Assembly: GCF_002260525.1 (NCBI RefSeq)
Contig: NZ_MRYI01000001.1
Coordinates: forward strand, 620,001 to 684,000
Source of the DNA: Hahella sp. CCB-MM4
GTDB lineage: Bacteria; Pseudomonadota; Gammaproteobacteria; Pseudomonadales; Oleiphilaceae
Direction of reading: 5' to 3'
Length of the DNA: 64,000 nt
In this document: positions 1 through 64,000 of the stretch, piece after piece
How the letters are laid out: each line of letters starts with the position of its first letter
Numbering within the stretch: position 1 is the first letter of the stretch
Notes under the pieces: model-generated
The model's database searches: none
What the model saw: only the letters and a program-made list of their open reading frames with translations
Told to the model about the DNA's origin: nothing
Position numbers and translations under genes: made by a program

Positions 1-2
1 CC

Positions 3-2081
3 AGGTTGATCAGTGACTATCTGGAAAACGGAGCCAAGGACCTGACGGTCATCATCCCCCCAAGGGACAATCAGCCAAGCCCCTATCTGGTGGTGCTTAA
101 AGCCGTCTCGGCACAGACGTTTACAGACTGGAACACAGACATCCGGTTCGAAAGTGCGGGCTATGTGGTTCTGGTTGCCCGCCTTGATGATTTGATTGCG
201 CAAACAGAGAAAGCGCGTATCGGTCAGTCCGGCAAGCTCTACATGGTATCTGGAGAAGGGGAACGATATGCCACAGGAATTCGTCAGGATGAATCCCTGG
301 CTCCAATTTTACAGGCAGCCCTGACACTCGGCCCCACAGCCACGGCTATCAATGTGGGCGGGAACAGCTATCTCGCAGGCAATACACAGGTCATGGATAA
401 TCTGCACATCGCCGCTATCTGGCCCATGGCGGAGCTCAGAGAGAGTGCCATCGATATCGCCCGGCAAATATCCTGGCTGACGCTGGTCATTACATCCGCC
501 ATTATTGTCCTGCTGATGATCGTGGTGCACAGCCTGCTGATAAAACCCATCGCCTCTCTGACAGATTTCACCCGCTCCATGAGCCGCTCCCGGATGGAAG
601 TGGGAGAAAAGGAACACCTTCAATACCGACACATGCTGGCCCGCAAAGACGAATTCGGCGAACTTGCACAGGCATTCCGGGAACTTGATGGAAATCTACG
701 CGCTTCGAACCTGAAGCTCAGTTACATCGCTTACCACGACAACCTTACAGGACTGGCAAACCGCCACACGTTCGGTGTGTTCCTGCAGAAAACCATCTCC
801 GCAGCCAAACGTCACGATTACAAGGTCGCCTTGCTCTATATCGACATTGATGGTTTTAAACAGGTCAATGACACATTGGGGCATGAAGCGGGAGACAAAA
901 TATTACGGGAGATTGCCGATCGTCTTAACAGCGTACTGCGTGGAGAAGACATCGTGGCAGACTTTGCGAGCTACTCGCAACATATCACCTCAACCAAAGT
1001 ATCACGCATTGGCGGCGACGAGTTTGCCATTGTGATTAATCACCTACAGCAGTCAAAACATGCCGGAACCATTGCTGAACGCTTGATTACCACCATGCAA
1101 CCTCCTTTTTACCTGGGTAAGGACAACTTTCAGCTCGGAGCTTCCATAGGTATCAGTCTCTATCCTAACAACGGTTCAGATGCCCAGGAGCTTCTCAAGT
1201 GTGCAGACATCGCGATGTATCAGTCCAAGCGCAAAGGGCGCAATCGCTATGAGTTCTATGACAAGAGCATTGATGAGGAGGCATTCCGCAAGCATAAACT
1301 GACCCAGGACCTGAGACTGGGCATCCAGACCCATCGGCTGGAACTTCACTATCAACCGCAGATTCGCATTAAAGACGAACAGACCGTCGGCTACGAAGCT
1401 CTGCTAAGGTGGCATCATCCCGAGGAGGGATTTATCTCCCCTTCCGAATTTATTCCACTGGCGGAAGAATCCGGCCTGATCAGTCAGGTTGGAGAATATG
1501 TCGTCCAGGAAGTCTGTCGCCAATACCGGGAGTGGCTTGACCAGGGAGTAGCGCCTCGACGAATTGCCGTGAACGTTTCTCCATTCCAGTTCTCAGAGAA
1601 TTGTACGATGGCGGAGTTTATCTCCCGAACTTTAAATGAATATGATCTTCCTGGAAATATTCTGGAACTGGAGATCACGGAAACCGCCATCATGCAGTCT
1701 AACCGGATTCAGATGGCCCAGCTGGAAGCCCTGAAAGATCTTGGATTGAGCATATCCATGGACGATTTCGGTACAGGTTACTCCTCCCTTGCTTCCCTCA
1801 GGGATTTACCCATCGATCAACTCAAGATCGATAAATCCTTCGTACAGCGCATAGAAAATGATCCTCAGGGCCAGGGCATTATCAAAGCAATTATCGCCAT
1901 GGCCAGGGAATTGAAAATCGAAGTTGTGGCTGAGGGCGTGGAGACCAAAGAGCAACTATTTTTCCTGAAACAACACGCATGCGGCGTTGTGCAAGGCTAT
2001 TATTTCAGCAGACCTCTTAATGCTGATGCCACCTTCACTTACCTGACTCACCAAAACTCCCTATCCGACCGCATAGGCTAG
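3..2081 (+). CDS. GGDEF/EAL c-di-GMP protein with HAMP linker, 5' end cut by window
   Basis: This is a membrane sensor that probably makes and/or degrades cyclic-di-GMP. The frame is open to the window edge, so the true start lies outside and the sensory domain is incomplete. Counting from base 6: the rest of an extracytoplasmic dCache-like region (1-150), a membrane helix (about 155-178), a HAMP-like linker (to about 232), a diguanylate cyclase domain with GGDEF at 336-340, and a phosphodiesterase domain with EAL at 464-466 and DDFGTG from 586. Both signature motifs are intact, so both activities are possible. About 15 extra residues sit just before the GGDEF motif, and no RxxD inhibitory site is in the usual place. 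A dyad hairpin overlaps the stop codon. Domain calls are secure; the net direction of activity is unknown. Confidence 0.93.
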   Translation, partial: RLISDYLENGAKDLTVIIPPRDNQPSPYLVVLKAVSAQTFTDWNTDIRFESAGYVVLVARLDDLIAQTEKARIGQSGKLYMVSGEGERYATGIRQDESLAPILQAALTLGPTATAINVGGNSYLAGNTQVMDNLHIAAIWPMAELRESAIDIARQISWLTLVITSAIIVLLMIVVHSLLIKPIASLTDFTRSMSRSRMEVGEKEHLQYRHMLARKDEFGELAQAFRELDGNLRASNLKLSYIAYHDNLTGLANRHTFGVFLQKTISAAKRHDYKVALLYIDIDGFKQVNDTLGHEAGDKILREIADRLNSVLRGEDIVADFASYSQHITSTKVSRIGGDEFAIVINHLQQSKHAGTIAERLITTMQPPFYLGKDNFQLGASIGISLYPNNGSDAQELLKCADIAMYQSKRKGRNRYEFYDKSIDEEAFRKHKLTQDLRLGIQTHRLELHYQPQIRIKDEQTVGYEALLRWHHPEEGFISPSEFIPLAEESGLISQVGEYVVQEVCRQYREWLDQGVAPRRIAVNVSPFQFSENCTMAEFISRTLNEYDLPGNILELEITETAIMQSNRIQMAQLEALKDLGLSISMDDFGTGYSSLASLRDLPIDQLKIDKSFVQRIENDPQGQGIIKAIIAMARELKIEVVAEGVETKEQLFFLKQHACGVVQGYYFSRPLNADATFTYLTHQNSLSDRIG

Positions 2082-2112
2082 GGTCTGTTGACGTTTCGCC
2101 ATCAGACCCTAG
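2078..2112. terminator. Dyad at the end of the GGDEF/EAL gene, terminator-like
   Basis: Perfect 10-bp inverted repeat, arms CTAGGGTCTG (2078-2087) and CAGACCCTAG (2103-2112), with a 15-nt loop. It overlaps the stop codon. There is no T-run after it, so it is either a Rho-assisted end or a repeat element. The loop start (TCTGTTGACGTTTCG) nearly matches another dyad at 39945. Confidence 0.5.
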
Positions 2113-2266
2113 AGCTAAAACCTAACTTTTGTTAGATTACATCCCGCTTTTCTACCTTCCAGGGTCAGTTGACGACCAGGGTGAACATGAATTTCACACG
2201 GAATGTCGGCACACCCTGGAAGACTCTTCCATCGGGAACACTGTTTAAAGTTAAACTGGATTACGT

Positions 2267-3256
2267 ATGTTAATTGCAATTGCCGCCGTTGTGGTTGGTT
2301 TGGTTATTCTGGTCTGGAGTGCAGATCGTTTTGTAGACGGAGCTGCTGCAACAGCGAAACACCTGGGTATGTCATCCCTGCTTATCGGCATGGTGATTGT
2401 GGGCTTTGGAACCTCCGCCCCAGAAATCGTTGTGTCTGTACTGGCTTCTTCCCAGGGAAATCCCGGTCTGGCCCTCGGTAATGCATTGGGTTCGAACATT
2501 ACCAATATCGCATTAATCCTGGGTGTGACAGCCGTCATCAGCCCAATCGTGGTTCAATCAAACATTATTCGCAAGGAACTCCCTCTCCTGATAGCCATCA
2601 GCGCCCTTACCGTGCTTCTACTGGTCGACGGTGAAATTACCCGTAATGACGGCATCGTGCTCCTGGTAGTTTTCCTCGCCGTCATGGGATGGAGTATCTA
2701 CACCGGCATGAAAGGCGGCGATGATATTCTCGCGGGAGAAATGGAGCAGGAACTTAGCCAGGAACACATGAGCCTCAAACTGGCACTCTTCTGGTTGATA
2801 TTCGGTCTGCTGCTTCTGGTGGCAAGCTCTAGATTGTTGGTATGGGGAGCCGTGGATATCGCAACCAGCCTGGGAATTTCAGATCTCATCATCGGTCTGA
2901 CTATTGTTGCTATTGGCACGTCATTACCGGAGCTTGCCTCTTCCATCGCCGCCACCCGCAAGGGAGAGCACGATCTCGCCATCGGCAATGTGATCGGTTC
3001 CAATATGTTCAATACCCTCACTGTTATTGGTATCGCCGGGGTGATTCACCCACTGGGCGTCGACACGGATGTGCTATACCGAGATTTACCTGTCATGGGT
3101 GTGTTGACGCTGCTGTTACTGGTATTCAGCCACGGTTTTGGCAAACAGGGCCGTATCAGCCGTAAGGAAGGTGTTGCACTGCTGCTCGCGTATAGTGGTT
3201 ATACACTCTGGTTGGTGCAGTCGGCGATGCAACAGGCCATACATCATACCGTTTAG
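2267..3256 (+). CDS. CaxA/YrbG-type calcium/sodium antiporter
   Basis: Inner-membrane cation exchanger of the Ca2+:cation antiporter family, expected to move Ca2+ out against Na+ or H+. The 329 residues hold two homologous halves. The first has GFGTSAPE (about 46-53) followed by an LGSN motif; the second has AIGTSLPE (about 215-222) followed by an IGSN motif. These duplicated acidic alpha-repeat motifs are the ion-binding signature of the family. The rest is strongly hydrophobic, about ten membrane helices, with a charged loop near residues 160-170 between the halves. Length is normal for YrbG. ATG 2267 follows a 185-base gap containing the upstream dyad and another inverted repeat (2176-2183/2212-2219). 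It appears to be a single-gene unit. Confidence 0.93.
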   Translation: MLIAIAAVVVGLVILVWSADRFVDGAAATAKHLGMSSLLIGMVIVGFGTSAPEIVVSVLASSQGNPGLALGNALGSNITNIALILGVTAVISPIVVQSNIIRKELPLLIAISALTVLLLVDGEITRNDGIVLLVVFLAVMGWSIYTGMKGGDDILAGEMEQELSQEHMSLKLALFWLIFGLLLLVASSRLLVWGAVDIATSLGISDLIIGLTIVAIGTSLPELASSIAATRKGEHDLAIGNVIGSNMFNTLTVIGIAGVIHPLGVDTDVLYRDLPVMGVLTLLLLVFSHGFGKQGRISRKEGVALLLAYSGYTLWLVQSAMQQAIHHTV

Positions 3257-3794
3257 ACGATTCTCGTCTCATTTTACTCTCATTAAAGATCAGAGGCTCT
3301 TTCACAGGAGTAGTCAAGACAGGATCTCTTCCGCCACTGAGGCGGAAGAGTTAGTCTCAACCATTCATTAATCATTCTCCTGAAAGAATTTTGCCATTTA
3401 TGGCTAACGCTCAAATTTCAGGGACAATCTGCAACATCCGTTTTCAGCTCCCTTCCAGAAATTTCACATATCTGAGTTCTGCCGCTAAAAAAAATTATTT
3501 GGCATGACTTCTCGACCAATTTACGGCAATAATCTCTAAAGGCTTGAATTTAAAGCACTCTGCCTCCATCTAAGGCGATATAGTTACATTAAGATGCTTC
3601 CATATTAATTTTTTTTATCTTCAATTGAGGATGATTTCTGGAAAAATGTGGAAAGTCGGACAATTATTATCCTGAACATCATCTGAAAAAGCCGCTATCT
3701 CGTAACGGTAGATAGCGTTCAATCTAAGTGGCTTCTACGTGGTTTGTTACTGGATTGATCACTGGTATTGGTCAGAAAAGGTGAAACTGCTGCC
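3257..3794. other. AT-rich intergenic region, no gene seen
   Basis: About 540 bases without a convincing reading frame. It holds a hairpin at 3326-3350, then a markedly AT-rich stretch (about 3480-3670) unlike the surrounding coding DNA, and a second dyad CGCTATCT/AGATAGCG (3693-3700 and 3710-3717, 9-nt loop) 78 bases before the next start codon. The AT-rich part could be a promoter region or an old insertion boundary. Confidence 0.6.
3326..3350. terminator. Hairpin after the antiporter gene
   Basis: Perfect 10-bp stem CTCTTCCGCC / GGCGGAAGAG with a 5-nt loop, 70 bases after the antiporter stop codon. The T-run that follows is weak (TTAGTCTC), so termination is likely but not certain. Confidence 0.55.
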
Positions 3795-4391
3795 ATGGGA
3801 ATAACAGTATTTAAAGATAGCAACGACAGCTCACGCACCTATCTTCGTATCACCAGAGCCATTAACGGCCGCGAACAACAGCGTTATGTTCGGGTCGATG
3901 GGCCATCCAAGGCGGCGATGAAACGCGCCATGAAAGAGGCAAAGGAAATTGACCAGCGCCTACAGCAATGGCAAACAGCAGTGCGTGAACTCATCGCGCT
4001 TAGTGGCGATAATCTGATACACGAAGATGGCACAGTCGTTGGACTGCAACTGCAAACCCGTCATCGGGAAGGCCGCAAGCCGGCAACCGAATTCAAAATA
4101 CGGGTCAAGCTGCCGGACCGTAAGCCCCTGTTTAAATCAGTCTCTGTTGATAAACACGGGTTTGATGAAGCTTACGAACTTGCTATAACAAGGATTTGTG
4201 AGCTACGCGGACTGTCTGATCAGTCTGAGGCATTCGACAAACTGTTGCAGTGTGAAGATGCCTATCTGGATAAGTATGACGTTCCGACACATTTGTTGGA
4301 AGAAGTCAGCAAATCCGGGAAAGCCCGCAAGAAAACCAAAGACGAAAAAGGTTGGATTGGTCAGCTCACGGGCTTTCTGAGGAGTAGATAG
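3795..4391 (+). CDS. Unknown protein with AP2/arm-type DNA-binding-like segments
   Basis: I do not recognise this 198-residue protein. ATG 3795 is chosen over TTG 3768 because AAAGGTGA lies about 11 bases upstream. The N-terminal third (TYLRITR...QQRYVRV, then a charged helix) resembles the arm-type DNA-binding domain of tyrosine recombinases. A central stretch (TEFKIRVKLP... then GFDEAYELAITRICELRG) follows the strand-strand-strand-helix pattern of AP2 domains. The C-terminus is basic (KARKKTKDEKG). No catalytic recombinase residues are present, so it would be a stand-alone DNA-binding protein if the resemblance holds. It follows an AT-rich gap and its 3' end overlaps the convergent MscS gene by 26 bases. 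The gene is real by composition; the function is a weak inference. Confidence 0.6.
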   Translation: MGITVFKDSNDSSRTYLRITRAINGREQQRYVRVDGPSKAAMKRAMKEAKEIDQRLQQWQTAVRELIALSGDNLIHEDGTVVGLQLQTRHREGRKPATEFKIRVKLPDRKPLFKSVSVDKHGFDEAYELAITRICELRGLSDQSEAFDKLLQCEDAYLDKYDVPTHLLEEVSKSGKARKKTKDEKGWIGQLTGFLRSR

Positions 4392-5226
4392 GTAACGGCA
4401 ATGGCGACGGTGCAGGCTCCATATCGCGGCCGGGCCGCTTGATGTTTTGTGCCTGGAAGAGAGCTTCTGTGCGGATCACAATATCCGACTGAAATGCTTT
4501 TTCGAAATGCACATCAAATACGTATGCCTTTGCCCTCAACCTGATAGCAAGGCGGTCTGACAGTGGATGTTCGGACACCGTGAACGCCACCGGCTTTTTC
4601 AAGTAGATATAGCGGCTGGTAATCAGGACTTCATGCACCAGATCCTGAGCCAGCTTCAGATCCGCATCCAGAGCCAGATAGAAATCCGTCACCACCATCA
4701 TATCCATGGCTCCGGCATTCCCTGAAGACACCACTTCGGTAATAAACCGGGAGTTGGGAATGGTCACGGTATTGTCATCCAGGGTGGTAATTCTCACCGA
4801 ACGCAGACCGATACTAACGATTTCGCCGTAGACATCTCCGAAACTGACTCGATCCCCGACTTGAAATGGGCGGTCAAACAGCAGCATCAACCCGGCGATC
4901 AGGGAGGCAGCCACATCCTTCAGGGCAAAACCTACCGCCACAACCGCACTTCCTCCCAGGGCCAGCATCAATTCATGAGGAGGCTGTAGTATCCCCACAA
5001 TCAGGGCATACAACCCTCCCAGATACCAGATAAAGCTGAATAAGGTGACGGTCTGCAGTATGACAAAGCGATGACCGGGCAGTGACTCCATCAGTTTTTG
5101 CGCTAAATGGCGAACCAGACGGTTTACCACCCAAAGAAACAGTGCCCCCAGCAAAAACAAAGTGAGTTTGGCGGGGTCCAGCACGGTCCCCAGGATTTCA
5201 AGTTGATCTACCGCCTTGCTATCCAT
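4366..5226 (-). CDS. MscS-family mechanosensitive channel
   Basis: Small-conductance mechanosensitive channel homologue in the inner membrane, 286 residues, equal in length to E. coli MscS. There are three N-terminal helices (about 19-38, 57-80, 88-118). The pore-lining helix has the Gly/Ala-rich pattern GGSAVVAVGFALKD starting at residue 91, followed by DRPFQVGDRV and the beta domain with TIPNSR at 155-160, all typical of the family. It starts 12 bases after the stop of the ATPase gene 5239-7980 and is almost certainly co-transcribed with it, which suggests the channel is gated or controlled by that ATPase. Its 3' end overlaps the convergent gene by 26 bases. Confidence 0.93.
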   Translation of the reverse strand: MDSKAVDQLEILGTVLDPAKLTLFLLGALFLWVVNRLVRHLAQKLMESLPGHRFVILQTVTLFSFIWYLGGLYALIVGILQPPHELMLALGGSAVVAVGFALKDVAASLIAGLMLLFDRPFQVGDRVSFGDVYGEIVSIGLRSVRITTLDDNTVTIPNSRFITEVVSSGNAGAMDMMVVTDFYLALDADLKLAQDLVHEVLITSRYIYLKKPVAFTVSEHPLSDRLAIRLRAKAYVFDVHFEKAFQSDIVIRTEALFQAQNIKRPGRDMEPAPSPLPLPIYSSESP

Positions 5227-5238
5227 TGTTGCTTTCCT

Positions 5239-7980
5239 CTAGCTGTAAACCATGTTTTTTCGGCTCAGATGGGTAATGACAGAGCCATACCATAGCGGTG
5301 TTATGCGCCAACGACCGCCGGCATCCGTCCTGACCACCCCCTGATCAAGACAGGCTGTCATGGTTTGTTCCACTGACAATAACGACAGCGTCGTCACCAA
5401 TGCCAGCTCTTCATGGTTAAGCGCCTTATGAGTTACCAGTGCCAGTAAGATAAAGCAGGCATCCAGAGACAGCGAAGACAAAAATGTTGCCGCAGGACGC
5501 TGGGGAAGAGCAATCACCACATCCCGCCCTTCGTAACTGGCGGCTCCCAACCAAAGATGCAGGGCCATTTCCGGGTTACCACCACTAAGCTCCCACAACA
5601 GATTAAATACCCGGGTATCAGCCGCCCGGAATGAAGATGCTTCCGTTCCGGCCATTGCCGATAGAAGCAAATCATCATATTGCAGCTTCCTGCGGGAAGC
5701 ATGATGACGGGATAAAATCAGCTTGCGCATCTCACTCGCGGTCCAACGCGGCATACTGACAGCATGAGTGAACGGATGCTCATGCCGGAATACCCGGCAA
5801 AGGTAATGCCAGCTCGGGCCATGCATGATCACCAAATAGAAAACATGGGGATTGCGTCTGTGCAACGTCTTGAACAGTTCACGCACACCGTCAAAATATC
5901 CGGTCTGGGCAAGTAAGAGATTTTCCGTCTGGTCGATCACCACCAGGCGCTTTTCCTGCTGGCCGTTCGATTCATCCGGTAAGCCTTTCTCATGCTCCTC
6001 AAGCATCAAACGGACATCTTCCGAGGTACAGGTCTTCGCCCTGACATCCATCCATTGAACCAGCCACTGGGAATGGTGACGGACCAGTTGCCGTATGAGA
6101 TGGGTCTTACCCGCGCCATGCTCTCCATGTAGTAACAGCACATTATCTTGTTGATGCCCTTCAAACCATCGGCTTACGGGCTCAGTGATCAGCGTCAGTG
6201 TCTGCTCCAGAGTGATCAGAGGCTGTTCCTGCTCGTCACGCTCCAGCAACCAATATCGGTAGGACTTCTCCAGAAATGGGTTAAGCTCCGCGTCTTTCTC
6301 TTCTTCATCGCTACCTATGGCGGTCTCCAGGCGCAATCGAAGCAGTCGCAGGGACAATGTCCGGTAATTTTCAAACTGAGATAATTTGCCGTGAAGACTC
6401 AGTACAAGATCCCGCAACTGGGCCAGGACAAACAGAGCGGGCCAAAACAGCAGCAGCCAGGGTTTCCTCAAACCGGCCTCCGCGACAGCAGCTTTAGCTG
6501 GTGCCAGCTGGTGAGCGATAAATTTTTCCGTGATTGGCGAGTACTGTCTCAGAGTGACAATCAAGAGCCCCCACATCAATACACTCAGCGTCACTTGCAG
6601 CAGGCTGTGCAGCATCCCTCCGCCGGCGACGGCTGTCAGTTGCAGAAGTGCCCATCCCACAACCGCCGCCACAGAAAACCGGCCGGCCCGATCGTGCATC
6701 CTGGAAGCCCCTGACTGGGAAACAAACTGGTCCACCCTGGAGTGCATACGGGCCAGTAACCACTCACTGAGCACCCGTACAGCCCGGAACAGGGCATAAA
6801 CCACCCCCAGGGGGGCAAGCAGACGGAAAATATGCCAGTGGGAGGGGGCCAGCATGCTCACATATACCGCCAGTCCCCAGATAACCAGCCAGGCGGCATT
6901 GGGTTTGATAACCCATACCAGAGAGTTAAGAATCCGCATACTGGGACCATGCCCCAGCCTGCTCAACATCCGACGCTGAAGGTGAGCCACTCCTTTGGTG
7001 GAGAGCGTGGCCAGTCTCAACATGAAGACAATGGCCACAATCAGCATAATCAGCTGCATTGACCAAGCTGAATACAACGCCACAAGATGACCCTGGGTAC
7101 TGGCGGTTTCGTGCTCAAACTGCATATTTTCAAAAAAGCGCATGAGCAGAACCGGCATCAGCCAGTGTAATTCCCGGGAGATATCTTCCAAGGCCAGATC
7201 CGGCTGCTCCAGCATGGTATCCAAGCCATCGTTGTTGAGAGCCAGATTGTGGTAATACACCGCGATGGTTTTTAACACCTGCACCGCAGATTCAATGTCG
7301 TCAGCCATATTCTTTAGCTGAGCATCAGCGTCTATCGGCACCGGTGCAACACTGTCAGGCAAGGTCATGATTTCACGCCAGAGAGAATCGGCTGCAGCAA
7401 CAGTGACAGGTCCCGAGCTGAGACGCTGAGCTAACTGACCACTAAGCTGCTGCCACTGCTGGGTAAGGTGGCGAAGGGAGGTAATATCGGGCACAGCGGC
7501 GTCAGAGGACTGTAGTTGCATCACCCAGCCACTGCTGCCGGACCAGTGGTGAAAAAGGCTTTCAAGAGCCGCCAGTTGGCTCGACGGCAATCTCAGCCAG
7601 TGCTCCCTGATGGAAACGACATCCCGCCTCAACGGAACCAGTTGTCCCTGAACCTCAGTGATATCGTCAGCCAGCTTTTCACATTCGACGGCTTCAAAGG
7701 GCACATTAACCCCCTGTGCGGACAGGGCAGCCATATAGGCTCTGCGAGAGGTCATGTCATCCAAAGCGAATGGAAACAAGTGGGCACGTTGAAATGTCAG
7801 CGGTATTTTACCCTGACGGATAGCCACAAAGCTCTGCTGTGCGGTGATAAGTTGTTGCTGCTCTGCTTTAAGGCTTTGCAGTTGAAGGTTTGCATCCTTG
7901 CAGTCAGCACGTCCGGCCCCGGCAACAAGAAAACACGTCACCATAACCAGGATCTGAAGGACCAACATGCGGTATCGCAT
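5239..7980 (-). CDS. Exported-start, multi-membrane-helix protein with C-terminal AAA-like ATPase domain
   Basis: A 913-residue protein that I cannot assign to a named family. ATG 7980 is chosen because it begins a clear signal peptide (hydrophobic core, then AGAGRA-D near 26); ATG 7992 is the alternative, and longer starts would overlap the GST gene. Order: signal peptide; a periplasmic alpha-helical region of about 270 residues with coiled-coil character; about six to seven membrane helices (roughly 305-550); then a cytoplasmic ATPase with Walker A GEHGAGKT (619-626) and Walker B LVVID (679-683); then a winged-helix-like tail. The layout of a big helical periplasmic sensor plus many membrane segments recalls MscK/MscM, but the channel is a separate gene 12 bases downstream. 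I infer an ATP-dependent regulator of that channel. Confidence 0.8.
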   Translation of the reverse strand: MRYRMLVLQILVMVTCFLVAGAGRADCKDANLQLQSLKAEQQQLITAQQSFVAIRQGKIPLTFQRAHLFPFALDDMTSRRAYMAALSAQGVNVPFEAVECEKLADDITEVQGQLVPLRRDVVSIREHWLRLPSSQLAALESLFHHWSGSSGWVMQLQSSDAAVPDITSLRHLTQQWQQLSGQLAQRLSSGPVTVAAADSLWREIMTLPDSVAPVPIDADAQLKNMADDIESAVQVLKTIAVYYHNLALNNDGLDTMLEQPDLALEDISRELHWLMPVLLMRFFENMQFEHETASTQGHLVALYSAWSMQLIMLIVAIVFMLRLATLSTKGVAHLQRRMLSRLGHGPSMRILNSLVWVIKPNAAWLVIWGLAVYVSMLAPSHWHIFRLLAPLGVVYALFRAVRVLSEWLLARMHSRVDQFVSQSGASRMHDRAGRFSVAAVVGWALLQLTAVAGGGMLHSLLQVTLSVLMWGLLIVTLRQYSPITEKFIAHQLAPAKAAVAEAGLRKPWLLLFWPALFVLAQLRDLVLSLHGKLSQFENYRTLSLRLLRLRLETAIGSDEEEKDAELNPFLEKSYRYWLLERDEQEQPLITLEQTLTLITEPVSRWFEGHQQDNVLLLHGEHGAGKTHLIRQLVRHHSQWLVQWMDVRAKTCTSEDVRLMLEEHEKGLPDESNGQQEKRLVVIDQTENLLLAQTGYFDGVRELFKTLHRRNPHVFYLVIMHGPSWHYLCRVFRHEHPFTHAVSMPRWTASEMRKLILSRHHASRRKLQYDDLLLSAMAGTEASSFRAADTRVFNLLWELSGGNPEMALHLWLGAASYEGRDVVIALPQRPAATFLSSLSLDACFILLALVTHKALNHEELALVTTLSLLSVEQTMTACLDQGVVRTDAGGRWRITPLWYGSVITHLSRKNMVYS

Positions 7981-8063
7981 TACACTACCCATAGGCTTCG
8001 AGAATAATCCAGTCAAACTGCTCCATCTTACATAATCGCCATAGTTGCCGCGGACAGACGACA

Positions 8064-8708
8064 CTACAAGCCGATCTCTTCCCGTTCGATGACTTCCGAC
8101 TCTTCTGTCGCCATGCGCAGCCACTCCTGCATGTTCGCATCCTCCAACTGCCATTCCACATAACGCTGAGACAACTCGGACAGTTGTATGTTGTAGGAGT
8201 CAAATCGGAAGACCACTGGCGCAAACATGGCATCGGCGATAGACCACTCACCAAACAGACCGCCCATCCGGGGTTGTCTTTGTAGACATTCATTCCAAAG
8301 ACGGTCGATACGGGAAATATCATTGGCAAGTTCATTACTGAGAGCCACTTTTCGGTCTTGGGCCCGGCAGTTCATCGGCAAGGCCTGGCGTAAAGCCATA
8401 AACCCGCTGTGCATCTCGGCGCTGACGGCTCTGGCCAAAGCTCTGTCTAAGGCATTTTCCGGCCACAGGCCTGGTACTTTCTCTGCCACATATTCAGCAA
8501 TGGCCAGGGAGTCCCAGACGGTCAGCTCCCCATCAATAAGAACCGGAACCCGACCGGCATCAGAGAATCGATATATTTGGTCACGATAACCGGGGGTATC
8601 CAGGGCGATACATTTTTCTTCGAAATCCATACCGCTATGACGCAGCACCAACCATGCCCGAAGCGACCAGGAAGAATAATTCCTATTACCAATTACCAGT
8701 GTCATCAT
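8064..8708 (-). CDS. Glutathione S-transferase family protein
   Basis: Cytosolic GST-fold enzyme of 214 residues. The N-terminal thioredoxin-like half starts with NRNYSSWSLRAW, has the cis-proline segment GRVPVL and the glutathione-contacting WDSLAIAEYVAE. The all-helical C-terminal half has GLFGEWSIADAMFAPVV, the N-capping-box motif of the family. The serine pair in NYSSWS suggests a zeta/YfcF-like rather than tyrosine-type active site. The substrate is unknown. ATG 8708 has AGGA about 10 bases upstream; the adjacent ATG 8705 is an alternative. It lies about 80 bases upstream of the ATPase gene and may be the first gene of that unit. Confidence 0.9.
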   Translation of the reverse strand: MMTLVIGNRNYSSWSLRAWLVLRHSGMDFEEKCIALDTPGYRDQIYRFSDAGRVPVLIDGELTVWDSLAIAEYVAEKVPGLWPENALDRALARAVSAEMHSGFMALRQALPMNCRAQDRKVALSNELANDISRIDRLWNECLQRQPRMGGLFGEWSIADAMFAPVVFRFDSYNIQLSELSQRYVEWQLEDANMQEWLRMATEESEVIEREEIGL

Positions 8709-8925
8709 TGTAGTTTATCCTGTTCGAATCGTATTCCCTTGGGGCGAGTTGGCCGGTAAGGTGGAGAACCATTCCTTATAAACGTACCATTATCGGTGTC
8801 GGCAACCTAAAATAACACTAAAGGAACTTGATCGCCTGCTTCAGATACTCATGCCACTACATGCTGAGAATTTGTAGCTATTATTAGAGGATGCAAGCTT
8901 TACACGAATAATATCAAGGGTACCA

Positions 8926-9438
8926 ATGCCTAAACCTATTAACCGCCACATCCTGTTTTTGATATTTTTGCTCATGGCCAGCCTGTCGGCCTTGTCAGCA
9001 CCGCTGGAGTCACCGGCCGGCCGTATTTTACTGACGGTCAGTGGAAAGGTTTCCAATACAAATACCGACGGTGCAGCAGAGCTGGACCTGACGATGCTGG
9101 ACAGCCTGCCTCAATTTTCGATTACCACTTCAACTCCCTGGTATGATGCTCCACGGAAGTTTACCGGGCCTCTGGCCAGAGATCTGGTAAAACTGCTCGG
9201 TGCAAGTGGAGAACAGGTTAAGGCGACAGCCTTGAATGATTACAGTATCAACATTCCATTGGAGGATTTCGAAAAGTTCGATGTGGTACTGGCAACCAGA
9301 ATTGACGGAAAAACCATCAGTGTGCGGGAAAAAGGGCCGATTTTTGTGATTTACCCATTTGACGACCATACTGAGCTGGTCAGCGAAACCTATTATCAAC
9401 GATGCATCTGGCAATTAGATCGCCTTTCTTTTCAATAG
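8926..9438 (+). CDS. Periplasmic molybdopterin-oxidoreductase-fold protein, PruR-like
   Basis: A 170-residue exported protein with a signal peptide (about 1-25, ending LSALSA). The mature part resembles the small sulfite-oxidase-fold (molybdopterin-binding) domain: LTVSGKVSNTN..., a middle FTGPLARDLVKLLGA, and the late segment KGPIFVIYPFD. It is far too short to be a complete oxidoreductase. Proteins of this type include PruR of Agrobacterium, a periplasmic pterin-binding protein that controls the membrane protein DcpA. Here the gene lies 18 bases upstream of a membrane histidine kinase, so a ligand-binding partner role is the natural inference. The fold assignment is by pattern only. Confidence 0.72.
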   Translation: MPKPINRHILFLIFLLMASLSALSAPLESPAGRILLTVSGKVSNTNTDGAAELDLTMLDSLPQFSITTSTPWYDAPRKFTGPLARDLVKLLGASGEQVKATALNDYSINIPLEDFEKFDVVLATRIDGKTISVREKGPIFVIYPFDDHTELVSETYYQRCIWQLDRLSFQ

Positions 9439-9456
9439 ATCAATGGAGTGCCAACT

Positions 9457-11244
9457 TTGTCCCGATTAAGGATATTCCTGGGTGCAGTATTTGTTCTGAC
9501 GTTGATATGCCTCGGCTTAAGTGTCACCTTTACGATCATGGACCTGCGCGAGAGCACACTGGAAGTCAGAATTGCAAAAGACGACATTACATGGCCGGCC
9601 CATCAGATAGAAGTCGAGGCCTACCAGACGCTCAGCACCGTCTTACGGGCCAGGCAGACACCGGAGATTCTCCCCCACCTGGACCTGCGCTACGCTCTGT
9701 TACTTAGCCGTACCGACCTGTTCAAACATGGAGAGTTTCTGGACGCGATATATCAGCTCCCCAAATCCCAGAAATTGCTCCAGAATATTATTCGCCAGGC
9801 AGAGAACCTTGATCCCTTAGTTAATCGGGCCATGAGTGGAGAACCCAATAGCCTGGATCAACTGGAAAAGGCGTTGGAAACGCTTCTCGACCGCTCTCAC
9901 CAACTCACTCTGCAAATCAACTACGACAAAATCGAACAGATAGTGTCGAACCGCAAGCAACTGTCCGCGGTATTTCTGTCGACAGAAATTTTACTGGGGG
10001 TTCTGGCACTACTCTCACTACTGGGCTTTATCTTCCTGTACCTGATGATCGAACGGGCCGAAAAGAACCGGGCCGAAGCTGAATTCCATCGCCGCCGGGC
10101 AGAGGCCAATAGTGAAGCCAAGAGTCGCTTTTTATCCAATATGAGCCACGAGCTGCGTACTCCGCTCAATGCCATCATGGGATTTGCCCAGCTCATCAAA
10201 ATGGAGGATGAGAATCTCAGCCGGGAGCACCTGGATAATGTGATAGAAATTTATACCGCCAGCGAGCACCTGCTTTCCCTGATCAATGACATCCTCGATC
10301 TGTCAAAAATCGAAAGCGGCCAGCTCGGCATCAGTATGGAGCCCTGCTCGGTCATGACAGTGATCAATGAGTGCTTCAAACTGGTGAATCGGCTCGCCTA
10401 CGAGAAAAACATATCCCTGCATGCGCCTGTCACCCGTTTTGACTATCTTATGGAAGTCGACCACACCCGTCTCAAACAGGTGCTCACCAACCTTTTGACC
10501 AATGCCATCAAATACAACCGCAAGGATGGCTGGGTCAAAATTGAATTACGCCGCAGAGAAAGGGATAACCACCTGCGTATTGAAGTCATCGATAACGGTA
10601 TCGGGATCAGAAAGCAGGACCAGAGCAAGGTGTTTCAACCCTTTGAACGTCTCGCTGATGACGTCACTATCGAAGGAACAGGGATAGGCCTGGCACTGTG
10701 TCAGCAATTGGTCATGCTGATGGGTGGGGAGATCGGCTTCAAGTCCACGGAAGATGAAGGCAGCCGTTTCTGGGTGGATTTCCCGGTGAAGGAAGTTCTC
10801 GCGCCGGAAAATGTCGACCGCAAGCCTATCTCCATTGAGCCTCTGCCGGACGCCAAAACACTCCTCTACATTGACGATAACCAGACGAACCTGAAACTGT
10901 TGGAACAATACCTTTCATCATTTCCCGGATTAAAATTGCTTACCGCGACTGACGCGGATCAGGGACTCGAGGTGGCGGCCCAGACGTTACCCGACATTAT
11001 TCTCCTGGACCTCAACCTTCCCCGCGTAACCGGTTACGAAGTCTATCGACGATTAAAGTCACAACCCTATCTGGTGGATACACCCGTTGTCGTAGTAACG
11101 GCCAACATTAACGCCCAGATTGAAGCCGAATCACTGGGAATACAGTTTGACCGGATATTGATGAAACCTATCGACTTCAATGAGCTGGAGCGGGTATTGG
11201 ACTCCGAGCTGGACATGCAGACAGCCAAGTCGGCCTTTCTCTGA
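9457..11244 (+). CDS. Hybrid sensor histidine kinase with receiver domain
   Basis: Inner-membrane hybrid kinase of 595 residues. TTG 9457 is chosen as the start because GGAG lies 8 bases before it; GTG 9448 has no such site. A first membrane helix (about 5-27) and a second (about 175-200) enclose a periplasmic region of about 145 residues. A short coiled linker leads to the HisKA domain with the phospho-acceptor histidine in MSHELRTP (H231), an HATPase domain (NAIKYN, DNGIGI, GTGIGLAL) and a C-terminal receiver with phospho-acceptor D518 in LLDLNLP and the conserved K in MKPID. There is no DNA-binding output, so phosphate must pass to another protein. The PruR-like gene just upstream probably supplies the ligand sensor for the periplasmic part. 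Confidence 0.92.
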   Translation: MSRLRIFLGAVFVLTLICLGLSVTFTIMDLRESTLEVRIAKDDITWPAHQIEVEAYQTLSTVLRARQTPEILPHLDLRYALLLSRTDLFKHGEFLDAIYQLPKSQKLLQNIIRQAENLDPLVNRAMSGEPNSLDQLEKALETLLDRSHQLTLQINYDKIEQIVSNRKQLSAVFLSTEILLGVLALLSLLGFIFLYLMIERAEKNRAEAEFHRRRAEANSEAKSRFLSNMSHELRTPLNAIMGFAQLIKMEDENLSREHLDNVIEIYTASEHLLSLINDILDLSKIESGQLGISMEPCSVMTVINECFKLVNRLAYEKNISLHAPVTRFDYLMEVDHTRLKQVLTNLLTNAIKYNRKDGWVKIELRRRERDNHLRIEVIDNGIGIRKQDQSKVFQPFERLADDVTIEGTGIGLALCQQLVMLMGGEIGFKSTEDEGSRFWVDFPVKEVLAPENVDRKPISIEPLPDAKTLLYIDDNQTNLKLLEQYLSSFPGLKLLTATDADQGLEVAAQTLPDIILLDLNLPRVTGYEVYRRLKSQPYLVDTPVVVVTANINAQIEAESLGIQFDRILMKPIDFNELERVLDSELDMQTAKSAFL

Positions 11245-11319
11245 GTCGATTCCGCCACGCGCTTGTTGCCCGCCATAATGAGTGGCATGATTTCGCGTTT
11301 TTAAATCTGAGTGAAGTCT

Positions 11320-12381
11320 ATGAGTTCATCCCTGACCGTTATTGCCGGAAACAAGGCCCGTAAAATGCTCCTGGAGCAAGGTTTCCGGCAGGAACTCTTC
11401 AGCGGAATGGCCGCCGCATCCGGAGGGCCAAAGTGGTTCATTCTGTTTGGACTGGACTGCTACCTGTTTGGAGAGTTTTTTCAGGGACGGACAACCCCAC
11501 TGCATACCCTGGGGTCTTCAGCCGGAGCCTGGCAAATGGCCTGCTTCGGACAACGGGACCCGGTCGCTGCCATCACTCGACTGGCGGACTACTACTCCCA
11601 CGAAACCTACACCGCAAAGCCAAGTGTCAAACAGATCACCGATCAGGCCCGTCTGATGGTACAGCACATGCTCGGTTCAGACGGCGCCAGAGACATCGCA
11701 GAAAACCCGATGATCCATACGCATATACTGGCCAACCGCTGCCATGGACCAGTCGCCTCAGAAGCCCCTCTTCTTCAGACTGCCGGCCTGGCACTGGCAG
11801 CAACGGCAAATGCGATATCCCGTTCCTGGCTGGGTCGATTCTTCGAGCGGGTCATTTTTCATGCCGGATCCCAAAGCCACTATCAGTTCAACGATTTCAA
11901 TACCCAGTACGCGAAACTAACGGCAGAGAATGTAGAAGACGCTCTGCTGGCAAGCGGATCAATTCCTTTGGTATTACAGGGGATACAAAATATTGAGGGC
12001 GCACCACAAGGCATTTACCGGGACGGTGGAATCATCGACTACCACTTTGATCTGCCTTTTCATGAATATGACGGCCTGATGCTCTATCCGCATTTTTCCC
12101 GGACGGTGACTCCCGGCTGGTTTGACAAGCGTTTGGGGTATCGCAAGGTATCGCCACAGAGCTATGACAATGTGGTTTTGCTGACACCATCCGCTGAATT
12201 GGTGTCCAGTCTTCCTTACCAGAAAATATCAGACCGTAATGATTTTAAAAATCTGGATGCCGACACCCGGATTCGCTACTGGCAAAAAGTACTGGATGCA
12301 GGAAAGCGCATGTCAGAAGAGTTGGATGCCATGATCCAGCACGGCAAGGGACTGGAAAACATACTGCCGTTCCCCGCCTGA
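11320..12381 (+). CDS. Patatin-like phospholipase family protein
   Basis: Probable serine acyl hydrolase of 353 residues. The nucleophile elbow GSSAG contains S67, and the catalytic aspartate lies in DGG (D235), the Ser-Asp dyad of patatin-type lipases. Instead of the usual DGGG oxyanion-hole sequence there is ASGGPKW near residues 28-34. No signal peptide is seen, so it should act in the cytoplasm or at the inner membrane face. ATG 11320 is preferred over GTG 11311. It follows the histidine kinase by 75 bases and precedes the dehalogenase by 110 bases on the same strand; common transcription is possible but not shown. The substrate is unknown. Confidence 0.85.
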   Translation: MSSSLTVIAGNKARKMLLEQGFRQELFSGMAAASGGPKWFILFGLDCYLFGEFFQGRTTPLHTLGSSAGAWQMACFGQRDPVAAITRLADYYSHETYTAKPSVKQITDQARLMVQHMLGSDGARDIAENPMIHTHILANRCHGPVASEAPLLQTAGLALAATANAISRSWLGRFFERVIFHAGSQSHYQFNDFNTQYAKLTAENVEDALLASGSIPLVLQGIQNIEGAPQGIYRDGGIIDYHFDLPFHEYDGLMLYPHFSRTVTPGWFDKRLGYRKVSPQSYDNVVLLTPSAELVSSLPYQKISDRNDFKNLDADTRIRYWQKVLDAGKRMSEELDAMIQHGKGLENILPFPA

Positions 12382-12491
12382 ACCAGCGCACATATCCCTC
12401 ATCGTCCCGTTGAGTCCACTACCGCATTGAATTAGTGTGAACAGGTCCTGGCGTGATATGGCCAGGCCTCAGATTTCAAAGAGGAGCCGCC

Positions 12492-13388
12492 ATGAACATA
12501 ATAAGAACACCTGAAGAGCGCTTTGAAAACCTTACAGACTACCCGTTTTCTCCCCACTACCTGCAGTTGGGGGAACTGCGGATGCATTATGTGGATGAGG
12601 GCTCGGGCGAATCCGGGTTTACGGTCCTCATGGTGCATGGAGAGCCGTCCTGGTCGTACCTCTACCGCCATATGATTCCCATTTGTGCCAGTGCCAGACA
12701 TCGGGTTATCGCACCGGATCTGATTGGTTTCGGTAAATCAGATAAACCCACACGAATGGAAGATTACAGTTATGCCGGTCACGTTGAATGGTTAAGACAG
12801 TTTGTCGACAAGCTGGATTTACAGAATATCTGTCTGGTATGCCAGGACTGGGGATCCTTGCTTGGATTGAGGCTGGCCACCCTGATGCCGAATCGCTTTG
12901 CGGCTATTGTCGTTGGTAACGGTTTTCTGCCCACAGGCGAACAGAAAGTTCCATTTGTATTCAAGGCGTGGCGGGCCTTTGCGGTCTACAGCCCCTGGTT
13001 TCCTATTTCCAAAATCGTCAATTCCGGCTGTTTTAAAAACCTGAGCGAGGACGAACGTCGAGCTTATGATGCCCCATTCCCAAGCTCACGTTACAAGGCC
13101 GGAACCCGGGCTTTCCCCAGGCTGGTACCCACGGAGCCCGATGCCCTGGGCGCGGAGGAAAATCAAAGGGCCTGGAGAATACTGCAGCAATGGCAGAAGC
13201 CATTTTTGACCACCTTCAGTAATGGAGATCCCATTATGCGAGGTGGAGACCGCTACTTTCAGGAACGTGTCCCCGGCGCTAAAGGCCAACCCCATGTCAC
13301 TCTCAAGGGAGGGCATTTTCTGCAAGAGGATGCGGGACCGGAGTTTGCCACCGAAGTGAATCGTCTGCTGGACCGGATGGCCGAATAG
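12492..13388 (+). CDS. Haloalkane dehalogenase-like alpha/beta hydrolase
   Basis: A 298-residue alpha/beta hydrolase close to DhlA-type (subfamily I) haloalkane dehalogenases, which release halide from alkyl halides through an aspartyl ester. ATG 12492 has GAGGAG just upstream. The oxyanion/halide motif HGEPSWSYLYR is intact, the nucleophile is D119 in CQDWG with the halide-binding Trp next to it, and the catalytic His is H275 in GGHFLQED. These are the marks separating dehalogenases from esterases and epoxide hydrolases. The cytoplasmic location is inferred from the lack of a signal peptide. The true substrate may not be halogenated, since many marine homologues have no known one. Confidence 0.88.
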   Translation: MNIIRTPEERFENLTDYPFSPHYLQLGELRMHYVDEGSGESGFTVLMVHGEPSWSYLYRHMIPICASARHRVIAPDLIGFGKSDKPTRMEDYSYAGHVEWLRQFVDKLDLQNICLVCQDWGSLLGLRLATLMPNRFAAIVVGNGFLPTGEQKVPFVFKAWRAFAVYSPWFPISKIVNSGCFKNLSEDERRAYDAPFPSSRYKAGTRAFPRLVPTEPDALGAEENQRAWRILQQWQKPFLTTFSNGDPIMRGGDRYFQERVPGAKGQPHVTLKGGHFLQEDAGPEFATEVNRLLDRMAE

Positions 13389-13448
13389 CCATCCGGGAAC
13401 ACATAATACGCTGGCACTTCCCTGTGCCGAAGTGATCTACAACCGAAA

Positions 13449-15245
13449 TTAACCGGCGTCGATCTGCACGAGCAACTCGCCAGGGGTGACCCGATCTCCC
13501 TTTTTCACCAGGATTTCTTTCACAGTCCCGGATATGGCCGCCTTGATCTCAGTTTCCATTTTCATGGCTTCAATGACCAGAACCGCTTCACCGGCGGCAA
13601 TCTGTTGACCTTCCGCTACTAGGACATCCACAATATTGCCCGGCATCGAAGCTGATACATCTCCTGGGCCTGCTGCTTGTGGCCGCTTACCTTCGCCGCC
13701 ACCACGGGTATATTCACCGGTAGACTCGATCGCGATTTCTTCAGGTACACCGTCAACCGTCATATAGAAACGACGCTCGTTGTCGCCATGAGGGCTGACA
13801 CCGGTGACATGAATATCGTATGTCTCACCATGAACCATGATCTTGAACTCTGTCGCAACAGAAGCACCGGCTGCCGTGGCCTTAGGCTGCAAAGGCTCTG
13901 GCTTGAGAGTGCCCGCATTACGGCCTTCAAGGAAAGGTCTGGCAACTTCCGGGAACATGGCATAGGTCAGAACGTCTTCTTCAGACTTGGCAATACCACT
14001 GATCTCAGACGCCACATTTTCCAGCTCCGGCTTCAGCAGGTCAGCAGGACGGCAATCGATGACATCCTCTTTTCCAATCGCCGCACTTTGCAGCTCACGG
14101 TTAACTTCTGCCGGCGCCGCGCCGTACCAGCCCTGAAGGTAGCGCTTCACTTCATTGGTAATGGTTTCGTAGCGCTTACTGGTCAGAACGTTGATCACAG
14201 CCTGGGTACCGACAATCTGCGATGTAGGCGTCACCAGCGGCGGAAAGCCCAGATCTTCACGAACTTTGGGAATCTCAGCAAAGACATCCCGGATGCGGTC
14301 CAGCGCACCCTGCTCTTTCAACTGATTGGCCAGGTTGGACATCATGCCCCCAGGAACCTGGTTGATCAGCACATTGGTATCGACGCCGTTGTACTCACTT
14401 TCAAACTGGTGATATTTCTTGCGGACTTCACGGAAGTGGTCAGCAATCTCGCCCAGCATATCCAGCTTCACATCCACCTGATAACCGGCTGCCTGCAGCG
14501 CAGCGACCATGGTTTCAGTGGGAGGATGACTGGTTCCCCCGGCAAAGGAGGAAATACAGGTATCCAGATGATCCACTCCAGCTTCCACCGCCTTCAACTG
14601 ACACATGGAGGCCATGCCGGAAGTGTAGTGTGAATGCAGGAAGATCGGCACCTGGAGATCCTGTTTGAGAGCAGACACCAGATCAAATGTCACCTGGGGA
14701 GTCAGCAGCCCCGCCATGTCTTTGATGGCAATACTGTCCGCCCCCATATCCACCATGCGCTTAGCCTGCTCAACAAACGCCTCGACCTTATGCACAGGGC
14801 TGGTGGTATAGCAGATAGTGCCCTGGGCATGCTTGCCCGCCTTCTTGGTGGCGGCAATGGCAGTTTCCAGGTTACGAACATCATTCAGGGCATCAAAAAT
14901 ACGGAATACATCAATACCGTTTTCCGCAGATTTTTCCACAAATGCCGTCACCAGATCATCCGAGTAATGGCGGTAACCCAACAGGTTCTGCCCTCGCAGC
15001 AGCATCTGCAGACGGGTATTCGGCATCGCCTTGCGCAGCGCGCGCAGACGCTCCCACGGATCTTCTTTCAGAAATCGCACACAGGCGTCAAAGGTGGCGC
15101 CGCCCCAGACTTCCAACGACCAGTATCCAGCCTGGTCCAGCTTGGCTGCCACCGGCAGCATATCTTCGGTGCGCAACCGGGTTGCGATCAGTGACTGATG
15201 CCCATCGCGTAAAACCACATCAGTGAGCTGAATAGTACGTGTCAT
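13449..15245 (-). CDS. pycB: Pyruvate carboxylase subunit B (carboxyltransferase plus biotin carrier; OadA-like)
   Basis: Carboxyltransferase subunit that moves CO2 from carboxybiotin to pyruvate, giving oxaloacetate. ATG 15245 is preferred to ATG 15251 because GGAGG lies 6 bases before it, whereas it abuts the longer start. The N-terminal barrel (TDVVLRDGHQS, then the MLLRGQNLLGYRHY segment) is the HMGL/PYC carboxyltransferase, followed by the conserved PYC/OADA domain. The C-terminus is a biotinyl domain with the acceptor lysine in EAMKMETE (about K562). The sodium-pump OadA is very similar, but there are no OadB/OadG genes here and the biotin carboxylase gene lies directly upstream, as in the two-subunit pyruvate carboxylase of Pseudomonas. 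Anaplerotic role. Confidence 0.92.
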   Translation of the reverse strand: MTRTIQLTDVVLRDGHQSLIATRLRTEDMLPVAAKLDQAGYWSLEVWGGATFDACVRFLKEDPWERLRALRKAMPNTRLQMLLRGQNLLGYRHYSDDLVTAFVEKSAENGIDVFRIFDALNDVRNLETAIAATKKAGKHAQGTICYTTSPVHKVEAFVEQAKRMVDMGADSIAIKDMAGLLTPQVTFDLVSALKQDLQVPIFLHSHYTSGMASMCQLKAVEAGVDHLDTCISSFAGGTSHPPTETMVAALQAAGYQVDVKLDMLGEIADHFREVRKKYHQFESEYNGVDTNVLINQVPGGMMSNLANQLKEQGALDRIRDVFAEIPKVREDLGFPPLVTPTSQIVGTQAVINVLTSKRYETITNEVKRYLQGWYGAAPAEVNRELQSAAIGKEDVIDCRPADLLKPELENVASEISGIAKSEEDVLTYAMFPEVARPFLEGRNAGTLKPEPLQPKATAAGASVATEFKIMVHGETYDIHVTGVSPHGDNERRFYMTVDGVPEEIAIESTGEYTRGGGEGKRPQAAGPGDVSASMPGNIVDVLVAEGQQIAAGEAVLVIEAMKMETEIKAAISGTVKEILVKKGDRVTPGELLVQIDAG

Positions 15246-15257
15246 GTTCATCCTCCC

Positions 15258-16718
15258 TTAAAGGCTTGCCTGGGCTGCCACAGCTGCAGCCAATGCGGCC
15301 GCCAGTGATTCGGGACGCCGCTTAACAGAATAGTGAGTCAGTTCGGGATGCGCTTCGACAAACCCGGTATTGAATTTTGCAGCCTGAAATTCAGGGTGCT
15401 GCAGAATCTGTTTGTAGTATGGAATCGTGGTGGTAATCCCAAAGATCTGCATGTCTTCCAGTGCCCGCTCGCACCGCTCCAGCAGCTCTTCCCAGGTCAT
15501 ATTCCACACAATCAATTTTGCGCACATGGAATCGTAGTAGGGTGGAATCGTGTAGCCCGTGTAGATCGCCGCGTCGGTTCTCACGCCGGGGCCGCCCGGG
15601 GAGTAATACCGGCTGACACGACCAAAGCTGGGCAAGAATCCGTTTTTCGGGTCTTCCGCATTAATTCGGAACTGGGCAGCGAAGCCTCGGTGAGTTATAT
15701 CTTCCTGAGCGTAGCGCAGCGCTTCACCCGCAGCGATACGGATCTGCTCTTTAACAATATCCACACCCGTAATGGCTTCGGTAATCGTGTGCTCTACCTG
15801 AACACGGGTGTTCATTTCCATGAAATAGAAACTGTCGTCGTGGTCTAGCAGGAATTCCACCGTTCCGGCGTTTTCGTATCCCACTTCCCGCGCCACCTTG
15901 ACCGCCAGTTGACCAACATAGTCACGCTGCTCTTCATTGAGCTGTGGAGAAGGCGCTAACTCGATCAGTTTCTGGTTACGGCGCTGGATAGAGCAGTCGC
16001 GTTCATACAGGTGGATAGTGTGGCCTTTGGAATCCGCCAGCACCTGAACCTCAATATGGCGAGGATCCACAATACATTTTTCCAGAAACACATCCGCCCG
16101 ACCAAAAGCCTTGGTGGCTTCAGAGATCACGCGGCCAAAGTTGGCGCGCAGCTCTTTTTCGTCATTACAACGACGAATACCACGCCCCCCCCCCCCGGAA
16201 GTCGCCTTCAGCATCACCGGATAGCCGATTTCTGCAGCACAGGTAACGGCTTCTTCCACGTCAGCAAGATTTCCCTCGCTTCCCGGTGTGACCGGTACAC
16301 CAGCCTGGATCGCACTGGTACGGGCTTCGGTTTTGTCTCCCATTTTACTGATCACTTCAGAACTGGGACCGATAAACTTGATACCCCGCTGCTCACAAAT
16401 AGCAGCCAATTCAGCATTTTCAGAAAGAAAACCATAGCCGGGATGCAACGCATCACAGCCGGATTCCACCGCCAGATTCACAATCTTGTGGGGGTTCAGG
16501 TACCCCTGCAGGGGATCGTCTCCCACAAAATAAGCTTCGTCGGTTTTTTTAACGTGAAGCGCATAGCGGTCAGCATCGGTGTAGATTCCCGCTGAACGAA
16601 CTCCGAGTTCCCTACAAGCGCGGGCGATCCTTACAGCGATCTCCCCGCGATTGGCGATCAGAACTTTCTTGATGGAAAGATTATTCTTACTCGCCGGCGA
16701 AGTAGCATTGGTAGACAC
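15258..16718 (-). CDS. pycA: Pyruvate carboxylase subunit A (biotin carboxylase)
   Basis: Biotin carboxylase, 486 residues, an ATP-grasp enzyme that charges biotin on the partner subunit with bicarbonate. GTG 16718 is chosen: GGGAAGG lies about 8 bases upstream and the protein then begins shortly before IKKVLIANRGEIAVRIARAC, as in other family members; longer starts add an atypical tail. Visible motifs are LHPGYGFLSEN, the glycine-rich ATP loop SGGGGRG (about 174-180), RDCSIQRRNQK, EFL and the EMNTRVQVEH active-site loop. The four loop glycines are all GGG codons, forming a run of twelve G on the coding strand. It is translated just ahead of pycB, with a 12-base gap that contains the pycB ribosome-binding site. 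The long upstream region carries an Anr/FNR-type box. Confidence 0.93.
   Translation of the reverse strand: MSTNATSPASKNNLSIKKVLIANRGEIAVRIARACRELGVRSAGIYTDADRYALHVKKTDEAYFVGDDPLQGYLNPHKIVNLAVESGCDALHPGYGFLSENAELAAICEQRGIKFIGPSSEVISKMGDKTEARTSAIQAGVPVTPGSEGNLADVEEAVTCAAEIGYPVMLKATSGGGGRGIRRCNDEKELRANFGRVISEATKAFGRADVFLEKCIVDPRHIEVQVLADSKGHTIHLYERDCSIQRRNQKLIELAPSPQLNEEQRDYVGQLAVKVAREVGYENAGTVEFLLDHDDSFYFMEMNTRVQVEHTITEAITGVDIVKEQIRIAAGEALRYAQEDITHRGFAAQFRINAEDPKNGFLPSFGRVSRYYSPGGPGVRTDAAIYTGYTIPPYYDSMCAKLIVWNMTWEELLERCERALEDMQIFGITTTIPYYKQILQHPEFQAAKFNTGFVEAHPELTHYSVKRRPESLAAALAAAVAAQASL
16185..16196. repeat. C12/G12 homopolymer inside pycA
   Basis: Twelve consecutive C on the plus strand (G on the coding strand) encode the four glycines of the ATP-grasp loop. 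Such a run is prone to replication slippage; a one-base change would abolish the subunit. A sequencing-length error is unlikely here because the frame is intact. Confidence 0.95.
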
Positions 16719-16906
16719 AATCAGGCCCTTCCCATAGCTGTGAAAAATGTATTTAAGGTAGCTTGTACCCGAGAGGCGAATCGATTGGAGGGGAGTGAGG
16801 AACAGGTGTAGATGTGACAGCACACCCTAGTGTTACGGCCCATTTCCCCCTCAAAAAGATCTCGGCCGTACGCAATTCTATTGGAAAGATGGGGGATTCT
16901 GACAAA

Positions 16907-16920
16907 TTAACAATTGTTAA
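16907..16920. promoter_or_regulatory. 14-bp palindrome upstream of pycA
   Basis: Perfect palindrome TTAACAATTGTTAA, two bases away from the Anr/FNR-like box at 16923-16936. It lies about 190 bases upstream of the pycA start in a 483-base gap. It is probably an operator; the protein that binds it is unknown. Confidence 0.45.
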
Positions 16921-16922
16921 TA

Positions 16923-16936
16923 TTGATATAGATCAA
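16923..16936. promoter_or_regulatory. Anr/FNR-type box upstream of pycA
   Basis: TTGATATAGATCAA matches the FNR/Anr consensus TTGAT-N4-ATCAA in every defined position. It lies about 205 bases upstream of pycA, whose promoter should be in this gap (16719-17201). It suggests oxygen-responsive control of pyruvate carboxylase; the actual promoter was not located. Confidence 0.55.
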
Positions 16937-17167
16937 GGCAGAAAAGGGTGATATTTAGTAGGGAAACAAGCTGTCAGGCCAGCAAATACGCTGAGCTTTC
17001 AAAACGAAAAACAGATAATTATCTACCTGTAATGAATTTTTGTTAAATCCGCATTTTTACCTATCGCCGCATTCATCCGCCCACTACATTAGCTACAGCT
17101 ACACGAAGCCCTCCGCCCCACTTTGCGAGCAGAAGAGCCCCTTAACGAACAAAACTACCCGCAATTT

Positions 17168-17196
17168 CCGGGAGGGCCATAAAGAATCCCTCCCGG
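17168..17196 (-). terminator. Hairpin after nrtC
   Basis: Perfect 9-bp G+C-rich stem, arms CCGGGAGGG and CCCTCCCGG with an 11-nt loop, 6 bases past the nrtC stop codon. It is likely to end the nrtABC transcript, although no clear T-run follows on the minus strand. Confidence 0.6.
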
Positions 17197-17201
17197 GTAT
17201 C

Positions 17202-18062
17202 TCAGGCGGCTTCCCGGTCAGAATCCAGCCCCTTCGCTTCTTCCCCGGCTTTGGATTCAGGTTTTTTATCCAATTCCTTCTTACCATGTCGCTCATGCAG
17301 AAACCGAAGCACTTCAGCCCGTAGATGGTTGTAGTGTGAATCGTCTGCGAGTGCCAAACGATTGCGAGGGCGAGGCAGGTCAACGTCCAGGATTTCGCCG
17401 ATTGTTGCTGCCGGTCCATTGGTCATCATCACGATGCGATCTGACAGTAAGACCGCTTCATCCACATCGTGAGTGATCATAATGACCGTGTTCTTGAGGT
17501 CTCGCTGGATTTCCATCAGCGAATCCTGCAGATGCGAACGAGTCAGCGCATCCAGAGCACCGAATGGCTCATCCATCAGCAGCACTGTCGGCTCCATTGC
17601 CAACGCCCGGGCAATCCCGACACGCTGCTTCATCCCACCGGAAATTTCACTGGGTTTCTTGTGCATGGCATACTCCATATGCACCAGGCGCAGGTTATGC
17701 TCAATCCATTCCCGCATTTCAGCCTTGGACTTCTTACCCTTGAAGACCTGCTTCACCGCCAGCTCCACATTTTCATAGGAAGTAAGCCACGGCAGCAGAG
17801 AATGATTTTGAAACACCACGGCCCGCTCAGGCCCAGGCTCGTTAACTTCTTTACCCTCCAGAACCACACCTCCTTCTGTGGACTGAAGCAGGCCTGCCAC
17901 AATATTGAGCACCGTGGACTTTCCGCACCCTGAGTGACCAATCAGGGATACGAACTCCCCTTTTTTGATCTTCAGGTTAACGTTATCCAAGGCCTTGAAT
18001 TTACCCTTGGGGGAATCAAATTCGATACTGATGTGGTCGATAATCAGGTGTTCAGCGGACAT
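17202..18062 (-). CDS. nrtC: Nitrate-type ABC transporter ATPase (NrtC/NrtD-like)
   Basis: ATP-binding subunit of the nitrate/nitrite/cyanate (NrtCD/SsuB/TauB-like) importer, 286 residues. ATG 18062 has GGAGG 7 bases upstream. Walker A GHSGCGKST (42-50), Q-loop VFQNHSLLPW, signature SGGMKQR (141-147), Walker B LLMDEP (162-167) and the switch histidine in ITHDVDEA are all intact. It has a single nucleotide-binding domain without the solute-binding extension of cyanobacterial NrtC, so it is NrtD-like in architecture; a charged tail of about 25 residues is added. Last gene of the nrtA-nrtB-nrtC unit, separated from nrtB by a 192-base spacer that contains tandem repeats and a hairpin. Confidence 0.9.
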   Translation of the reverse strand: MSAEHLIIDHISIEFDSPKGKFKALDNVNLKIKKGEFVSLIGHSGCGKSTVLNIVAGLLQSTEGGVVLEGKEVNEPGPERAVVFQNHSLLPWLTSYENVELAVKQVFKGKKSKAEMREWIEHNLRLVHMEYAMHKKPSEISGGMKQRVGIARALAMEPTVLLMDEPFGALDALTRSHLQDSLMEIQRDLKNTVIMITHDVDEAVLLSDRIVMMTNGPAATIGEILDVDLPRPRNRLALADDSHYNHLRAEVLRFLHERHGKKELDKKPESKAGEEAKGLDSDREAA

Positions 18063-18077
18063 CTGCTGTCCTCCTTT

Positions 18078-18148
18078 CAATTAATACGTTACCGTTCGAG
18101 CAATTAATACGTTGCCATTCGAATCAACTAATACGCTGCTGTTCGATG
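18078..18148. repeat. Three 23-24-bp tandem repeats before nrtC
   Basis: Three adjoining imperfect copies (18078-18100, 18101-18124, 18125-18148) share the pattern CAAYTAATACGYTRCYRTTCGA. They end next to the nrtC ribosome-binding site, inside the nrtB-nrtC spacer, so they form part of the operon mRNA. Confidence 0.85.
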
Positions 18149-18171
18149 TCATCGAAAGCCTCGCTGCTGCG

Positions 18172-18206
18172 GAAAATTGTGAGGCCTATTTCAGGCAGCA
18201 ATTTTC
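18172..18206 (-). other. Hairpin in the nrtB-nrtC spacer
   Basis: Nested inverted repeat: outer arms GAAAATTG (18172-18179) and CAATTTTC (18199-18206), inner arms GCCT (18184-18187) and AGGC (18193-18196). It could stabilise or process the nrtAB message or weaken read-through to nrtC. Confidence 0.45.
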
Positions 18207-18254
18207 TTGCCTGTTTAGTGCGTTTTCGCGATGCATCTTTGCCCACACAGGCCG

Positions 18255-19271
18255 CTAACGAACCGCGACCGTTTTATCCCAGGAAACTGAACGCTGTATT
18301 GCGAGCATAATCCGGTCGAGGATGAAACCAATGAAACCAATGGTGAACACTGCCACCATAATGCGTCCCAATGAGTTGGAACTTCCGTTTTGGAACTCAT
18401 CCCACACAAACTTTCCAAGCCCCGGATTCTGCGCCAGCATTTCTGCGGCAATCAGCACCATCCAACCCACGCCAAGGGACAATCTCATACCGGTAAAGAT
18501 CATCGGCACAGCGAACGGCAGAACCACCTTTCTTACCTTGGTGAACCATGGCAGCCTCAATACCTGACTGACATTGATCAGATCCTTATCAAGCCCTGAA
18601 ACACCCACAATCGTATTCACCAGCGTCGGCCACATACAACACAAGGTGACGGTGATCGCCGAATTGACAAAGGACTTCTCAAACAAGGGATCATCAGAGA
18701 CATAAACCGCACTGACAATCATGGTGACAATTGGCAGCCAGGCCAAAGGGGAAACCGGCTTGAAAATCTGTATCAATGGATTGATTGCGGTATACATGGT
18801 GTTGCTGAGACCGCAGACAATACCGATTGGCACCGCGATGACCACCGCCAGGATAAAACCGGCAAATACGGTATACAGGCTGGTATAAATCTGGTCGATG
18901 TAGGTCGGGCGACCGTGATATTCCCGCCACTTGACCTCTGCGTCCGGATTCTTGGCCAGCTTTTTGGCGTTACGCTCTTCCTGGCGCTGATAAAAGGCAT
19001 CCGCCTTCTCCCTTTCTGCGAGATGTTCCTGCCACAGTCCTTTTGCCTGTTGCCATACCTGGACCGGACCGGGAACAGTCCCTAATGAGGTTTCCACCCG
19101 CGATGCCGATGCATCCCAGATCCAGAGAAACAGAACAAACGCCAGGATGGGGACACCAATCCCTCTTATAATTGCGTTCACCTGCTCTTTCGGGTTTTCG
19201 CCTTTGAACAGCCGCAGCCAGGGTGCAACCCATTCAATATTTTCCAGACTCTGCGCGACTCGTGCGATCAT
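18255..19271 (-). CDS. nrtB: Nitrate-type ABC transporter permease
   Basis: Inner-membrane permease of the NrtB/SsuC/TauC family, 338 residues. After a hydrophobic segment (about 36-53) comes a charged insertion of about 75 residues (roughly 60-130) rich in Glu/Lys/Arg, then the BPD_transp_1 core with five or so helices. The EAA loop that contacts the ATPase is recognisable around VLRLPWFTKVRKVVLPFAVPMI (split here only for reading; about 242-263). The insertion is longer than in most NrtB proteins. It lies between nrtA and nrtC on one strand, 72 bases after nrtA. The substrate is nitrate by family and by the sigma-54/NtrC control region; cyanate or bicarbonate cannot be excluded from sequence alone. 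Confidence 0.9.
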   Translation of the reverse strand: MIARVAQSLENIEWVAPWLRLFKGENPKEQVNAIIRGIGVPILAFVLFLWIWDASASRVETSLGTVPGPVQVWQQAKGLWQEHLAEREKADAFYQRQEERNAKKLAKNPDAEVKWREYHGRPTYIDQIYTSLYTVFAGFILAVVIAVPIGIVCGLSNTMYTAINPLIQIFKPVSPLAWLPIVTMIVSAVYVSDDPLFEKSFVNSAITVTLCCMWPTLVNTIVGVSGLDKDLINVSQVLRLPWFTKVRKVVLPFAVPMIFTGMRLSLGVGWMVLIAAEMLAQNPGLGKFVWDEFQNGSSNSLGRIMVAVFTIGFIGFILDRIMLAIQRSVSWDKTVAVR

Positions 19272-19343
19272 ATGTGCTTGCCTCCCGATCCCGGCATGGC
19301 TGACAAATGTCTTCAGCCATGGGCCAGGACGATAAGTGAGTGA

Positions 19344-20708
19344 TTACTTGACGACTTCGTCACCCTTCAGACCGATGCTGAACTGGTTCAGATATTCGTT
19401 GGGCTTGTGTCCATCAAAAGTGATCCCATCGATGAACTCTGTTTGCGGTGGGCGGAAACCGTCTTCCTTATCAAAGTCAGGAAAATCCGCTTTACTCAAT
19501 TTGCCTTCGGCGATTAACTCTTCGGCAGCTTGGCGATAGATGTCAGGGCGGTAGACTTTCTTGGCGATATCCATAAACCAGCTGTCATCCTTGGGCTCTG
19601 CAATCTGGCCCCAACGGCGCATCTGGGACAGGTACCAAACCGCATCGGAATAATATGGATAGGTCGCGTTGTAACGGAAGAATACGTTGAAATCCGGGAC
19701 TTCACGTTTATCTCCCTTCTCGTATTCAAAAGTGCCTGTCATGGAGTTTGCAATCACTTCGTAATCTGCGCCGACATAATTGGGTTGAGACAGTATCTTG
19801 ACCGCTTCGGGACGGTTGGCATTGTTGTTGTCATCCAGCCACTTGGCTGCACGGATCATTGCTTTGACAACAGCAATATGGGTTTGTGGATATTTGTCGG
19901 CCCATTCCTTGGAAACACCGAATACTTTCTCCGGGTTGTTTTTCCAGATCTCATAATCGGTAATGACGGGAACCCCGATACCTTTGAATACCGCCTGCTG
20001 GTTCCATGGCTCCCCAACGCAGTAGCCGTATATGGTTCCGGCTTCCAAGGTCGCGGGCATCTGCGGCGGTGGCGTTACTGAGAGAAATGCATCAGCATCA
20101 ATCTGGCCGGAGATGTCCCCTTTTTTCGGAGCATAATAGCCAGGGTTTATGCCCCCGGACGCCAGCCAATAACGCAGCTCATAGTTGTGGGTGGACACCG
20201 GGAATACCATCCCCATCTTGAATGGCTTTCCTTCAGCCTTGTACTTATCCACCACTTTCTTGAGGTAAGCCGCTTTAATCGGATGAACCGGTTTACCATT
20301 TTCCATGGGGATATATTCTTTCATGGCCTCCCAGACATCGTTGGAAACCGTAATCCCGTTACCATTCAGGTCCATGCTGAACGCGGTGATGATATGGGCC
20401 TGGGTACCGAAACCGATCGTTGCTCCCAGAGGCTGACCGGCCAGCATATGGGCACCGTCCAGCTCACCGGTGATGACCCGGTCTAGCAGAACCTTCCAAT
20501 TCGCCTGGGCTTCCAGCTGAACATAAAGCCCTTCGTCTTCAAAAAACCCTTTTTCATAGGCAATCGCCAGAGGAGCCATATCGGTCAATTTAATAAACCC
20601 GAACTTAAGCTCTTCTTTTTCCGGCTCCACTGCCTGAGCACTAGCAACAACACAAAGAGATAAGGCTATCCCCTTGGCCAGTTGTTTTAATGAGGTGGTC
20701 AATTTCAT
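19344..20708 (-). CDS. nrtA: Nitrate-binding periplasmic protein (NrtA/CmpA family)
   Basis: Solute-binding protein of the nitrate importer, 454 residues. It has a signal peptide (about 1-26, ending ASAQA), here without an obvious lipobox cysteine, so it is probably free in the periplasm. Family signatures are [36 protein letters not shown], and the ligand-pocket segments [17 protein letters not shown] and [13 protein letters not shown] (each about where NrtA has its nitrate contacts). First gene of nrtA-nrtB-nrtC. A sigma-54-type promoter ends 36 bases upstream with an NtrC-like site behind it, which supports a nitrogen-assimilation role. No nitrate reductase gene lies in the window. Confidence 0.92.
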
Positions 20709-20743
20709 GGTCTACTCCGTCTTCTAGTTTTGACAGGGTAAAA

Positions 20744-20758
20744 CCAAGTTCTGTGCCA
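20744..20758 (-). promoter_or_regulatory. Sigma-54-type promoter of nrtABC
   Basis: Read on the minus strand: TGGCAC-N5-TTGG, matching the -24/-12 consensus TGGCAC-N5-TTGC in all but the last base. The expected start site is about 25 bases before the nrtA ATG. Confidence 0.7.
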
Positions 20759-20811
20759 GAGATTTAAAAATATCATGATTTTCATTGGGTTAAATTAATT
20801 CAAAACAGATA

Positions 20812-20828
20812 GTCACCATGTTGGTGCA
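20812..20828. promoter_or_regulatory. NtrC-like enhancer site upstream of nrtA
   Basis: GTCACCATGTTGGTGCA matches the NtrC site TGCACCA-N3-TGGTGCA in all but two of its defined bases. It is centred about 85 bases before the predicted start site. Further GCACCA half-sites occur at 20847 and 20870, and GCAC-N6-GTGC at 20890-20903. Confidence 0.65.
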
Positions 20829-20953
20829 ATGCCCAATTCCCAAAAAGCACCATTAAAATCCACATAACCGCACCAAACAGAATAACTACGCACGAAATTG
20901 TGCATCGTTCCGGCACTCTCTTTCTGAATGTTCAGACGACATTCATTTTCCTC

Positions 20954-20984
20954 TTGACCTATGTCTAACTCATAGGTTTTAAAC
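20954..20984 (+). promoter_or_regulatory. MerR/CueR-type promoter and operator of the copper operon
   Basis: TTGACC (20954-20959) and TTAAAC (20979-20984) are separated by 19 bases, the over-long spacer typical of MerR-activated promoters. Within it lies a perfect dyad ACCTATG-N7-CATAGGT (20957-20977). It points to the MerR gene at 21129, so the regulator would control its own operon. Confidence 0.8.
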
Positions 20985-21000
20985 TGAGCTTAAATGAGAG

Positions 21001-21088
21001 AACGGAAGTGAATGACAGAAAGTACGGAAGTGAATGACAGAAAGTACGGAAGTGGATGAAAAAGAGTACGGAAGTGGGTGAAAGAGAG
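21001..21088. repeat. Four 22-bp tandem repeats in the copper-operon leader
   Basis: Four head-to-tail copies of exactly 22 bases start at 21001, 21023, 21045 and 21067. Copies 1 and 2 differ in one base; copies 3 and 4 have diverged at their ends. The shared core is ACGGAAGTG. They lie between the MerR-type promoter and the regulator's start codon, so they are transcribed. Confidence 0.92.
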
Positions 21089-21128
21089 TGCAGAGACTCA
21101 TTCTGATCAGCTTCCACAGGAGCAGACC

Positions 21129-21557
21129 ATGCAATTAAAAGTGAGTGAGCTTGCCAGACAAGCGGGGGTGACAGCGGATACTGTCCGCTTCTATACCCGT
21201 CAGGGGCTGCTGTCCCCTACCAGGGATGGTCATAACGGCTATCAGTTATACAGCAGGGAAGACCTGCAACGGCTCCAGTTTGCCAAAAAGGCCCGGCAAC
21301 TGGGGTTCACCCTGAAAGAGATCACCTCCATTCTGGAGCAGTCTGAGCAGCATCACTCCCCCTGCCCCATGGTGCGTGACCTGTTTGAAAACAAACTTCA
21401 GGAAGTGGAACAGCAGATAGAAGAGTTGCAGGCACTCAGAGACCACATGAAAGACGCCATGTCCGTTTGGAGTTCCATGCCGGACGGAAACCCGGATGGA
21501 CATACCATCTGCCAGTTAATCGAACACTGGGAGGAAGATCAGAATGAACAGCGGTAA
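21129..21557 (+). CDS. MerR-family metal-responsive regulator
   Basis: Transcription factor of 142 residues that probably activates the copper operon on metal binding. ATG 21129 has AGGAG upstream; an upstream GTG at 21078 lies inside the repeat array and is rejected. The N-terminal winged helix ([24 protein letters not shown]) is typical, followed by the dimerisation coiled coil. Candidate metal ligands are the cysteine in SPCPMVRDL and the one in [11 protein letters not shown] near the C-terminus; the spacing is not the exact CueR pair (C112/C120), so it could respond to Cu, Ag or another soft metal. It overlaps the ATPase gene by 14 bases, which indicates translational coupling. Confidence 0.88.
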
Positions 21558-23826
21558 GGTGACCACTCAGCTGAATATCACCGGCGCCAAGTGTGCCGGT
21601 TGTGTACGCAAAATCGAGCAGGCTCTGCAATCGGTAGAGGGTGTAGAGAAAGCCTCTGTCAATTTTGCTGACCGGACAGCAGAGGTCGAAGGCTCCGCCC
21701 GGTGTGAGCTGCTGATCGCGGCCGTTGAGGACATAGGCTATGGCGCTTCTGTAATAGAAGACGAGGGCAAAGCCCAGGAAGAGCGTGAAGCCGAGGAAAT
21801 GAAGTATTACCGAAAGCTGATCCGCAACATGTGGCTGGCTCTCGGGCTGGGTATTCCGCTGATGGCTTGGGGCCTGTTAGGTGGTGAAATGATGGTTCAG
21901 CCCGGTTCCAGTCAGATAGTCTGGCTGGCAATGGGACTGATCACCCTGGCGGTCATGGCCATTTCAGGCGGACACTTCTATACCGGTGCCTGGAAAGCTT
22001 TTAAAAACCATTCGGCCAACATGGATACTCTGATCGCATCCGGTACTGGCGCCGCCTGGATTTATTCCATGGCGGTAGCAGCGATTCCGGGCCTGATCCC
22101 AGAACTTGCCAGACATGTTTATTTTGAAGCCTCCGCCATGATTATCGGCCTGATTAATTTGGGTCTGGCCCTGGAAATCCGAGCCCGTGGAAAAACCTCC
22201 CAGGCGATTAAGCGCCTGCTGGACCTGCAGGCTAAGACCGCCACGGTCATCCGTGATGGCGAAGACGTCCAGATCTCCGTCGAGAAAGTACTGAAAGGTG
22301 ACCTTATCCGGGTACGGCCCGGAGAAAGGATTGCCGTGGATGGAGAAGTCACAGAAGGCAAAAGCCTGTTGGATGAGTCCATGCTGACCGGCGAGCCGAT
22401 TCCCGTGGAAAAGAAAGCGGGAGACCAAGTCTCGGCAGGTACCATCAATCAAACTGGCTCCCTCGTATATAAAGCCGTTAAAGTCGGCAAAGATACGGCG
22501 CTCGCACACATTATCGCCATGGTGAAAAAGGCCCAGAATGCCAAGCCCCCCATTGGACGACTTGCCGACAGTATTTCAGCAGTGTTTGTTCCTGTTGTGT
22601 TATGTATCGCGGTGATTGCAGCGCTAATCTGGTTCAACATCGGTCCTGAGCCCAAAATTGCCCACATGCTGGTAGCGGCCACGACAGTACTGATTATTGC
22701 CTGTCCCTGTGCCCTGGGCCTGGCGACGCCCATGTCGGTCATGGTTGGTGTAGGAAAGGCAGCAGAAGCCGGCGTACTGATTCGCAATGGACAGGCGTTA
22801 CAGGTCTCCAGCGAAATTACCACCATGGTATTGGACAAAACCGGCACCATCACCCAGGGACACCCATCAGTAACCGAGATCTCAGCTGTTGATTCGCTGG
22901 ATCAGACCCGGGTTCTGCAGTTGGCGGCCAGCCTGGAAAAAGTTTCTGAACATCCTCTGGCGCTTGCCGTGGTAGAAGCGGCGAAGTCCCGCAAGCAGGA
23001 CATTCTTCCTGTCAGTGACTTTGATACGGCTTCCGGCCTTGGCGTAAAAGGCGTGGTTGATACTCAAGCGCTGCTCTTGGGGAACCAGCGCTGGATGAAG
23101 CAGAACGACATCAATATCGAGGAAATTTCAGAAGCTGCCAACCGTATGTCCGAGCGTGGTGAAACCCCTCTCTATCTTGCCGTGGACGGAGCCGTGGCTG
23201 GTGTTATCGGGGTTGCTGATCAGGTTAAGCCTGATTCTAAAGCTGCCATTCAACGTCTGCAGAGCCGCGGTATCCGAGTCATTATGTTGACCGGAGACAT
23301 CGAAAAGACAGCTCACGCCATTGCCGACCAGGTAGGTGTGGATGAGGTCATTGCGGAAGTTATGCCGGAAGACAAGGCCCGCGTTATTGAAGATCTGAAG
23401 GCAAGAACCACTTCAGGCAATAAAGCCAACAAGGTCGGTATGACCGGTGATGGCATCAACGATGCGCCCGCACTCGCCTCGGCCGATGTCGGTTTTGCCA
23501 TCGGGACAGGAACCGATGTCGCCATAGAATCGGCGGATATTACCCTGATGCGTGGCTCCCTGCACGGCTTGGCTGACGCTATCGAGGTTTCCCAGGCCAC
23601 CGTCAGAAATATCAAACAAAATCTGTTTGGGGCATTTGTCTACAACACACTTGGGATCCCCATTGCTGCCGGACTGCTGTACCCGATCTTCGGCATTTTG
23701 ATGAGCCCGGTGCTGGCGGGAGCGGCCATGTCCCTGTCGTCAGTCACCGTTGTCAGCAACGCTAATCGCCTGCGTCTGTTCAAGACCAGTAATCAGAAGT
23801 CTGCAACCGGAGGTCAACGTTCATGA
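21544..23826 (+). CDS. copA: Copper/silver-exporting P-type ATPase
   Basis: P1B-type ATPase of 760 residues that exports Cu+ (or Ag+) across the inner membrane. There is one N-terminal heavy-metal-associated domain with CAGC (C17, C20), then eight membrane helices. The actuator loop has LTGEP, the metal-binding helix has the CPC motif (387-389), the phosphorylation site is D431 in DKTGT, SEHPLA is the HP nucleotide-binding motif, and [10 protein letters not shown] is the hinge. The last helices carry the N/Y and MS-S residues of the Cu+ subgroup ([16 protein letters not shown]). All catalytic residues are intact. It lies between the MerR gene (14-base overlap) and the cupredoxin gene (4-base overlap). 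Confidence 0.94.
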
Positions 23827-24185
23827 ATACGCTTCTTGTCAATGTGATCGGATTGGCTCTATTGGCTTTTGTCATTTACTGGTTCTGGCTTGCCAAGCCC
23901 AGCAAGGGGACTAAGGCCGAGTCGGGAAAAATTACCATCAAGGTAGCCAACGGGGTCTATTCACCAGCCGTTATAGAAGCCCCGGCGGGCAAGCCTATCT
24001 CGCTCAGTTTTCTGAGAGAGGATCCGAGTCCATGTGCACAGAAAGTGGTTTTTGCTGATCTGGACATCAGTGAAGACCTGCCGCTGGGCAAGACCAAAAC
24101 GATACAGCTCCCGGCACAACCTACAGGAGACTATCGATTTACCTGCCAGATGCAGATGTACCAGGGAACCCTGAAATTTATTTAA
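23823..24185 (+). CDS. Membrane-anchored cupredoxin-like protein
   Basis: A 120-residue protein with one N-terminal membrane helix (about 4-23) and a periplasmic cupredoxin domain. The type-1-copper-like pattern shows as SPCAQKVVF (the region of the first His ligand) and [14 protein letters not shown], where Cys and two Met stand in the C-terminal ligand loop. The usual ligand histidines are missing, so the site would be Cys/Met-rich and suited to Cu+ or Ag+ rather than electron transfer. Its ATG overlaps the copA stop codon (ATGA), so it is co-translated. It probably receives or buffers metal leaving CopA. Confidence 0.82.
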
Positions 24186-24323
24186 TTGCTGACAACTGTC
24201 ACAACTATGCTGAATACGTTTTAATAAAACGGTTGATCCACGGTACCAGAGATTAGCTTCAGACCGGGATCAGCTTGCCTTGCTCATGGGGAAATACCCC
24301 AATGAAAATACAGGGAGAAATCA

Positions 24324-24794
24324 ATGAATCGCCCACTTTTATCCAGATTAGCCCTTTCATTTGCGCTCGGAGCCTCCATGTTAGGGATATCAGAGACCTC
24401 CTCTGCCGAAACCATGACCGTCTACAAGTCTCCCAGTTGCGGCTGTTGCGAGGGTTGGGTCAAGCATATGGAACAGGCGGGCTTCGATGTCGAGGTTCAT
24501 AATCTCCATGATATGAACGCCATCAAGCAAAAAGTCGGGCTGCACCCCGGGCTTGCTTCCTGCCATACCGCATTAGTGGATGGTTATGTTTTCGAAGGCC
24601 ACGTGCCGGCCCAGGATATCCGACGCTTTCTGGAAGAGAAGCCTGAGGCCAAAGGACTTGCGGTTCCAGGAATGCCTGCGGGAGAAAACGTCCCCGGCAT
24701 GGAGGTCCCTGGAAGAAGAGCCAGATTCGCCAGCTATCTGATACCGGCAACGGCAACAGAAAAGCAGCCCGGCATCTATGCCGTTCATGAATAG
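24324..24794 (+). CDS. DUF411 metal-binding periplasmic protein
   Basis: A 156-residue exported protein; signal peptide about 1-28. The mature part begins TMTVYKSPSCGCCEGWV, the DUF411 signature with a CGCC metal-binding motif, and carries a third Cys in SCHTALVDGYVFEGHVP. A Gly/Pro/Met-rich tail (PGMPAGENVPGMEVPG) could also hold Cu+. DUF411 proteins occur widely beside copper-resistance genes. It lies 138 bases after the cupredoxin gene on the same strand, so it has either its own promoter or read-through. Periplasmic copper or silver sequestration is the likely role. Confidence 0.88.
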   Translation: MNRPLLSRLALSFALGASMLGISETSSAETMTVYKSPSCGCCEGWVKHMEQAGFDVEVHNLHDMNAIKQKVGLHPGLASCHTALVDGYVFEGHVPAQDIRRFLEEKPEAKGLAVPGMPAGENVPGMEVPGRRARFASYLIPATATEKQPGIYAVHE

Positions 24795-24869
24795 CGTTAT
24801 ACAAATTGTTTCAAATTAAGAGAGTCTGTAGCATTGGCTCGCTTGGTGACTTATGCAACAATGTTTTCG

Positions 24870-24920
24870 CTTTCCTGCCTGAAGGATACTACGTCAGACA
24901 GGAAAGTTCGGACAGGAAAG
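24870..24920. repeat. CAGGAAAG dyad and direct repeat
   Basis: CTTTCCTG (24870-24877) is answered by CAGGAAAG at 24899-24906 and again at 24913-24920, so one left arm has two possible right arms. It lies between the DUF411 and TerB-like genes and may act as a terminator or operator. Confidence 0.4.
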
Positions 24921-24978
24921 ACAGGTTGCGATGTTACGTCGTGGGTTCAATGGCTATCAAACTTAAGGCAGACGACAT

Positions 24979-25425
24979 ATGCTGAAAAGTCTGAAAAACC
25001 TGATTGATCAACTCATCACTCAGGACCAGTTGCCGCTGAACCAACCGGCCCTTGAGCAAGTCACAGCAGCACTCCTGATTCAACTGGCAAGAGTGGATCA
25101 ATCCATTGATGACAGCGAGCTAAAAGTCGTCGAGGACTATGTCGCATCCACCTTTCATCTGTCAGCTGAAGCAGTCAAAGGGGTTGTTGAAGCCGCCAGC
25201 CATACGGCGGAGCATGCTACATCATTGTATGAGTTTACTTCATTGATTCACGAAAGCTGTACTCCTTCCCAGAAGTACCAGATTATTGTGAACCTCTGGC
25301 GAGTGGCTTACGCTGATGGAGAGCTGGACAAATATGAGGAACACTTTATCCGTAAAGCCGCCGAGCTACTCTATGTGCCCCATCCGGAATTTATCAGGGC
25401 CAAACTAGAGGTTACTCAGGGCTGA
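24979..25425 (+). CDS. TerB-like (COG4103-type) protein
   Basis: Small helical cytoplasmic protein of 148 residues in the TerB/DjlA-like superfamily. Two repeated acidic motifs show this: LARVDQSIDDSELKVVEDYV near residues 35-54 and VAYADGELDKYEEHFIRKAA near 112-131, the metal-binding helical hairpins of TerB. Tellurite-resistance TerB and TerB-like domains of unknown function share this fold, so the name does not establish a resistance function. It stands alone, without other ter genes. ATG 24979 was chosen as the first in frame. Confidence 0.78.
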   Translation: MLKSLKNLIDQLITQDQLPLNQPALEQVTAALLIQLARVDQSIDDSELKVVEDYVASTFHLSAEAVKGVVEAASHTAEHATSLYEFTSLIHESCTPSQKYQIIVNLWRVAYADGELDKYEEHFIRKAAELLYVPHPEFIRAKLEVTQG

Positions 25426-25650
25426 GCGGCCCATGCACCCGTGTCTCTCATATCGATAACTTAGGGCCTGTTCATACTTATTCGGTAGCCTCTGGAAAGG
25501 TCGCCATGGCTGATACAAGGAATAAGTTGGCGAAGAAGTGCCGTTTATGCAGAATAAACGAATACTTTTAGCTGGCTTCTGACACAGCAAGGGCGACGCA
25601 AGTAGTTTTCCTGTGGTTATTTAGATCGATCTACTGACAGGGACCTGATA
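25426..25650. other. Structured 225-base gap, possible small repeat element
   Basis: No gene is seen. Two dyads stand out: ACTTATTC (25476-25483) with GAATAAGT (25520-25527), and CGTTTAT/ATAAACG around a 5-nt loop (25542-25560). The left part (GGGCCTGTTCATACTTATT) resembles the ends of small mobile repeats, but no target duplication could be confirmed. A transcribed structured RNA is also possible. Confidence 0.3.
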
Positions 25651-26400
25651 ATGGCCAAAACGGTTCTGATCACCGGAGCCAGTTCCGGTATCGGCAAAGC
25701 TCTTGCGTTGGAATTTTCCCGACGGGGCTATCATTTGGGACTGGTTTCCAGACGTCTGGAAGCCCTTGAATCGCTTGCCGCCCAAATCCAGGCAACCCAT
25801 CCCTCCATTCAGGTGGAATGCCGTGCACTGAATGTCAACGAAATAGCTCAGATCAAGCCAGTAATCCAGGACCTCCGTGACAGCCTCGGCAAACTCGACA
25901 TCGTGATCGCCAATGCGGGGATCGGCGGAGGTTCATTTGTTGGCAGTGGCCACTTGAACCAGGACCTTGCCATCATACAGACCAATGTCGCCGGAGCCAT
26001 GGCGACCATAGATGCTGCAGTGGAGATTTTCAAAAAACAGCATAGTGGTCATATTGTTGGTATCTCATCCGTTGCGGCCTATCGTGGGATGCCGGGTTCT
26101 GCCGCCTACTGTGCCTCCAAAGCGGCGATCGCCACCTATCTGGATGCCCTCACCACGGAGCTCTACCACACCCCGATCAAAGTCACGACACTTTACCCGG
26201 GCTACATTGATACGCCTCTGAACAACATGTTGAAAAAGAGACCGTTTCTGATAGATGTGAACACCGGTGCCGGCATCATGGCCAATCTGATTGAGAAGGA
26301 AGTCACAGTGTCGACCGTACCGGTCTATCCCTGGAGCATGATTGGAAAGCTGTTGAAGAATATTCCCCGATCAATGCTGGCCAAAAGAAAAGCCCCCTGA
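25651..26400 (+). CDS. Short-chain dehydrogenase/reductase
   Basis: NAD(P)-dependent oxidoreductase of 249 residues with a classical Rossmann SDR core. The cofactor motif GASSGIGKA lies at about 8-16, NAG at about 88-90, the catalytic Ser is in GISSVAAY, and the Tyr-Lys pair is in YCASKAA. The C-terminal tail (KLLKNIPRSMLAKRK) is basic and amphipathic, as in membrane-associated SDRs acting on lipids. The substrate cannot be told. It appears to be a single gene; a hairpin begins at its last codons. Confidence 0.9.
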   Translation: MAKTVLITGASSGIGKALALEFSRRGYHLGLVSRRLEALESLAAQIQATHPSIQVECRALNVNEIAQIKPVIQDLRDSLGKLDIVIANAGIGGGSFVGSGHLNQDLAIIQTNVAGAMATIDAAVEIFKKQHSGHIVGISSVAAYRGMPGSAAYCASKAAIATYLDALTTELYHTPIKVTTLYPGYIDTPLNNMLKKRPFLIDVNTGAGIMANLIEKEVTVSTVPVYPWSMIGKLLKNIPRSMLAKRKAP

Positions 26401-26464
26401 TCCCTAGAGTTCAACCTGGGAATTAGGGGGCTTCTGCGATTTCGCCAGGATCTGGATCCTGGCG
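26391..26464. terminator. Two hairpins between the SDR and ggt genes
   Basis: First stem AGCCCCCT/AGGGGGCT (26391-26398 and 26425-26432) starts within the SDR stop region. The second is a near-continuous palindrome CGCCAGGATC-TG-GATCCTGGCG (26443-26464), followed by an AT-rich tail. Together they should end both convergent transcripts. Confidence 0.7.
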
Positions 26465-26493
26465 TATCAATTTATTGGGGCTTGTTATTAAGC

Positions 26494-28275
26494 TTAAAAG
26501 CCCATGGCTGATGATGTGCTGCGCCTTGGATCAGCCCCTCCGTAGAAGATGCCGTCGTCACCGACCATAATGCTTTGAATCGCTCCCATGGCCGATTTCT
26601 GGGTAACGGTGTGCCCAAGCCCCTCAAGCAATTCAATCGTATCCGGGCTGATACCCTCCTCAATACGGATTTCATCCGGCAGCCACTGATGGTGGATGCG
26701 TGGTGCATTGACGGCTGCCTGCACGTTCAAGTGATGGTCAATAACATTCATAATCACCTGCAACGTTGTGGTGATAATACGGGATCCGCCGGGGCTGCCG
26801 GTCACCAGGAAGTTTTTGCCATCCTTTTTCACAATGGTAGGAGACATGGAGCTCAACATCCGCTTGCCCGGTTCAATTTTGTTCGCTTCTCCCCCGATCA
26901 GACCATAGGCGTTAGGCACGCCGGGCTTGGCACTGAAATCATCCATCTCGTTGTTAAGCAGGAATCCGGCACCATCCACCACAATATGACTGCCGTAGCT
27001 GAAGTTGATGGTGTAGGTATTGGATACCGCATTACCGAACTTATCCACAACTGAGAAGTGAGTGGTTTCGTTGCTCTCATACGGAACAGGATTCCCAGGC
27101 TTAATGGTCTTGCTGGGGGTCATGTGATCAATCTTGATCTGCTTGCGTAGCTCTTCGGCATAGGATTTTGAGGTCAGCCCCGCCAGTGGTACATCGACAA
27201 AATCCGTGTCTCCCAGATATTTGGAGCGATCGGCATAAGCTCTTTTCATTGCTTCTGCCATCAGGTGTATGGTCTTGGCCGAATTATGGCCGTACTCACT
27301 GATGGGATAGCCTTCAAGAATATTCAGAATCTGAACAATATGGGCTCCACCTGAGCTAGGTGGGCTCATGGAATAGATATCATAGCCGCGATAGGTTCCA
27401 TGAACCGGCTTTCTGACCACCGGTTGATAGCTCTTGAGATCTTCCATCGTGATAAGACCACCACCGCGTTGCATCTCCGCGACCAAGAGCTCAGCGGTTT
27501 TACCCTCGTAGAATCCTTTGACCCCCTGTTTGGCAATTCGGGTCAGAGTCGCGGCCAAGTCCTTCTGAACAAAGACGTCCCCCGGCTCATAGAAAGAACC
27601 ATCCGCCTTAAAGAATACTTTGCGGCTGGAATCAAACTTTCTTAAGCGCTCTTCCCGGTCCTTGATACCATTACTGAACCTGGGTGTGACGACAAAACCT
27701 TCAGAGGCAAGACGAATAGCAGGCGCCAGAGCTTCTTCCAGAGAAATGGTGCCATATTTTTCCAGCGCCAGCGCCAGACCGGCTACAGTTCCCGGAACCC
27801 CGGAAGACAAATGGGAGAAACGGCTCAGTTCAGGATCGGCTTCGCCTTCGGCATTCAAATACATATCCCGGGTTGCAGCTGCAGGCGCTTTCTCCCGATA
27901 ATCGATCGCCGTCACATCCTTACTTTTTTCTGACGAAATCAGCATGAAGCCGCCGCCGCCAATATTCCCCGAACGTGGCTGGGTTACCGCCAGCGCGAAA
28001 GCAGCAGTGACTGCCGCATCCACCGCATTACCGCCGTTTTTCAGGACATTCAATGCCTCTTCAGTCGCCAGAAAATGACTGGTCACCACCATGCCCTGCC
28101 GAGCCTCTGCGGGAACGCTGCGATCACCTTCCAGGATAGCCGCGCTTTGCACCGAAGTGGATACAACCGCCGTGGACGCAAAGACAGTCAACATAAACGT
28201 CAGCCATCTGCTCTTGCTTCCTGTCACAGATCGTTCTGTTACGGATCGTTTGGGTATTTTTTTTATAAATTCCAT
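26494..28275 (-). CDS. ggt: Gamma-glutamyltransferase
   Basis: Periplasmic enzyme of 593 residues that cleaves or transfers the gamma-glutamyl group of glutathione. ATG 28275 has GGAGG 6 bases upstream, so longer starts are rejected. A basic N-terminus and a hydrophobic stretch (about 25-45) form the signal peptide. The proenzyme is expected to cut itself before the catalytic threonine in ETTHFSVVD. Other family marks are QPRSGNIGGGGFML, the substrate-binding DYREKAP, PPSSGG and LSSMSPTIV near the end of the small subunit, where the two serines bind the gamma-glutamyl group. All residues look intact. Allows use of glutathione as a source of cysteine and nitrogen. Confidence 0.93.
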   Translation of the reverse strand: MEFIKKIPKRSVTERSVTGSKSRWLTFMLTVFASTAVVSTSVQSAAILEGDRSVPAEARQGMVVTSHFLATEEALNVLKNGGNAVDAAVTAAFALAVTQPRSGNIGGGGFMLISSEKSKDVTAIDYREKAPAAATRDMYLNAEGEADPELSRFSHLSSGVPGTVAGLALALEKYGTISLEEALAPAIRLASEGFVVTPRFSNGIKDREERLRKFDSSRKVFFKADGSFYEPGDVFVQKDLAATLTRIAKQGVKGFYEGKTAELLVAEMQRGGGLITMEDLKSYQPVVRKPVHGTYRGYDIYSMSPPSSGGAHIVQILNILEGYPISEYGHNSAKTIHLMAEAMKRAYADRSKYLGDTDFVDVPLAGLTSKSYAEELRKQIKIDHMTPSKTIKPGNPVPYESNETTHFSVVDKFGNAVSNTYTINFSYGSHIVVDGAGFLLNNEMDDFSAKPGVPNAYGLIGGEANKIEPGKRMLSSMSPTIVKKDGKNFLVTGSPGGSRIITTTLQVIMNVIDHHLNVQAAVNAPRIHHQWLPDEIRIEEGISPDTIELLEGLGHTVTQKSAMGAIQSIMVGDDGIFYGGADPRRSTSSAMGF

Positions 28276-28425
28276 GAGTTGCCTCCTGTTTGTGGCCACA
28301 ATGGCCTGATCTGCCGGCGAAGAGCTTATTACCACCGCTCCACCAACGGGAATCCATGAAGATTTGGTAATACTATACTAACCTGAGCTATGACCGGCAT
28401 GTCCGCAGTTTCCGAAGCGCCAGGG

Positions 28426-29409
28426 TTACTCGATTGAATCCCGATACTGACTTGGTGTCATCCCCGTCCAACCAACAAAGGCCCGGCGGAAATTCGACGC
28501 ATCGCTAAAGCCCAGTACATGGGCAATTTCATCAATAGTCAATTCCCCGGCTTCCAAATGTTGCCTGGCCAGCTGCTGCTTTACCTCTGCCACCAGATCT
28601 TTATAGCTGCGGCCGTTATCAGACAATTTCCGATGCAAAGTGCTGACACTGACGTGAAGCCGCTCCGCCAGTTCTGAAAGTGTGGGAATATCAGGGCAAC
28701 TGACAAAGAGTATCTGGCGAATTCTATCCGGGAGGTTATCCTGTGCCAGCATCTGCTGCATACTTTCACAGCGCTTGGCAAACAACTGAGCCATCGCGGG
28801 ATCGGCTGACGGCAGTGGATAGCGGGCAACTTCGGAGGAAATCAACATACCGGAAAACGGCTGACGAAACTTTACCGGCACCCTGAATATCTGCGAATAC
28901 TGTGCTTCATGCGGCGGGGGAGGATAGCTGAACCAGACTTCAATACCGGTCAAATGTCCACTCAACAGAAATTCTGTGGAGCAGTAGATGCTGGTGACAA
29001 GAAATTCCGTGGTCAGCCAGGGTTGGGAATCGATGCTGTAGCTGGGGTCAATTTGAATCTCAATCCACCCGTCCCTGTCCCGGATATCAAACCGGACCCG
29101 TGGGGCCTGCACCTTGTAATACTTTAACAGGACTCCCAACGCATCCGCATAGGTCGCACTGGCCATGGCGGCATACCCGAGCGGACCGTGCGTATTGATA
29201 TTAAGACGTCGCCCTACCTCCAGCCCCAAAGTCTGCCCGGGACACAATGAAACGGCAGTTTCGGTAACGGCCCGGATTCTGTCCGGATCCAGCAAGGTGT
29301 CACTGGTCAGTTCAGACTCTTCAACATGACACCTGAGCAGAAACTCCCGGCGATTTACACCGAGTTCTTCCAGAACGTCAATGAGCGCATTTATGTAATG
29401 TCCACGCAT
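28426..29409 (-). CDS. AraC-family regulator with arabinose-binding-like N-domain
   Basis: Transcription factor of 327 residues in the OruR/ArgR-like branch of AraC proteins. The first 190 residues fit the Arabinose_bd (PF12625) domain (LGVNRREFLLR at the start, GPLGYAAMASATYADAL in the middle). The C-terminal 100 residues hold two helix-turn-helix motifs, LAERLHVSVSTLHRKL and IDEIAHVLGFSDASNFRRAF, ending GMTPSQYR. Such regulators usually control a neighbouring lipid or amino-acid pathway. The divergent hydrolase at 29735 and the SDR at 30807 are the likely targets, and the gap between holds four 14-bp direct repeats. Confidence 0.9.
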   Translation of the reverse strand: MRGHYINALIDVLEELGVNRREFLLRCHVEESELTSDTLLDPDRIRAVTETAVSLCPGQTLGLEVGRRLNINTHGPLGYAAMASATYADALGVLLKYYKVQAPRVRFDIRDRDGWIEIQIDPSYSIDSQPWLTTEFLVTSIYCSTEFLLSGHLTGIEVWFSYPPPPHEAQYSQIFRVPVKFRQPFSGMLISSEVARYPLPSADPAMAQLFAKRCESMQQMLAQDNLPDRIRQILFVSCPDIPTLSELAERLHVSVSTLHRKLSDNGRSYKDLVAEVKQQLARQHLEAGELTIDEIAHVLGFSDASNFRRAFVGWTGMTPSQYRDSIE

Positions 29410-29543
29410 CCCGTCAGCCGTTATTATTGTTGTCGAACTGTCAGACGGATCCCGGAAACTTTGCCTCAGCTAAAAATAACTGGTCGTTGTATTATCCTGC
29501 GGCTATGTTTATGGGTATCCATTTGTGGTTTATGAAAGCCTCT

Positions 29544-29599
29544 AGTTACTTTAAAGCGGTTACGTTAAACCAGCTACTTGAAAACAGTTACTTTAAACC
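29544..29599. repeat. Four 14-bp tandem repeats between araC-type and hydrolase genes
   Basis: Exact 14-base spacing with starts at 29544, 29558, 29572 and 29586; consensus AGTTACTTTAAAVC. Copies 1 and 4 differ in one base. The array sits in the divergent control region and could be a regulator-binding array. The rest of the 325-base gap shows nothing else convincing. Confidence 0.85.
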
Positions 29600-29734
29600 A
29601 CCTCAGGCTGCAGCATTTTCAAACATGACAGACAATGACTTGTTGATTAATAATCTGCAACCTGTTGTTCACCACTGGATCATACTAAATTGGGTAAAGT
29701 GAACCATGTCAACTTTACCGGTACCGGAAGAAGG

Positions 29735-30634
29735 ATGTCCATGCTTATGTCAGCCCAGCAAAAAATTAACAACGATCAGAGTTTCGCACACGCGAAGGGC
29801 TCATCAGCAAACCAAACCCCTGAGTCTATAACGATCAGACCCAGACACCTGCATTTTGACGTGAAGGAAGATCTCGCCACTCTATGGCACAGCGGAGACG
29901 CCTTCAAAACCGCTTTCTTTAACGCACTGTCACTACAGTTTCCCCGCGGAGAACGCCATTTTATTGATTCTGTCCGTAATTATCGCGACCGGGTAAAAGA
30001 CCCCGCACTACAGGAAAATATCCGCGGTTTTATCGGCCAGGAGGGGCTGCACAGCAAAGAGCATGAAGCCTATAACGAAGCCCTTGCTCAACGGGGCTAT
30101 GACTTAGATGCCATAGATAAACGTTTCAGTGCGCATATGGACTACGTTTACAGCAAGCGAAATCATCTTCGTCTGGCCGGCACCTGTGCGGCGGAGCACT
30201 ACACTGCGGTACTGGCACATGGCTTACTGAATAACCCGGACTGGCTCCACGGCGCCAGCCCCCGGATGCAGGCACTCTGGCGCTGGCATGCGATCGAAGA
30301 AATTGAACACAAATCCGTTGCCTTTGACGTTTACCAGAGTGAGATCGGCATCCACAAAGTGCGCTTCATTGTCTTCTTTGTGGTTACCTATAATTTCTTC
30401 AAATACACCTTCCTCAATACCTGCAGCATGCTCAAAACGGAGGGCAAACTCTGGAGCCTGAAAACCTGGCTGAAGGGGTTGAACTATCTGTGGGGTAAAC
30501 CCGGTGTTATCAGAAAATGCCTGCCTCAGCTTTTGAAATACCTGCGTAGGGATTTCCATCCGTGGCAGTTGGATGAGCGGCAGGATTTAAAAAAATGGAG
30601 CCAACATCTGGAAGAAACCGGGTACGGAACCTGA
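29735..30634 (+). CDS. Metal-dependent hydrolase family protein (PF10118-like, ferritin-like helices)
   Basis: Helical protein of about 300 residues. The ATGs at 29735 and 29741 are both possible; AAGG precedes the second by 6 bases and TTG 29690 is unlikely. The family (COG3687, annotated as predicted metal-dependent hydrolase) is recognised from FPRGERHFIDSVR, GQEGLHSKEHEAYN, AAEHYTAVLAH and WHAIEEIEHKSVAFDVY. The Glu/ExxH pairs in these four helices look like a di-iron carboxylate site as in ferritin-like oxidases, which fits better than hydrolysis. One or two hydrophobic helices near 215-235 suggest membrane contact. Divergent from the AraC-type gene and followed by an SDR, a pairing that suggests a lipid-modification route. 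Confidence 0.82.
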   Translation: MSMLMSAQQKINNDQSFAHAKGSSANQTPESITIRPRHLHFDVKEDLATLWHSGDAFKTAFFNALSLQFPRGERHFIDSVRNYRDRVKDPALQENIRGFIGQEGLHSKEHEAYNEALAQRGYDLDAIDKRFSAHMDYVYSKRNHLRLAGTCAAEHYTAVLAHGLLNNPDWLHGASPRMQALWRWHAIEEIEHKSVAFDVYQSEIGIHKVRFIVFFVVTYNFFKYTFLNTCSMLKTEGKLWSLKTWLKGLNYLWGKPGVIRKCLPQLLKYLRRDFHPWQLDERQDLKKWSQHLEETGYGT

Positions 30635-30806
30635 TGCGGGTTCCCCACCCGTCACACTCAGATACACCGACGACCATTTCGACATAGTTTGTGTCAATTT
30701 AGCCAATTCTATTTCTGACTTTCCCCTGCCAAGCTAACTCACCATCAAAGACCCGTAACACGGCCGGGAATGGGAGCGCCGCTGCTCCTTAAAGTTGAGG
30801 ACTAAT

Positions 30807-31568
30807 ATGGCTTATTCACTGCAGGACAAAATCATACTGATCACAGGCGCAGCCTCAGGGATCGGCAGAGAAACCGCACTACTGATGGGACAGCACGGTG
30901 CTGAACTGGTGTTATCGGATATCAATATCGAAGACGGTGAACAGGTCGCGGCACTGATTGAAGAACAGGGAGGAAGAGCTCACTTTAAAGCGGCCAATGT
31001 CGCCGATACCCGCGAGGTAAAAGCCCTGCACCAGTTTGTTCTGGACACTTGCGGGGGCCTGGACTGTGCGATTAACAGTGCCGGTATTGAGCATGACAAT
31101 CTTCGTCTGGCAGATTGCGATGACGATCTGTTCGACAGGGTGATTGATATCAACCTGAAAGGAATTTTTCTGTGCATGCGCGAACAAATCAAGATCATGC
31201 AGTCCAAAGGACATGGGCACATTATCAACCTTGCCTCTGTTGCTGGTGTCAAAGGAGCCCCCACACTGGCCCCCTACTCAGCCAGTAAATTCGGCGTGAT
31301 CGGTTTGACCCGAAGCGCTGCCCTGGAATATGCCCGCATGGGAATTCGCATCAATGCTGTCTGCCCAAGCTTCATAAACACTCCCATGGTACAGCGCTCG
31401 CTGAAAGTGATGGACGAGAAAACCGCCAACAGCATTCGTTGCGCCAGCCCCATGCGACGCCTCGGCGAGCCGCTGGAAGTTGCCCGCACACTTGCCTGGC
31501 TGGCATCTGACGAATCCAGTTTTATGAATGGCCATTCTGTAGTGCTCGACGGCGGCCTGACAGTCTGA
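30807..31568 (+). CDS. Short-chain dehydrogenase/reductase
   Basis: NAD(P)-dependent SDR of 253 residues. ATG 30807 has GAGGA just upstream, so TTG 30795 is rejected. The cofactor motif GAASGIGRE is near residue 13, the DI motif that prefers NAD(H) follows strand 2 (LSDIN), NSAG replaces the usual NNAG, and catalytic residues are in NLASVAGV and YSASKFG. The C-terminus ends with SFMNGHSVVLDGGLTV, the tetramer-interface pattern of FabG-like members. It lies 170 bases after the hydrolase on the same strand. The substrate is unknown. Confidence 0.9.
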   Translation: MAYSLQDKIILITGAASGIGRETALLMGQHGAELVLSDINIEDGEQVAALIEEQGGRAHFKAANVADTREVKALHQFVLDTCGGLDCAINSAGIEHDNLRLADCDDDLFDRVIDINLKGIFLCMREQIKIMQSKGHGHIINLASVAGVKGAPTLAPYSASKFGVIGLTRSAALEYARMGIRINAVCPSFINTPMVQRSLKVMDEKTANSIRCASPMRRLGEPLEVARTLAWLASDESSFMNGHSVVLDGGLTV

Positions 31569-31603
31569 TCCTCCCTATACAAAACCATCCCTAAACAGAA
31601 TCA

Positions 31604-31628
31604 TCCCGGCTGAATATCCCGGCCGGGA
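31604..31628. terminator. Hairpin between SDR and binding-protein genes
   Basis: Arms TCCCGGC (31604-31610) and GCCGGGA (31622-31628) with an 11-nt loop, located between two convergent genes. No T-run follows, so it is a moderate terminator candidate. Confidence 0.45.
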
Positions 31629-31666
31629 CACTCCAATGACTGTCGTGACCCACTTTCAGCCTGTTT

Positions 31667-32518
31667 TCACTTGCAGGCGGTTTTGGCCCATTTAGCGAAA
31701 TATTTGTCCATCAACGTTTTGTGGCGCCCGCTACGCTTAATTTCCTGCAACGAATCTTCTAACCGGCGAACAATATCAAATGAGGTCTTTTTACTGGCCA
31801 CCAGCCATAGTTCGCTGGAGAGTTCAGACACGCCGACCACTTTTTTCAGCTGATCCGGATTCAATCCCTGATCGCAGGCACGATGTCTCACCGAGTAGTC
31901 AGAAAACATAATCAAATCCACAAAGCCGCGATAAAGCCTGGCAATGTTGCGTTGGTTCTCAGTAATGCTGTCAATAAAGGAAGAATCACCCTCAACTCCG
32001 AATCCATGGGTGGCTAGATATTCTTCCAGGCTGCTGCCTATCTGACTGCCGATCCGATAGCCGTGTCCCTTTAATTCTTCAGGTGTAACGGCATTGATCT
32101 CATGCCTGGAGGCAAGTGTATAGAAGGAGAGGCTGTAGGGCGCCACCGTCCCAATCCAGTAATATTTGTCTTCCCGCTCAGGGGTACGCGAAAGGGAGAA
32201 AACCAGAATATTGGGCTCCATTTCTGCCAGCATCAGAGCTCGCTTCCAGGGAAGAACTTCAAGCCTGGAAATGGCTATCGACTTGTCAGGCTGAATATTT
32301 CGAATGACTTCCTGAACCGTCTCTACCACAAACCCTGAGAGCTCACCGTCCTCCGTGAGAAACTGTAAAGGCGGAAACTCCTGGGTATAAAGTTTCAGCT
32401 GCTGTGGCTCTCCGGCCGCCATAGTACAAAAAGAGACCAACCAACCCCACACAATCCATATTGTTGTTATTATCCGATGATGATGTTTATTGATAACCTT
32501 CTGCCCCCTTCGCACCAA
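31667..32518 (-). CDS. Periplasmic solute-binding protein, amino-acid (SBP_bac_3) type
   Basis: Exported binding protein of up to 283 residues in the family of amino-acid ABC-transporter receptors, several of which stand alone like this one. The start is unsure: no ATG precedes the signal peptide, and TTG 32518 or GTG 32515 is the best option. A hydrophobic signal (IWIVWGWLVSFCTMAAG) leads to the mature part, which has the family pattern LKLYTQEFPPLQFLTEDGELSGFVVE-type opening (split residues about 43-68) and the later GYRIGSQIGSS and KRSGRHKTLMDKYF. No permease or ATPase gene is nearby. It may bind an amino acid or similar small solute. Confidence 0.75.
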   Translation of the reverse strand: MVRRGQKVINKHHHRIITTIWIVWGWLVSFCTMAAGEPQQLKLYTQEFPPLQFLTEDGELSGFVVETVQEVIRNIQPDKSIAISRLEVLPWKRALMLAEMEPNILVFSLSRTPEREDKYYWIGTVAPYSLSFYTLASRHEINAVTPEELKGHGYRIGSQIGSSLEEYLATHGFGVEGDSSFIDSITENQRNIARLYRGFVDLIMFSDYSVRHRACDQGLNPDQLKKVVGVSELSSELWLVASKKTSFDIVRRLEDSLQEIKRSGRHKTLMDKYFAKWAKTACK

Positions 32519-32919
32519 GGCAATCGTCTATGCCTCGCTGAAATCCTGGAATTCAACTCAAAGTACAAATATTTAATATATTCGAAGTAGGCGCAAGTGT
32601 TCTTTAGTTCACAACGAACCATCAGCAGTTCAAACCAGCCATCAGTTCACCGCGAAGCATCGGTTTTCATCAACCGCCTTCTTTTGGTCACTCCCCGTTC
32701 GACCTTTTGGTAACGCCTATTTCACTAGCCATCCGATAGGATGGTCATCGCCCCACATATATCCGGATGTTTGACATATGTCAGGTCCGCTGCGCTGCAT
32801 CAGACTATGCTCGTAACATTGAAAGGTAATACTGGTTTTAGACGGCACGGAGTGTTAGAAATTGACATTAAAGCAGCGGACTTTTCCGACCTCTTCCAAC
32901 CAACACAAGGAAAACCAAC
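32519..32919. other. 400-base gap with degenerate repeats, no gene seen
   Basis: Three diverged copies starting AGTTCA (32606, 32627, 32644; unit 17-21 bases) form a weak tandem array. A short dyad CCATCC-GATA-GGATGG lies at 32729-32744. No promoter can be named with confidence; both neighbouring genes must start here. Confidence 0.45.
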
Positions 32920-33912
32920 ATGCCCTTTGACGTGGTGACCATTGGCAGCGCAACCGTCGATCACTTTGCTGATACAGATTCAGAACTTATCAAGATCGAC
33001 ACCCGCACCAGCCATGAAGAACTCATCGCCTTCCCTTTGGGCAGCAAACTATTGATCAAGGAGTTGAATACCACTACCGGCGGTGGAGGAACCAACACGG
33101 CAGTCGCCTTTTCACGATTGGGTTTGAATACCGGGTTTCTGGGAAAAATCGGAGCAGACGCTGCCGGAGACTTCGTGCTGGAAAAACTCTCTCGTGAAAG
33201 TGTGGAATTTATCGGACCACGAGGTGGTCAGACCGGCTTTTCCGTGATTCTGAACAGTATTGAAGACGACCGTTCCATCCTCGCCTACAAAGGGGCAAAT
33301 GATCAGCTGTACAAAAATGAGGTGCCAGAACTGGATACCCAATGGCTATATATTTCCAGCATGCTGGAAGACAGCTTTGACACTGTGATAGACATTGTTT
33401 CCCACAAACATTTCAACGTCGCCTTCAACCCCAGTAACTATCAGGCCGCGCTGGGATATGAAAAGCTTAAGCCGTTGATTGATAACGTCACACTGCTGGT
33501 CATGAACCGGGAAGAGGCCTGTAAGCTGCTTGGCCTGGATCCCAATTCCCCGCCTGAGATTCCTGAGTTGATGCAGGCAATGGCCAAACTCCCCTGCCGG
33601 TATTTTGTCATCACAGACGGCTCCCGGGGAGCCTGGGTCTATGACCGCGAGCACTGCTACCACGGCACCCCGACCCAGGATTTGAAAATTTGTGAAACCA
33701 CCGGTGCGGGTGACGCCTTTGCCGCAACGTTCACCGCAGGCATCATCCGGGGGCTGGATATTCGGGCGGCATTAAACCTAGCCATGACCAACTCGGAATC
33801 CGTATTGCAGTATAAAGGTGCAAAAGAGAAACTACTTACCTGGGACGAAATCAGCTCTATTGCTGCCAATAACGAGCGTAGCATTGAAGCCGTTTCACTT
33901 GCTTCCTGCTAA
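32920..33912 (+). CDS. PfkB-family sugar/nucleoside kinase
   Basis: Cytoplasmic ATP-dependent kinase of the ribokinase/PfkB family, 330 residues. The N-terminal substrate motif has GGGGTNTAVAFSRLG, with GKIGADAAGDFV next to it. The C-terminal ATP/anion-hole motif TTGAGDAFAATF contains the catalytic aspartate. The core is intact. The substrate is unknown: ribose, adenosine or a ketose would all fit. ATG 32920 follows AAGGAAAA. It stands 80 bases before an unrelated-looking gene on the same strand and may be co-transcribed with it. Confidence 0.9.
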   Translation: MPFDVVTIGSATVDHFADTDSELIKIDTRTSHEELIAFPLGSKLLIKELNTTTGGGGTNTAVAFSRLGLNTGFLGKIGADAAGDFVLEKLSRESVEFIGPRGGQTGFSVILNSIEDDRSILAYKGANDQLYKNEVPELDTQWLYISSMLEDSFDTVIDIVSHKHFNVAFNPSNYQAALGYEKLKPLIDNVTLLVMNREEACKLLGLDPNSPPEIPELMQAMAKLPCRYFVITDGSRGAWVYDREHCYHGTPTQDLKICETTGAGDAFAATFTAGIIRGLDIRAALNLAMTNSESVLQYKGAKEKLLTWDEISSIAANNERSIEAVSLASC

Positions 33913-33991
33913 TCAGGCACTAACATGTGCAGCAGATTGTCCCTGGACAAGGGGCTATTGAGAATAATCAGATTGATCCGGAGTTCAATCA

Positions 33992-35017
33992 ATGCAGACC
34001 ACAGAAACCATTACCATTGAGATCCACAATGCCATTCCCAGCGGCGGGGTGGAATCCACCGCCAAAATTATTTCCCTGTGGCAACTGGTGGAGGGCTACT
34101 TCACTGCCCGTGACTTTGTGGTTGAAGACCCATATCGGGGGCAGCTGGGCGAATACCGGATCAGCCTGGATGCCAGTGCGTTAATCAACCTGATGCAAGC
34201 GGCGCAAAAGAGTAACGAAAGCTTTGATATCTACCGTCAGATGCATGCTGCGGACAGCAGTATTGCCATCAACAGCGAACTCCAGATTACGGTAGAGGCG
34301 CTCAATGCAAGAACAGAACCCTACTCGGTTTACCATGCTGCCAGCGTATTTATTCAGCAACTACTGCTGGGGATGAACCTGGCATTGCCCGGTTCCTGCC
34401 AATTCCTCAGCACCCGCTTCGCAGGTAAGCAGGCACACCGCTTCGAAGCACAGGATTTCGATTCAAAAGCCTTCTACGATGCGTGGCTCAGCGCTACAGA
34501 ACATGGTTGGCCAAAGCTGCAGGAGCTGGAATTTGAGAAAGTATGGAATTGGTTTGACAAGGCCGGTACCAGCGAACGTAACACGGCAATCACCACCATC
34601 AACAAGGTATTGATCGATCTGCTCAAAATCGCCCAGCAACGCTATCGCTATGGCGCTCGTACCGCAATGCTGGTGGGCAACCAACTGGAAATGCTGGTGG
34701 GCACCAGCGACGATCAGGACATGAAACATCTGCGTGAGCGGGTCAGCCTGATTCTGGGACGTCCGCCGGAGTCTGCGGATTGCTTCAAAGAACTCTATCG
34801 TTTGCGGGAAGCCCTGTTCAAGGGAGAGCATCCGGTCAGAAGACCGGCATTGGTTTATCACAATGCCGATGAAGAGATCATGCTGCAGCTGGCACAGCAT
34901 AATTCAGGCGTGGAAAAAGCACTGGCAGTAGTCCTGTCATTGCTGCAGGATCTGATTCAAAGCGACTCAGACGGGTACCATTTCAGCGAGCAAATGCAGC
35001 GCCGGACTCAGGACTAA
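33992..35017 (+). CDS. Unknown protein, C-terminal half HEPN-like helices
   Basis: I do not recognise this 341-residue protein. It has no signal peptide or membrane helix. The N-terminal half mixes strands and helices with no known motif. The C-terminal half is helical; the run LRERVSLILG ... CFKELYRLREALFKGEH resembles the end of ApeA/HEPN domains, where the motif is R-x4-6-H. Here the spacing is R-x7-H, so catalytic RNase function is doubtful. It lies 80 bases after the PfkB gene. Codon use matches its neighbours, so there is no sign of recent transfer. A HEPN identity is a guess. Confidence 0.6.
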   Translation: MQTTETITIEIHNAIPSGGVESTAKIISLWQLVEGYFTARDFVVEDPYRGQLGEYRISLDASALINLMQAAQKSNESFDIYRQMHAADSSIAINSELQITVEALNARTEPYSVYHAASVFIQQLLLGMNLALPGSCQFLSTRFAGKQAHRFEAQDFDSKAFYDAWLSATEHGWPKLQELEFEKVWNWFDKAGTSERNTAITTINKVLIDLLKIAQQRYRYGARTAMLVGNQLEMLVGTSDDQDMKHLRERVSLILGRPPESADCFKELYRLREALFKGEHPVRRPALVYHNADEEIMLQLAQHNSGVEKALAVVLSLLQDLIQSDSDGYHFSEQMQRRTQD

Positions 35018-35030
35018 AACTCAACAGTCC

Positions 35031-35093
35031 TGCAATGTTGTTCAGATCTGGTTCAATGTTGTTCACATCTGAATCAATGTAGCTCAAATCTGA
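35031..35093. repeat. Three 21-bp tandem repeats including the tonB 3' end
   Basis: Copies at 35031-35051, 35052-35072 and 35073-35093, exactly 21 bases each. Read on the minus strand the first copy (35093-35073) encodes the last residues and stop of the TonB gene; the other two repeat that end, stop codon included, beyond the gene. Confidence 0.9.
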
Positions 35094-36069
35094 CAGGCAC
35101 CAGAATCTGCCCAGAACCTTCTGAAGACGCTGCCAGCCGCCATTGCTGCAGCGTCTCCAGCGCTTTACGATCCAGAATGGCATAACCGCTCGATCGGTGT
35201 ATTTCCGCATCAACAACCTGTCCGCTATCGGCGATGGTCAAAGCGATAATCACTTCCCCCTCCCAACCTCTACTGCGGGCTATGCGCGGGTAATCGGGTT
35301 TCGGCGTCAGAGGCGACCCCATCACATATCTTGGCTCGGCGGGCGCAACAGATGTCGCAGACAACTGACCAGTTGCTGCAGATTCAGGTGATTCTCCCAA
35401 GGCTTCTTCAGATAATCGCTTATTGCTGAATTCGGAATTCGCCAGGCTCTTCTGTGGTGCCTGTTTCAGGCTTTCCTGAGGTGACCGTTTCAAGCTCTCC
35501 TGAGGTGACAGGTTCAGGCTTTGATCAAGGCTTTCTGCCGGTAACTCGACCTTATCCCCAGAATCTGTTTTCTCTGAATGGGCACTCTGAATCTGAGGTT
35601 CCGATTCAGGGCTCTTGTTGCTTTGGGCTTCATTTACTTTGACAGGTTCCTGAACTGGAGCCTCTGAAACAGCGGAAGCATTTTGAGAATGTTTCGGTTC
35701 CTCCGTCGGGACCTTGTTTCTGCGATCAGCTATGTCATCAGGAGCAGATGTCTCATGAGAACGAGCAACCTCCGGTTCCGACGAAGTTGCAGGTTCGGTT
35801 GCAGCTTCCGGTACTGTTTCTTTCAAGGCAGGGCTTTCGGATATGGAGGATCGTTGATCTTCCTCTATCGGACTCTGCTCTCCGCTATTCCCAGCCTGAT
35901 TGAACGCCAACGCCACCTCAATAGTGGCTTGTTCCCTGCCCTCGGTTGTTAACATGAAGGGACTGGATTCCAACCAATAGGCTAATAGCCCATGAGCCAT
36001 CAAGGACGTGAGCAGGCAAGAAAAGAGTGTCCATGGCGGCCCCCATCTTGATGATGCCGCAGTCAGCAT
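35074..36069 (-). CDS. tonB: TonB-family energy transducer
   Basis: Periplasm-spanning protein of 331 residues that delivers proton-motive force to outer-membrane receptors. One N-terminal membrane helix (about 13-33), a long low-complexity Ser/Glu/Pro-rich spacer (about 60-235), and a TonB C-terminal domain (PDYPRIARSRGWEGEVIIAL ... IHRSSGYAILDRKALETLQQW). The spacer holds three to four near-copies of SPQESLK(R/Q), encoded by 24-base repeats at about 35440-35520. It is the last gene of the riboswitch-btuF-btuC-btuD operon with a 7-base overlap to btuD, so it is probably dedicated to cobalamin uptake. No exbB/exbD or btuB is in the window. Its last codons belong to a tandem triplication. Confidence 0.88.
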   Translation of the reverse strand: MLTAASSRWGPPWTLFSCLLTSLMAHGLLAYWLESSPFMLTTEGREQATIEVALAFNQAGNSGEQSPIEEDQRSSISESPALKETVPEAATEPATSSEPEVARSHETSAPDDIADRRNKVPTEEPKHSQNASAVSEAPVQEPVKVNEAQSNKSPESEPQIQSAHSEKTDSGDKVELPAESLDQSLNLSPQESLKRSPQESLKQAPQKSLANSEFSNKRLSEEALGESPESAATGQLSATSVAPAEPRYVMGSPLTPKPDYPRIARSRGWEGEVIIALTIADSGQVVDAEIHRSSGYAILDRKALETLQQWRLAASSEGSGQILVPVRFELH

Positions 36070-36845
36070 GACTCCACGTCCCAGGGGAGAATATACGGCT
36101 GGCCTTCATGGCTTCCCACCAGGGACCGAACCCCAAATGCCCTGCGGACATTTTCCTCATTCACCACCTGGGCGGTTGGACCGCTGATTAACTGCCGGTC
36201 CGGCGTCACCAACACTGATTCATCACAGTACTTCAGAGCCAGATTCAGATCATGCAACACCACCAGTACGATTCTTCCATCACTGGACCACGAGCGCAGA
36301 TGCTGCATGACTGAAAGTTGATGCTGGGGGTCCAGCCCAGCCACCGGTTCGTCGGCAAGTAATATCGGGGCATCCACCGCCAGCGCCCGGGCCAGCATGA
36401 CCCGGGTGCGCTCTCCACCCGACAGCTGGGATACCTTGCGACCCGCCATGGCCTTGACATCGGCAATGTCCATTGCCCTGTCGATGGCCTGGAGATCCTG
36501 TGCCGGCAGTCGATGATGGCGATAGGGATACCGTCCAAGTTCTACCACTTTCTCCACCGGCATGGGCCAGTGGCAGTCTGCCTGCTGCTCAAGATAGGCG
36601 AGAGTTCGGGCGCGCTCCATATCAGAAAGTTGTCGCAGATCCCTGCCATCCAGGCTGATCTGGCCATTCAAACAATCCGCCAGCCCCAGAATGCCTTTCA
36701 TCAATGTGGATTTACCTGACCCGTTACTGCCCAGTATCGCGGTCACACAGCCTTCGCGAAATCGCAGAGTGGCGTCGGCAATGACCGGAGCCCCCCGATA
36801 TCCAAAGCTGGCGTTATTCAGTAGAAGTTCCCGATTCCGGCTCAC
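36063..36845 (-). CDS. btuD: Cobalamin/iron-siderophore-type ABC transporter ATPase
   Basis: ATPase subunit, 260 residues, of the FecE/BtuD/HmuV family. GTG 36845 is the start; it overlaps the end of the permease by 4 bases (GTGA). Walker A GSNGSGKST is at about 39-47, LSGGERTRVMLARAL is the signature, and Walker B is LLADEPVAGLD with the switch His in VVLHDLN. By sequence alone haem or siderophore import would be equally possible, but the operon is led by a cobalamin riboswitch, which makes vitamin B12 the substrate. It lies between the permease and tonB. Confidence 0.85.
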   Translation of the reverse strand: MSRNRELLLNNASFGYRGAPVIADATLRFREGCVTAILGSNGSGKSTLMKGILGLADCLNGQISLDGRDLRQLSDMERARTLAYLEQQADCHWPMPVEKVVELGRYPYRHHRLPAQDLQAIDRAMDIADVKAMAGRKVSQLSGGERTRVMLARALAVDAPILLADEPVAGLDPQHQLSVMQHLRSWSSDGRIVLVVLHDLNLALKYCDESVLVTPDRQLISGPTAQVVNEENVRRAFGVRSLVGSHEGQPYILPWDVESC

Positions 36846-37813
36846 AATTCCACCTCTGCCCTACGCACGTGCCTTAGCAGCCAGAGGAAGAACGGCCCGC
36901 CTAACAAGGCCGTGACCACGCCGATTCTCAATTCCTGCCCGGGCGGCAGCATACGCACCAGAACATCCGCGCATACCAGCAATAATGCTCCAGCCAAAGC
37001 GCTTGGCAATACCAACAGCCGTGGTTGCCATTGTGTCAGGGGACGCAGTAAATGGGGCACGACCAACCCGGCAAAACTGATCACCCCGGCGACGGACACA
37101 CAAGCGCCGACTGCCAGAGCGGTACCCAGCCCAACAGACCACAGAACCCGGCGACCACTGATACCGAGAGAATGAGCCGTATCCTCACCTAGAGCCATGA
37201 CATCCAAGGCGGGAGATAATCTGTATAGCAAGGTCATGCCTATCAGAACAGGGAGGGCAATTAACCATAAATGTTCCAGGGATCGATGCTCAAAAGATCC
37301 CATTAGCCAGAACAGCATGTCTTGCATGGCAAATGGATTGGGTGCCAGATTCAACATAAGTGCGGTCATCGCCGAACTGAAGGCATTCAGTGCCGCTCCG
37401 GCAAGGACAATCAGCAGGATGCCGCTTTCCTTGCCAATCAGAGTGATCAGAATCCAGAAACCGGCTATGGCCCCAAGGATACCGGCCAATGGAACCATCC
37501 AGCTCACTGTGAACAGACCAAAATACATGGCCATCACCGCTCCCAGTGCTGACATGGAAGAAATTCCCAACACGCCGGGATCTGCAAGTGGATTGCGTAG
37601 CCAGCCCTGCAGGACAGCACCAGCCATTCCCAACACCGCTCCGCAGATCGCTGCTAAAAGTGTCCTGGGCAGGCGAATCTCCCAGAGAATCAGTTGGCTC
37701 TGCCAATCCCAGCCCGGCCAGGTAAGACCCGCACCACGGCCAGTCATCAGGGAAACCGCCATCACAGCCAGTAGCCCCATTGTCAGAGTCGTCAACAGAA
37801 GGCTACGTGACAT
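36842..37813 (-). CDS. btuC: Cobalamin-type ABC transporter permease (FecCD/BtuC family)
   Basis: Inner-membrane permease of 323 residues with about ten hydrophobic helices. ATG 37813 has GAGAG five bases upstream; GTG 37819 is the alternative. Family signatures are LWEIRLPRTLLAAICGAVLG, the following AGAVLQGWLRNPLADPGVLGIS, and the cytoplasmic-loop motif LGEDTAHSLGI that contacts the ATPase. Starting 11 bases inside the end of btuF and followed by btuD with a 4-base overlap, it belongs to a compact operon. Cobalamin specificity rests on the upstream riboswitch. Confidence 0.88.
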   Translation of the reverse strand: MSRSLLLTTLTMGLLAVMAVSLMTGRGAGLTWPGWDWQSQLILWEIRLPRTLLAAICGAVLGMAGAVLQGWLRNPLADPGVLGISSMSALGAVMAMYFGLFTVSWMVPLAGILGAIAGFWILITLIGKESGILLIVLAGAALNAFSSAMTALMLNLAPNPFAMQDMLFWLMGSFEHRSLEHLWLIALPVLIGMTLLYRLSPALDVMALGEDTAHSLGISGRRVLWSVGLGTALAVGACVSVAGVISFAGLVVPHLLRPLTQWQPRLLVLPSALAGALLLVCADVLVRMLPPGQELRIGVVTALLGGPFFLWLLRHVRRAEVEL

Positions 37814-38708
37814 GATCACTCTCTTTGTTCACAACATGATGAATAAATACAGAAGCCGATGGATTATTCTCGTGCTGAAGAATATGGCGCTGAATCTCTT
37901 TAGCGGCCCGCAACAATGCCGGAGTTCCACAACTCAGCCAACCGGCGTCTACCTTGACCATGGGATACCGGCTGTGCACCTTTTTCAATGCCGGGTGATC
38001 CATCCATTGTGTCGCCCGGGCCTGACCACCAAACAGACTGTCCGGTACGATAATCAGGTCAGGCTGCCAATAGATCAATTGCTCAAGACTGACCTGCCCC
38101 CAGCCCTGAATGCCTCTCTCTGCTGCAATATTGCTCAGTCCCAAAGCCCTTAAATAGGCATCCTGAAAATTATCGTTCCCCGCCACCCAACCGTTGGCAT
38201 TCACCACCATCGCCTGAATATTCAAGGGGGCCAGATTCTTCTGAATATCACCCAGTCCGGTTTGTAGCCGGGTAACCATGTCATGGGCACGGGATTCCTG
38301 GCCCAGCCATGCGCCCAGTTGTTCCCAATTACGATATAAAGCATCAAGGTCTTGCGGCAGTGACAGCTCGTGCCAGTCGTAGCCAAATTTTTTCACCAGG
38401 CTTTTCAGGCCGGGCGCACCGAACTGACCGCCAATAATCATTGCCGGTTGCAGGTTCATCACCTCTTCGATTTCGCCATGGTTGGCAGGGATGGCCTTCA
38501 ACAGCGGGAAAATTTCGAGATTGGTTTGTTCATGACTCAACCAGGTGACGGAACTCAGCCGATCTGGTGCCAGATAACCAACCATCTGATCCACACACTG
38601 GTTTACGGACATGACATCTGCCGCCCGGGCCATTGAAGTTCCCGTCAGGCTCCACAGCAGCAAAGCTGCCATTCCAAAATGAGAAGAGATAAGGGGCATA
38701 GGACCCAT
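37803..38708 (-). CDS. btuF: Cobalamin-type periplasmic binding protein
   Basis: Solute-binding protein of the BtuF/FepB class. Start is uncertain between ATG 38708 and ATG 38699; neither has a strong ribosome-binding site, as is common where a riboswitch hides it. A signal peptide (HFGMAALLLWSLTGTSMARA) precedes ADVMSVNQCVDQMVGYL. The two-lobe helical-backbone fold is indicated by the LEQLIYWQPDLIIVPDSLFG segment near the C-terminal half. It is the first gene after a cobalamin riboswitch. About 300 residues, a little longer than E. coli BtuF. Confidence 0.82.
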   Translation of the reverse strand: MGPMPLISSHFGMAALLLWSLTGTSMARAADVMSVNQCVDQMVGYLAPDRLSSVTWLSHEQTNLEIFPLLKAIPANHGEIEEVMNLQPAMIIGGQFGAPGLKSLVKKFGYDWHELSLPQDLDALYRNWEQLGAWLGQESRAHDMVTRLQTGLGDIQKNLAPLNIQAMVVNANGWVAGNDNFQDAYLRALGLSNIAAERGIQGWGQVSLEQLIYWQPDLIIVPDSLFGGQARATQWMDHPALKKVHSRYPMVKVDAGWLSCGTPALLRAAKEIQRHILQHENNPSASVFIHHVVNKESDHVT

Positions 38709-38767
38709 TAGGCCGGCCAACCAATCATGATCAGAGCAGCCAACACCGTATGTTGATTGTCATTGAC

Positions 38768-38788
38768 CCGGAAATTCCCCGTTTCCGG
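38768..38788 (-). promoter_or_regulatory. Hairpin after the cobalamin riboswitch
   Basis: Perfect 7-bp stem CCGGAAA/TTTCCGG around a 7-nt loop, between the riboswitch core and btuF. It may be part of the expression platform. There is no T-run, so translational control is more likely than termination. Confidence 0.5.
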
Positions 38789-38799
38789 ACTCGAAGATG

Positions 38800-38995
38800 G
38801 GCCGACGACAGGTTTCCTGGCTTGCGGGTCTTTACCGGGATCAGTCTTCCCATCATTCTGACAGTGACTTACTGCACAGGGCGTACTGATGAGACCATGT
38901 GTCTGACGAACCCGATTCTTCGCTGACAGTTGCGGGGACAGCTCCGGCTTTTCCGGATTCCCTTGCGGCACTCCTTAACATTCGCCTTGAGGCCT
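38800..38995 (-). promoter_or_regulatory. Cobalamin riboswitch
   Basis: Read on the minus strand, the conserved blocks occur in order: AAGGGAAT, the GCTGTCCCCGCAACTGT core, GTCACTG, GGGAAGACTGAT, and the B12 box AGCCAGGAAACCTG (plus-strand 38809-38822) at the 3' end. This is the canonical adenosylcobalamin-responsive leader that represses uptake or synthesis genes when the vitamin is plentiful. It lies about 90 bases before btuF. Confidence 0.93.
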
Positions 38996-39265
38996 GAATG
39001 TTTTTTGAGCGCCAAACCGACGACGCCGCCATTATCTTGAAATGCCCGCGGTAAGTCTAGGGATACGGCAGAGCGTTTTGTAGGCAGGTCCCTCACGCAT
39101 CTATGAGGTTCTCACACGTCTGAAGGTGGTTCTTGTTCAACGGTGACCACTTCTGTGGAACCCGTCGGATGGCATATGGTCTATTCTTATACCTTGATAG
39201 ATCTTCCGACAGGGCGTTGGCAGATGGACGAATATGAGCATGGAACGCAAGGAGTGTGATAAACC
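38996..39265. other. Divergent control region between riboswitch and lipoprotein gene
   Basis: About 270 bases that must hold the promoter of the btuF operon (minus) and of the lipoprotein gene (plus). No promoter box is convincing by eye and no gene is seen. Confidence 0.5.
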
Positions 39266-39841
39266 ATGAAAGGAACCCGCTTTCCCCAACAATATCCAAT
39301 ACTACTGGCAGCCCTGATATTTGTCCTGTCAGGATGCCAAAGCCTCGGTCAATACAACGGTGGTAAAGAGACAATCACGCTGCCGCTGGTACAAGGCTGG
39401 TTTGAAGATCAAAAGGTTTACTACATCACCACTGATGTGTCCGATCACGACATGGCCGTCAAAATGAATGCTGTTTATGCCCCCCGACTGCGCGATGCGC
39501 TTCCTTCTTACCCCAAACCACCAGGGCTGAAAACTGCCATCGAACGCGTGTACCGATTTCCGGGAACCAACTTTAAAAGCGTTTTCCCATCAGCCCCCGA
39601 ACCATTTGGCCCTCAAAGCGAAAACACGCACTACAGCCCACTGTGGTTACTCTACGAGGTCCACTGGAATCCCGGCACAGCCCCTCACCAGCTCACGTCG
39701 GAAGAGGCCATTCTGGAAGCTGAAGAGCAGCAACTGGTTACCATACACCGCACCGACATTGTGGTTAACTGCCCCATTGTGCAAGACGCCACCGGAGCAA
39801 GCCTTGGCATCAAAAGCTCGGACTCCAAAGGTAGTTGGTGA
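39266..39841 (+). CDS. Predicted lipoprotein of unknown function
   Basis: A 191-residue protein with a lipoprotein signal: hydrophobic stretch, then LSGC with the lipid-bearing cysteine at about residue 24. The residue after it is Gln, not Asp, so outer-membrane sorting is expected. The mature part contains KVYYITTDVSDHDMAVKMNAVYAPRL (about 50-76), a pattern found in uncharacterised periplasmic proteins, and a C-terminal acidic helix. No known enzyme motif is seen. ATG 39266 is the likely start. The stop codon lies inside a 20-base tandem duplication. Confidence 0.8.
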   Translation: MKGTRFPQQYPILLAALIFVLSGCQSLGQYNGGKETITLPLVQGWFEDQKVYYITTDVSDHDMAVKMNAVYAPRLRDALPSYPKPPGLKTAIERVYRFPGTNFKSVFPSAPEPFGPQSENTHYSPLWLLYEVHWNPGTAPHQLTSEEAILEAEEQQLVTIHRTDIVVNCPIVQDATGASLGIKSSDSKGSW

Positions 39842-39872
39842 GCCGGAGAGGCAGTTGGTAAGCCAGAGAGAC
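39833..39872. repeat. 20-bp tandem duplication over the lipoprotein stop codon
   Basis: Two copies of 20 bases (39833-39852 and 39853-39872), 17 of 20 identical. The first carries the TGA stop of the lipoprotein gene; the second has TAA at the same place. Confidence 0.85.
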
Positions 39873-39944
39873 ATTTCTTGCAACCAAAGCCGCATTGGAT
39901 TTATCTCCATGGCGTTATACATTTCAAGAGCACTGATTCCAGGA

Positions 39945-39969
39945 TCTGTTGACGTATCGGCGCAACAGA
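39945..39969. repeat. Dyad related to the one at 2078
   Basis: Arms TCTGTTG and CAACAGA around an 11-nt loop. The start TCTGTTGACGTATCG differs from bases 2084-2098 in one position, so the two may be members of a small interspersed family. Confidence 0.4.
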
Positions 39970-40011
39970 GCGATGGGCTCATCATTAAAATAACAACGAG
40001 AATCAACCATC

Positions 40012-40614
40012 ATGACTGAAACCACTTCCAAGCACGCCAGCGTACTACGGCGTCTGTTATTCCTGGTGTTTATGTATGCGGGCATCGCCTACGGGTTAAG
40101 CCTGCTGGAATATACCCTATTCAATCTGACCGGCTGGTCACCTGTCAGTGTTGAACGCAGCGTACAGGTGAACACGCCTGATGAAATCAACCTCGAGTTT
40201 CAGAAATGTGGGGCTCCCCTGTTTGCAGCAAATGCGCTGACCACGAAGAAGGTTGATGAGCCTATCCTGGCCCGCTGTGGACGCTTCTGGCCTTTCTACT
40301 ACCATACCATTGAAATCAATGCCCACCCGTTGATCCCCGGGGCCTTTATTGAGTACGCCGATGAAACTCCCGAAGCTAAAGCAGCCCGCGAGGACTTTAT
40401 CCTGAAGATGCAGGTCATCAATGGGGGCTTTGCCGTAGTATCCCTGTTTATTCTTGGGCTATGCGGCATGGCCATCTACCGCTTTGTTATAAAAAAGGAT
40501 GAAGAAGGGGCTTACAAAACAGGATTCCATGCTTTTATCAGTAGTTTTCTGATGTTGGCCTGTTTTACCGGATTGATGTTTTTCGTCGATCCCACCTTCG
40601 GTTATGGCTGGTAA
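40012..40614 (+). CDS. Unknown three-helix membrane protein
   Basis: A 200-residue inner-membrane protein that I cannot assign. Helices lie at about residues 15-37, 138-160 and 173-192, with a soluble, presumably periplasmic stretch of about 100 residues between the first two that holds two cysteines (CGAPLF, ARCGRFWPF) able to form a disulfide. ATG 40012 is clear. It stands alone: 170 bases after the lipoprotein gene and convergent, two bases apart, with the MocR gene. Confidence 0.72.
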   Translation: MTETTSKHASVLRRLLFLVFMYAGIAYGLSLLEYTLFNLTGWSPVSVERSVQVNTPDEINLEFQKCGAPLFAANALTTKKVDEPILARCGRFWPFYYHTIEINAHPLIPGAFIEYADETPEAKAAREDFILKMQVINGGFAVVSLFILGLCGMAIYRFVIKKDEEGAYKTGFHAFISSFLMLACFTGLMFFVDPTFGYGW

Positions 40615-40615
40615 T

Positions 40616-42028
40616 TCAGCTGCCGTCGTACCGGGACAGAATTTGCCCCAGCTGATACAACGCCTTTTGCAATTTTTCCTGAGGAATGGCGCAGTTCAAG
40701 CGCAGGCAATGACGGTATTTTCCCGAAGGACTGAAGAGGCTTCCCGGAGCAATACTGATTCCCTGCTGTAACGCCAGGTGATAGAGACGATCGCTGTCAT
40801 ACACCGGAGGCAGCTCCACCCAAAGAACAAAGCCTCCGGCAGGTCGGGTAACTCGGGTGGATTCCGGAAAATAATCCTGCACCCACTGCCGGGCTTTTTC
40901 CATCTGAACCTGCAATTGCTGGCTTAAGTGCCGCAGGTGCCGCTTGTGATCGCTATCCTTCAGATAACTGACCAATGCCATCTGCGGTACGGTGGCTGTG
41001 GCCAGGCTACTGGTAAACTTCAGATAGTTTGCCTGCTCCAGCCATTTACCCGCTGCGATCCAGCCAACCCGTAACCCCGGGGATACGGTCTTGGAGAACG
41101 AGGCACAGTAGAGTACCTGGCCACTATCATCAAAACTCTTCAGAGCCCTTGGCCTCAGAGCGCTGTACCCCAATTCTCCGTATACATCATTCTCTATCAG
41201 GGGCACTTCCCGCTGCTGGCACATGGACACCAGGGCAAGCTTGTCCTGATCAGACAAAGTGGCACCGGTTGGATTACTGAAATTGGCCATCACCAGAACG
41301 GCTTTCACCGGCCATTGATCCAACGCCAGTTTCAAAGCACTGAGGCTGATTCCCAATTGTGGATCCGTCGGGATTTCCAGCGCCTTAAGCCCCAGGGCAT
41401 TGATAAGCTGCAATACACCGTAGTAGGTGGGCGACTCGACAGCCACCACATCCCCGGCCTGGGTGACGGATCTTAACGCCAGCCTCAATGCCTCGTGGCA
41501 ACCATCAGTGATCGTGAGTTGTTCCGGCCCGACCGGACAACCGGCATCCGCCATCTGTGATACCAATGCTTCACGTAACTCGAGAATACCTGGTGGAAAG
41601 CTGTACTGGTCCAGACGCTTGCCCTGCTGCCGCAGCGCACTGCGATAGGCCCTCTGTAACGCCAATCGCGGAAAATATTCAACATCCGGGACTGCTGCTC
41701 CCAACGCAAGGACTGACGGATCCTGAACCGTCTGCACCAGCTTCATAATCATGCGTTGATCTGATACCAGTATCGGTTTGGGTATGAACGTCTGTGCCTT
41801 CGGCTGACGCCCGGAATCAGACCGGGCCAGGACGTAATAACCGGAACGTGAGCGCGCCTCCACCCAGCCCTCACGTTCGAGCAACCGCTGAGCCGACATG
41901 ACGGTGGAAACACTGACAGAGAAATGCTGCACAAGGTCCCGGGTCCCAGGAATGCGCTGCCCCGCCGAGTACACTCCCTCCCGAATGCGCTCCCTTATCT
42001 GCTCAGCTACCAGTTCGTATCGCTTCAA
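40616..42028 (-). CDS. MocR-type regulator: GntR helix-turn-helix fused to aminotransferase
   Basis: A 470-residue PLP-dependent transcription factor. The N-terminal 75 residues are a GntR winged helix (LVAEQIRERIREGVYSAGQRIPGTRDL). The rest is a class I aminotransferase fold with the PLP-binding lysine in SFSKTVSPGLRVGW, a DG-containing cofactor motif (TITDGCHEAL) and the final arginine region (RLNCAIP). The start appears to be TTG 42028; no ATG is close. MocR proteins usually control a divergent gene for amino-acid, PLP or GABA metabolism. The class IV aminotransferase gene at 42290 is divergent, with three 18-bp direct repeats between. Confidence 0.9.
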   Translation of the reverse strand: MKRYELVAEQIRERIREGVYSAGQRIPGTRDLVQHFSVSVSTVMSAQRLLEREGWVEARSRSGYYVLARSDSGRQPKAQTFIPKPILVSDQRMIMKLVQTVQDPSVLALGAAVPDVEYFPRLALQRAYRSALRQQGKRLDQYSFPPGILELREALVSQMADAGCPVGPEQLTITDGCHEALRLALRSVTQAGDVVAVESPTYYGVLQLINALGLKALEIPTDPQLGISLSALKLALDQWPVKAVLVMANFSNPTGATLSDQDKLALVSMCQQREVPLIENDVYGELGYSALRPRALKSFDDSGQVLYCASFSKTVSPGLRVGWIAAGKWLEQANYLKFTSSLATATVPQMALVSYLKDSDHKRHLRHLSQQLQVQMEKARQWVQDYFPESTRVTRPAGGFVLWVELPPVYDSDRLYHLALQQGISIAPGSLFSPSGKYRHCLRLNCAIPQEKLQKALYQLGQILSRYDGS

Positions 42029-42177
42029 AGCACTCTCGTCTCCTCTTCCACCATGCTTTCCTCCGTATTTTCCATCACAAAGTAACAGACCACCCCAAAC
42101 TGTACCGCTTTTTTTTAATTTTTCTTTATCTATATCGATTTCTAACAGCCACGCATACTTTCAATTTGTTGTTTATC

Positions 42178-42231
42178 GCTACTGGTTACTAATTAGCTAT
42201 TAGCCACTTATTCGCTATTGGTTGCTTAGAA
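42178..42231. repeat. Three 18-bp tandem repeats between mocR-type and aminotransferase genes
   Basis: Copies at 42178-42195, 42196-42213 and 42214-42231, pattern GCTAYTGGTTRCTTA with variation; a partial fourth copy (TTATTGGTTACTT) is at 42262-42274. The array is in the divergent control region, as expected for MocR operators. Confidence 0.82.
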
Positions 42232-42289
42232 CATTTATCCACAACGTCCGTCCCCTATTACTTATTGGTTACTTCTGAGGAGAACAATA

Positions 42290-43162
42290 ATGACCGCCAC
42301 CAGCCTGTGTTGGATGAACCGGGAAATCAAACCCACCACCGAATGCTCTATCCCGGTCCTGGACCACGGACTGCTTTATGGTGACGGTATTTTCGAAGGC
42401 CTAAGGTACTATCATGGGCGGGTTCTTCACCTGGATCAGCACCTCGCGCGTCTCCAGCATTCGGCCACTGCGATCCAATTGACGCTGCCCTATACGCTGG
42501 AAGAAATAGAAACAGCGATTGAGACATTGATCAGCCAATACGGAGAGCCATCCGGATATCTGCGCCTGGTGGTCACCCGGGGTGCAGGAAACCTGGGCCT
42601 GAATCCCCGTCATTGCCCCAAAGCGAACCTGTTTATCATCGTTGACCAGCTTAGCCTTGCCAGCCAGAAAGCCAGGGAAGAAGGAATGAAGTTGGTTACC
42701 TCGACTATTCGACGCATGACAGGATCAGGTCTGGATGCCAGGGTCAAAAGCCTGAACTACCTGCACTCGGTATTGGCGAGAATCGAAGCCAACGCGGCCA
42801 ATGCCGATGAAGCCATCCTACTTAACGAAAGAGGGTGCATTGCTGAAGGCACGGCCGAAAACCTGTTTATTGAACTGAATGGTGCTTTGTTGACGCCACC
42901 ATGCAGCGACGGTGCATTGGGCGGTATCACCCGCGCCACGGTGATGAAATTGGCACGACAGCTAGATATTGAGGTGCAGGAGCGCTCACTGACCACCTAC
43001 GATGTCTATAGTTCAGACGCCTGTTTTATGACAGGAAGTGGCGCCGGGCTGCTTCCGGTCGCAGAGCTGGATGGCAGGAAACTCAAATCGTCCCAGGGTA
43101 CTTTGTTCCTGCGGATAAAAGACGCTTTTGAAGCCTATATCAAGGCTCAATGCGAGAAATAA
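42290..43162 (+). CDS. Class IV aminotransferase (branched-chain/D-amino-acid type)
   Basis: PLP enzyme of 290 residues in the IlvE/DAAT/PabC fold. DHGLLYGDGIFEGLR near residues 25-39, the PLP lysine in ARVKSLNYLHS and the phosphate-cup segment GITRATVMKLA are intact. The product could be branched-chain aminotransferase or D-alanine aminotransferase; RGAGNLGLNP and EGLRYY favour the branched-chain type. SD GAGGAG precedes ATG 42290. It is divergent from the MocR regulator and ends with a strong hairpin, so it forms its own unit. The ilvG-ilvM operon 6 kb away would use the same type of enzyme. Confidence 0.9.
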   Translation: MTATSLCWMNREIKPTTECSIPVLDHGLLYGDGIFEGLRYYHGRVLHLDQHLARLQHSATAIQLTLPYTLEEIETAIETLISQYGEPSGYLRLVVTRGAGNLGLNPRHCPKANLFIIVDQLSLASQKAREEGMKLVTSTIRRMTGSGLDARVKSLNYLHSVLARIEANAANADEAILLNERGCIAEGTAENLFIELNGALLTPPCSDGALGGITRATVMKLARQLDIEVQERSLTTYDVYSSDACFMTGSGAGLLPVAELDGRKLKSSQGTLFLRIKDAFEAYIKAQCEK

Positions 43163-43177
43163 GGCCGCTTTAAACGA

Positions 43178-43203
43178 AAGAACCGGCACATTGGCCGGTT
43201 CTT
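43178..43203. terminator. Hairpin after the class IV aminotransferase
   Basis: Perfect 9-bp stem AAGAACCGG/CCGGTTCTT with an 8-nt loop. It lies between two convergent genes and should serve both. Confidence 0.75.
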
Positions 43204-43226
43204 CTCAGCGTTCGAGGATTATCCAA

Positions 43227-44231
43227 TCACTCGCGGCCGTCAACGCATTCAGCCTTGGTCGGGTCAGCGTGACAGCGCACTTTCAGCATCAGCTTCAACG
43301 CTTTAGGGTTATAGATACCATCTTCCTTCAGGGAGATACGCACTTCCTTCAACATATTGTCGAAACCTTCGGCGTCTTCGCGGCTTGGACGAACCCAGGT
43401 CGTATCAGGAATTTCCGCTTCCGCTTTCTTCACAATTTCCATGAATTCAGCAAACCGGCTTTGATAATACTCACGCATATTCTGGGCAAATTCCCGGTCG
43501 AAGCGATCGGCATGGACCACTACCTGGAAAGTCATTTGCGCAAAATTGTAGTGGAAGATCCCACCGTCTGGCTCCAGGCCTTTATAGAGTTCCAACGGGG
43601 TGTAGGCGACCGCGGGCGCATAGGCCACATCCACGCTGCCATTATTGAATTTTCCTGCAAAGCTTGAAGTCGTCGCGCTGACAACCGAAGCCCCCACCTG
43701 ACGAACCATGGTCACTGCCGCCGGGTCATAATCCAGCGTGGCGATTTTCTTGCCCTGAATTTTTTCCACTTTATCGATGGTGCGATCCCGCAGGAAAACA
43801 TATACCGCACCTGCCGGGGCAATACCGGCAATCTCATACTTACCTTCCAGCATCAGCTTGGCCGCTTTGGAGCTGGCCAAAGTCTGCATAACCGTCTCCA
43901 GCTCGCTGTATCCGGGAATCGCGCCGACGGCTACCAGGGTTCCGGTAAACTGGTTGTATTCGCGGGCACGCACGTCTGTCAGCAATACGGCATCACACTG
44001 TCCGGCCTTAAAATCATCTGACGCGATTTTTTCATCCGTGTAAGCACTCATGTCCAGATCATATCCCCAACCCAGCGCCTTCACTTTGGTTGCTTTGGTC
44101 AGGTTAAAAATGGGACCGGTCGCCCCAAGAGGATCAAAAATACAGAAGTTTCGCTTTTCTGCGGCTTGTGCAGAAACCGCAGTCACACAAAGCGCCAGGC
44201 CCAATAGCGCACGACGGATGCCACCAGTCAT
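43227..44231 (-). CDS. Periplasmic solute-binding-like protein (DUF6091-like)
   Basis: A 334-residue exported protein; signal peptide about 1-23 ending SAQA. The mature protein starts with FCIFDPLGATGPIFNLT and has the two-lobe solute-binding pattern (GQCDAVLLTDVRAREYN; GKKIATLDYDPAA), similar in kind to TAXI and PhnD receptors. Four cysteines include a C-terminal pair (RCHADPTKAEC) that may form a disulfide. Homologues in marine gammaproteobacteria are annotated only as putative solute-binding proteins, and no transporter genes adjoin it. ATG 44231 has GGAGAA upstream. Confidence 0.8.
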   Translation of the reverse strand: MTGGIRRALLGLALCVTAVSAQAAEKRNFCIFDPLGATGPIFNLTKATKVKALGWGYDLDMSAYTDEKIASDDFKAGQCDAVLLTDVRAREYNQFTGTLVAVGAIPGYSELETVMQTLASSKAAKLMLEGKYEIAGIAPAGAVYVFLRDRTIDKVEKIQGKKIATLDYDPAAVTMVRQVGASVVSATTSSFAGKFNNGSVDVAYAPAVAYTPLELYKGLEPDGGIFHYNFAQMTFQVVVHADRFDREFAQNMREYYQSRFAEFMEIVKKAEAEIPDTTWVRPSREDAEGFDNMLKEVRISLKEDGIYNPKALKLMLKVRCHADPTKAECVDGRE

Positions 44232-44631
44232 GAGAGTTCTCCATTAAACTGTTATCGTTATATTTAGCCCACCGTATTGCCGAACATGGCATCCGGCTGG
44301 GTTCAGTTTTTGTTCTTTGAGGTTATTTTTATCTTGAATTTCGACGCCTATCCCGGCCAAATAGAAATTCAAACACTCGTTTAATATAGAGTAAGGCTAT
44401 CGTTTTTAATGCCGGAAAGTGCACATTTTGAAGCTTTTATTTACATGATATGCGCGCCATTTAAGGCTTCAGAGACTTTATCCCCCGCTTTATTCAGAGT
44501 AACATGAGCGCCGTGTTATGAACTCGCACCGGTAAATTCCCAGTAATTGACACGTGTGCGATCCGCAAACCGTGAAAGGCTAGAGCAATTTTTTCAATTC
44601 TCGTCCATAGATTCAGAGTGTCCATTTCCCC
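44232..44631. other. 400-base AT-rich divergent gap, no gene seen
   Basis: Holds a perfect 9-bp dyad TTGAATTTC (44334-44342) and GAAATTCAA (44364-44372) with a 21-nt loop, suited to an operator. It must contain the promoters of the binding-protein gene (minus) and of rnb (plus), but none can be named with confidence. Confidence 0.5.
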
Positions 44632-46602
44632 ATGTTAAATTCCGACGTATTGTCACAACTCAAGCAATTCAAACAGGATCTGCGTGAAGCCAACAACCGC
44701 TTTGAAGGTATTGTGAAAGGCAGCCCAGGCCGATTTGGGTTTGTCACTATGGAAGAAGGGCGGGAGGCATTTCTGAATCCCGACGAAATGCAAAGAGTTT
44801 TCCCGGGGGATAAAGTCCTGGCGGAAGTGAGCCAGGATGAGAAAGGTCGCGATGTCGCCAAGGTAGTGGAATGCCTGGACAGCGAGCTGAAATATTTTGT
44901 CGGCCGCTATTTGGTTCGCGGCAATGGACATTTTGTCGATCCGGATCTTAACGGTTTGAGCCGCTGGATTTTTATCCCGCCCAAAAAGCGGAAGCAGGCA
45001 GAGGTTGGCGACTACATTCTGTGCCGGGTTTTGCAACACCCATTCAAGGAAGGCAAACCCCAGGCCGAGGTGGTAAAGATTATCGGTAAAGACGGTCAGC
45101 CCGGATTACCCGTTGACTACATGCTGGCCAAATTCAACCTGAATGCCAAAAACCCCGCACGGTTTGACGAAAAACGGGCACAGAAAATTCTCGAAGAACA
45201 GGCAAAAAGCCGTGTGGATTATCGTGAATTGCCATTCCTGACCATTGATGCAGCAACCACCCAGGATATGGACGATGCGCTTCATGCCGCTGCTGCGGAA
45301 AATGGCGGCTGGACTTTACAGGTGGCGATTGCTGATCCGGCCAGTCTGGTGGAAGAAGGCGGTGATATCGACAAATACGCACGTCGTCTTGGCGCAACAC
45401 ACTACTTCCCGGACCGTATTGTTCCCATGCTGCCACCCCGGCTGGCAAACCATTATTGCTCGCTGCTGGCCGGTGAAGACCGTCTGGTACTGATGTGCAC
45501 CATGCAGATTTCAGCGGATGGCAACATTGAAAGCAGCCGCATTGAAGAAGCGGTCATCAAGAGCAAGGCCAAACTCAGCTACGAAGATGTCGCATCCGTT
45601 CTGGATGGAAAAGAGAGCTCCCACGAATTTTCTGATCAGCTATCCACATTGAAGGCTGTCACCGATGCCCTGCGTCAACGCCGTCAGCAGGATTGCCTGA
45701 TTACACCAGACCGCCCCGAATACCGACTGATACTGGATGACAACAAGAAAGTCACCGATATCGCTCTCAAAGTGAGCAATGCCGCCCACGGTGTGGTGGA
45801 AGAAGCTATGGTCGCCGCCAACCGGTGTGCTGCGGCCTACCTTGCCGAACACTGCAAGCCGGCCTTGTATATGGCTCACAGTGGATTCCGGGAAGAAAGG
45901 ATTGAACAGATCCAACAGATCATGAGTGAACAGTGCCCTGGCTTCGACGCCAGCGTGCTAACGCAATGGCAGGGTCTCAAGACTCTGATGCAAAGCGAAG
46001 AAGTGCAGAAATCCGAACTCCCTCTGGCAGCGATTGCCAGCCGGTTGCTGGCCCGGGGAACACTGAGCCGGACACCCGCCCCCCACGCAGGGATGGGACT
46101 GGAGTCCTACACCACATTCACCAGCCCGATCCGGAAATACCTGGACCTGACTGTCCACCGCTTGATCAAGGCTTCGTTGAATAGCGGCAAAAGCCCCAGC
46201 ATCAATGAACGTATGGTGGAGCGCCTGCAGGAAGCTCAGCGCAACGGCCGTAATGCGGTTAACGGCGCAGAGAACTGGTTGAAGTGTGAATTTGCCCAGA
46301 CTCTGACAGGCAAACCTCTGCAGGGTACCGTACAACATACTAACGGTGCCGGATTCCAGGTACGACTGAATGACACCGGTATTGAAGGCCTGATCAACCT
46401 GGGCGAGCTGAAAGAGAAATTCCGGTTCGATGGCACCTACTTCCAGCACATTGGCGACAAGCATCAATACCGCCTGGAGCAACCTGTTGAAGTGGTTATC
46501 ACCCAAGTGGATATGGATAAGAAACAGATCACGATGGCTCTGACGGAAGTGCAGTCCGAAGCGGAATCAACTGCTTCCCAAACGGCCGAGCAAAACGCCT
46601 GA
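44632..46602 (+). CDS. rnb: Exoribonuclease II / RNB-family
   Basis: Processive 3'-to-5' exoribonuclease of 656 residues. N-terminal cold-shock-type RNA-binding domains (KGSPGRFGFVTM), the RNB catalytic domain with the metal-binding aspartates in DAATTQDMDDALH, the FTSPIRKYLDLTVHR motif typical of RNase II/R, and a C-terminal S1 domain (GTVQHTNGAGFQVRL). The length is that of RNase II (about 640), short of RNase R (about 800), with no basic C-terminal tail. All aspartates of the metal site look present. ATG 44632; followed by a strong terminator, so monocistronic. Confidence 0.92.
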   Translation: MLNSDVLSQLKQFKQDLREANNRFEGIVKGSPGRFGFVTMEEGREAFLNPDEMQRVFPGDKVLAEVSQDEKGRDVAKVVECLDSELKYFVGRYLVRGNGHFVDPDLNGLSRWIFIPPKKRKQAEVGDYILCRVLQHPFKEGKPQAEVVKIIGKDGQPGLPVDYMLAKFNLNAKNPARFDEKRAQKILEEQAKSRVDYRELPFLTIDAATTQDMDDALHAAAAENGGWTLQVAIADPASLVEEGGDIDKYARRLGATHYFPDRIVPMLPPRLANHYCSLLAGEDRLVLMCTMQISADGNIESSRIEEAVIKSKAKLSYEDVASVLDGKESSHEFSDQLSTLKAVTDALRQRRQQDCLITPDRPEYRLILDDNKKVTDIALKVSNAAHGVVEEAMVAANRCAAAYLAEHCKPALYMAHSGFREERIEQIQQIMSEQCPGFDASVLTQWQGLKTLMQSEEVQKSELPLAAIASRLLARGTLSRTPAPHAGMGLESYTTFTSPIRKYLDLTVHRLIKASLNSGKSPSINERMVERLQEAQRNGRNAVNGAENWLKCEFAQTLTGKPLQGTVQHTNGAGFQVRLNDTGIEGLINLGELKEKFRFDGTYFQHIGDKHQYRLEQPVEVVITQVDMDKKQITMALTEVQSEAESTASQTAEQNA

Positions 46603-46611
46603 TAGCGATCT

Positions 46612-46651
46612 AGCACCAACCCACCCGGTCAATATCCGGTGGGTTGGTGCT
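46612..46651 (+). terminator. Long hairpin after rnb
   Basis: Perfect 14-bp stem AGCACCAACCCACC/GGTGGGTTGGTGCT with a 12-nt loop. It begins 10 bases after the rnb stop codon. No T-run follows, but the stem is one of the strongest in the window. Confidence 0.75.
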
Positions 46652-46864
46652 CACACACTCCCCCATTGGTCAAGCTGAATTGCAAAGGCTTGCGACCCAG
46701 GCAACAAAGCCGAAGATCCCTCGTTGTCAGTTCTCCCCCAGTGCTGCTATGGTTCCCGGGCACCATCAGGCAGTCCGTCGTCGTATACAGGCATGATGCA
46801 AGCACAACAGCAGACACCTGCCCTTACATAAAAAGAAAATCTTTGAAACAAGAAGAGGTATTGG

Positions 46865-47359
46865 ATGAACATCAAGGGACAATATCATTTTCCCTACAGT
46901 GTAGAGACCGTTTATCAAACCTATGGAAACCCCAGGCATATCGAGGAAAAACAGCGATTCCTCGGCTCCCGCAACATAGACATCCAGCAGTGTGCACAAT
47001 CAGAAGAGCATTTTCAGCTTAAAGTGGTTCGAGAAGTTCCGGCAGAAGCCCCGGCAATGCTGAAAAAATTCATTGCAGACTGGAATACACTCATCCAGCA
47101 GGAAAGCTGGGAATATAATGGATCCCAGGGTTATAACGCCCAATTGAAGGTTTCCATCGAAGGTGTTCCCGTCACTATTACGGGCGATATTCAACTGATC
47201 CCGGACGGTGAAGGTTGCACCCATCTCATCACCCTGAAGTTTGACTGCAAAATTCCCATCGTTGGAAAAAAACTGGCAGAGTTTGTCGCCGGCAAGACAG
47301 AGGAAGCCATGCAGAATGAATTCGCCTTTGTCTCCGATTACCTGCAGGCGAATCATTAA
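46865..47359 (+). CDS. DUF2505 protein, SRPBCC fold
   Basis: A 164-residue protein of the DUF2505 family in the START/SRPBCC lipid-binding superfamily. Marks are the opening YHFPYSVETVYQTYGNPRH and the late helix VGKKLAEFVAGKTEEAMQNEF. No signal peptide; a hydrophobic cavity for a small ligand is expected from the fold. The role is unknown. The 260-base gap before it shows no gene. Its 3' end overlaps the convergent SDR by 4 bases. Confidence 0.85.
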   Translation: MNIKGQYHFPYSVETVYQTYGNPRHIEEKQRFLGSRNIDIQQCAQSEEHFQLKVVREVPAEAPAMLKKFIADWNTLIQQESWEYNGSQGYNAQLKVSIEGVPVTITGDIQLIPDGEGCTHLITLKFDCKIPIVGKKLAEFVAGKTEEAMQNEFAFVSDYLQANH

Positions 47360-48186
47360 CCCCGTTGACGAACGGTTAAAATCCGCTCACGTCCTTTTTT
47401 GCGTAAACGACGGGACATCCACACTGCGGAACTTGGCAGCAGATTAGCAATTCTGGCCAGCCAACCTCGGTATACAGGCAGCGCCACTTCCAGTGGTGCG
47501 TGCCTGAGGATATTGCCAAACACCGAAGCGGCAATCTCCTCGACAGTTAAGGCACGACCACCTGAAAAAGTCAGTGCAGCTTCTTCCGGATAATCCAGCT
47601 GCAGATCATACATTGCTGTCTTGATCAAATCCGGGCAAAGCACTGTCACATCGATGCCGGTCTCAGCCAGCTCCTGGGCCAGAATCAGGCTGTATGCACG
47701 TACTCCCACCTTACTGACGCTGTAGAACCCCAAACCGGGAACCGGCGCAACACCAGCCAGTGAAGCAATATTGATGATATGGCCGGCATCAGTCTTCAGC
47801 ATATGGCGCACAGCCATCTGACTACCGAGAACCACTCCTTTGAGATTCACATCCAGATGAAAATCCAGATCCTGACTGGGGACATCTTTCAGAAAACCCG
47901 GTCGAATCACACCGGCATTGTTGATAAGAACATCCAAGCGGGCCCACTTGCGCATGAGCAAATCATACAATTCCCCCCACTCGCCTTCCGCCCGCACATC
48001 AAGGCGAGACAGAAACACCTGATCCTCTGGCCATTCTGACTGTCGGCAGCGGATCTCAAGCATTGGCAGATCAATATCGGTCGCCACCACCAGATAACCC
48101 TGACTAATGGCGTGATTGACCAACTGTGCACCAACACCATTGGCACAACCGGTAATCCAGATGACGGGCTTTTCGGAAACAGACAT
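47356..48186 (-). CDS. Short-chain dehydrogenase/reductase
   Basis: NAD(P)-dependent SDR of 276 residues. The cofactor motif is GCANGVGAQ, NNAG is present, and the catalytic residues are in NIASLAGV and YSVSKVG. ATDID after strand 2 suggests NAD(H). A C-terminal arginine-rich tail (SRRLRKKGRERILTVRQRG) and the nearby hydrophobic segment point to membrane association. The substrate is unknown. It converges with the DUF2505 gene (4-base overlap); 150 bases lie between its start and the bfd gene end. Confidence 0.88.
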   Translation of the reverse strand: MSVSEKPVIWITGCANGVGAQLVNHAISQGYLVVATDIDLPMLEIRCRQSEWPEDQVFLSRLDVRAEGEWGELYDLLMRKWARLDVLINNAGVIRPGFLKDVPSQDLDFHLDVNLKGVVLGSQMAVRHMLKTDAGHIINIASLAGVAPVPGLGFYSVSKVGVRAYSLILAQELAETGIDVTVLCPDLIKTAMYDLQLDYPEEAALTFSGGRALTVEEIAASVFGNILRHAPLEVALPVYRGWLARIANLLPSSAVWMSRRLRKKGRERILTVRQRG

Positions 48187-48329
48187 ACCTTCCCCTATGA
48201 TTGTTATTCAGCAGAGGGTGATGTTGATTACATTAGTTGCTTACATTAAGGGTAGGATAAAGAAATGGATTCAGGATATAGCGCCATTCCATTGCGGAAT
48301 AGCGTCATAGATATATTGCTGTTCGGAGA

Positions 48330-48548
48330 TCAGGCAGCTGTGGGCGCTGGGACCGATGCGGCGTAAAACATGTCTTCACGCACTGTGGACTTGAGAGATT
48401 CAAATACATCGCGTGCAACCGTGACGCATTGTGCACAATCCTTGGCCAGGCCAAGCTTGTTAACAACGTCTTTCAGGCGGCGGGCACCGTTTTCAACTTC
48501 CCGCTGAATATCCCGGTCGGTAATACCCTTACACAGGCACACGTACAT
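48330..48548 (-). CDS. bfd: Bacterioferritin-associated ferredoxin
   Basis: A 72-residue [2Fe-2S] protein that reduces and releases iron from bacterioferritin. The BFD motif is plain: MYVCLCKGIT and, after a helix, DCAQC (Cys ligands C4, C6 and a C-x2-C pair near 38-41). Normal length. A Fur-like box 87-105 bases upstream of the start fits induction under iron starvation, as for Pseudomonas bfd. No bacterioferritin gene is in the window. Confidence 0.92.
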   Translation of the reverse strand: MYVCLCKGITDRDIQREVENGARRLKDVVNKLGLAKDCAQCVTVARDVFESLKSTVREDMFYAASVPAPTAA

Positions 48549-48634
48549 GAATGCATATCCTCTGTAGATACTTATTTAACCAGATATGTTTAACCAAACA
48601 TGGTCAATACCAAACACTGAAAAGATCTTAATCT

Positions 48635-48653
48635 AAATGAGAATGTTTATCAA
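48635..48653. promoter_or_regulatory. Fur-like box upstream of bfd
   Basis: AATGAGAATGTTTATC matches 13 of 16 bases of the corresponding part of the Fur consensus. It sits in the gap between bfd (minus) and the ilv leader (plus), nearer to bfd. Confidence 0.55.
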
Positions 48654-48723
48654 TAATATTTTTGTTAGTTTAATCACGTTCTTATTCCAATCTGACAACG
48701 TGAGCATTTTTTGCACTTTGGGG

Positions 48724-48753
48724 TTGTCAAACCAGGGGAAATACGACTATATT
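48724..48753 (+). promoter_or_regulatory. Sigma-70-type promoter of the ilv operon
   Basis: TTGTCA (48724-48729), an 18-base spacer and TATATT (48748-48753). The expected start is near 48760, giving a leader that begins about 40 bases before the leader peptide. Confidence 0.65.
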
Positions 48754-48799
48754 TCAGCCTCATCGATTTTATTTTTTACGGTAACTAAAGTTTAAACCC

Positions 48800-48886
48800 A
48801 TGAAGCAAAACCTGATTCTAGTCGTCAACCTAGTCGTGGTGGTCGTCGTACCATTGCGGGGGTTGTCGTTGCTGAATCAAAAATAA
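48800..48886 (+). CDS. Leu/Val-rich leader peptide of the ilv operon
   Basis: A 28-codon reading frame starting ATG at 48800 and ending TAA at 48884-48886. Of its codons nine are Val and seven Leu, with one Ile; the densest run is codons 11-17, one Leu then six Val (LVVVVVV). This is the design of attenuation leader peptides of enteric ilv operons: shortage of charged branched-chain tRNAs stalls the ribosome in the leader. The peptide is too short for most gene finders. Its mRNA segment 48856-48864 pairs exactly with the left arm of the downstream terminator. Confidence 0.88.
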   Translation: MKQNLILVVNLVVVVVVPLRGLSLLNQK

Positions 48887-48934
48887 AGTAAGACTTCAGA
48901 AAACCCCCGCTTCGAAAGAACCGGGGGTTTTTTT
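48856..48934 (+). terminator. Transcription attenuator of the ilv operon
   Basis: Terminator: CCCCCG (48904-48909) and CGGGGG (48922-48927) around a 12-nt loop, extended by A/T pairs, then seven T (48928-48934). Antiterminator: GCGGGGGTT (48856-48864), within the leader-peptide frame, pairs perfectly with AACCCCCGC (48902-48910), which would break the terminator. Confidence 0.88.
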
Positions 48935-48994
48935 ATGCCCCCGGGTCAGGCGGAAAGAACCATTGCAGACATAAAAGCATAAACAGGTAGACCC

Positions 48995-50704
48995 ATGAAC
49001 GGCGCGCAAGCAATTATCAACGCTTTGGAAGCTTACGGAACCAGAACCATCTTCGGCTATCCCGGTGGCTGTATCATGCCACTTTATGACGCCTTAATTG
49101 ATTCATCCCTCGAACACATTCTCTGCCGTCACGAACAGGCAGCCGCCCTGGCTGCTGATGGCTTTGCCCGAGCTTCAGGACAGCTGGGGGTCTGCGTTGC
49201 CACCTCCGGTCCCGGTGCCACCAACCTAATCACCGGTGTCGCCAATGCTTTCATGGATTCCATCCCCATGCTGGTGATTACCGGGCAAGTGCCTGCTGGA
49301 TTAATCGGCACAGATGCCTTCCAGGAAACCGACATCCTGGGCATGACTCTGGGGATCGTTAAGCACTCTTACCTGGTTGAGTCTGCAGATGATTTACCCG
49401 AAATCATGCAGCAGGCCATATCGTTGGCGACCAGCGGAAGACCGGGCCCGGTATGGATTGATATCCCCAAGGACATCCTGCTGCAGAACCTCTCCGTTGA
49501 GATTCATACCAAGGAGGCCGATCAAACGGGTACTAAACCAGGCATCAGCACCAGCGAGTTGATAGCCCAGGCCGCCGCCATGATAGCCGGATCACAAAAG
49601 CCCCTGCTCTACAGCGGTGGCGGAGTTATTGCCGCCAACGCCATCGAAGCCTTGCGGAACTTTGCCAATGAATTGGGTATCCCCCAGGTAGTGACTCTGA
49701 AAGGCATCGGCAACCCGGGTAAAAATCATCCACTGAATCTCGGTATGCTGGGAATGCACGGCTCGCGGGCGGCAAATGAAGCGGTAAATGATTGCGACCT
49801 CCTGATAGCCGTCGGCGCTCGATTCGATGACCGGGCGACAGGGAAAGCCACCAGTTTTGCACCCAACGCCCGGATCGTTCACCTGGATATTGACCACAGC
49901 GAGTTCAACAAAATAAAGACGGTCGATTGTTCATTGCACGGGGAGCTTCCTGAACTCTTGCAGCAAATGCAAAACCATTTCAACGACCGGTTACCCATTG
50001 ATAGTTGGCGGCAACACTGCCAGGAGCTGAAAGCATGCAAAGGCTTTATTCCCACTCCCAGTCCTGACGAACAGGCGCCAATCGACGGCCCCGAGTTTCT
50101 GGACCTGCTGTCCCGGCTGGCCCCAAGCGATACCGTCATCGCTTGTGACGTAGGACAACACCAGATGTGGGTAGCACAGTATGTGGACTTCGACCATCCC
50201 CGCCAACATCTTAGTAGTGGGGGGCTGGGAACCATGGGATTCGGTCTCCCGGCGGCCATGGGAGCTCAGTTTGCCCGGCCTGACGCCAAAATCATCAATA
50301 TCTCCGGGGACGGCTCATTCATGATGAATCTGCAGGAAATGGCCACCATCATGCGTTACGACCTGCCGATAAAAATTGTCATTCTGGATAATCAGCGTCT
50401 GGGCATGGTCCGACAGCAACAGGAGCTGTTTTACGGACAGCGCTACAGCGAAATCGATTTATCCGACAATCCGGAGTTCACCAACATTGCGTCCGCCTTT
50501 GGATTACATTCTCTGAAAATTGAGCAAAGACATCAGATGCGACGCGGTATTGAAACACTACTCGCCTACCCTGGGGCCATGTTGCTGCACGTTTGCATTG
50601 AATCGGATACCAACGTGTGGCCGATCGTTAAGCCAGGCGCAGGTAACGATGAAATGATTGAGCCGGCTTCCCGAAATACCGAACAGGTCGGAACCGTAGG
50701 ATAA
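48995..50704 (+). CDS. ilvG: Acetolactate synthase large subunit
   Basis: Catalytic subunit, 569 residues, joining pyruvate units to acetolactate (or 2-aceto-2-hydroxybutyrate) in valine, leucine and isoleucine synthesis. ThDP-dependent: catalytic Glu in RHEQAAALAADG (about E47), the GDG-x26-N-type cofactor motif GDGSFMMNLQEMATIMRYDLPIKIVILDNQ, and the FAD-binding middle domain. It resembles isozyme II IlvG since the next gene is a short IlvM-like subunit, and its leader is of the same type. Starts 60 bases after the attenuator T-run. Confidence 0.93.
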   Translation: MNGAQAIINALEAYGTRTIFGYPGGCIMPLYDALIDSSLEHILCRHEQAAALAADGFARASGQLGVCVATSGPGATNLITGVANAFMDSIPMLVITGQVPAGLIGTDAFQETDILGMTLGIVKHSYLVESADDLPEIMQQAISLATSGRPGPVWIDIPKDILLQNLSVEIHTKEADQTGTKPGISTSELIAQAAAMIAGSQKPLLYSGGGVIAANAIEALRNFANELGIPQVVTLKGIGNPGKNHPLNLGMLGMHGSRAANEAVNDCDLLIAVGARFDDRATGKATSFAPNARIVHLDIDHSEFNKIKTVDCSLHGELPELLQQMQNHFNDRLPIDSWRQHCQELKACKGFIPTPSPDEQAPIDGPEFLDLLSRLAPSDTVIACDVGQHQMWVAQYVDFDHPRQHLSSGGLGTMGFGLPAAMGAQFARPDAKIINISGDGSFMMNLQEMATIMRYDLPIKIVILDNQRLGMVRQQQELFYGQRYSEIDLSDNPEFTNIASAFGLHSLKIEQRHQMRRGIETLLAYPGAMLLHVCIESDTNVWPIVKPGAGNDEMIEPASRNTEQVGTVG

Positions 50705-50774
50705 CTAGAGCAACCGGATAAACAGACTAATCAAATAGCCAGAACCCCCAAAGACAAACAGAAGGTATACAACC

Positions 50775-51038
50775 ATGAACACTCCCGCAGAGATCCACCA
50801 GTTGCAATGCCAGTTCAGCACCCAGACCGGTGCCATTGAGCGCCTTTTACGAATGATCAGAGTACGCGGATACAGGGTGCAGGATCTGCAACTGGAAATG
50901 CAGGGTGAGTTCTATCAGGCGAGTTTCTCGGTGGCAGGTCACCGCTCGATCAATAATCTGATCAGTCAGATAGATAAATTAATCGAAGTGACGGCAATTC
51001 GTCATGTGGCCCCACAGGCTCTGGACAAATGTGCCTGA
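50775..51038 (+). CDS. ilvM: Acetolactate synthase small (ACT) subunit, IlvM-like
   Basis: Regulatory subunit of 87 residues with a single ACT-like domain (TGAIERLLRMIRVRGYRVQDLQL). It has the length of E. coli IlvM (87 residues) rather than IlvH/IlvN (96-163), so it would give an isozyme II-type enzyme, classically less sensitive to valine. It lies 70 bases after ilvG in the same operon. ATG 50775 follows AGAAGG. Confidence 0.9.
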   Translation: MNTPAEIHQLQCQFSTQTGAIERLLRMIRVRGYRVQDLQLEMQGEFYQASFSVAGHRSINNLISQIDKLIEVTAIRHVAPQALDKCA

Positions 51039-51106
51039 GTGTTCATTCGACAGGCGTTATTTCAGGCAGGACTTGGTTAGTGAGCAGTCGATAGCGATAC
51101 TTCTCA

Positions 51107-52906
51107 CTACCAATTCAACTTACCGTCCTTCCCCTGGCCGGACCATTCAATGTAGGCGTCAGTACCCTTCAGTTTTTCCACATACAGGAGAACATGGGGC
51201 TTTAGATAATGATAGCCATAGCCATAAACCACCTCTTCAGCTATCAGCGCCAACACTAGGATACGAAATATCCATGCCTTCCAGCGGATCGGCGGGCGTT
51301 CCTGTTTGCGAACCTCGGCGGCGGCCTTATTGACCTTCCTCCTGAGCTCCCTGGTCTGCTGTTCGGCTTGCTCTTCCTTGAGTTTTTTGACAATGCCTTT
51401 CAGATCCGCCACCACGATATCGCCATTGGGATAACGTTTATCTTCCTGGGGATCAAGCAGTCGTGACACAACCTCCTGCACTCTGGGTGACAATTCCGTA
51501 AAACGCTTGCTGCGAACCAGCCTGTTGCTGCGAAATGTAGGAGGATTTCCGCTTAACGCGTGATAGCAGATTGCCCCCAGACTATATAGGTCCCTCGAAG
51601 CTCCCTGGGCCTTGGGGTCTTCATACCAGTTAGGCTCTTCGGAATCCAGGTAATGGGTTTTCAAACCAAAATCGGCTAGTTTTACCTGACGCTCACTATC
51701 GAATAATACGTTGCTAGGACGCAGGTTGCCGTGAAAAATCCGGTTGCGGTGGGCAAAGGCCAAACCATCAGCAATCTGGTACGCCCATTCCATCATCGCT
51801 AACTCATCCACTGGTGACAGCATCTGCTCAGCCAGCGAACCGCCATTGAGATACTCGGATATCAAGGTCACCCCTTCAGTGTTATAGGAAAGACCCAGGA
51901 TAGGAACGATGGTTGGATGAGTCAGCCGGCTCAGCAGCTTATTTTCCTTGAGTCCCTGCGCGTCCACCGGTAGCTTTTTCACCACCATCAGCTTCTTCTT
52001 GGCCAGATCCTCATACAGATAAACCGAACAGTATTTGTTCTCCTTCAACACATCCAAAAGAGAAAACTGCGATTCCAGACCTTTGGAATTAGACGCCGCC
52101 CGTTCTTTTTGTGCCCGACTTAAGTGCCCTCCCTGGGACAGATGCAACAGGGTATTCTTGACCTCATTGGCTGAAGAGGGCCTTTCTGCCGGATCAGGAT
52201 CAAGACAACGCATGATCAGGTCATTCAATCCCGGCGGTATGTCAGGCTCAAACTTCCGGGGTGGCGGAATATTGTTCTGAGGGCAGACCCCGGTGAAAAG
52301 TTCATACATGGTGATTCCGAGAGCGTAAACATCACTCTCGACTGAAGCGGCTTCCGGATTAACCCGTATCTCCGGCGCCATATAGGCAGAAGTACCCACA
52401 ACGCTTTCTGCTTCGGTATGCAGGGTATCTCCGGCCTCCGGGTTATAAAAGTGCGCAATACCAAAGTCGGCCATGCGCACCTGCCATTCCTTATCGATCA
52501 GAATATTGCCGGGTTTGATGTCTCTGTGAATAACGCCGTTCTTATGGGCATAGGCCAGCGCTTTGCAAACCTGCACCATGGTGTCTATCTTGGCTGCAAA
52601 ATCCAGCTTGCCCCGATTGATGGCATCCTCAAGGGACATGCCTTCCACATATTCCATGACAAAATACGGCCGCCCTTTACCGGTCATGCCTTTGTCTATC
52701 ACGTGAATAATATGAGGATGCGCCAACCGGGCGATGATAAGAGATTCTTTATCGAAACGTTCTTTGATTTCCGGGTGGTCTTTTAAATTGGCCGCCATGA
52801 TCTTGATGGCGACAGGACGCTGCAAAGATTCCTGAATGGCCTTGTAAACTGTGGCCATTCCACCTTCTCCCAGTTTTCCTACGATTTTATACCCCTGCCA
52901 AGCCAT
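51107..52906 (-). CDS. Ser/Thr protein kinase with a second, degenerate kinase domain and C-terminal membrane helix
   Basis: A 599-residue Hanks-type kinase. Domain 1 (about 6-257) has an intact glycine loop GEGGMATV (13-20), K35, the catalytic HRD with D129, DFG 147-149 and APE 177-179. Domain 2 (about 280-505) lacks the glycine loop, has HGN (392-394) for HRD, keeps DFG (412-414) and has lost APE, so it is a pseudokinase. After a basic coiled stretch (505-540) comes one membrane helix (about 544-562) and a 37-residue tail outside. It lies 65 bases after the PP2C gene, opposite in action, on the same strand. It may phosphorylate the FHA protein encoded divergently. Confidence 0.92.
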   Translation of the reverse strand: MAWQGYKIVGKLGEGGMATVYKAIQESLQRPVAIKIMAANLKDHPEIKERFDKESLIIARLAHPHIIHVIDKGMTGKGRPYFVMEYVEGMSLEDAINRGKLDFAAKIDTMVQVCKALAYAHKNGVIHRDIKPGNILIDKEWQVRMADFGIAHFYNPEAGDTLHTEAESVVGTSAYMAPEIRVNPEAASVESDVYALGITMYELFTGVCPQNNIPPPRKFEPDIPPGLNDLIMRCLDPDPAERPSSANEVKNTLLHLSQGGHLSRAQKERAASNSKGLESQFSLLDVLKENKYCSVYLYEDLAKKKLMVVKKLPVDAQGLKENKLLSRLTHPTIVPILGLSYNTEGVTLISEYLNGGSLAEQMLSPVDELAMMEWAYQIADGLAFAHRNRIFHGNLRPSNVLFDSERQVKLADFGLKTHYLDSEEPNWYEDPKAQGASRDLYSLGAICYHALSGNPPTFRSNRLVRSKRFTELSPRVQEVVSRLLDPQEDKRYPNGDIVVADLKGIVKKLKEEQAEQQTRELRRKVNKAAAEVRKQERPPIRWKAWIFRILVLALIAEEVVYGYGYHYLKPHVLLYVEKLKGTDAYIEWSGQGKDGKLNW

Positions 52907-52971
52907 GATCAGATATCGCCTTTCCCTAACAGTTTCAATTCACACCCCAACTGTTCAAAAAACCCAATGTC

Positions 52972-53811
52972 TCAAAGCCCCCAGATCATTGCCAAAAACA
53001 GCAACAATGCCAGCACTCCTCCCAGTACCATGTAATGCCAGGGGCGTTGCGGCGTATTGACGCTTTCCCTGCGAATATCGTCTGTCACGGGATTCATTAC
53101 ATCTCCTTGTCGTGCAACATCTGATACAGGCTCGTCGTCGTCCAACACCACAACTGTCACATTGTCATCCGCACCGTTGTCCAGTGCCTTTTGGACAAGA
53201 CGGTTGGCGACTTCCTGCACTGTACCATCTGCCTTCAGAAAATCTAACAATTCGGCATCACTGACCACGCCATGCAATCCGTCACTGCACAGCAGCCATC
53301 GATCGCCCTGCTGACGGTCCACGTCCCTGACATCCACCTGCAACCCATTTTCGCCTGCCGCACCTACCGCCTGGGTAAGCACATGGCGCATACGGTAGCT
53401 TTCCTCGGGCGTCAGTCTGCTGCTTTGCTGAACCACCAGCGAATGATCCTCACTGAGTTGACTCAACTCACCATTGCGGAGCAAATATATCCGGCTGTCC
53501 CCTACCCAGGACAAATGCAAATGACTGCCATTTTCCCTGACGGCAACAATGGTGGAGGCGGCATACCCGCGCTCACCGCCGCTATGGTCACGCATTAATA
53601 GTTGGTGACTATGATGAATGGCATCTTCCAGATCTATTCCCTGGACGACCTGTTTATAAAGCGACATACACACACTGGCACTGGCGACCTCGCCACTGTC
53701 ACCACCACCGACACCATCCGCGACGGCATAGAGCCCCAAACTGGAGTCCAAAAGGCCGTTATCCTGGTTTTGTCGACGTTGCCCCATGTGGGTGGCAAAA
53801 GCTGACTGCAT
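52972..53811 (-). CDS. PP2C-type Ser/Thr phosphatase with C-terminal membrane anchor
   Basis: Metal-dependent protein phosphatase of 279 residues. ATG 53811 is preferred over TTG 53820. The PPM motifs are intact: QDNGLL, VADGVGGGDSGEVAS, SWVGDSRIYLLR, CSDGLHGVVSD and GADDNVTVVV. After the domain the chain runs through an acidic linker to a terminal membrane helix (MVLGGVLALLLFLAMIWGL) that ends the protein, so the enzyme hangs from the cytoplasmic face. It is the first gene of the phosphatase-kinase unit; the pair is a usual reversible phosphorylation module. Confidence 0.92.
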   Translation of the reverse strand: MQSAFATHMGQRRQNQDNGLLDSSLGLYAVADGVGGGDSGEVASASVCMSLYKQVVQGIDLEDAIHHSHQLLMRDHSGGERGYAASTIVAVRENGSHLHLSWVGDSRIYLLRNGELSQLSEDHSLVVQQSSRLTPEESYRMRHVLTQAVGAAGENGLQVDVRDVDRQQGDRWLLCSDGLHGVVSDAELLDFLKADGTVQEVANRLVQKALDNGADDNVTVVVLDDDEPVSDVARQGDVMNPVTDDIRRESVNTPQRPWHYMVLGGVLALLLFLAMIWGL

Positions 53812-53868
53812 TATTTCCAAATCCCTGATCTTGGGAGTAAAAAATTTTTTGATTTTAACTAATTACTT

Positions 53869-53910
53869 CAGTATAGATGGGTTTTCAGATTTAGATCCTG
53901 GTCTATACTG
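53869..53910. promoter_or_regulatory. Dyad in the divergent PP2C/FHA promoter region
   Basis: Perfect 9-bp arms CAGTATAGA (53869-53877) and TCTATACTG (53902-53910), 24-nt spacer. Each arm carries a TATACT -10-like hexamer reading outward, toward PP2C on minus and FHA on plus. The matching -35 boxes are weak. Confidence 0.5.
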
Positions 53911-54041
53911 TTGTACTGAAGGATTTATCCTATCGCGGTATATGCTGAGACCAGATTAGTTTTCTGGTAAGTAAAAATCACGGCAGGATAAAATTTCTCG
54001 CCCCTCCCTTATCAGGATTGGTACTAGAGGCAGATGGCCAA

Positions 54042-54923
54042 ATGTTAAAGCTTCAATTTGTTGACGGTAGCCGGGAAAGTATCTGGTTGGTCGAACCTCG
54101 CCTGCGGTTTGGCAAGCACGCCGACAATAACGTGGTCATCGACCAGCCAAATATCGAAGACTTTCACGCAGAAATTCGCCTGAAGGACGATGAACTCTAC
54201 CTGCTCAACCTGAAACCCGAGTATTTGGTCGGCGTAAACGGCAAGCGCGTTAACAAAGCCGTCAAAATCCAGGAAAGTGATGTGATCCAGTTGGGGCAGA
54301 CCAAGTTGAAAGTGGTCCACCCATCTGCCGAGCACAAACACAAGCCCGAAGAACCTCTGGTTCAGGAACATAATGAATGGGGATTACAGGCCACAGCCAG
54401 TTGGGCCTCACAATCGTTCTACCCCATCAAGGAATCCGTCATTATCGGCCGGGATGAACAATGTGATATCACCGTACCGGTATCCCACCTGTCGCGCCAA
54501 CATGCTCAACTCACCGTAGCGGGCAGTTATCTGCTGATCAAAGATCTTGGTTCCACCAACGGCACTTACCTCAACGGTGAACGGATAACCCAGGGTCGAG
54601 CCAAACCCGGCGACAAGTTGCGCTTCGATGTGGTGAACTTCACCGTCACGGGACCGATTGATGATTCAGATCTGACCATTGTACGGCCCGGCTCGATCGG
54701 CGCGCCTGCGGCGGCATCGTCAAAACCTGCACAGGCAAAAGCCGCCAAGGCAGCTCCGCGTCCCAAACCCGCTCCCAAACCGGAAACGGCCAAACCTTCT
54801 GAACAGCCGTCCTATAGTGCCCCCGAGAAGACCAGTAGCGGTGGCGGCGGTGTACTGTTGTATACCGTGATAGGTTTTGTCATAGTGTTTGCCGCGCTGT
54901 CTGCATTCTTTTTCCTGAAGTAA
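54042..54923 (+). CDS. Double FHA-domain protein with C-terminal membrane anchor
   Basis: Phosphopeptide-binding protein of 293 residues. ATG 54042 is chosen; TTG 54018 is the alternative. FHA domain 1 (about 5-100) has drifted: FGKHADNN for the GR loop and DFHAEI for SxxH, so binding is doubtful. FHA domain 2 (about 125-205) is canonical: GRDEQCDI, LSRQHAQL and DLGSTNGTYLNG. A Pro/Ala/Lys-rich linker (about 215-265) leads to a terminal membrane helix (VLLYTVIGFVIVFAALSAFFF). It is divergent from the PP2C/kinase pair and is probably their phosphoprotein reader. It lies 150 bases before mksF. Confidence 0.9.
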   Translation: MLKLQFVDGSRESIWLVEPRLRFGKHADNNVVIDQPNIEDFHAEIRLKDDELYLLNLKPEYLVGVNGKRVNKAVKIQESDVIQLGQTKLKVVHPSAEHKHKPEEPLVQEHNEWGLQATASWASQSFYPIKESVIIGRDEQCDITVPVSHLSRQHAQLTVAGSYLLIKDLGSTNGTYLNGERITQGRAKPGDKLRFDVVNFTVTGPIDDSDLTIVRPGSIGAPAAASSKPAQAKAAKAAPRPKPAPKPETAKPSEQPSYSAPEKTSSGGGGVLLYTVIGFVIVFAALSAFFFLK

Positions 54924-54931
54924 GCTCTACA

Positions 54932-54948
54932 GGTGCCTCTCCGGCACC
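54932..54948. terminator. Short hairpin after the FHA gene
   Basis: Stem GGTGCC/GGCACC with a 5-nt loop, 8 bases past the stop codon. No T-run follows, so the strength is uncertain. Confidence 0.45.
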
Positions 54949-55024
54949 CGGTAAAAACACCAGCTTCCAAAGGCAAACCAAGCAGTTAACCAACGACTAC
55001 AAAGTAGCGGTAGGATTTCCTGAC

Positions 55025-55047
55025 AAAGCGCCTATAATAGGCGCTTT
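55025..55047 (+). promoter_or_regulatory. Palindrome enclosing a -10 hexamer before mksF
   Basis: AAAGCGCC-TATAATA-GGCGCTTT, a perfect 8-bp dyad whose loop is a consensus TATAAT. It is 27 bases before the mksF ATG. No good -35 lies at the right distance, so it may be a regulated promoter or an RNA hairpin in the leader. Confidence 0.5.
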
Positions 55048-55074
55048 AGTTCGCCCACAGCCCTGCACAATTGA

Positions 55075-56646
55075 ATGTCTCAACCATCCTCTCCCCAACG
55101 CCCTGTTTCTGCCGATCTGGCAGAATCGAATGACAACGTATTTTTCCACCCGGAACGGGCGCAGTTTTTTCGTCCGTTAACCAGCAAGTACCGGGAAATG
55201 GTGGTTGAATGCCTGAAGCTGCTGTACCTGCGTTTTTATACCAGCATGGCAGATTACGGGCACGCCCTGCGTAAGGAACAGATGCTGGAACTCTTTCAGA
55301 CAGCCCTGGCCCGCGCCCCTGAACTCGATTTCGAGAATGAATTAGGACTTTTTGCCGAAGATAGTGAATTTTCGCCGGATATTGACGACGGTTCCCAGAG
55401 CAAGAGTCGTTTCCGTAGCGATCGGGATAAAGCACTGTGGATACTCAACAATCTTGTGGAAAACGGCTGGCTGGAGGTGCAGGTTGATGAAGTCAGCCTG
55501 CAGGCCCGCTACCACTTTACCCGCTCAGGACGCTTGTTTACCCAACCTTTTGTCGAGCTCAGCGGGTCATCATTGCGTACCCGTCACCGCAATACGCGCA
55601 ACACGCGTAATGCCTTGCGGGCGTTTCTGGATGAAGGGGAAGTGCATGATCTGCTGGATGCCTACGAGTATTCAGAACGTATCATCAGCGATTTCACAGA
55701 CATCATCACAGAACTGGAAGAGCGCAAACGCCAGCTGGTGAAAGAAATTGAAGTCACGGCACTGATTCAAAAAGCCAGTGACGAGTTTTTTGACTTCATG
55801 GACAAGCGCTTTCAACCTGATCTGTCTGTTCGTCTTTCCGCCGATTCGGTGGAAAAACACCGGGATGAGATTACCGGCTTCATACTGGAAATCCGGTCTC
55901 TGCCCAAATCCAGCAAAGCCCAGGCGGAAGCCAAGCTGCGCCAACTATTACCCGGTCAGGTGAAAGTCGGCCAATCGCTGCTTTGGAGCCTGTTGGACGG
56001 AATCGAAACACGTTTGTCGAATGCCTGTGAGATCATGCTGCCGGCTCTTCGCGGCGCACTGCGCAACTTTACCCGCCGGGCGGACATCATCATTCGCCAG
56101 ATGAGTTACCTTGCCAGCCAACGCCACAACGACATGGTGCAGGTATGCCAGGATCTCACCAAGGCTTCATTGAATGAACAGAACCGACGTCTGCAATTGG
56201 CGGGCGAGATGATGGCCAACTTACAGGTCGGCCTGATAGACCCCAGGCAAATCGTGATTCGGGAAGGCCGCCGTAAGCTGGAAGTGGATACCCGGGTGGC
56301 AGACCTGGAAGACCTGGACCAGGGAGCCAGGAAAGATTTGTTTATCCGCAATGCACTGGATCAGGCATTCGTCATTCACGACGATAATACCCGCTCCTTT
56401 ATGCTGCGAGCCCTTTCCGGTGGCCAGCGTCTGCATACCAAAAACCTGAAAATCGAAGCGGCCCCTGACCTGCTGGCAGCAACACATGTGATTGAACTGG
56501 CCTCGGTCAATGGAAATTCCAGCGACTACGAATTCATTATCGAACCCACAGGTCATACCCTCACCAACGATTATCTACATCAAGCGGATGACTTCATCAT
56601 CGAAGTCCGCTCTAAAACACCAGACAATTTATCCGGCGAAGCCTAA
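55075..56646 (+). CDS. mksF: Condensin kleisin-like subunit (MksF / Wadjet JetA-like)
   Basis: A 523-residue protein that I read as the MukF/MksF-like kleisin of an SMC complex; the Wadjet name is JetA. The N-terminal region (FFHPERAQFFRPLTSKYREMVVECLK) is a winged-helix-like segment as in the JetA family, followed by a long helical middle (ERIISDFTDIITELEERKRQLVKEIE) and a C-terminal domain. The identification leans on context: a MksE-like gene follows by 5 bases and an SMC gene lies downstream. It is the first gene of the pair, preceded by the -10 palindrome at 55025. Confidence 0.78.
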   Translation: MSQPSSPQRPVSADLAESNDNVFFHPERAQFFRPLTSKYREMVVECLKLLYLRFYTSMADYGHALRKEQMLELFQTALARAPELDFENELGLFAEDSEFSPDIDDGSQSKSRFRSDRDKALWILNNLVENGWLEVQVDEVSLQARYHFTRSGRLFTQPFVELSGSSLRTRHRNTRNTRNALRAFLDEGEVHDLLDAYEYSERIISDFTDIITELEERKRQLVKEIEVTALIQKASDEFFDFMDKRFQPDLSVRLSADSVEKHRDEITGFILEIRSLPKSSKAQAEAKLRQLLPGQVKVGQSLLWSLLDGIETRLSNACEIMLPALRGALRNFTRRADIIIRQMSYLASQRHNDMVQVCQDLTKASLNEQNRRLQLAGEMMANLQVGLIDPRQIVIREGRRKLEVDTRVADLEDLDQGARKDLFIRNALDQAFVIHDDNTRSFMLRALSGGQRLHTKNLKIEAAPDLLAATHVIELASVNGNSSDYEFIIEPTGHTLTNDYLHQADDFIIEVRSKTPDNLSGEA

Positions 56647-56651
56647 GTATC

Positions 56652-57326
56652 ATGATTATCAGCCAAACGCTCGAACAGGAACTGGACCGTCGCGGTCTGC
56701 AACTCAGCGAATTTACCGAACTGGTATTGCGACTACTGGATTACAGCATCATCTGCCGGGATGAAAGTCAGGTGGAACAGGGGCTATACGACCGCTACCT
56801 GCGCATCGACACGTTGGTGGACGATTTTCTCAGCATCATGGCAATCCGGGTGCTGCATGACCGCCAGTTCCATTATGTCCGCGCCTACCCACCCGGGGCC
56901 GAAGTGCCAGGGCTGGGCGATGAGGTGAATCAGCCGTTCAACAGCGGCCTCAGGGCTCGACTCAATCAGCAGGAAGTGGCTTTGGTACTGGTATTGCGCA
57001 GCCAATATGACAAAGCTCTGCGAGAAGGTCAGGTGGATGATGACGGCGCAGTGACTCTCAGCTTTGAGGCTTTGGCGATCGCCATGAAGAACCTGCTGCA
57101 ACGCAGTCTGCCGGAGAACCTGACTGAACGCCGCAATCTGCTCAAACGCATTCGCCAATTACGCCTGATTCAGTATAACCAGGAAGATAACCTGGATGCC
57201 GGCGAAGGCTGGATCCGGATTCGTCCGCAAATCGTCAATTTTGTCAGCGACGAAGCCTTGGCCGTTCTGCGTGGAGAAGAGCCGGACGACATCACAGAAG
57301 AGCCCGCGAATTCCGATATAGCCTAG
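56652..57326 (+). CDS. mksE: MksE / Wadjet JetB-like subunit (DUF4194-type)
   Basis: A 224-residue partner of the kleisin. Two winged-helix domains are suggested: LSEFTELVLRLLDYSIICR near the start, and ALVLVLRSQYDKALREGQ with ERRNLLKRIRQLRLIQYN later. The final IRPQIVNFVSDEALAVL followed by an acidic tail fits JetB/MksE, which bridges kleisin and DNA. Starts 5 bases after mksF, so it is co-translated. The unit ends in a strong terminator 30 bases later, so the SMC gene is not on this transcript. Confidence 0.78.
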   Translation: MIISQTLEQELDRRGLQLSEFTELVLRLLDYSIICRDESQVEQGLYDRYLRIDTLVDDFLSIMAIRVLHDRQFHYVRAYPPGAEVPGLGDEVNQPFNSGLRARLNQQEVALVLVLRSQYDKALREGQVDDDGAVTLSFEALAIAMKNLLQRSLPENLTERRNLLKRIRQLRLIQYNQEDNLDAGEGWIRIRPQIVNFVSDEALAVLRGEEPDDITEEPANSDIA

Positions 57327-57356
57327 CACCACAGAACTCATTCAGCTGACTATTCA

Positions 57357-57381
57357 AGCCAGACGTCGGGTCTGGCTTTTT
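57357..57381 (+). terminator. Rho-independent terminator after mksE
   Basis: Perfect 8-bp stem AGCCAGAC (57357-57364) and GTCTGGCT (57370-57377), 5-nt loop, followed by a T-run (57377-57381). It separates mksF-mksE from ada. Confidence 0.88.
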
Positions 57382-57466
57382 AGAATTTAAAAGCAAGGTT
57401 CGGAGAGCCCTCTTTCCCCCTACTGTTTATGTTTGATGTACCATGCAATAACAGTAGGGAATCATC

Positions 57467-58573
57467 ATGAACCTGGCGATGACAAAACCAACCTCCCACC
57501 TCCAACCAAAAGAGCAGCTCACAGAACAGGACAGCCGCTGGATTGCGGTGCAGAACCGTGACCCGGCAGCAGAAGGAACCTTTCTCTATGCGGTGATCAC
57601 GACCGGTGTTTATTGCCGCCCCACCTGTCCATCCCGGCTGCCCAAACTGGAAAATGTTCGTTTCTTTGACTCTATAGAAGAGGCTGAGATGGCAGGCTTC
57701 GTCCCCTGCAAACGCTGCCACCCGGCAACAAAATCCATCACCGAACAACAGGCCGGCAAAATCACCCATGCCTGTCGCTTGCTGGAGACTGCAGAGACTA
57801 TCCCAACGTTGGAAGAACTCGCTGAGCAAGTGGGCATGAGCAAATATCATTTTCATCGCCTGTTCAGAAAAATGACAGGCCTGACCCCGAAGGCCTACGC
57901 CCTGGCGCAGCGGGAAAAACGGGTGCGGGAAAATATTCATCAGGGCGACTCGATTACCGATGCCATCTATGCCGCCGGCTACAATGCCAACAGCCGTTTC
58001 TACGAGCGTTCCGAGAATATTCTGGGCATGTCACCGGGAAACTATCGCCGTGGGGGAGACCAGGCCAATATTCATTTTGCCGTGGGTGAGTGCAGTCTGG
58101 GGTCCATTCTGGTAGCCCAAAGCGGCCAGGGTGTATGCGCCATTCTTATCGGCGACGATCCGGACAGGTTAACCCGGGAGCTGCAGGACCAATTTCCCAA
58201 GGCCAACCTTGTGGGAGGAGACGAAGCTTTCGAAGGCATCATCGCCAAAGTGGTCGGCTTTATTGAGGCTCCGGGCATCGGCCTGAACCTGCCTCTGGAT
58301 ATTCGAGGGACCGCTTTCCAGAAAAGAGTCTGGCAGGCACTCCAGTCGATCCCGGTTGGTGAAACCGCCAGCTATGCTGAGATCGCCAATCGCATTGGTT
58401 CACCGAAGTCGGCCCGCGCCGTCGCTAAGGCCTGTGCGGCCAACACACTGGCGGTCGCCATTCCATGCCATCGGGTTGTTCGGAATGACGGGGCACTGTC
58501 CGGATACCGCTGGGGAGTCGAGCGCAAACAGGCACTTCTGGATAAGGAAAGCGAAGGGAGCACAGCATTATGA
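57467..58573 (+). CDS. ada: Ada: methyltransferase and regulator of the alkylation response
   Basis: Full-length Ada of 368 residues, which both repairs methylated DNA and switches on its regulon. The N-terminal domain has the methylphosphotriester acceptor in GVYCRPTCPSR (C50; with C54, C81 and C84 as zinc ligands), then an AraC-type helix-turn-helix (MSKYHFHRLFRKMTGL), and a C-terminal O6-methylguanine methyltransferase domain with the acceptor C334 in PCHRVV. ATG 57467 follows AGTAGGGAA. A distant likeness to the Ada box (57384-57398) is visible but unsafe. It overlaps the oxygenase gene by 4 bases (ATGA), so the two form one unit. Confidence 0.94.
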   Translation: MNLAMTKPTSHLQPKEQLTEQDSRWIAVQNRDPAAEGTFLYAVITTGVYCRPTCPSRLPKLENVRFFDSIEEAEMAGFVPCKRCHPATKSITEQQAGKITHACRLLETAETIPTLEELAEQVGMSKYHFHRLFRKMTGLTPKAYALAQREKRVRENIHQGDSITDAIYAAGYNANSRFYERSENILGMSPGNYRRGGDQANIHFAVGECSLGSILVAQSGQGVCAILIGDDPDRLTRELQDQFPKANLVGGDEAFEGIIAKVVGFIEAPGIGLNLPLDIRGTAFQKRVWQALQSIPVGETASYAEIANRIGSPKSARAVAKACAANTLAVAIPCHRVVRNDGALSGYRWGVERKQALLDKESEGSTAL

Positions 58574-59316
58574 GTGCTGAAGTCGAATCGCTGCCACGCA
58601 CTGAAGCCACCGATCTGCTAACCACAGTGGCAGAGATCGATTGGCAACGGGTTTCCACAGAATTAGACCGTCAGGGCTACAGCGTCCTTGAAAACCTGCT
58701 CAATTCAGATCTCTGTCGGCAGCTTCAGGAACTCTATGCCCAGGAACAGCTGTTTCGCAGCAGAATTGTCATGCAGCGCTACAGCTTTGGTTTGGGCGAG
58801 TATCAGTATTTTTCATATCCCCTGCCCTCGGTGGTAGATCAACTGCGCGCAGGCCTGTATCCAAAATTGGTCCCGATCGCCAATCGCTGGAACCAAACCA
58901 TGGGAGTGGAATCCCGTTATCCGGAGCAGTTGGATGACTTCCTGGCCGAATGCCACAACGTCGGTCAGTGTCGCCCAACGCCATTGCTACTGAAATATCA
59001 GGCCGGAGACTATAACTGCCTGCATCAGGATCTGTATGGAAGCCATGTTTTTCCCCTGCAGGTGGCAGTGCAACTATCCCAACCGGGTAGAGATTTTACC
59101 GGCGGCGAGTTCGTCATGACCGAGCAACGCCCCCGAATGCAATCCAGGCCGGAAGTCGTTTCGCTCAATCAGGGAGATGCCGTGGTGTTTGCGGTACATC
59201 ACAGGCCTGTACAGGGAACCAGAGGAGTTTATAAAGTGAACATGCGACACGGAGTAAGTCGCCTGAGATCAGGGAATCGGTATGCCATGGGCATCATATT
59301 CCATGATGCGAGCTAG
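58570..59316 (+). CDS. 2-oxoglutarate/Fe(II) oxygenase, COG3826-like
   Basis: A 248-residue dioxygenase of the double-stranded beta-helix fold. Iron ligands are H152 and D154 in CLHQDLYG and H227 in NMRHGVS, with a following Arg (SRLRSGNR) for 2-oxoglutarate. The N-terminal half is helical. This family is annotated as proline-hydroxylase-like and often accompanies ada; it is not the AlkB sequence type, although a demethylase role would match. It is translated with ada through a 4-base overlap. Substrate unknown. Confidence 0.85.
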   Translation: MSAEVESLPRTEATDLLTTVAEIDWQRVSTELDRQGYSVLENLLNSDLCRQLQELYAQEQLFRSRIVMQRYSFGLGEYQYFSYPLPSVVDQLRAGLYPKLVPIANRWNQTMGVESRYPEQLDDFLAECHNVGQCRPTPLLLKYQAGDYNCLHQDLYGSHVFPLQVAVQLSQPGRDFTGGEFVMTEQRPRMQSRPEVVSLNQGDAVVFAVHHRPVQGTRGVYKVNMRHGVSRLRSGNRYAMGIIFHDAS

Positions 59317-59521
59317 GCCCGACTGAACCTTGATCATCCATACCGGTGATTGCAGACGCACAATTTGTCACTTAAACAAAAAAGCGGAAACCAATCACCT
59401 CTTGGTCACACCCGTCATTACGACTACAATAGCGCGATGAAATTTCGACTCTGTCCGAATTCCTGCAATCCCGTATCTGATCACGCTCCCGTGACTTATC
59501 AATACTCTATGAACGGTCTCT

Positions 59522-62500
59522 ATGTTTCTTAAAAAATCTATCCTCGTGAACTGGGGCAACATTCCTAACACCGAATTTGAATTTGGCCCGGTCAATCTGC
59601 TTTCAGGAGGAAACGGCTCCGGTAAAACCACCGCCGCGGATGCCATACAAACCGCCCTGACGGCAGCCCACGACTATCTGTTTACCTATAACCCCGGACA
59701 GGATGAGACCACCCAGCGGGGCCGCGGCGGCAAGCAGGTCAGGACACTGGCGTCCTATGTTCTGGGGTGTGATGACGGCAGTTACGCGCGTCTGGGTGTT
59801 ACCGACGGATATATCGCCGTGTGCTTTCACCCGACCCAGGGTGAAACGGCAGCGCCTTTTACCGCCGTGATCTGTACCAGAGCCCAGCTGGACAAGGCCG
59901 GTCATCAAGCGGTTGCCCGCCAGATGGAGCTGAACTTCCTGATCGTGCCGAATGCTGAACTGAACCTCAGTGACTTCCTGGTGGAAAATGAACAGGGTCA
60001 CACCCATGTCGTGCCGCTGGAAAAAATTATCTCCCGTCTGCGAAAAAACCATGATGTCGAGCAGTACGACACCAAAAAGGCTTATCTGAAGCGCTTGTAT
60101 GCCATCGTTCGAGGCAAACCCGGCGAACTCTCTGAGCGCGAGGCCCTCAATGCGGCCAAAGCGTTCTCCCGCTTTATGGCTTACAAACCGGTCAAGAGCA
60201 TCAACGATTTTGTGGCCAATGAGATCCTGGAGAAAAAGGATTTGGGCGAAGCGATTCGTTCGGTGTCTGATCTGCTGAAAACCATCCACGGCATGGAGAG
60301 TGAAGCCAACCGGCTTAAGAATGCGATCCAGATACTGTCGGACGCGAATGCCTATGGACAAAGTTACATCCATTCCTGGATCGATCTGAATGTCTGGCAA
60401 TACATTATGGCCCGGCACCAGTATCTGTCTGACCAGCAAGCCTACCTTGGGGCGAAAAAGCGACAAAAGGAACTGGAAGACGAGAAGCAATCCAATCTGG
60501 ATGAACGTGCGACCCTGGAAGGGCGTCACCAACAAGTAGAATCACGCCTTCTGGAACTGACCGCGTCACGCATGGGCCATCAGCCTCTGCAGCAAAAAGA
60601 CGAGTTGGAAAAACTCATCAGCCAGCACAACCGGCAGTTGCACGAGCAGGCTCCACAACTCTTGGAACAAAATCATCAACTGGACAAGGCTTTCGACGCC
60701 ACTGCCCAGATTCAGGCATTGCTGAGAGACCTCAAGGTACTCAATGAGCTGCCGGCGCTGGGACAGCGGGAGCTTCAGCTTCACGCCCAGCAGTTTGTAC
60801 AGATGCGGCAGTCGGGCAAGATTGATCTGGCAACACTGCTCGGCAAAGACTGGGTGGATATTGCACCACTGGAAAACCATCTGGATCAGGCTTACCAAAT
60901 CCAGCAGAAGGCCAACCAGTGGCAGCGCTACTGGCACGATGGAGACCTGCGCGCTGACGGCACCAGCCTGCGGGATCAGGTGGGCAGAATGCTGCACCGG
61001 CGGGAAAGCCTGAATCAGAAGCTTGAACAGCAAAGGCTGCAAAAGCAGGCGGAAATCGACAGCCTGGAAACACGTCAGGTCACCTATCCCTATCAGGTAA
61101 AAATGGCCCTGGAAGCCATCCGACGGGAGTGCCCACAGGCAGACGCCTGTGTCCTGTGTGACTTTGTTGAAGTTAAAGATTCCAACTGGCAGAAAGCCAT
61201 CGAAGGATATATCGGGGGTGCCCGCTACTCCATTATTGTGGACCCGGACTGGGAAGCAGAAGCCATTCGAATCGTCCGCAATATGAAAGGCGGTAACGGT
61301 GCCCGCGTTATTCAGGGTGAGAAGGCCCGCCGGGACTGTGAAAGGATGAAGCTGGACCAGGCATCCGTCATCAATGTGATGGAATTCACTCATGCCACTG
61401 CCAAATATTTCCTGACCGCCAGCTACGGCAATGTGGTCAGAGTCAAATCGGAAGAAGAGTTACGCATGACCCGTCGCGGTATTACCGCGAATGGCCTGGG
61501 CTCCGGCGCCTACAGTATGTTCCGTTGCGACCTTGACGACAGTGAACTGGTATTCGGCCAGGAAGCACGGGAAAGGGCTTTGGAAGCCAAGCAGCGGGAG
61601 CTGGAACAGATTCGCCAGGAACATCAGCAGGCAGCGGATTATTATCGCCATCTTCAACAGTTGCTGGCGGCCATAGATCAGATTAAGCCGCTCACCTATG
61701 CGGATCGCCTCAAGGCCATGCTCGGTCTGCACCGGGAACTCCGTGAAGCGGAGGAGCGTCTGTCTCAACTGGATCTCAGTGATTTTGAGAAACTGGAAGA
61801 GGAACTGTCTGACCTCAAAGCCCAGGACAAAGCCCTGCGGCAAAAAACAGAAGGCCTGATCAAACGTGAAGGCGGCCTGCTGGCGGAGCTTAAGCAGATT
61901 GAAGTCGAATGCCAGCGACTCAGCGATGCCAAGGATACATCAGAGTCAGCCCAGGATGAGAAAGAAGATAACCTGCGCTCCCTGGTTTCTTTGTGGCCTG
62001 ACTTCGATTTCGAGCAACGCCTGCAGCAGGCAGATGACCAGGCGGAGAGTATCCGCAGCGACCAGCTCCATCTGGAACTTCAGGAGTCGCAAAGCAATAT
62101 CGAATCCCTGGCCCGCCAGTTTGAATCCAAGCTCATTGAACATAACCAGAGCAGTCAGCTTGGTGATCAGATCGCCTACATGCCGGACTACAACCATCTG
62201 CATAACCGGGATTTCTTCACCCGGATCTGTGAAGTCTGCCGCGAAGCCGAGATGATCCGTAACCGCCTGAAGAACAACATCCTGGTGGAGAAGCAAGAGA
62301 AGCTGACGGTGTTGAAGGCCACCTTCAACAATACCTTCGTCACTCACCTGTGCCATGCCATTTACCAAGCCATCAACGACGGTAAAAAGATCCTGGAGGA
62401 TATGAACCGGGAACTGGAGCATCACCGTTTCGGGGCCGACCGGGAGTCCTTCAGCTTCGATTGGACCTGGGTACCGGAGTTCAAGGAATACTGGGATTTC

Positions 62501-63151
62501 TTTAAAGAAGTCATCAGCCTGCCCAATCTGGGAGAAAGCTCCACCCTGTTTGATGCGGAACTCAGCAAAAAAGCCAGCAAGGTTCGCGACCGGATGATGG
62601 GCATGCTGCTCTCTGATGACGAACAAAAAGCCATGCGGGAACTGGAGCGGATTTCGGACTATCGAAATTACCGTAACTACGAAATCTACAAAGAACCCGA
62701 AGGCAAACAGCGGATTCCATTATCGCAATACGGAACCGGAAGTGGCGGTCAGCTGGAAACACCGGCCTACATTATTCGCTCGGCGGCGATTACCTCGGCT
62801 TTCCGCTTTGGGGAGGGTGACAACCATCTGCGTATGGTGCTGGTTGATGAGGCATTCTCGAAAATGGATGAAACCCGTTCCCGTGAAGTCATCAATTACC
62901 TTACCAAGACGCTGGGGTTACAGCTGATCTTCATCATGCCGACCAGTAAATCCGGTCCTTTTATGGATCTGATCAGCAACCAGTTCGTGTTCAGTAAGTG
63001 CCCCACCACACAGCCAGTAGGTGAGCTGAAAACCCGTGTTCTGGTGGATCGGCAGAAATGCAATCAGGAGAAGATCGCTGAGCTCTGGGCCAGCCACAGA
63101 AACATGGTCCGCCATCAGTTCAACCTGGATTTTATGGAGGAGTTCAATTGA
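59522..63151 (+). CDS. mksB: SMC-like ATPase (MksB / Wadjet JetC-like)
   Basis: A 1209-residue MukB-like SMC protein. The Walker A motif is GGNGSGKT (29-36). Long coiled coils enclose a middle hinge-like globular part (about 520-640, YPYQVKMALEAIRRECPQ then DACVLCDFVEV). The C-terminal head has the ABC signature-like GTGSGGQLETPAYI and Walker B LVDEAFSKMD with D1109 and the catalytic E1110. It extrudes or bridges DNA in such complexes. It lies 205 bases after the oxygenase gene and so is separated from mksF-mksE by the repair pair and a terminator. No TOPRIM nuclease gene (JetD/MksG) follows. ATG 59522 lacks a strong ribosome-binding site. Confidence 0.9.
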   Translation: MFLKKSILVNWGNIPNTEFEFGPVNLLSGGNGSGKTTAADAIQTALTAAHDYLFTYNPGQDETTQRGRGGKQVRTLASYVLGCDDGSYARLGVTDGYIAVCFHPTQGETAAPFTAVICTRAQLDKAGHQAVARQMELNFLIVPNAELNLSDFLVENEQGHTHVVPLEKIISRLRKNHDVEQYDTKKAYLKRLYAIVRGKPGELSEREALNAAKAFSRFMAYKPVKSINDFVANEILEKKDLGEAIRSVSDLLKTIHGMESEANRLKNAIQILSDANAYGQSYIHSWIDLNVWQYIMARHQYLSDQQAYLGAKKRQKELEDEKQSNLDERATLEGRHQQVESRLLELTASRMGHQPLQQKDELEKLISQHNRQLHEQAPQLLEQNHQLDKAFDATAQIQALLRDLKVLNELPALGQRELQLHAQQFVQMRQSGKIDLATLLGKDWVDIAPLENHLDQAYQIQQKANQWQRYWHDGDLRADGTSLRDQVGRMLHRRESLNQKLEQQRLQKQAEIDSLETRQVTYPYQVKMALEAIRRECPQADACVLCDFVEVKDSNWQKAIEGYIGGARYSIIVDPDWEAEAIRIVRNMKGGNGARVIQGEKARRDCERMKLDQASVINVMEFTHATAKYFLTASYGNVVRVKSEEELRMTRRGITANGLGSGAYSMFRCDLDDSELVFGQEARERALEAKQRELEQIRQEHQQAADYYRHLQQLLAAIDQIKPLTYADRLKAMLGLHRELREAEERLSQLDLSDFEKLEEELSDLKAQDKALRQKTEGLIKREGGLLAELKQIEVECQRLSDAKDTSESAQDEKEDNLRSLVSLWPDFDFEQRLQQADDQAESIRSDQLHLELQESQSNIESLARQFESKLIEHNQSSQLGDQIAYMPDYNHLHNRDFFTRICEVCREAEMIRNRLKNNILVEKQEKLTVLKATFNNTFVTHLCHAIYQAINDGKKILEDMNRELEHHRFGADRESFSFDWTWVPEFKEYWDFFKEVISLPNLGESSTLFDAELSKKASKVRDRMMGMLLSDDEQKAMRELERISDYRNYRNYEIYKEPEGKQRIPLSQYGTGSGGQLETPAYIIRSAAITSAFRFGEGDNHLRMVLVDEAFSKMDETRSREVINYLTKTLGLQLIFIMPTSKSGPFMDLISNQFVFSKCPTTQPVGELKTRVLVDRQKCNQEKIAELWASHRNMVRHQFNLDFMEEFN

Positions 63152-63175
63152 TCTGCTAACAGATCCTGAACTCCC

Positions 63176-64000
63176 TCACCAGTAAAAGAACAGGCACCAC
63201 CATACAAGCATCGACCAGGCGACCGTGACCGCGTATCCCAGCATCGCGGTCGCTCTGGGCAACCCACTGACATGGTTGCCGAGCATCCTCCAGCCCAGCC
63301 ACAGACTCCAGCCACCAGCTCCGACCAATATCAATCCGCGCACATCCTGCACCCAAAACAGTGGTAGTTGCTCCGCACGCAACAAGGTGACGGTTAAAGC
63401 GGACAAGCCGAGAAATACTCCGGCACCTGCCAGCGGGATCAGGCCAAGACTCAAATGATATAAACGTTGGAACGACCATCTTCCTATCACCCGGTTTGCC
63501 AACCCCAGGCACAGACTCAACACGCCGCCGGAAACCAAGGTGGTTGCCGCGATATAGATCAATAACGCCGCGCCATCGAGCAGATTAAAGGCATCATTCT
63601 GATCAGGATAATTGGTTAACAACCACCAGGGGGCATGGGTTTCCAGTGGCCAGATCCAATCATTCTCGATTAACGCCATAGCCAGAGATTGCTTCAATGT
63701 GACAAACCAGGGACTGGCACTCCAGTGAAAAGCCCCCACCGCCACACCTAACAGACCAAACACCACCAACAGAAAATCCCAATGGGTTGCCTCAGTGGCC
63801 CCACTGGAAATTTCAGAGCCGGGAGGACGCACCTTGAGTTGAATAGCACTCCGGTGGTCGGCACAACGTCCGCACATATGGCAGGGACTGGCACTATCCA
63901 ACTGCTTTAGTGGCAGGAAGGTTGGGCATTGAACCTTTGGCAGCCGTTGATGCTGCTGCCGGTAACGTGCCCATTGACCGGAATCTGCGACAAAATGCAC
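63176..64000 (-). CDS. 4Fe-4S-binding polytopic membrane protein, 5' end cut by window
   Basis: The C-terminal 274 residues of a protein whose start lies beyond base 64000. Near the cut end a cluster-binding sequence CHMCGRCADHR is visible, and the remainder has about six hydrophobic helices and no known domain. This looks like a NapH/FixG-type polyferredoxin or quinol-linked electron carrier, but the usual second CxxCxxC motifs must lie outside the window. It converges with mksB with 24 bases between the stop codons. Confidence 0.7.
   Translation of the reverse strand: MHFVADSGQWARYRQQHQRLPKVQCPTFLPLKQLDSASPCHMCGRCADHRSAIQLKVRPPGSEISSGATEATHWDFLLVVFGLLGVAVGAFHWSASPWFVTLKQSLAMALIENDWIWPLETHAPWWLLTNYPDQNDAFNLLDGAALLIYIAATTLVSGGVLSLCLGLANRVIGRWSFQRLYHLSLGLIPLAGAGVFLGLSALTVTLLRAEQLPLFWVQDVRGLILVGAGGWSLWLGWRMLGNHVSGLPRATAMLGYAVTVAWSMLVWWCLFFYW

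Follow-up and report, generated by a model that had tools for sequence, protein, structure and literature searches.

What is an ATPase-like membrane protein doing beside a mechanosensitive channel? In the window, the 64,000-nucleotide stretch of Hahella sp. CCB-MM4 DNA analysed here, a gene for a 913-residue protein, which we call the partner, lies directly upstream of an MscS-type channel gene. A preliminary description of this DNA had coupled the two on the strength of their adjacency and proposed an ATP-gated or ATP-regulated channel, to be compared with MscK and possibly serving in defence or stress. The two-gene module is real and, as far as the literature was searched, undescribed. That search, judged on titles and abstract openings and with subscription papers mostly outside it, found no description of a partner-MscS pair, and a term search of PMC4005912 gave 0 occurrences.

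Architecture of the locus and the partner protein

The window comes from a 6.66 Mb genome in 161 contigs, congeneric with genome G006. The two genes contain the following features:

5239 to 7980, minus strand: partner gene, 913 aa, with signal peptide, periplasmic helical part, membrane block, AAA+/STAND-like module and C-terminal winged helix
7903 to 7980, minus strand: signal-peptide-like segment, residues 1-26 (hydropathy peak at residues 5-23)
7081 to 7902, minus strand: periplasmic, mostly helical region, residues 27-300 (helices predicted in a low-confidence model)
6400 to 7068, minus strand: membrane block, residues 305-527, six hydrophobic segments (hydropathy)
6103 to 6126, minus strand: Walker A motif GEHGAGKT, residues 619-626 (sequence)
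5932 to 5946, minus strand: Walker B motif LVVID, residues 679-683 (sequence)
5572 to 5580, minus strand: GNP motif, residues 801-803 (G and P invariant in 20 aligned partners)
5260 to 5466, minus strand: C-terminal winged-helix region, residues 839-907 (helix/strand pattern, block pLDDT 63-83)
5227 to 5238, minus strand: spacer of 12 bases from the partner stop codon to the MscS ATG
4366 to 5226, minus strand: MscS-type channel gene, full-length, 286 aa
4729 to 4917, minus strand: MscS beta-domain PF00924, residues 104-166 (Pfam)
4513 to 4530, minus strand: clade signature KAYVFD, residues 233-238, C-terminal cage region (pattern [KR][AV]Y[VP]x[DE])

The gene pair, its 12-base interval, both Walker motifs and the signal peptide are thus as first described. 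A longer partner open reading frame (ORF), starting at 8154 and encoding 971 aa, is also available; we prefer the start at 7980 because its signal-peptide-like N-terminus fits and the longer frame overlaps the upstream GST gene. The G+C content of the partner (53.8%) and MscS (52.4%) genes is close to that of the window (51.8%). An independent promoter for the channel gene had been named as a point that would speak against coupling; a consensus scan of the minus strand found no sigma-70-like site in the intergenic interval or within the partner gene, its overall yield (3 sites, 3.4 expected) being at chance level. A convergent ORF on the opposite strand (3768-4391, plus; 207 aa, no Pfam match) shares 26 bases with the 3' end of the MscS gene, and a same-sized ORF in G006 (L035 3526-4149) overlaps the MscS 3' end likewise.

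Beyond the signal segment, hydropathy identifies six hydrophobic stretches at about residues 305-527. Since the N-terminal domain would be periplasmic and the ATPase cytoplasmic, the number of full crossings should be odd, and five crossings with a sixth segment that is broken or re-entrant are likelier than the six or seven membrane helices proposed earlier. P514, in the proposed broken or re-entrant segment, is invariant across partner alignments.

The assignment of the C-terminal part as an ATPase is backed by its Walker motifs and its similarity to AAA+ proteins and falls short in Pfam, where the window protein reaches no cut-off (best match AAA_16, 29.4 bits, cut-off 32.6). Profile comparison matches the partner to AAA+ chains of the PDB. 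A foldseek search with the core model placed ORC chains at the top, a second comparison returned RFC and ORC, and plant resistosome and SAMD9 chains are also in the list. These fold matches have TM scores of 0.3-0.4, the VIA rows that span the full core have an rmsd near 11-12 A, and we treat them as hints because the AlphaFold models, built from two alignment rows, are of low confidence (mean pLDDT 43.9 for the whole protein and 52.6 for the core). At that confidence, the order of elements, an AAA core and then a winged helix, fits the ORC/STAND arrangement. The winged-helix region has a profile match to PDB 2d1h, with HTH matches below cut-off in one relative, and we take the position of the GNP motif to be like that of the STAND GxP motif. 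Scans of the window partner and six others with Pfam, NCBIfam and PADLOC found no model that describes the protein, the matches being mainly to P-loop or HTH stretches; two of the six relatives pass a general AAA cut-off (AAA, 22.5 against 21.2 bits; AAA_22, 28.3 against 27), and the soluble, P-loop-less partner at L052 matches nothing in the three collections. The partner resembles ORC/Cdc6-like and STAND AAA+ ATPases in its Walker motifs, predicted lid and winged helix, and in its profile and weak fold matches. Unlike them, it comes with a membrane anchor and a channel, has a broken P-loop in most relatives examined and, in the window protein, stays below Pfam cut-offs.

MscK and MscM also associate a periplasmic helical part and extra membrane helices with an MscS pore, in their case within one chain, whereas the module uses separate genes. 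To our knowledge MscK has no AAA+ module. The idea of a split MscK was rejected: the partner has no PF12794 or PF12795 (MscS_porin / MscS_TM) match at E<=1, and hhalign against five MscK proteins gives a probability of 2.4%.

Linkage of the partner to one MscS clade

The window MscS scores 73.2 bits against PF00924, above the cut-off of 20.2. TM1-TM3, the beta domain and the alpha/beta cage are complete: as in MscS proteins of solved structure, for positions 8-268 of a 276-position profile of linked channels align with MscS chains at full length, and the window sequence by itself matches 3udc over residues 16-269. Unlike those channels, the linked MscS proteins form their own clade, carry the cage motif [KR][AV]Y[VP]x[DE], lack the PxPQ-type motif and are accompanied by a partner gene wherever the locus examined was intact. 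The cage motif is present in 67 of 71 linked and 1 of 64 unlinked MscS ORFs, the single exception being a remnant in genome G938 described below. The PxPQ-type motif occurs in 0/71 linked and 22/64 unlinked ORFs (looser P.PQ, 1 and 26), a difference that is only suggestive, as the motif is also missing from 42 of the 64 unlinked ORFs.

For the MscS tree, near-copies and short rows were removed (71 linked rows to 43, 64 unlinked to 62), leaving 105 rows; a 99-row version omits six further unlinked rows (five flagged as long, and L200). On the unrooted 99-row tree, a branch with support 100/100 splits the linked clade (44 rows, the G938 remnant included) from 55 others, and with all 105 rows the same branch, again an unrooted split, has an SH-aLRT of 99. 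The window's genome has five PF00924 places, of which the linked clade holds only the window MscS. Among viral contigs, the MscS profile found one weak relative (L116), which is unlinked.

Linkage was counted in three overlapping samples, with generic P-loop-only matches set aside. Among 146 relatives, the window's genome included, 24 genomes have a partner match; in 19/19 partner loci (from 18 genomes) the partner is followed immediately by a same-strand MscS ORF, and five other matching relatives (G043, G071, G072, G080 and G086), whose loci have shorter flanks, are linked as well. In a sample of the class, 183 of 369 genomes match the partner at E<=0.001 (two candidates scored per genome). 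The best 30 of these loci comprise the window's own and 13 others with MscS and 16 without, the latter with matches confined to the P-loop half. Whole-ORF scores separate the two groups, with MscS present in 13/13 loci at 58.0 bits or above and 0/16 at 39.0 bits or below; genome-search scores overlap, L069 (39.6 bits, without MscS) exceeding L070, the weakest linked locus (38.2 bits). The phylum sample (398 genomes, five candidates scored per genome) yielded 23 matches at E<=1e-9, with MscS beside 18/18 partners and 0/5 P-loop-only matches; the 18 include the window's own, G132 and G507, already counted in earlier samples. All 18, like every other positive case, fall within the window's class. 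These counts measure linkage and not prevalence, for which the phylum search gives a lower bound: soluble types escape profile A3, which had no match there in G125 (linked at L070) or in g12 genomes.

The reverse search, in a class sample of 185 genomes, gave seven MscS genes at E<=1e-40, and all seven have a partner upstream; they include the window gene and five that the forward class search had already found. As its profile was built from linked members, the result applies to this clade and not to all MscS proteins. Of the MscS ORFs called unlinked, 36/66 have at least 900 nt of upstream sequence with no full partner there, one being the G938 remnant. The gap between the paired genes is at most 30 nt in 56 of 71 pairs, 12 of which overlap, with starts chosen by rule. 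The partner-MscS link is not due to chance: whichever gene the search starts from, the samples examined show near-perfect linkage. The coupling first proposed from adjacency is upheld, and the contrary expectation, that the partner is usually found without an MscS neighbour, is not borne out in these samples.

In two genera the two genes are also present or absent together. In genus g343, both occur in the same 38 of 61 genomes, always adjacent, and neither in the other 23. Among the 61 genomes sampled from genus g12, 37 have both, 22 neither, and one each the partner or the MscS gene only. The lone partner (G971) lies 130 bases from a contig end. The lone MscS match (G938, L142 2674-3609, minus) is a 311-aa frame that begins as a partner and ends as an MscS; it looks like the remnant of one deletion that fused the start of the one gene to the end of the other. 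Fisher p-values for joint presence are 2.7e-17 and 2.3e-14 and overstate independence, since the genomes in the tables are related. These counts leave out MscS matches near 1e-26 (G895, G916, G937, G972 and the second of G090), which the tree places outside the clade, and the second pieces of split partners. We guess the two genera to be Vibrio and Marinobacter. In the window's own genus, all seven genomes carry the partner.

Among the loci examined, the module sits at mostly shared chromosomal sites. Eight of 10 g343 loci have a common upstream gene family and eight a common downstream one, and 10 of 11 g12 loci have a common upstream family. L214 holds both genes though the pair is unmarked in this survey, another ORF having been picked over it. 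The genes upstream of the pair vary (GST, RlmJ, SPFH).

Variation in partner form and P-loop

Three types of partner occur. One is membrane-anchored; the other two are soluble and differ in whether they have a P-loop-like motif. Soluble partners without the motif are still homologous to the others (hhalign probability 99.5%, E 2e-22). The Walker A lysine is kept in 23 of 71 partner rows (two of the 23 being one locus) and absent from 48; on the tree it is kept in 17 of 43 rows and gone from 26, with at least four changes, which are probably losses. In the soluble P-loop-less clade, a proline also replaces the Walker B acid. Partner length class (600 aa) switches at least twice.

Because most rows miss this lysine, ATP use is not a constant feature of the partners and nucleotide control cannot be general. 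The ATP-gated channel of the preliminary description thus survives as a possibility for the Hahella member, whose P-loop is intact; judged by sequence, ATP-gating is not what holds the family together.

Several loci illustrate this range. The partner at L061 (1498-3870, minus; 799 aa) has a long N-terminal extension, an intact P-loop, an MbeD-like match below cut-off and no membrane segment by hydropathy. The 17 g343 loci (L089-L096, L117-L125) have GERGxG[TSAV]T as their P-loop sequence, keeping the Walker B acid but not the lysine; these partners are candidate ATP-binding pseudo-ATPases. The module occurs twice in genome G023 (L045 and L048), the copies being of different types. In G934:C35 and G967:C1, the partner match falls in two pieces in separate open frames beside a whole MscS match, reflecting either sequencing error or early decay.

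Roles for the partner at the channel

Our preferred reading, which we consider somewhat favoured, is that of a two-gene channel module in which an MscS pore is served by a dedicated subunit that docks on its cage and sets when it opens or recovers. The MscS protein would form the pore. We infer physical contact between the two proteins, with the AAA+/STAND-like and winged-helix part of the partner docking on the cytoplasmic cage; control would run from partner to channel, the docked partner governing the timing of channel opening or recovery. A Hahella-type partner would be tethered in the membrane beside the channel, its periplasmic part may read envelope stress, and the ATP/ADP state of its intact P-loop may act as a switch. 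In other lineages, where the partner is soluble, lacks a working P-loop, or both, it may be a scaffold or a sensor of something else. KtrAB/Trk K+ channels, in which a separate nucleotide-binding cytoplasmic subunit gates the pore, offer a model of how the module might work; the folds are unrelated, the module has an MscS pore, and its partner is often without a working P-loop.

Two lines of reasoning support this reading. The pairing persists across very different partner forms, suggesting that the shared C-terminal core is what acts with the channel. The cage is the likely site, given the linked channels' own cage motif and what is reported for Escherichia coli MscS. According to PMC4440785, the isolated cage domain binds polymerised FtsZ, indicating that a cage can bind cytoplasmic proteins, and removal of the C-terminal barrel leaves MscS able to protect cells from downshock; a role for the cytoplasmic domain in sensing crowding has been suggested (PMC9322971).

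The same FtsZ binding would suit a partner that assembles or anchors the channel, building it or holding it at a pole, septum or envelope site with no part in gating. This alternative, which we regard as unlikely though the most serious, would explain why linkage stays when the P-loop is often not intact, and the AAA+-like fold hints, from a low-confidence model, agree with it. The periplasmic part of anchored members suggests sensing instead, and the channel clade's cage motif fits either view. It is improbable that the two merely share an operon, being transcribed together for osmotic or envelope stress with no contact or direct control. Adjacency and short gaps are typical of plain operons too, but the pair is never apart in the loci examined, save at the contig end and in the deletion remnant; it stays together while its neighbours change, and the linked channels form one clade. 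A defence module, in which phage or envelope attack would trigger a STAND-like switch to open the MscS pore and depolarise the cell, is very improbable. In its favour are weak similarity of the window partner to nSTAND and Avs models around the P-loop, the resistosome and SAMD9 chains of the low-confidence foldseek list and patchy presence in two genera (38/61 genomes in each), as defence genes can show. These points are outweighed by PADLOC matches that, for the window protein and six other partners, cover short P-loop stretches and are never domain-wide, by a tblastn search of plasmid and phage collections with the window partner (a query that leaves out soluble types) that gave no match at E<=1e-5, by neighbours common to most loci examined in the two genera (10 and 11), by presence throughout the window's own genus and by P-loops that are often not intact.

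Returning to the partner as a gating subunit, we hold tentatively the fuller claim that this would be the first two-subunit MscS-type channel, in which an AAA+/STAND-type subunit gates the pore and senses the envelope as well as, for Hahella-type members, nucleotide state; in sister lineages it would have become a pseudo-ATPase yet stayed obligatory. Our data suggest that membrane tension is not the only control on this channel and that a dedicated second protein controls it too. An MscS clade that was not found without a specific ATPase-like partner provides a testable case of such control, and the natural series from intact to dead P-loops could separate scaffolding from energy use. The module also bears on why bacteria keep several MscS-type channels: if our reading is true, a valve classed as mechanosensitive would really be a regulated one.
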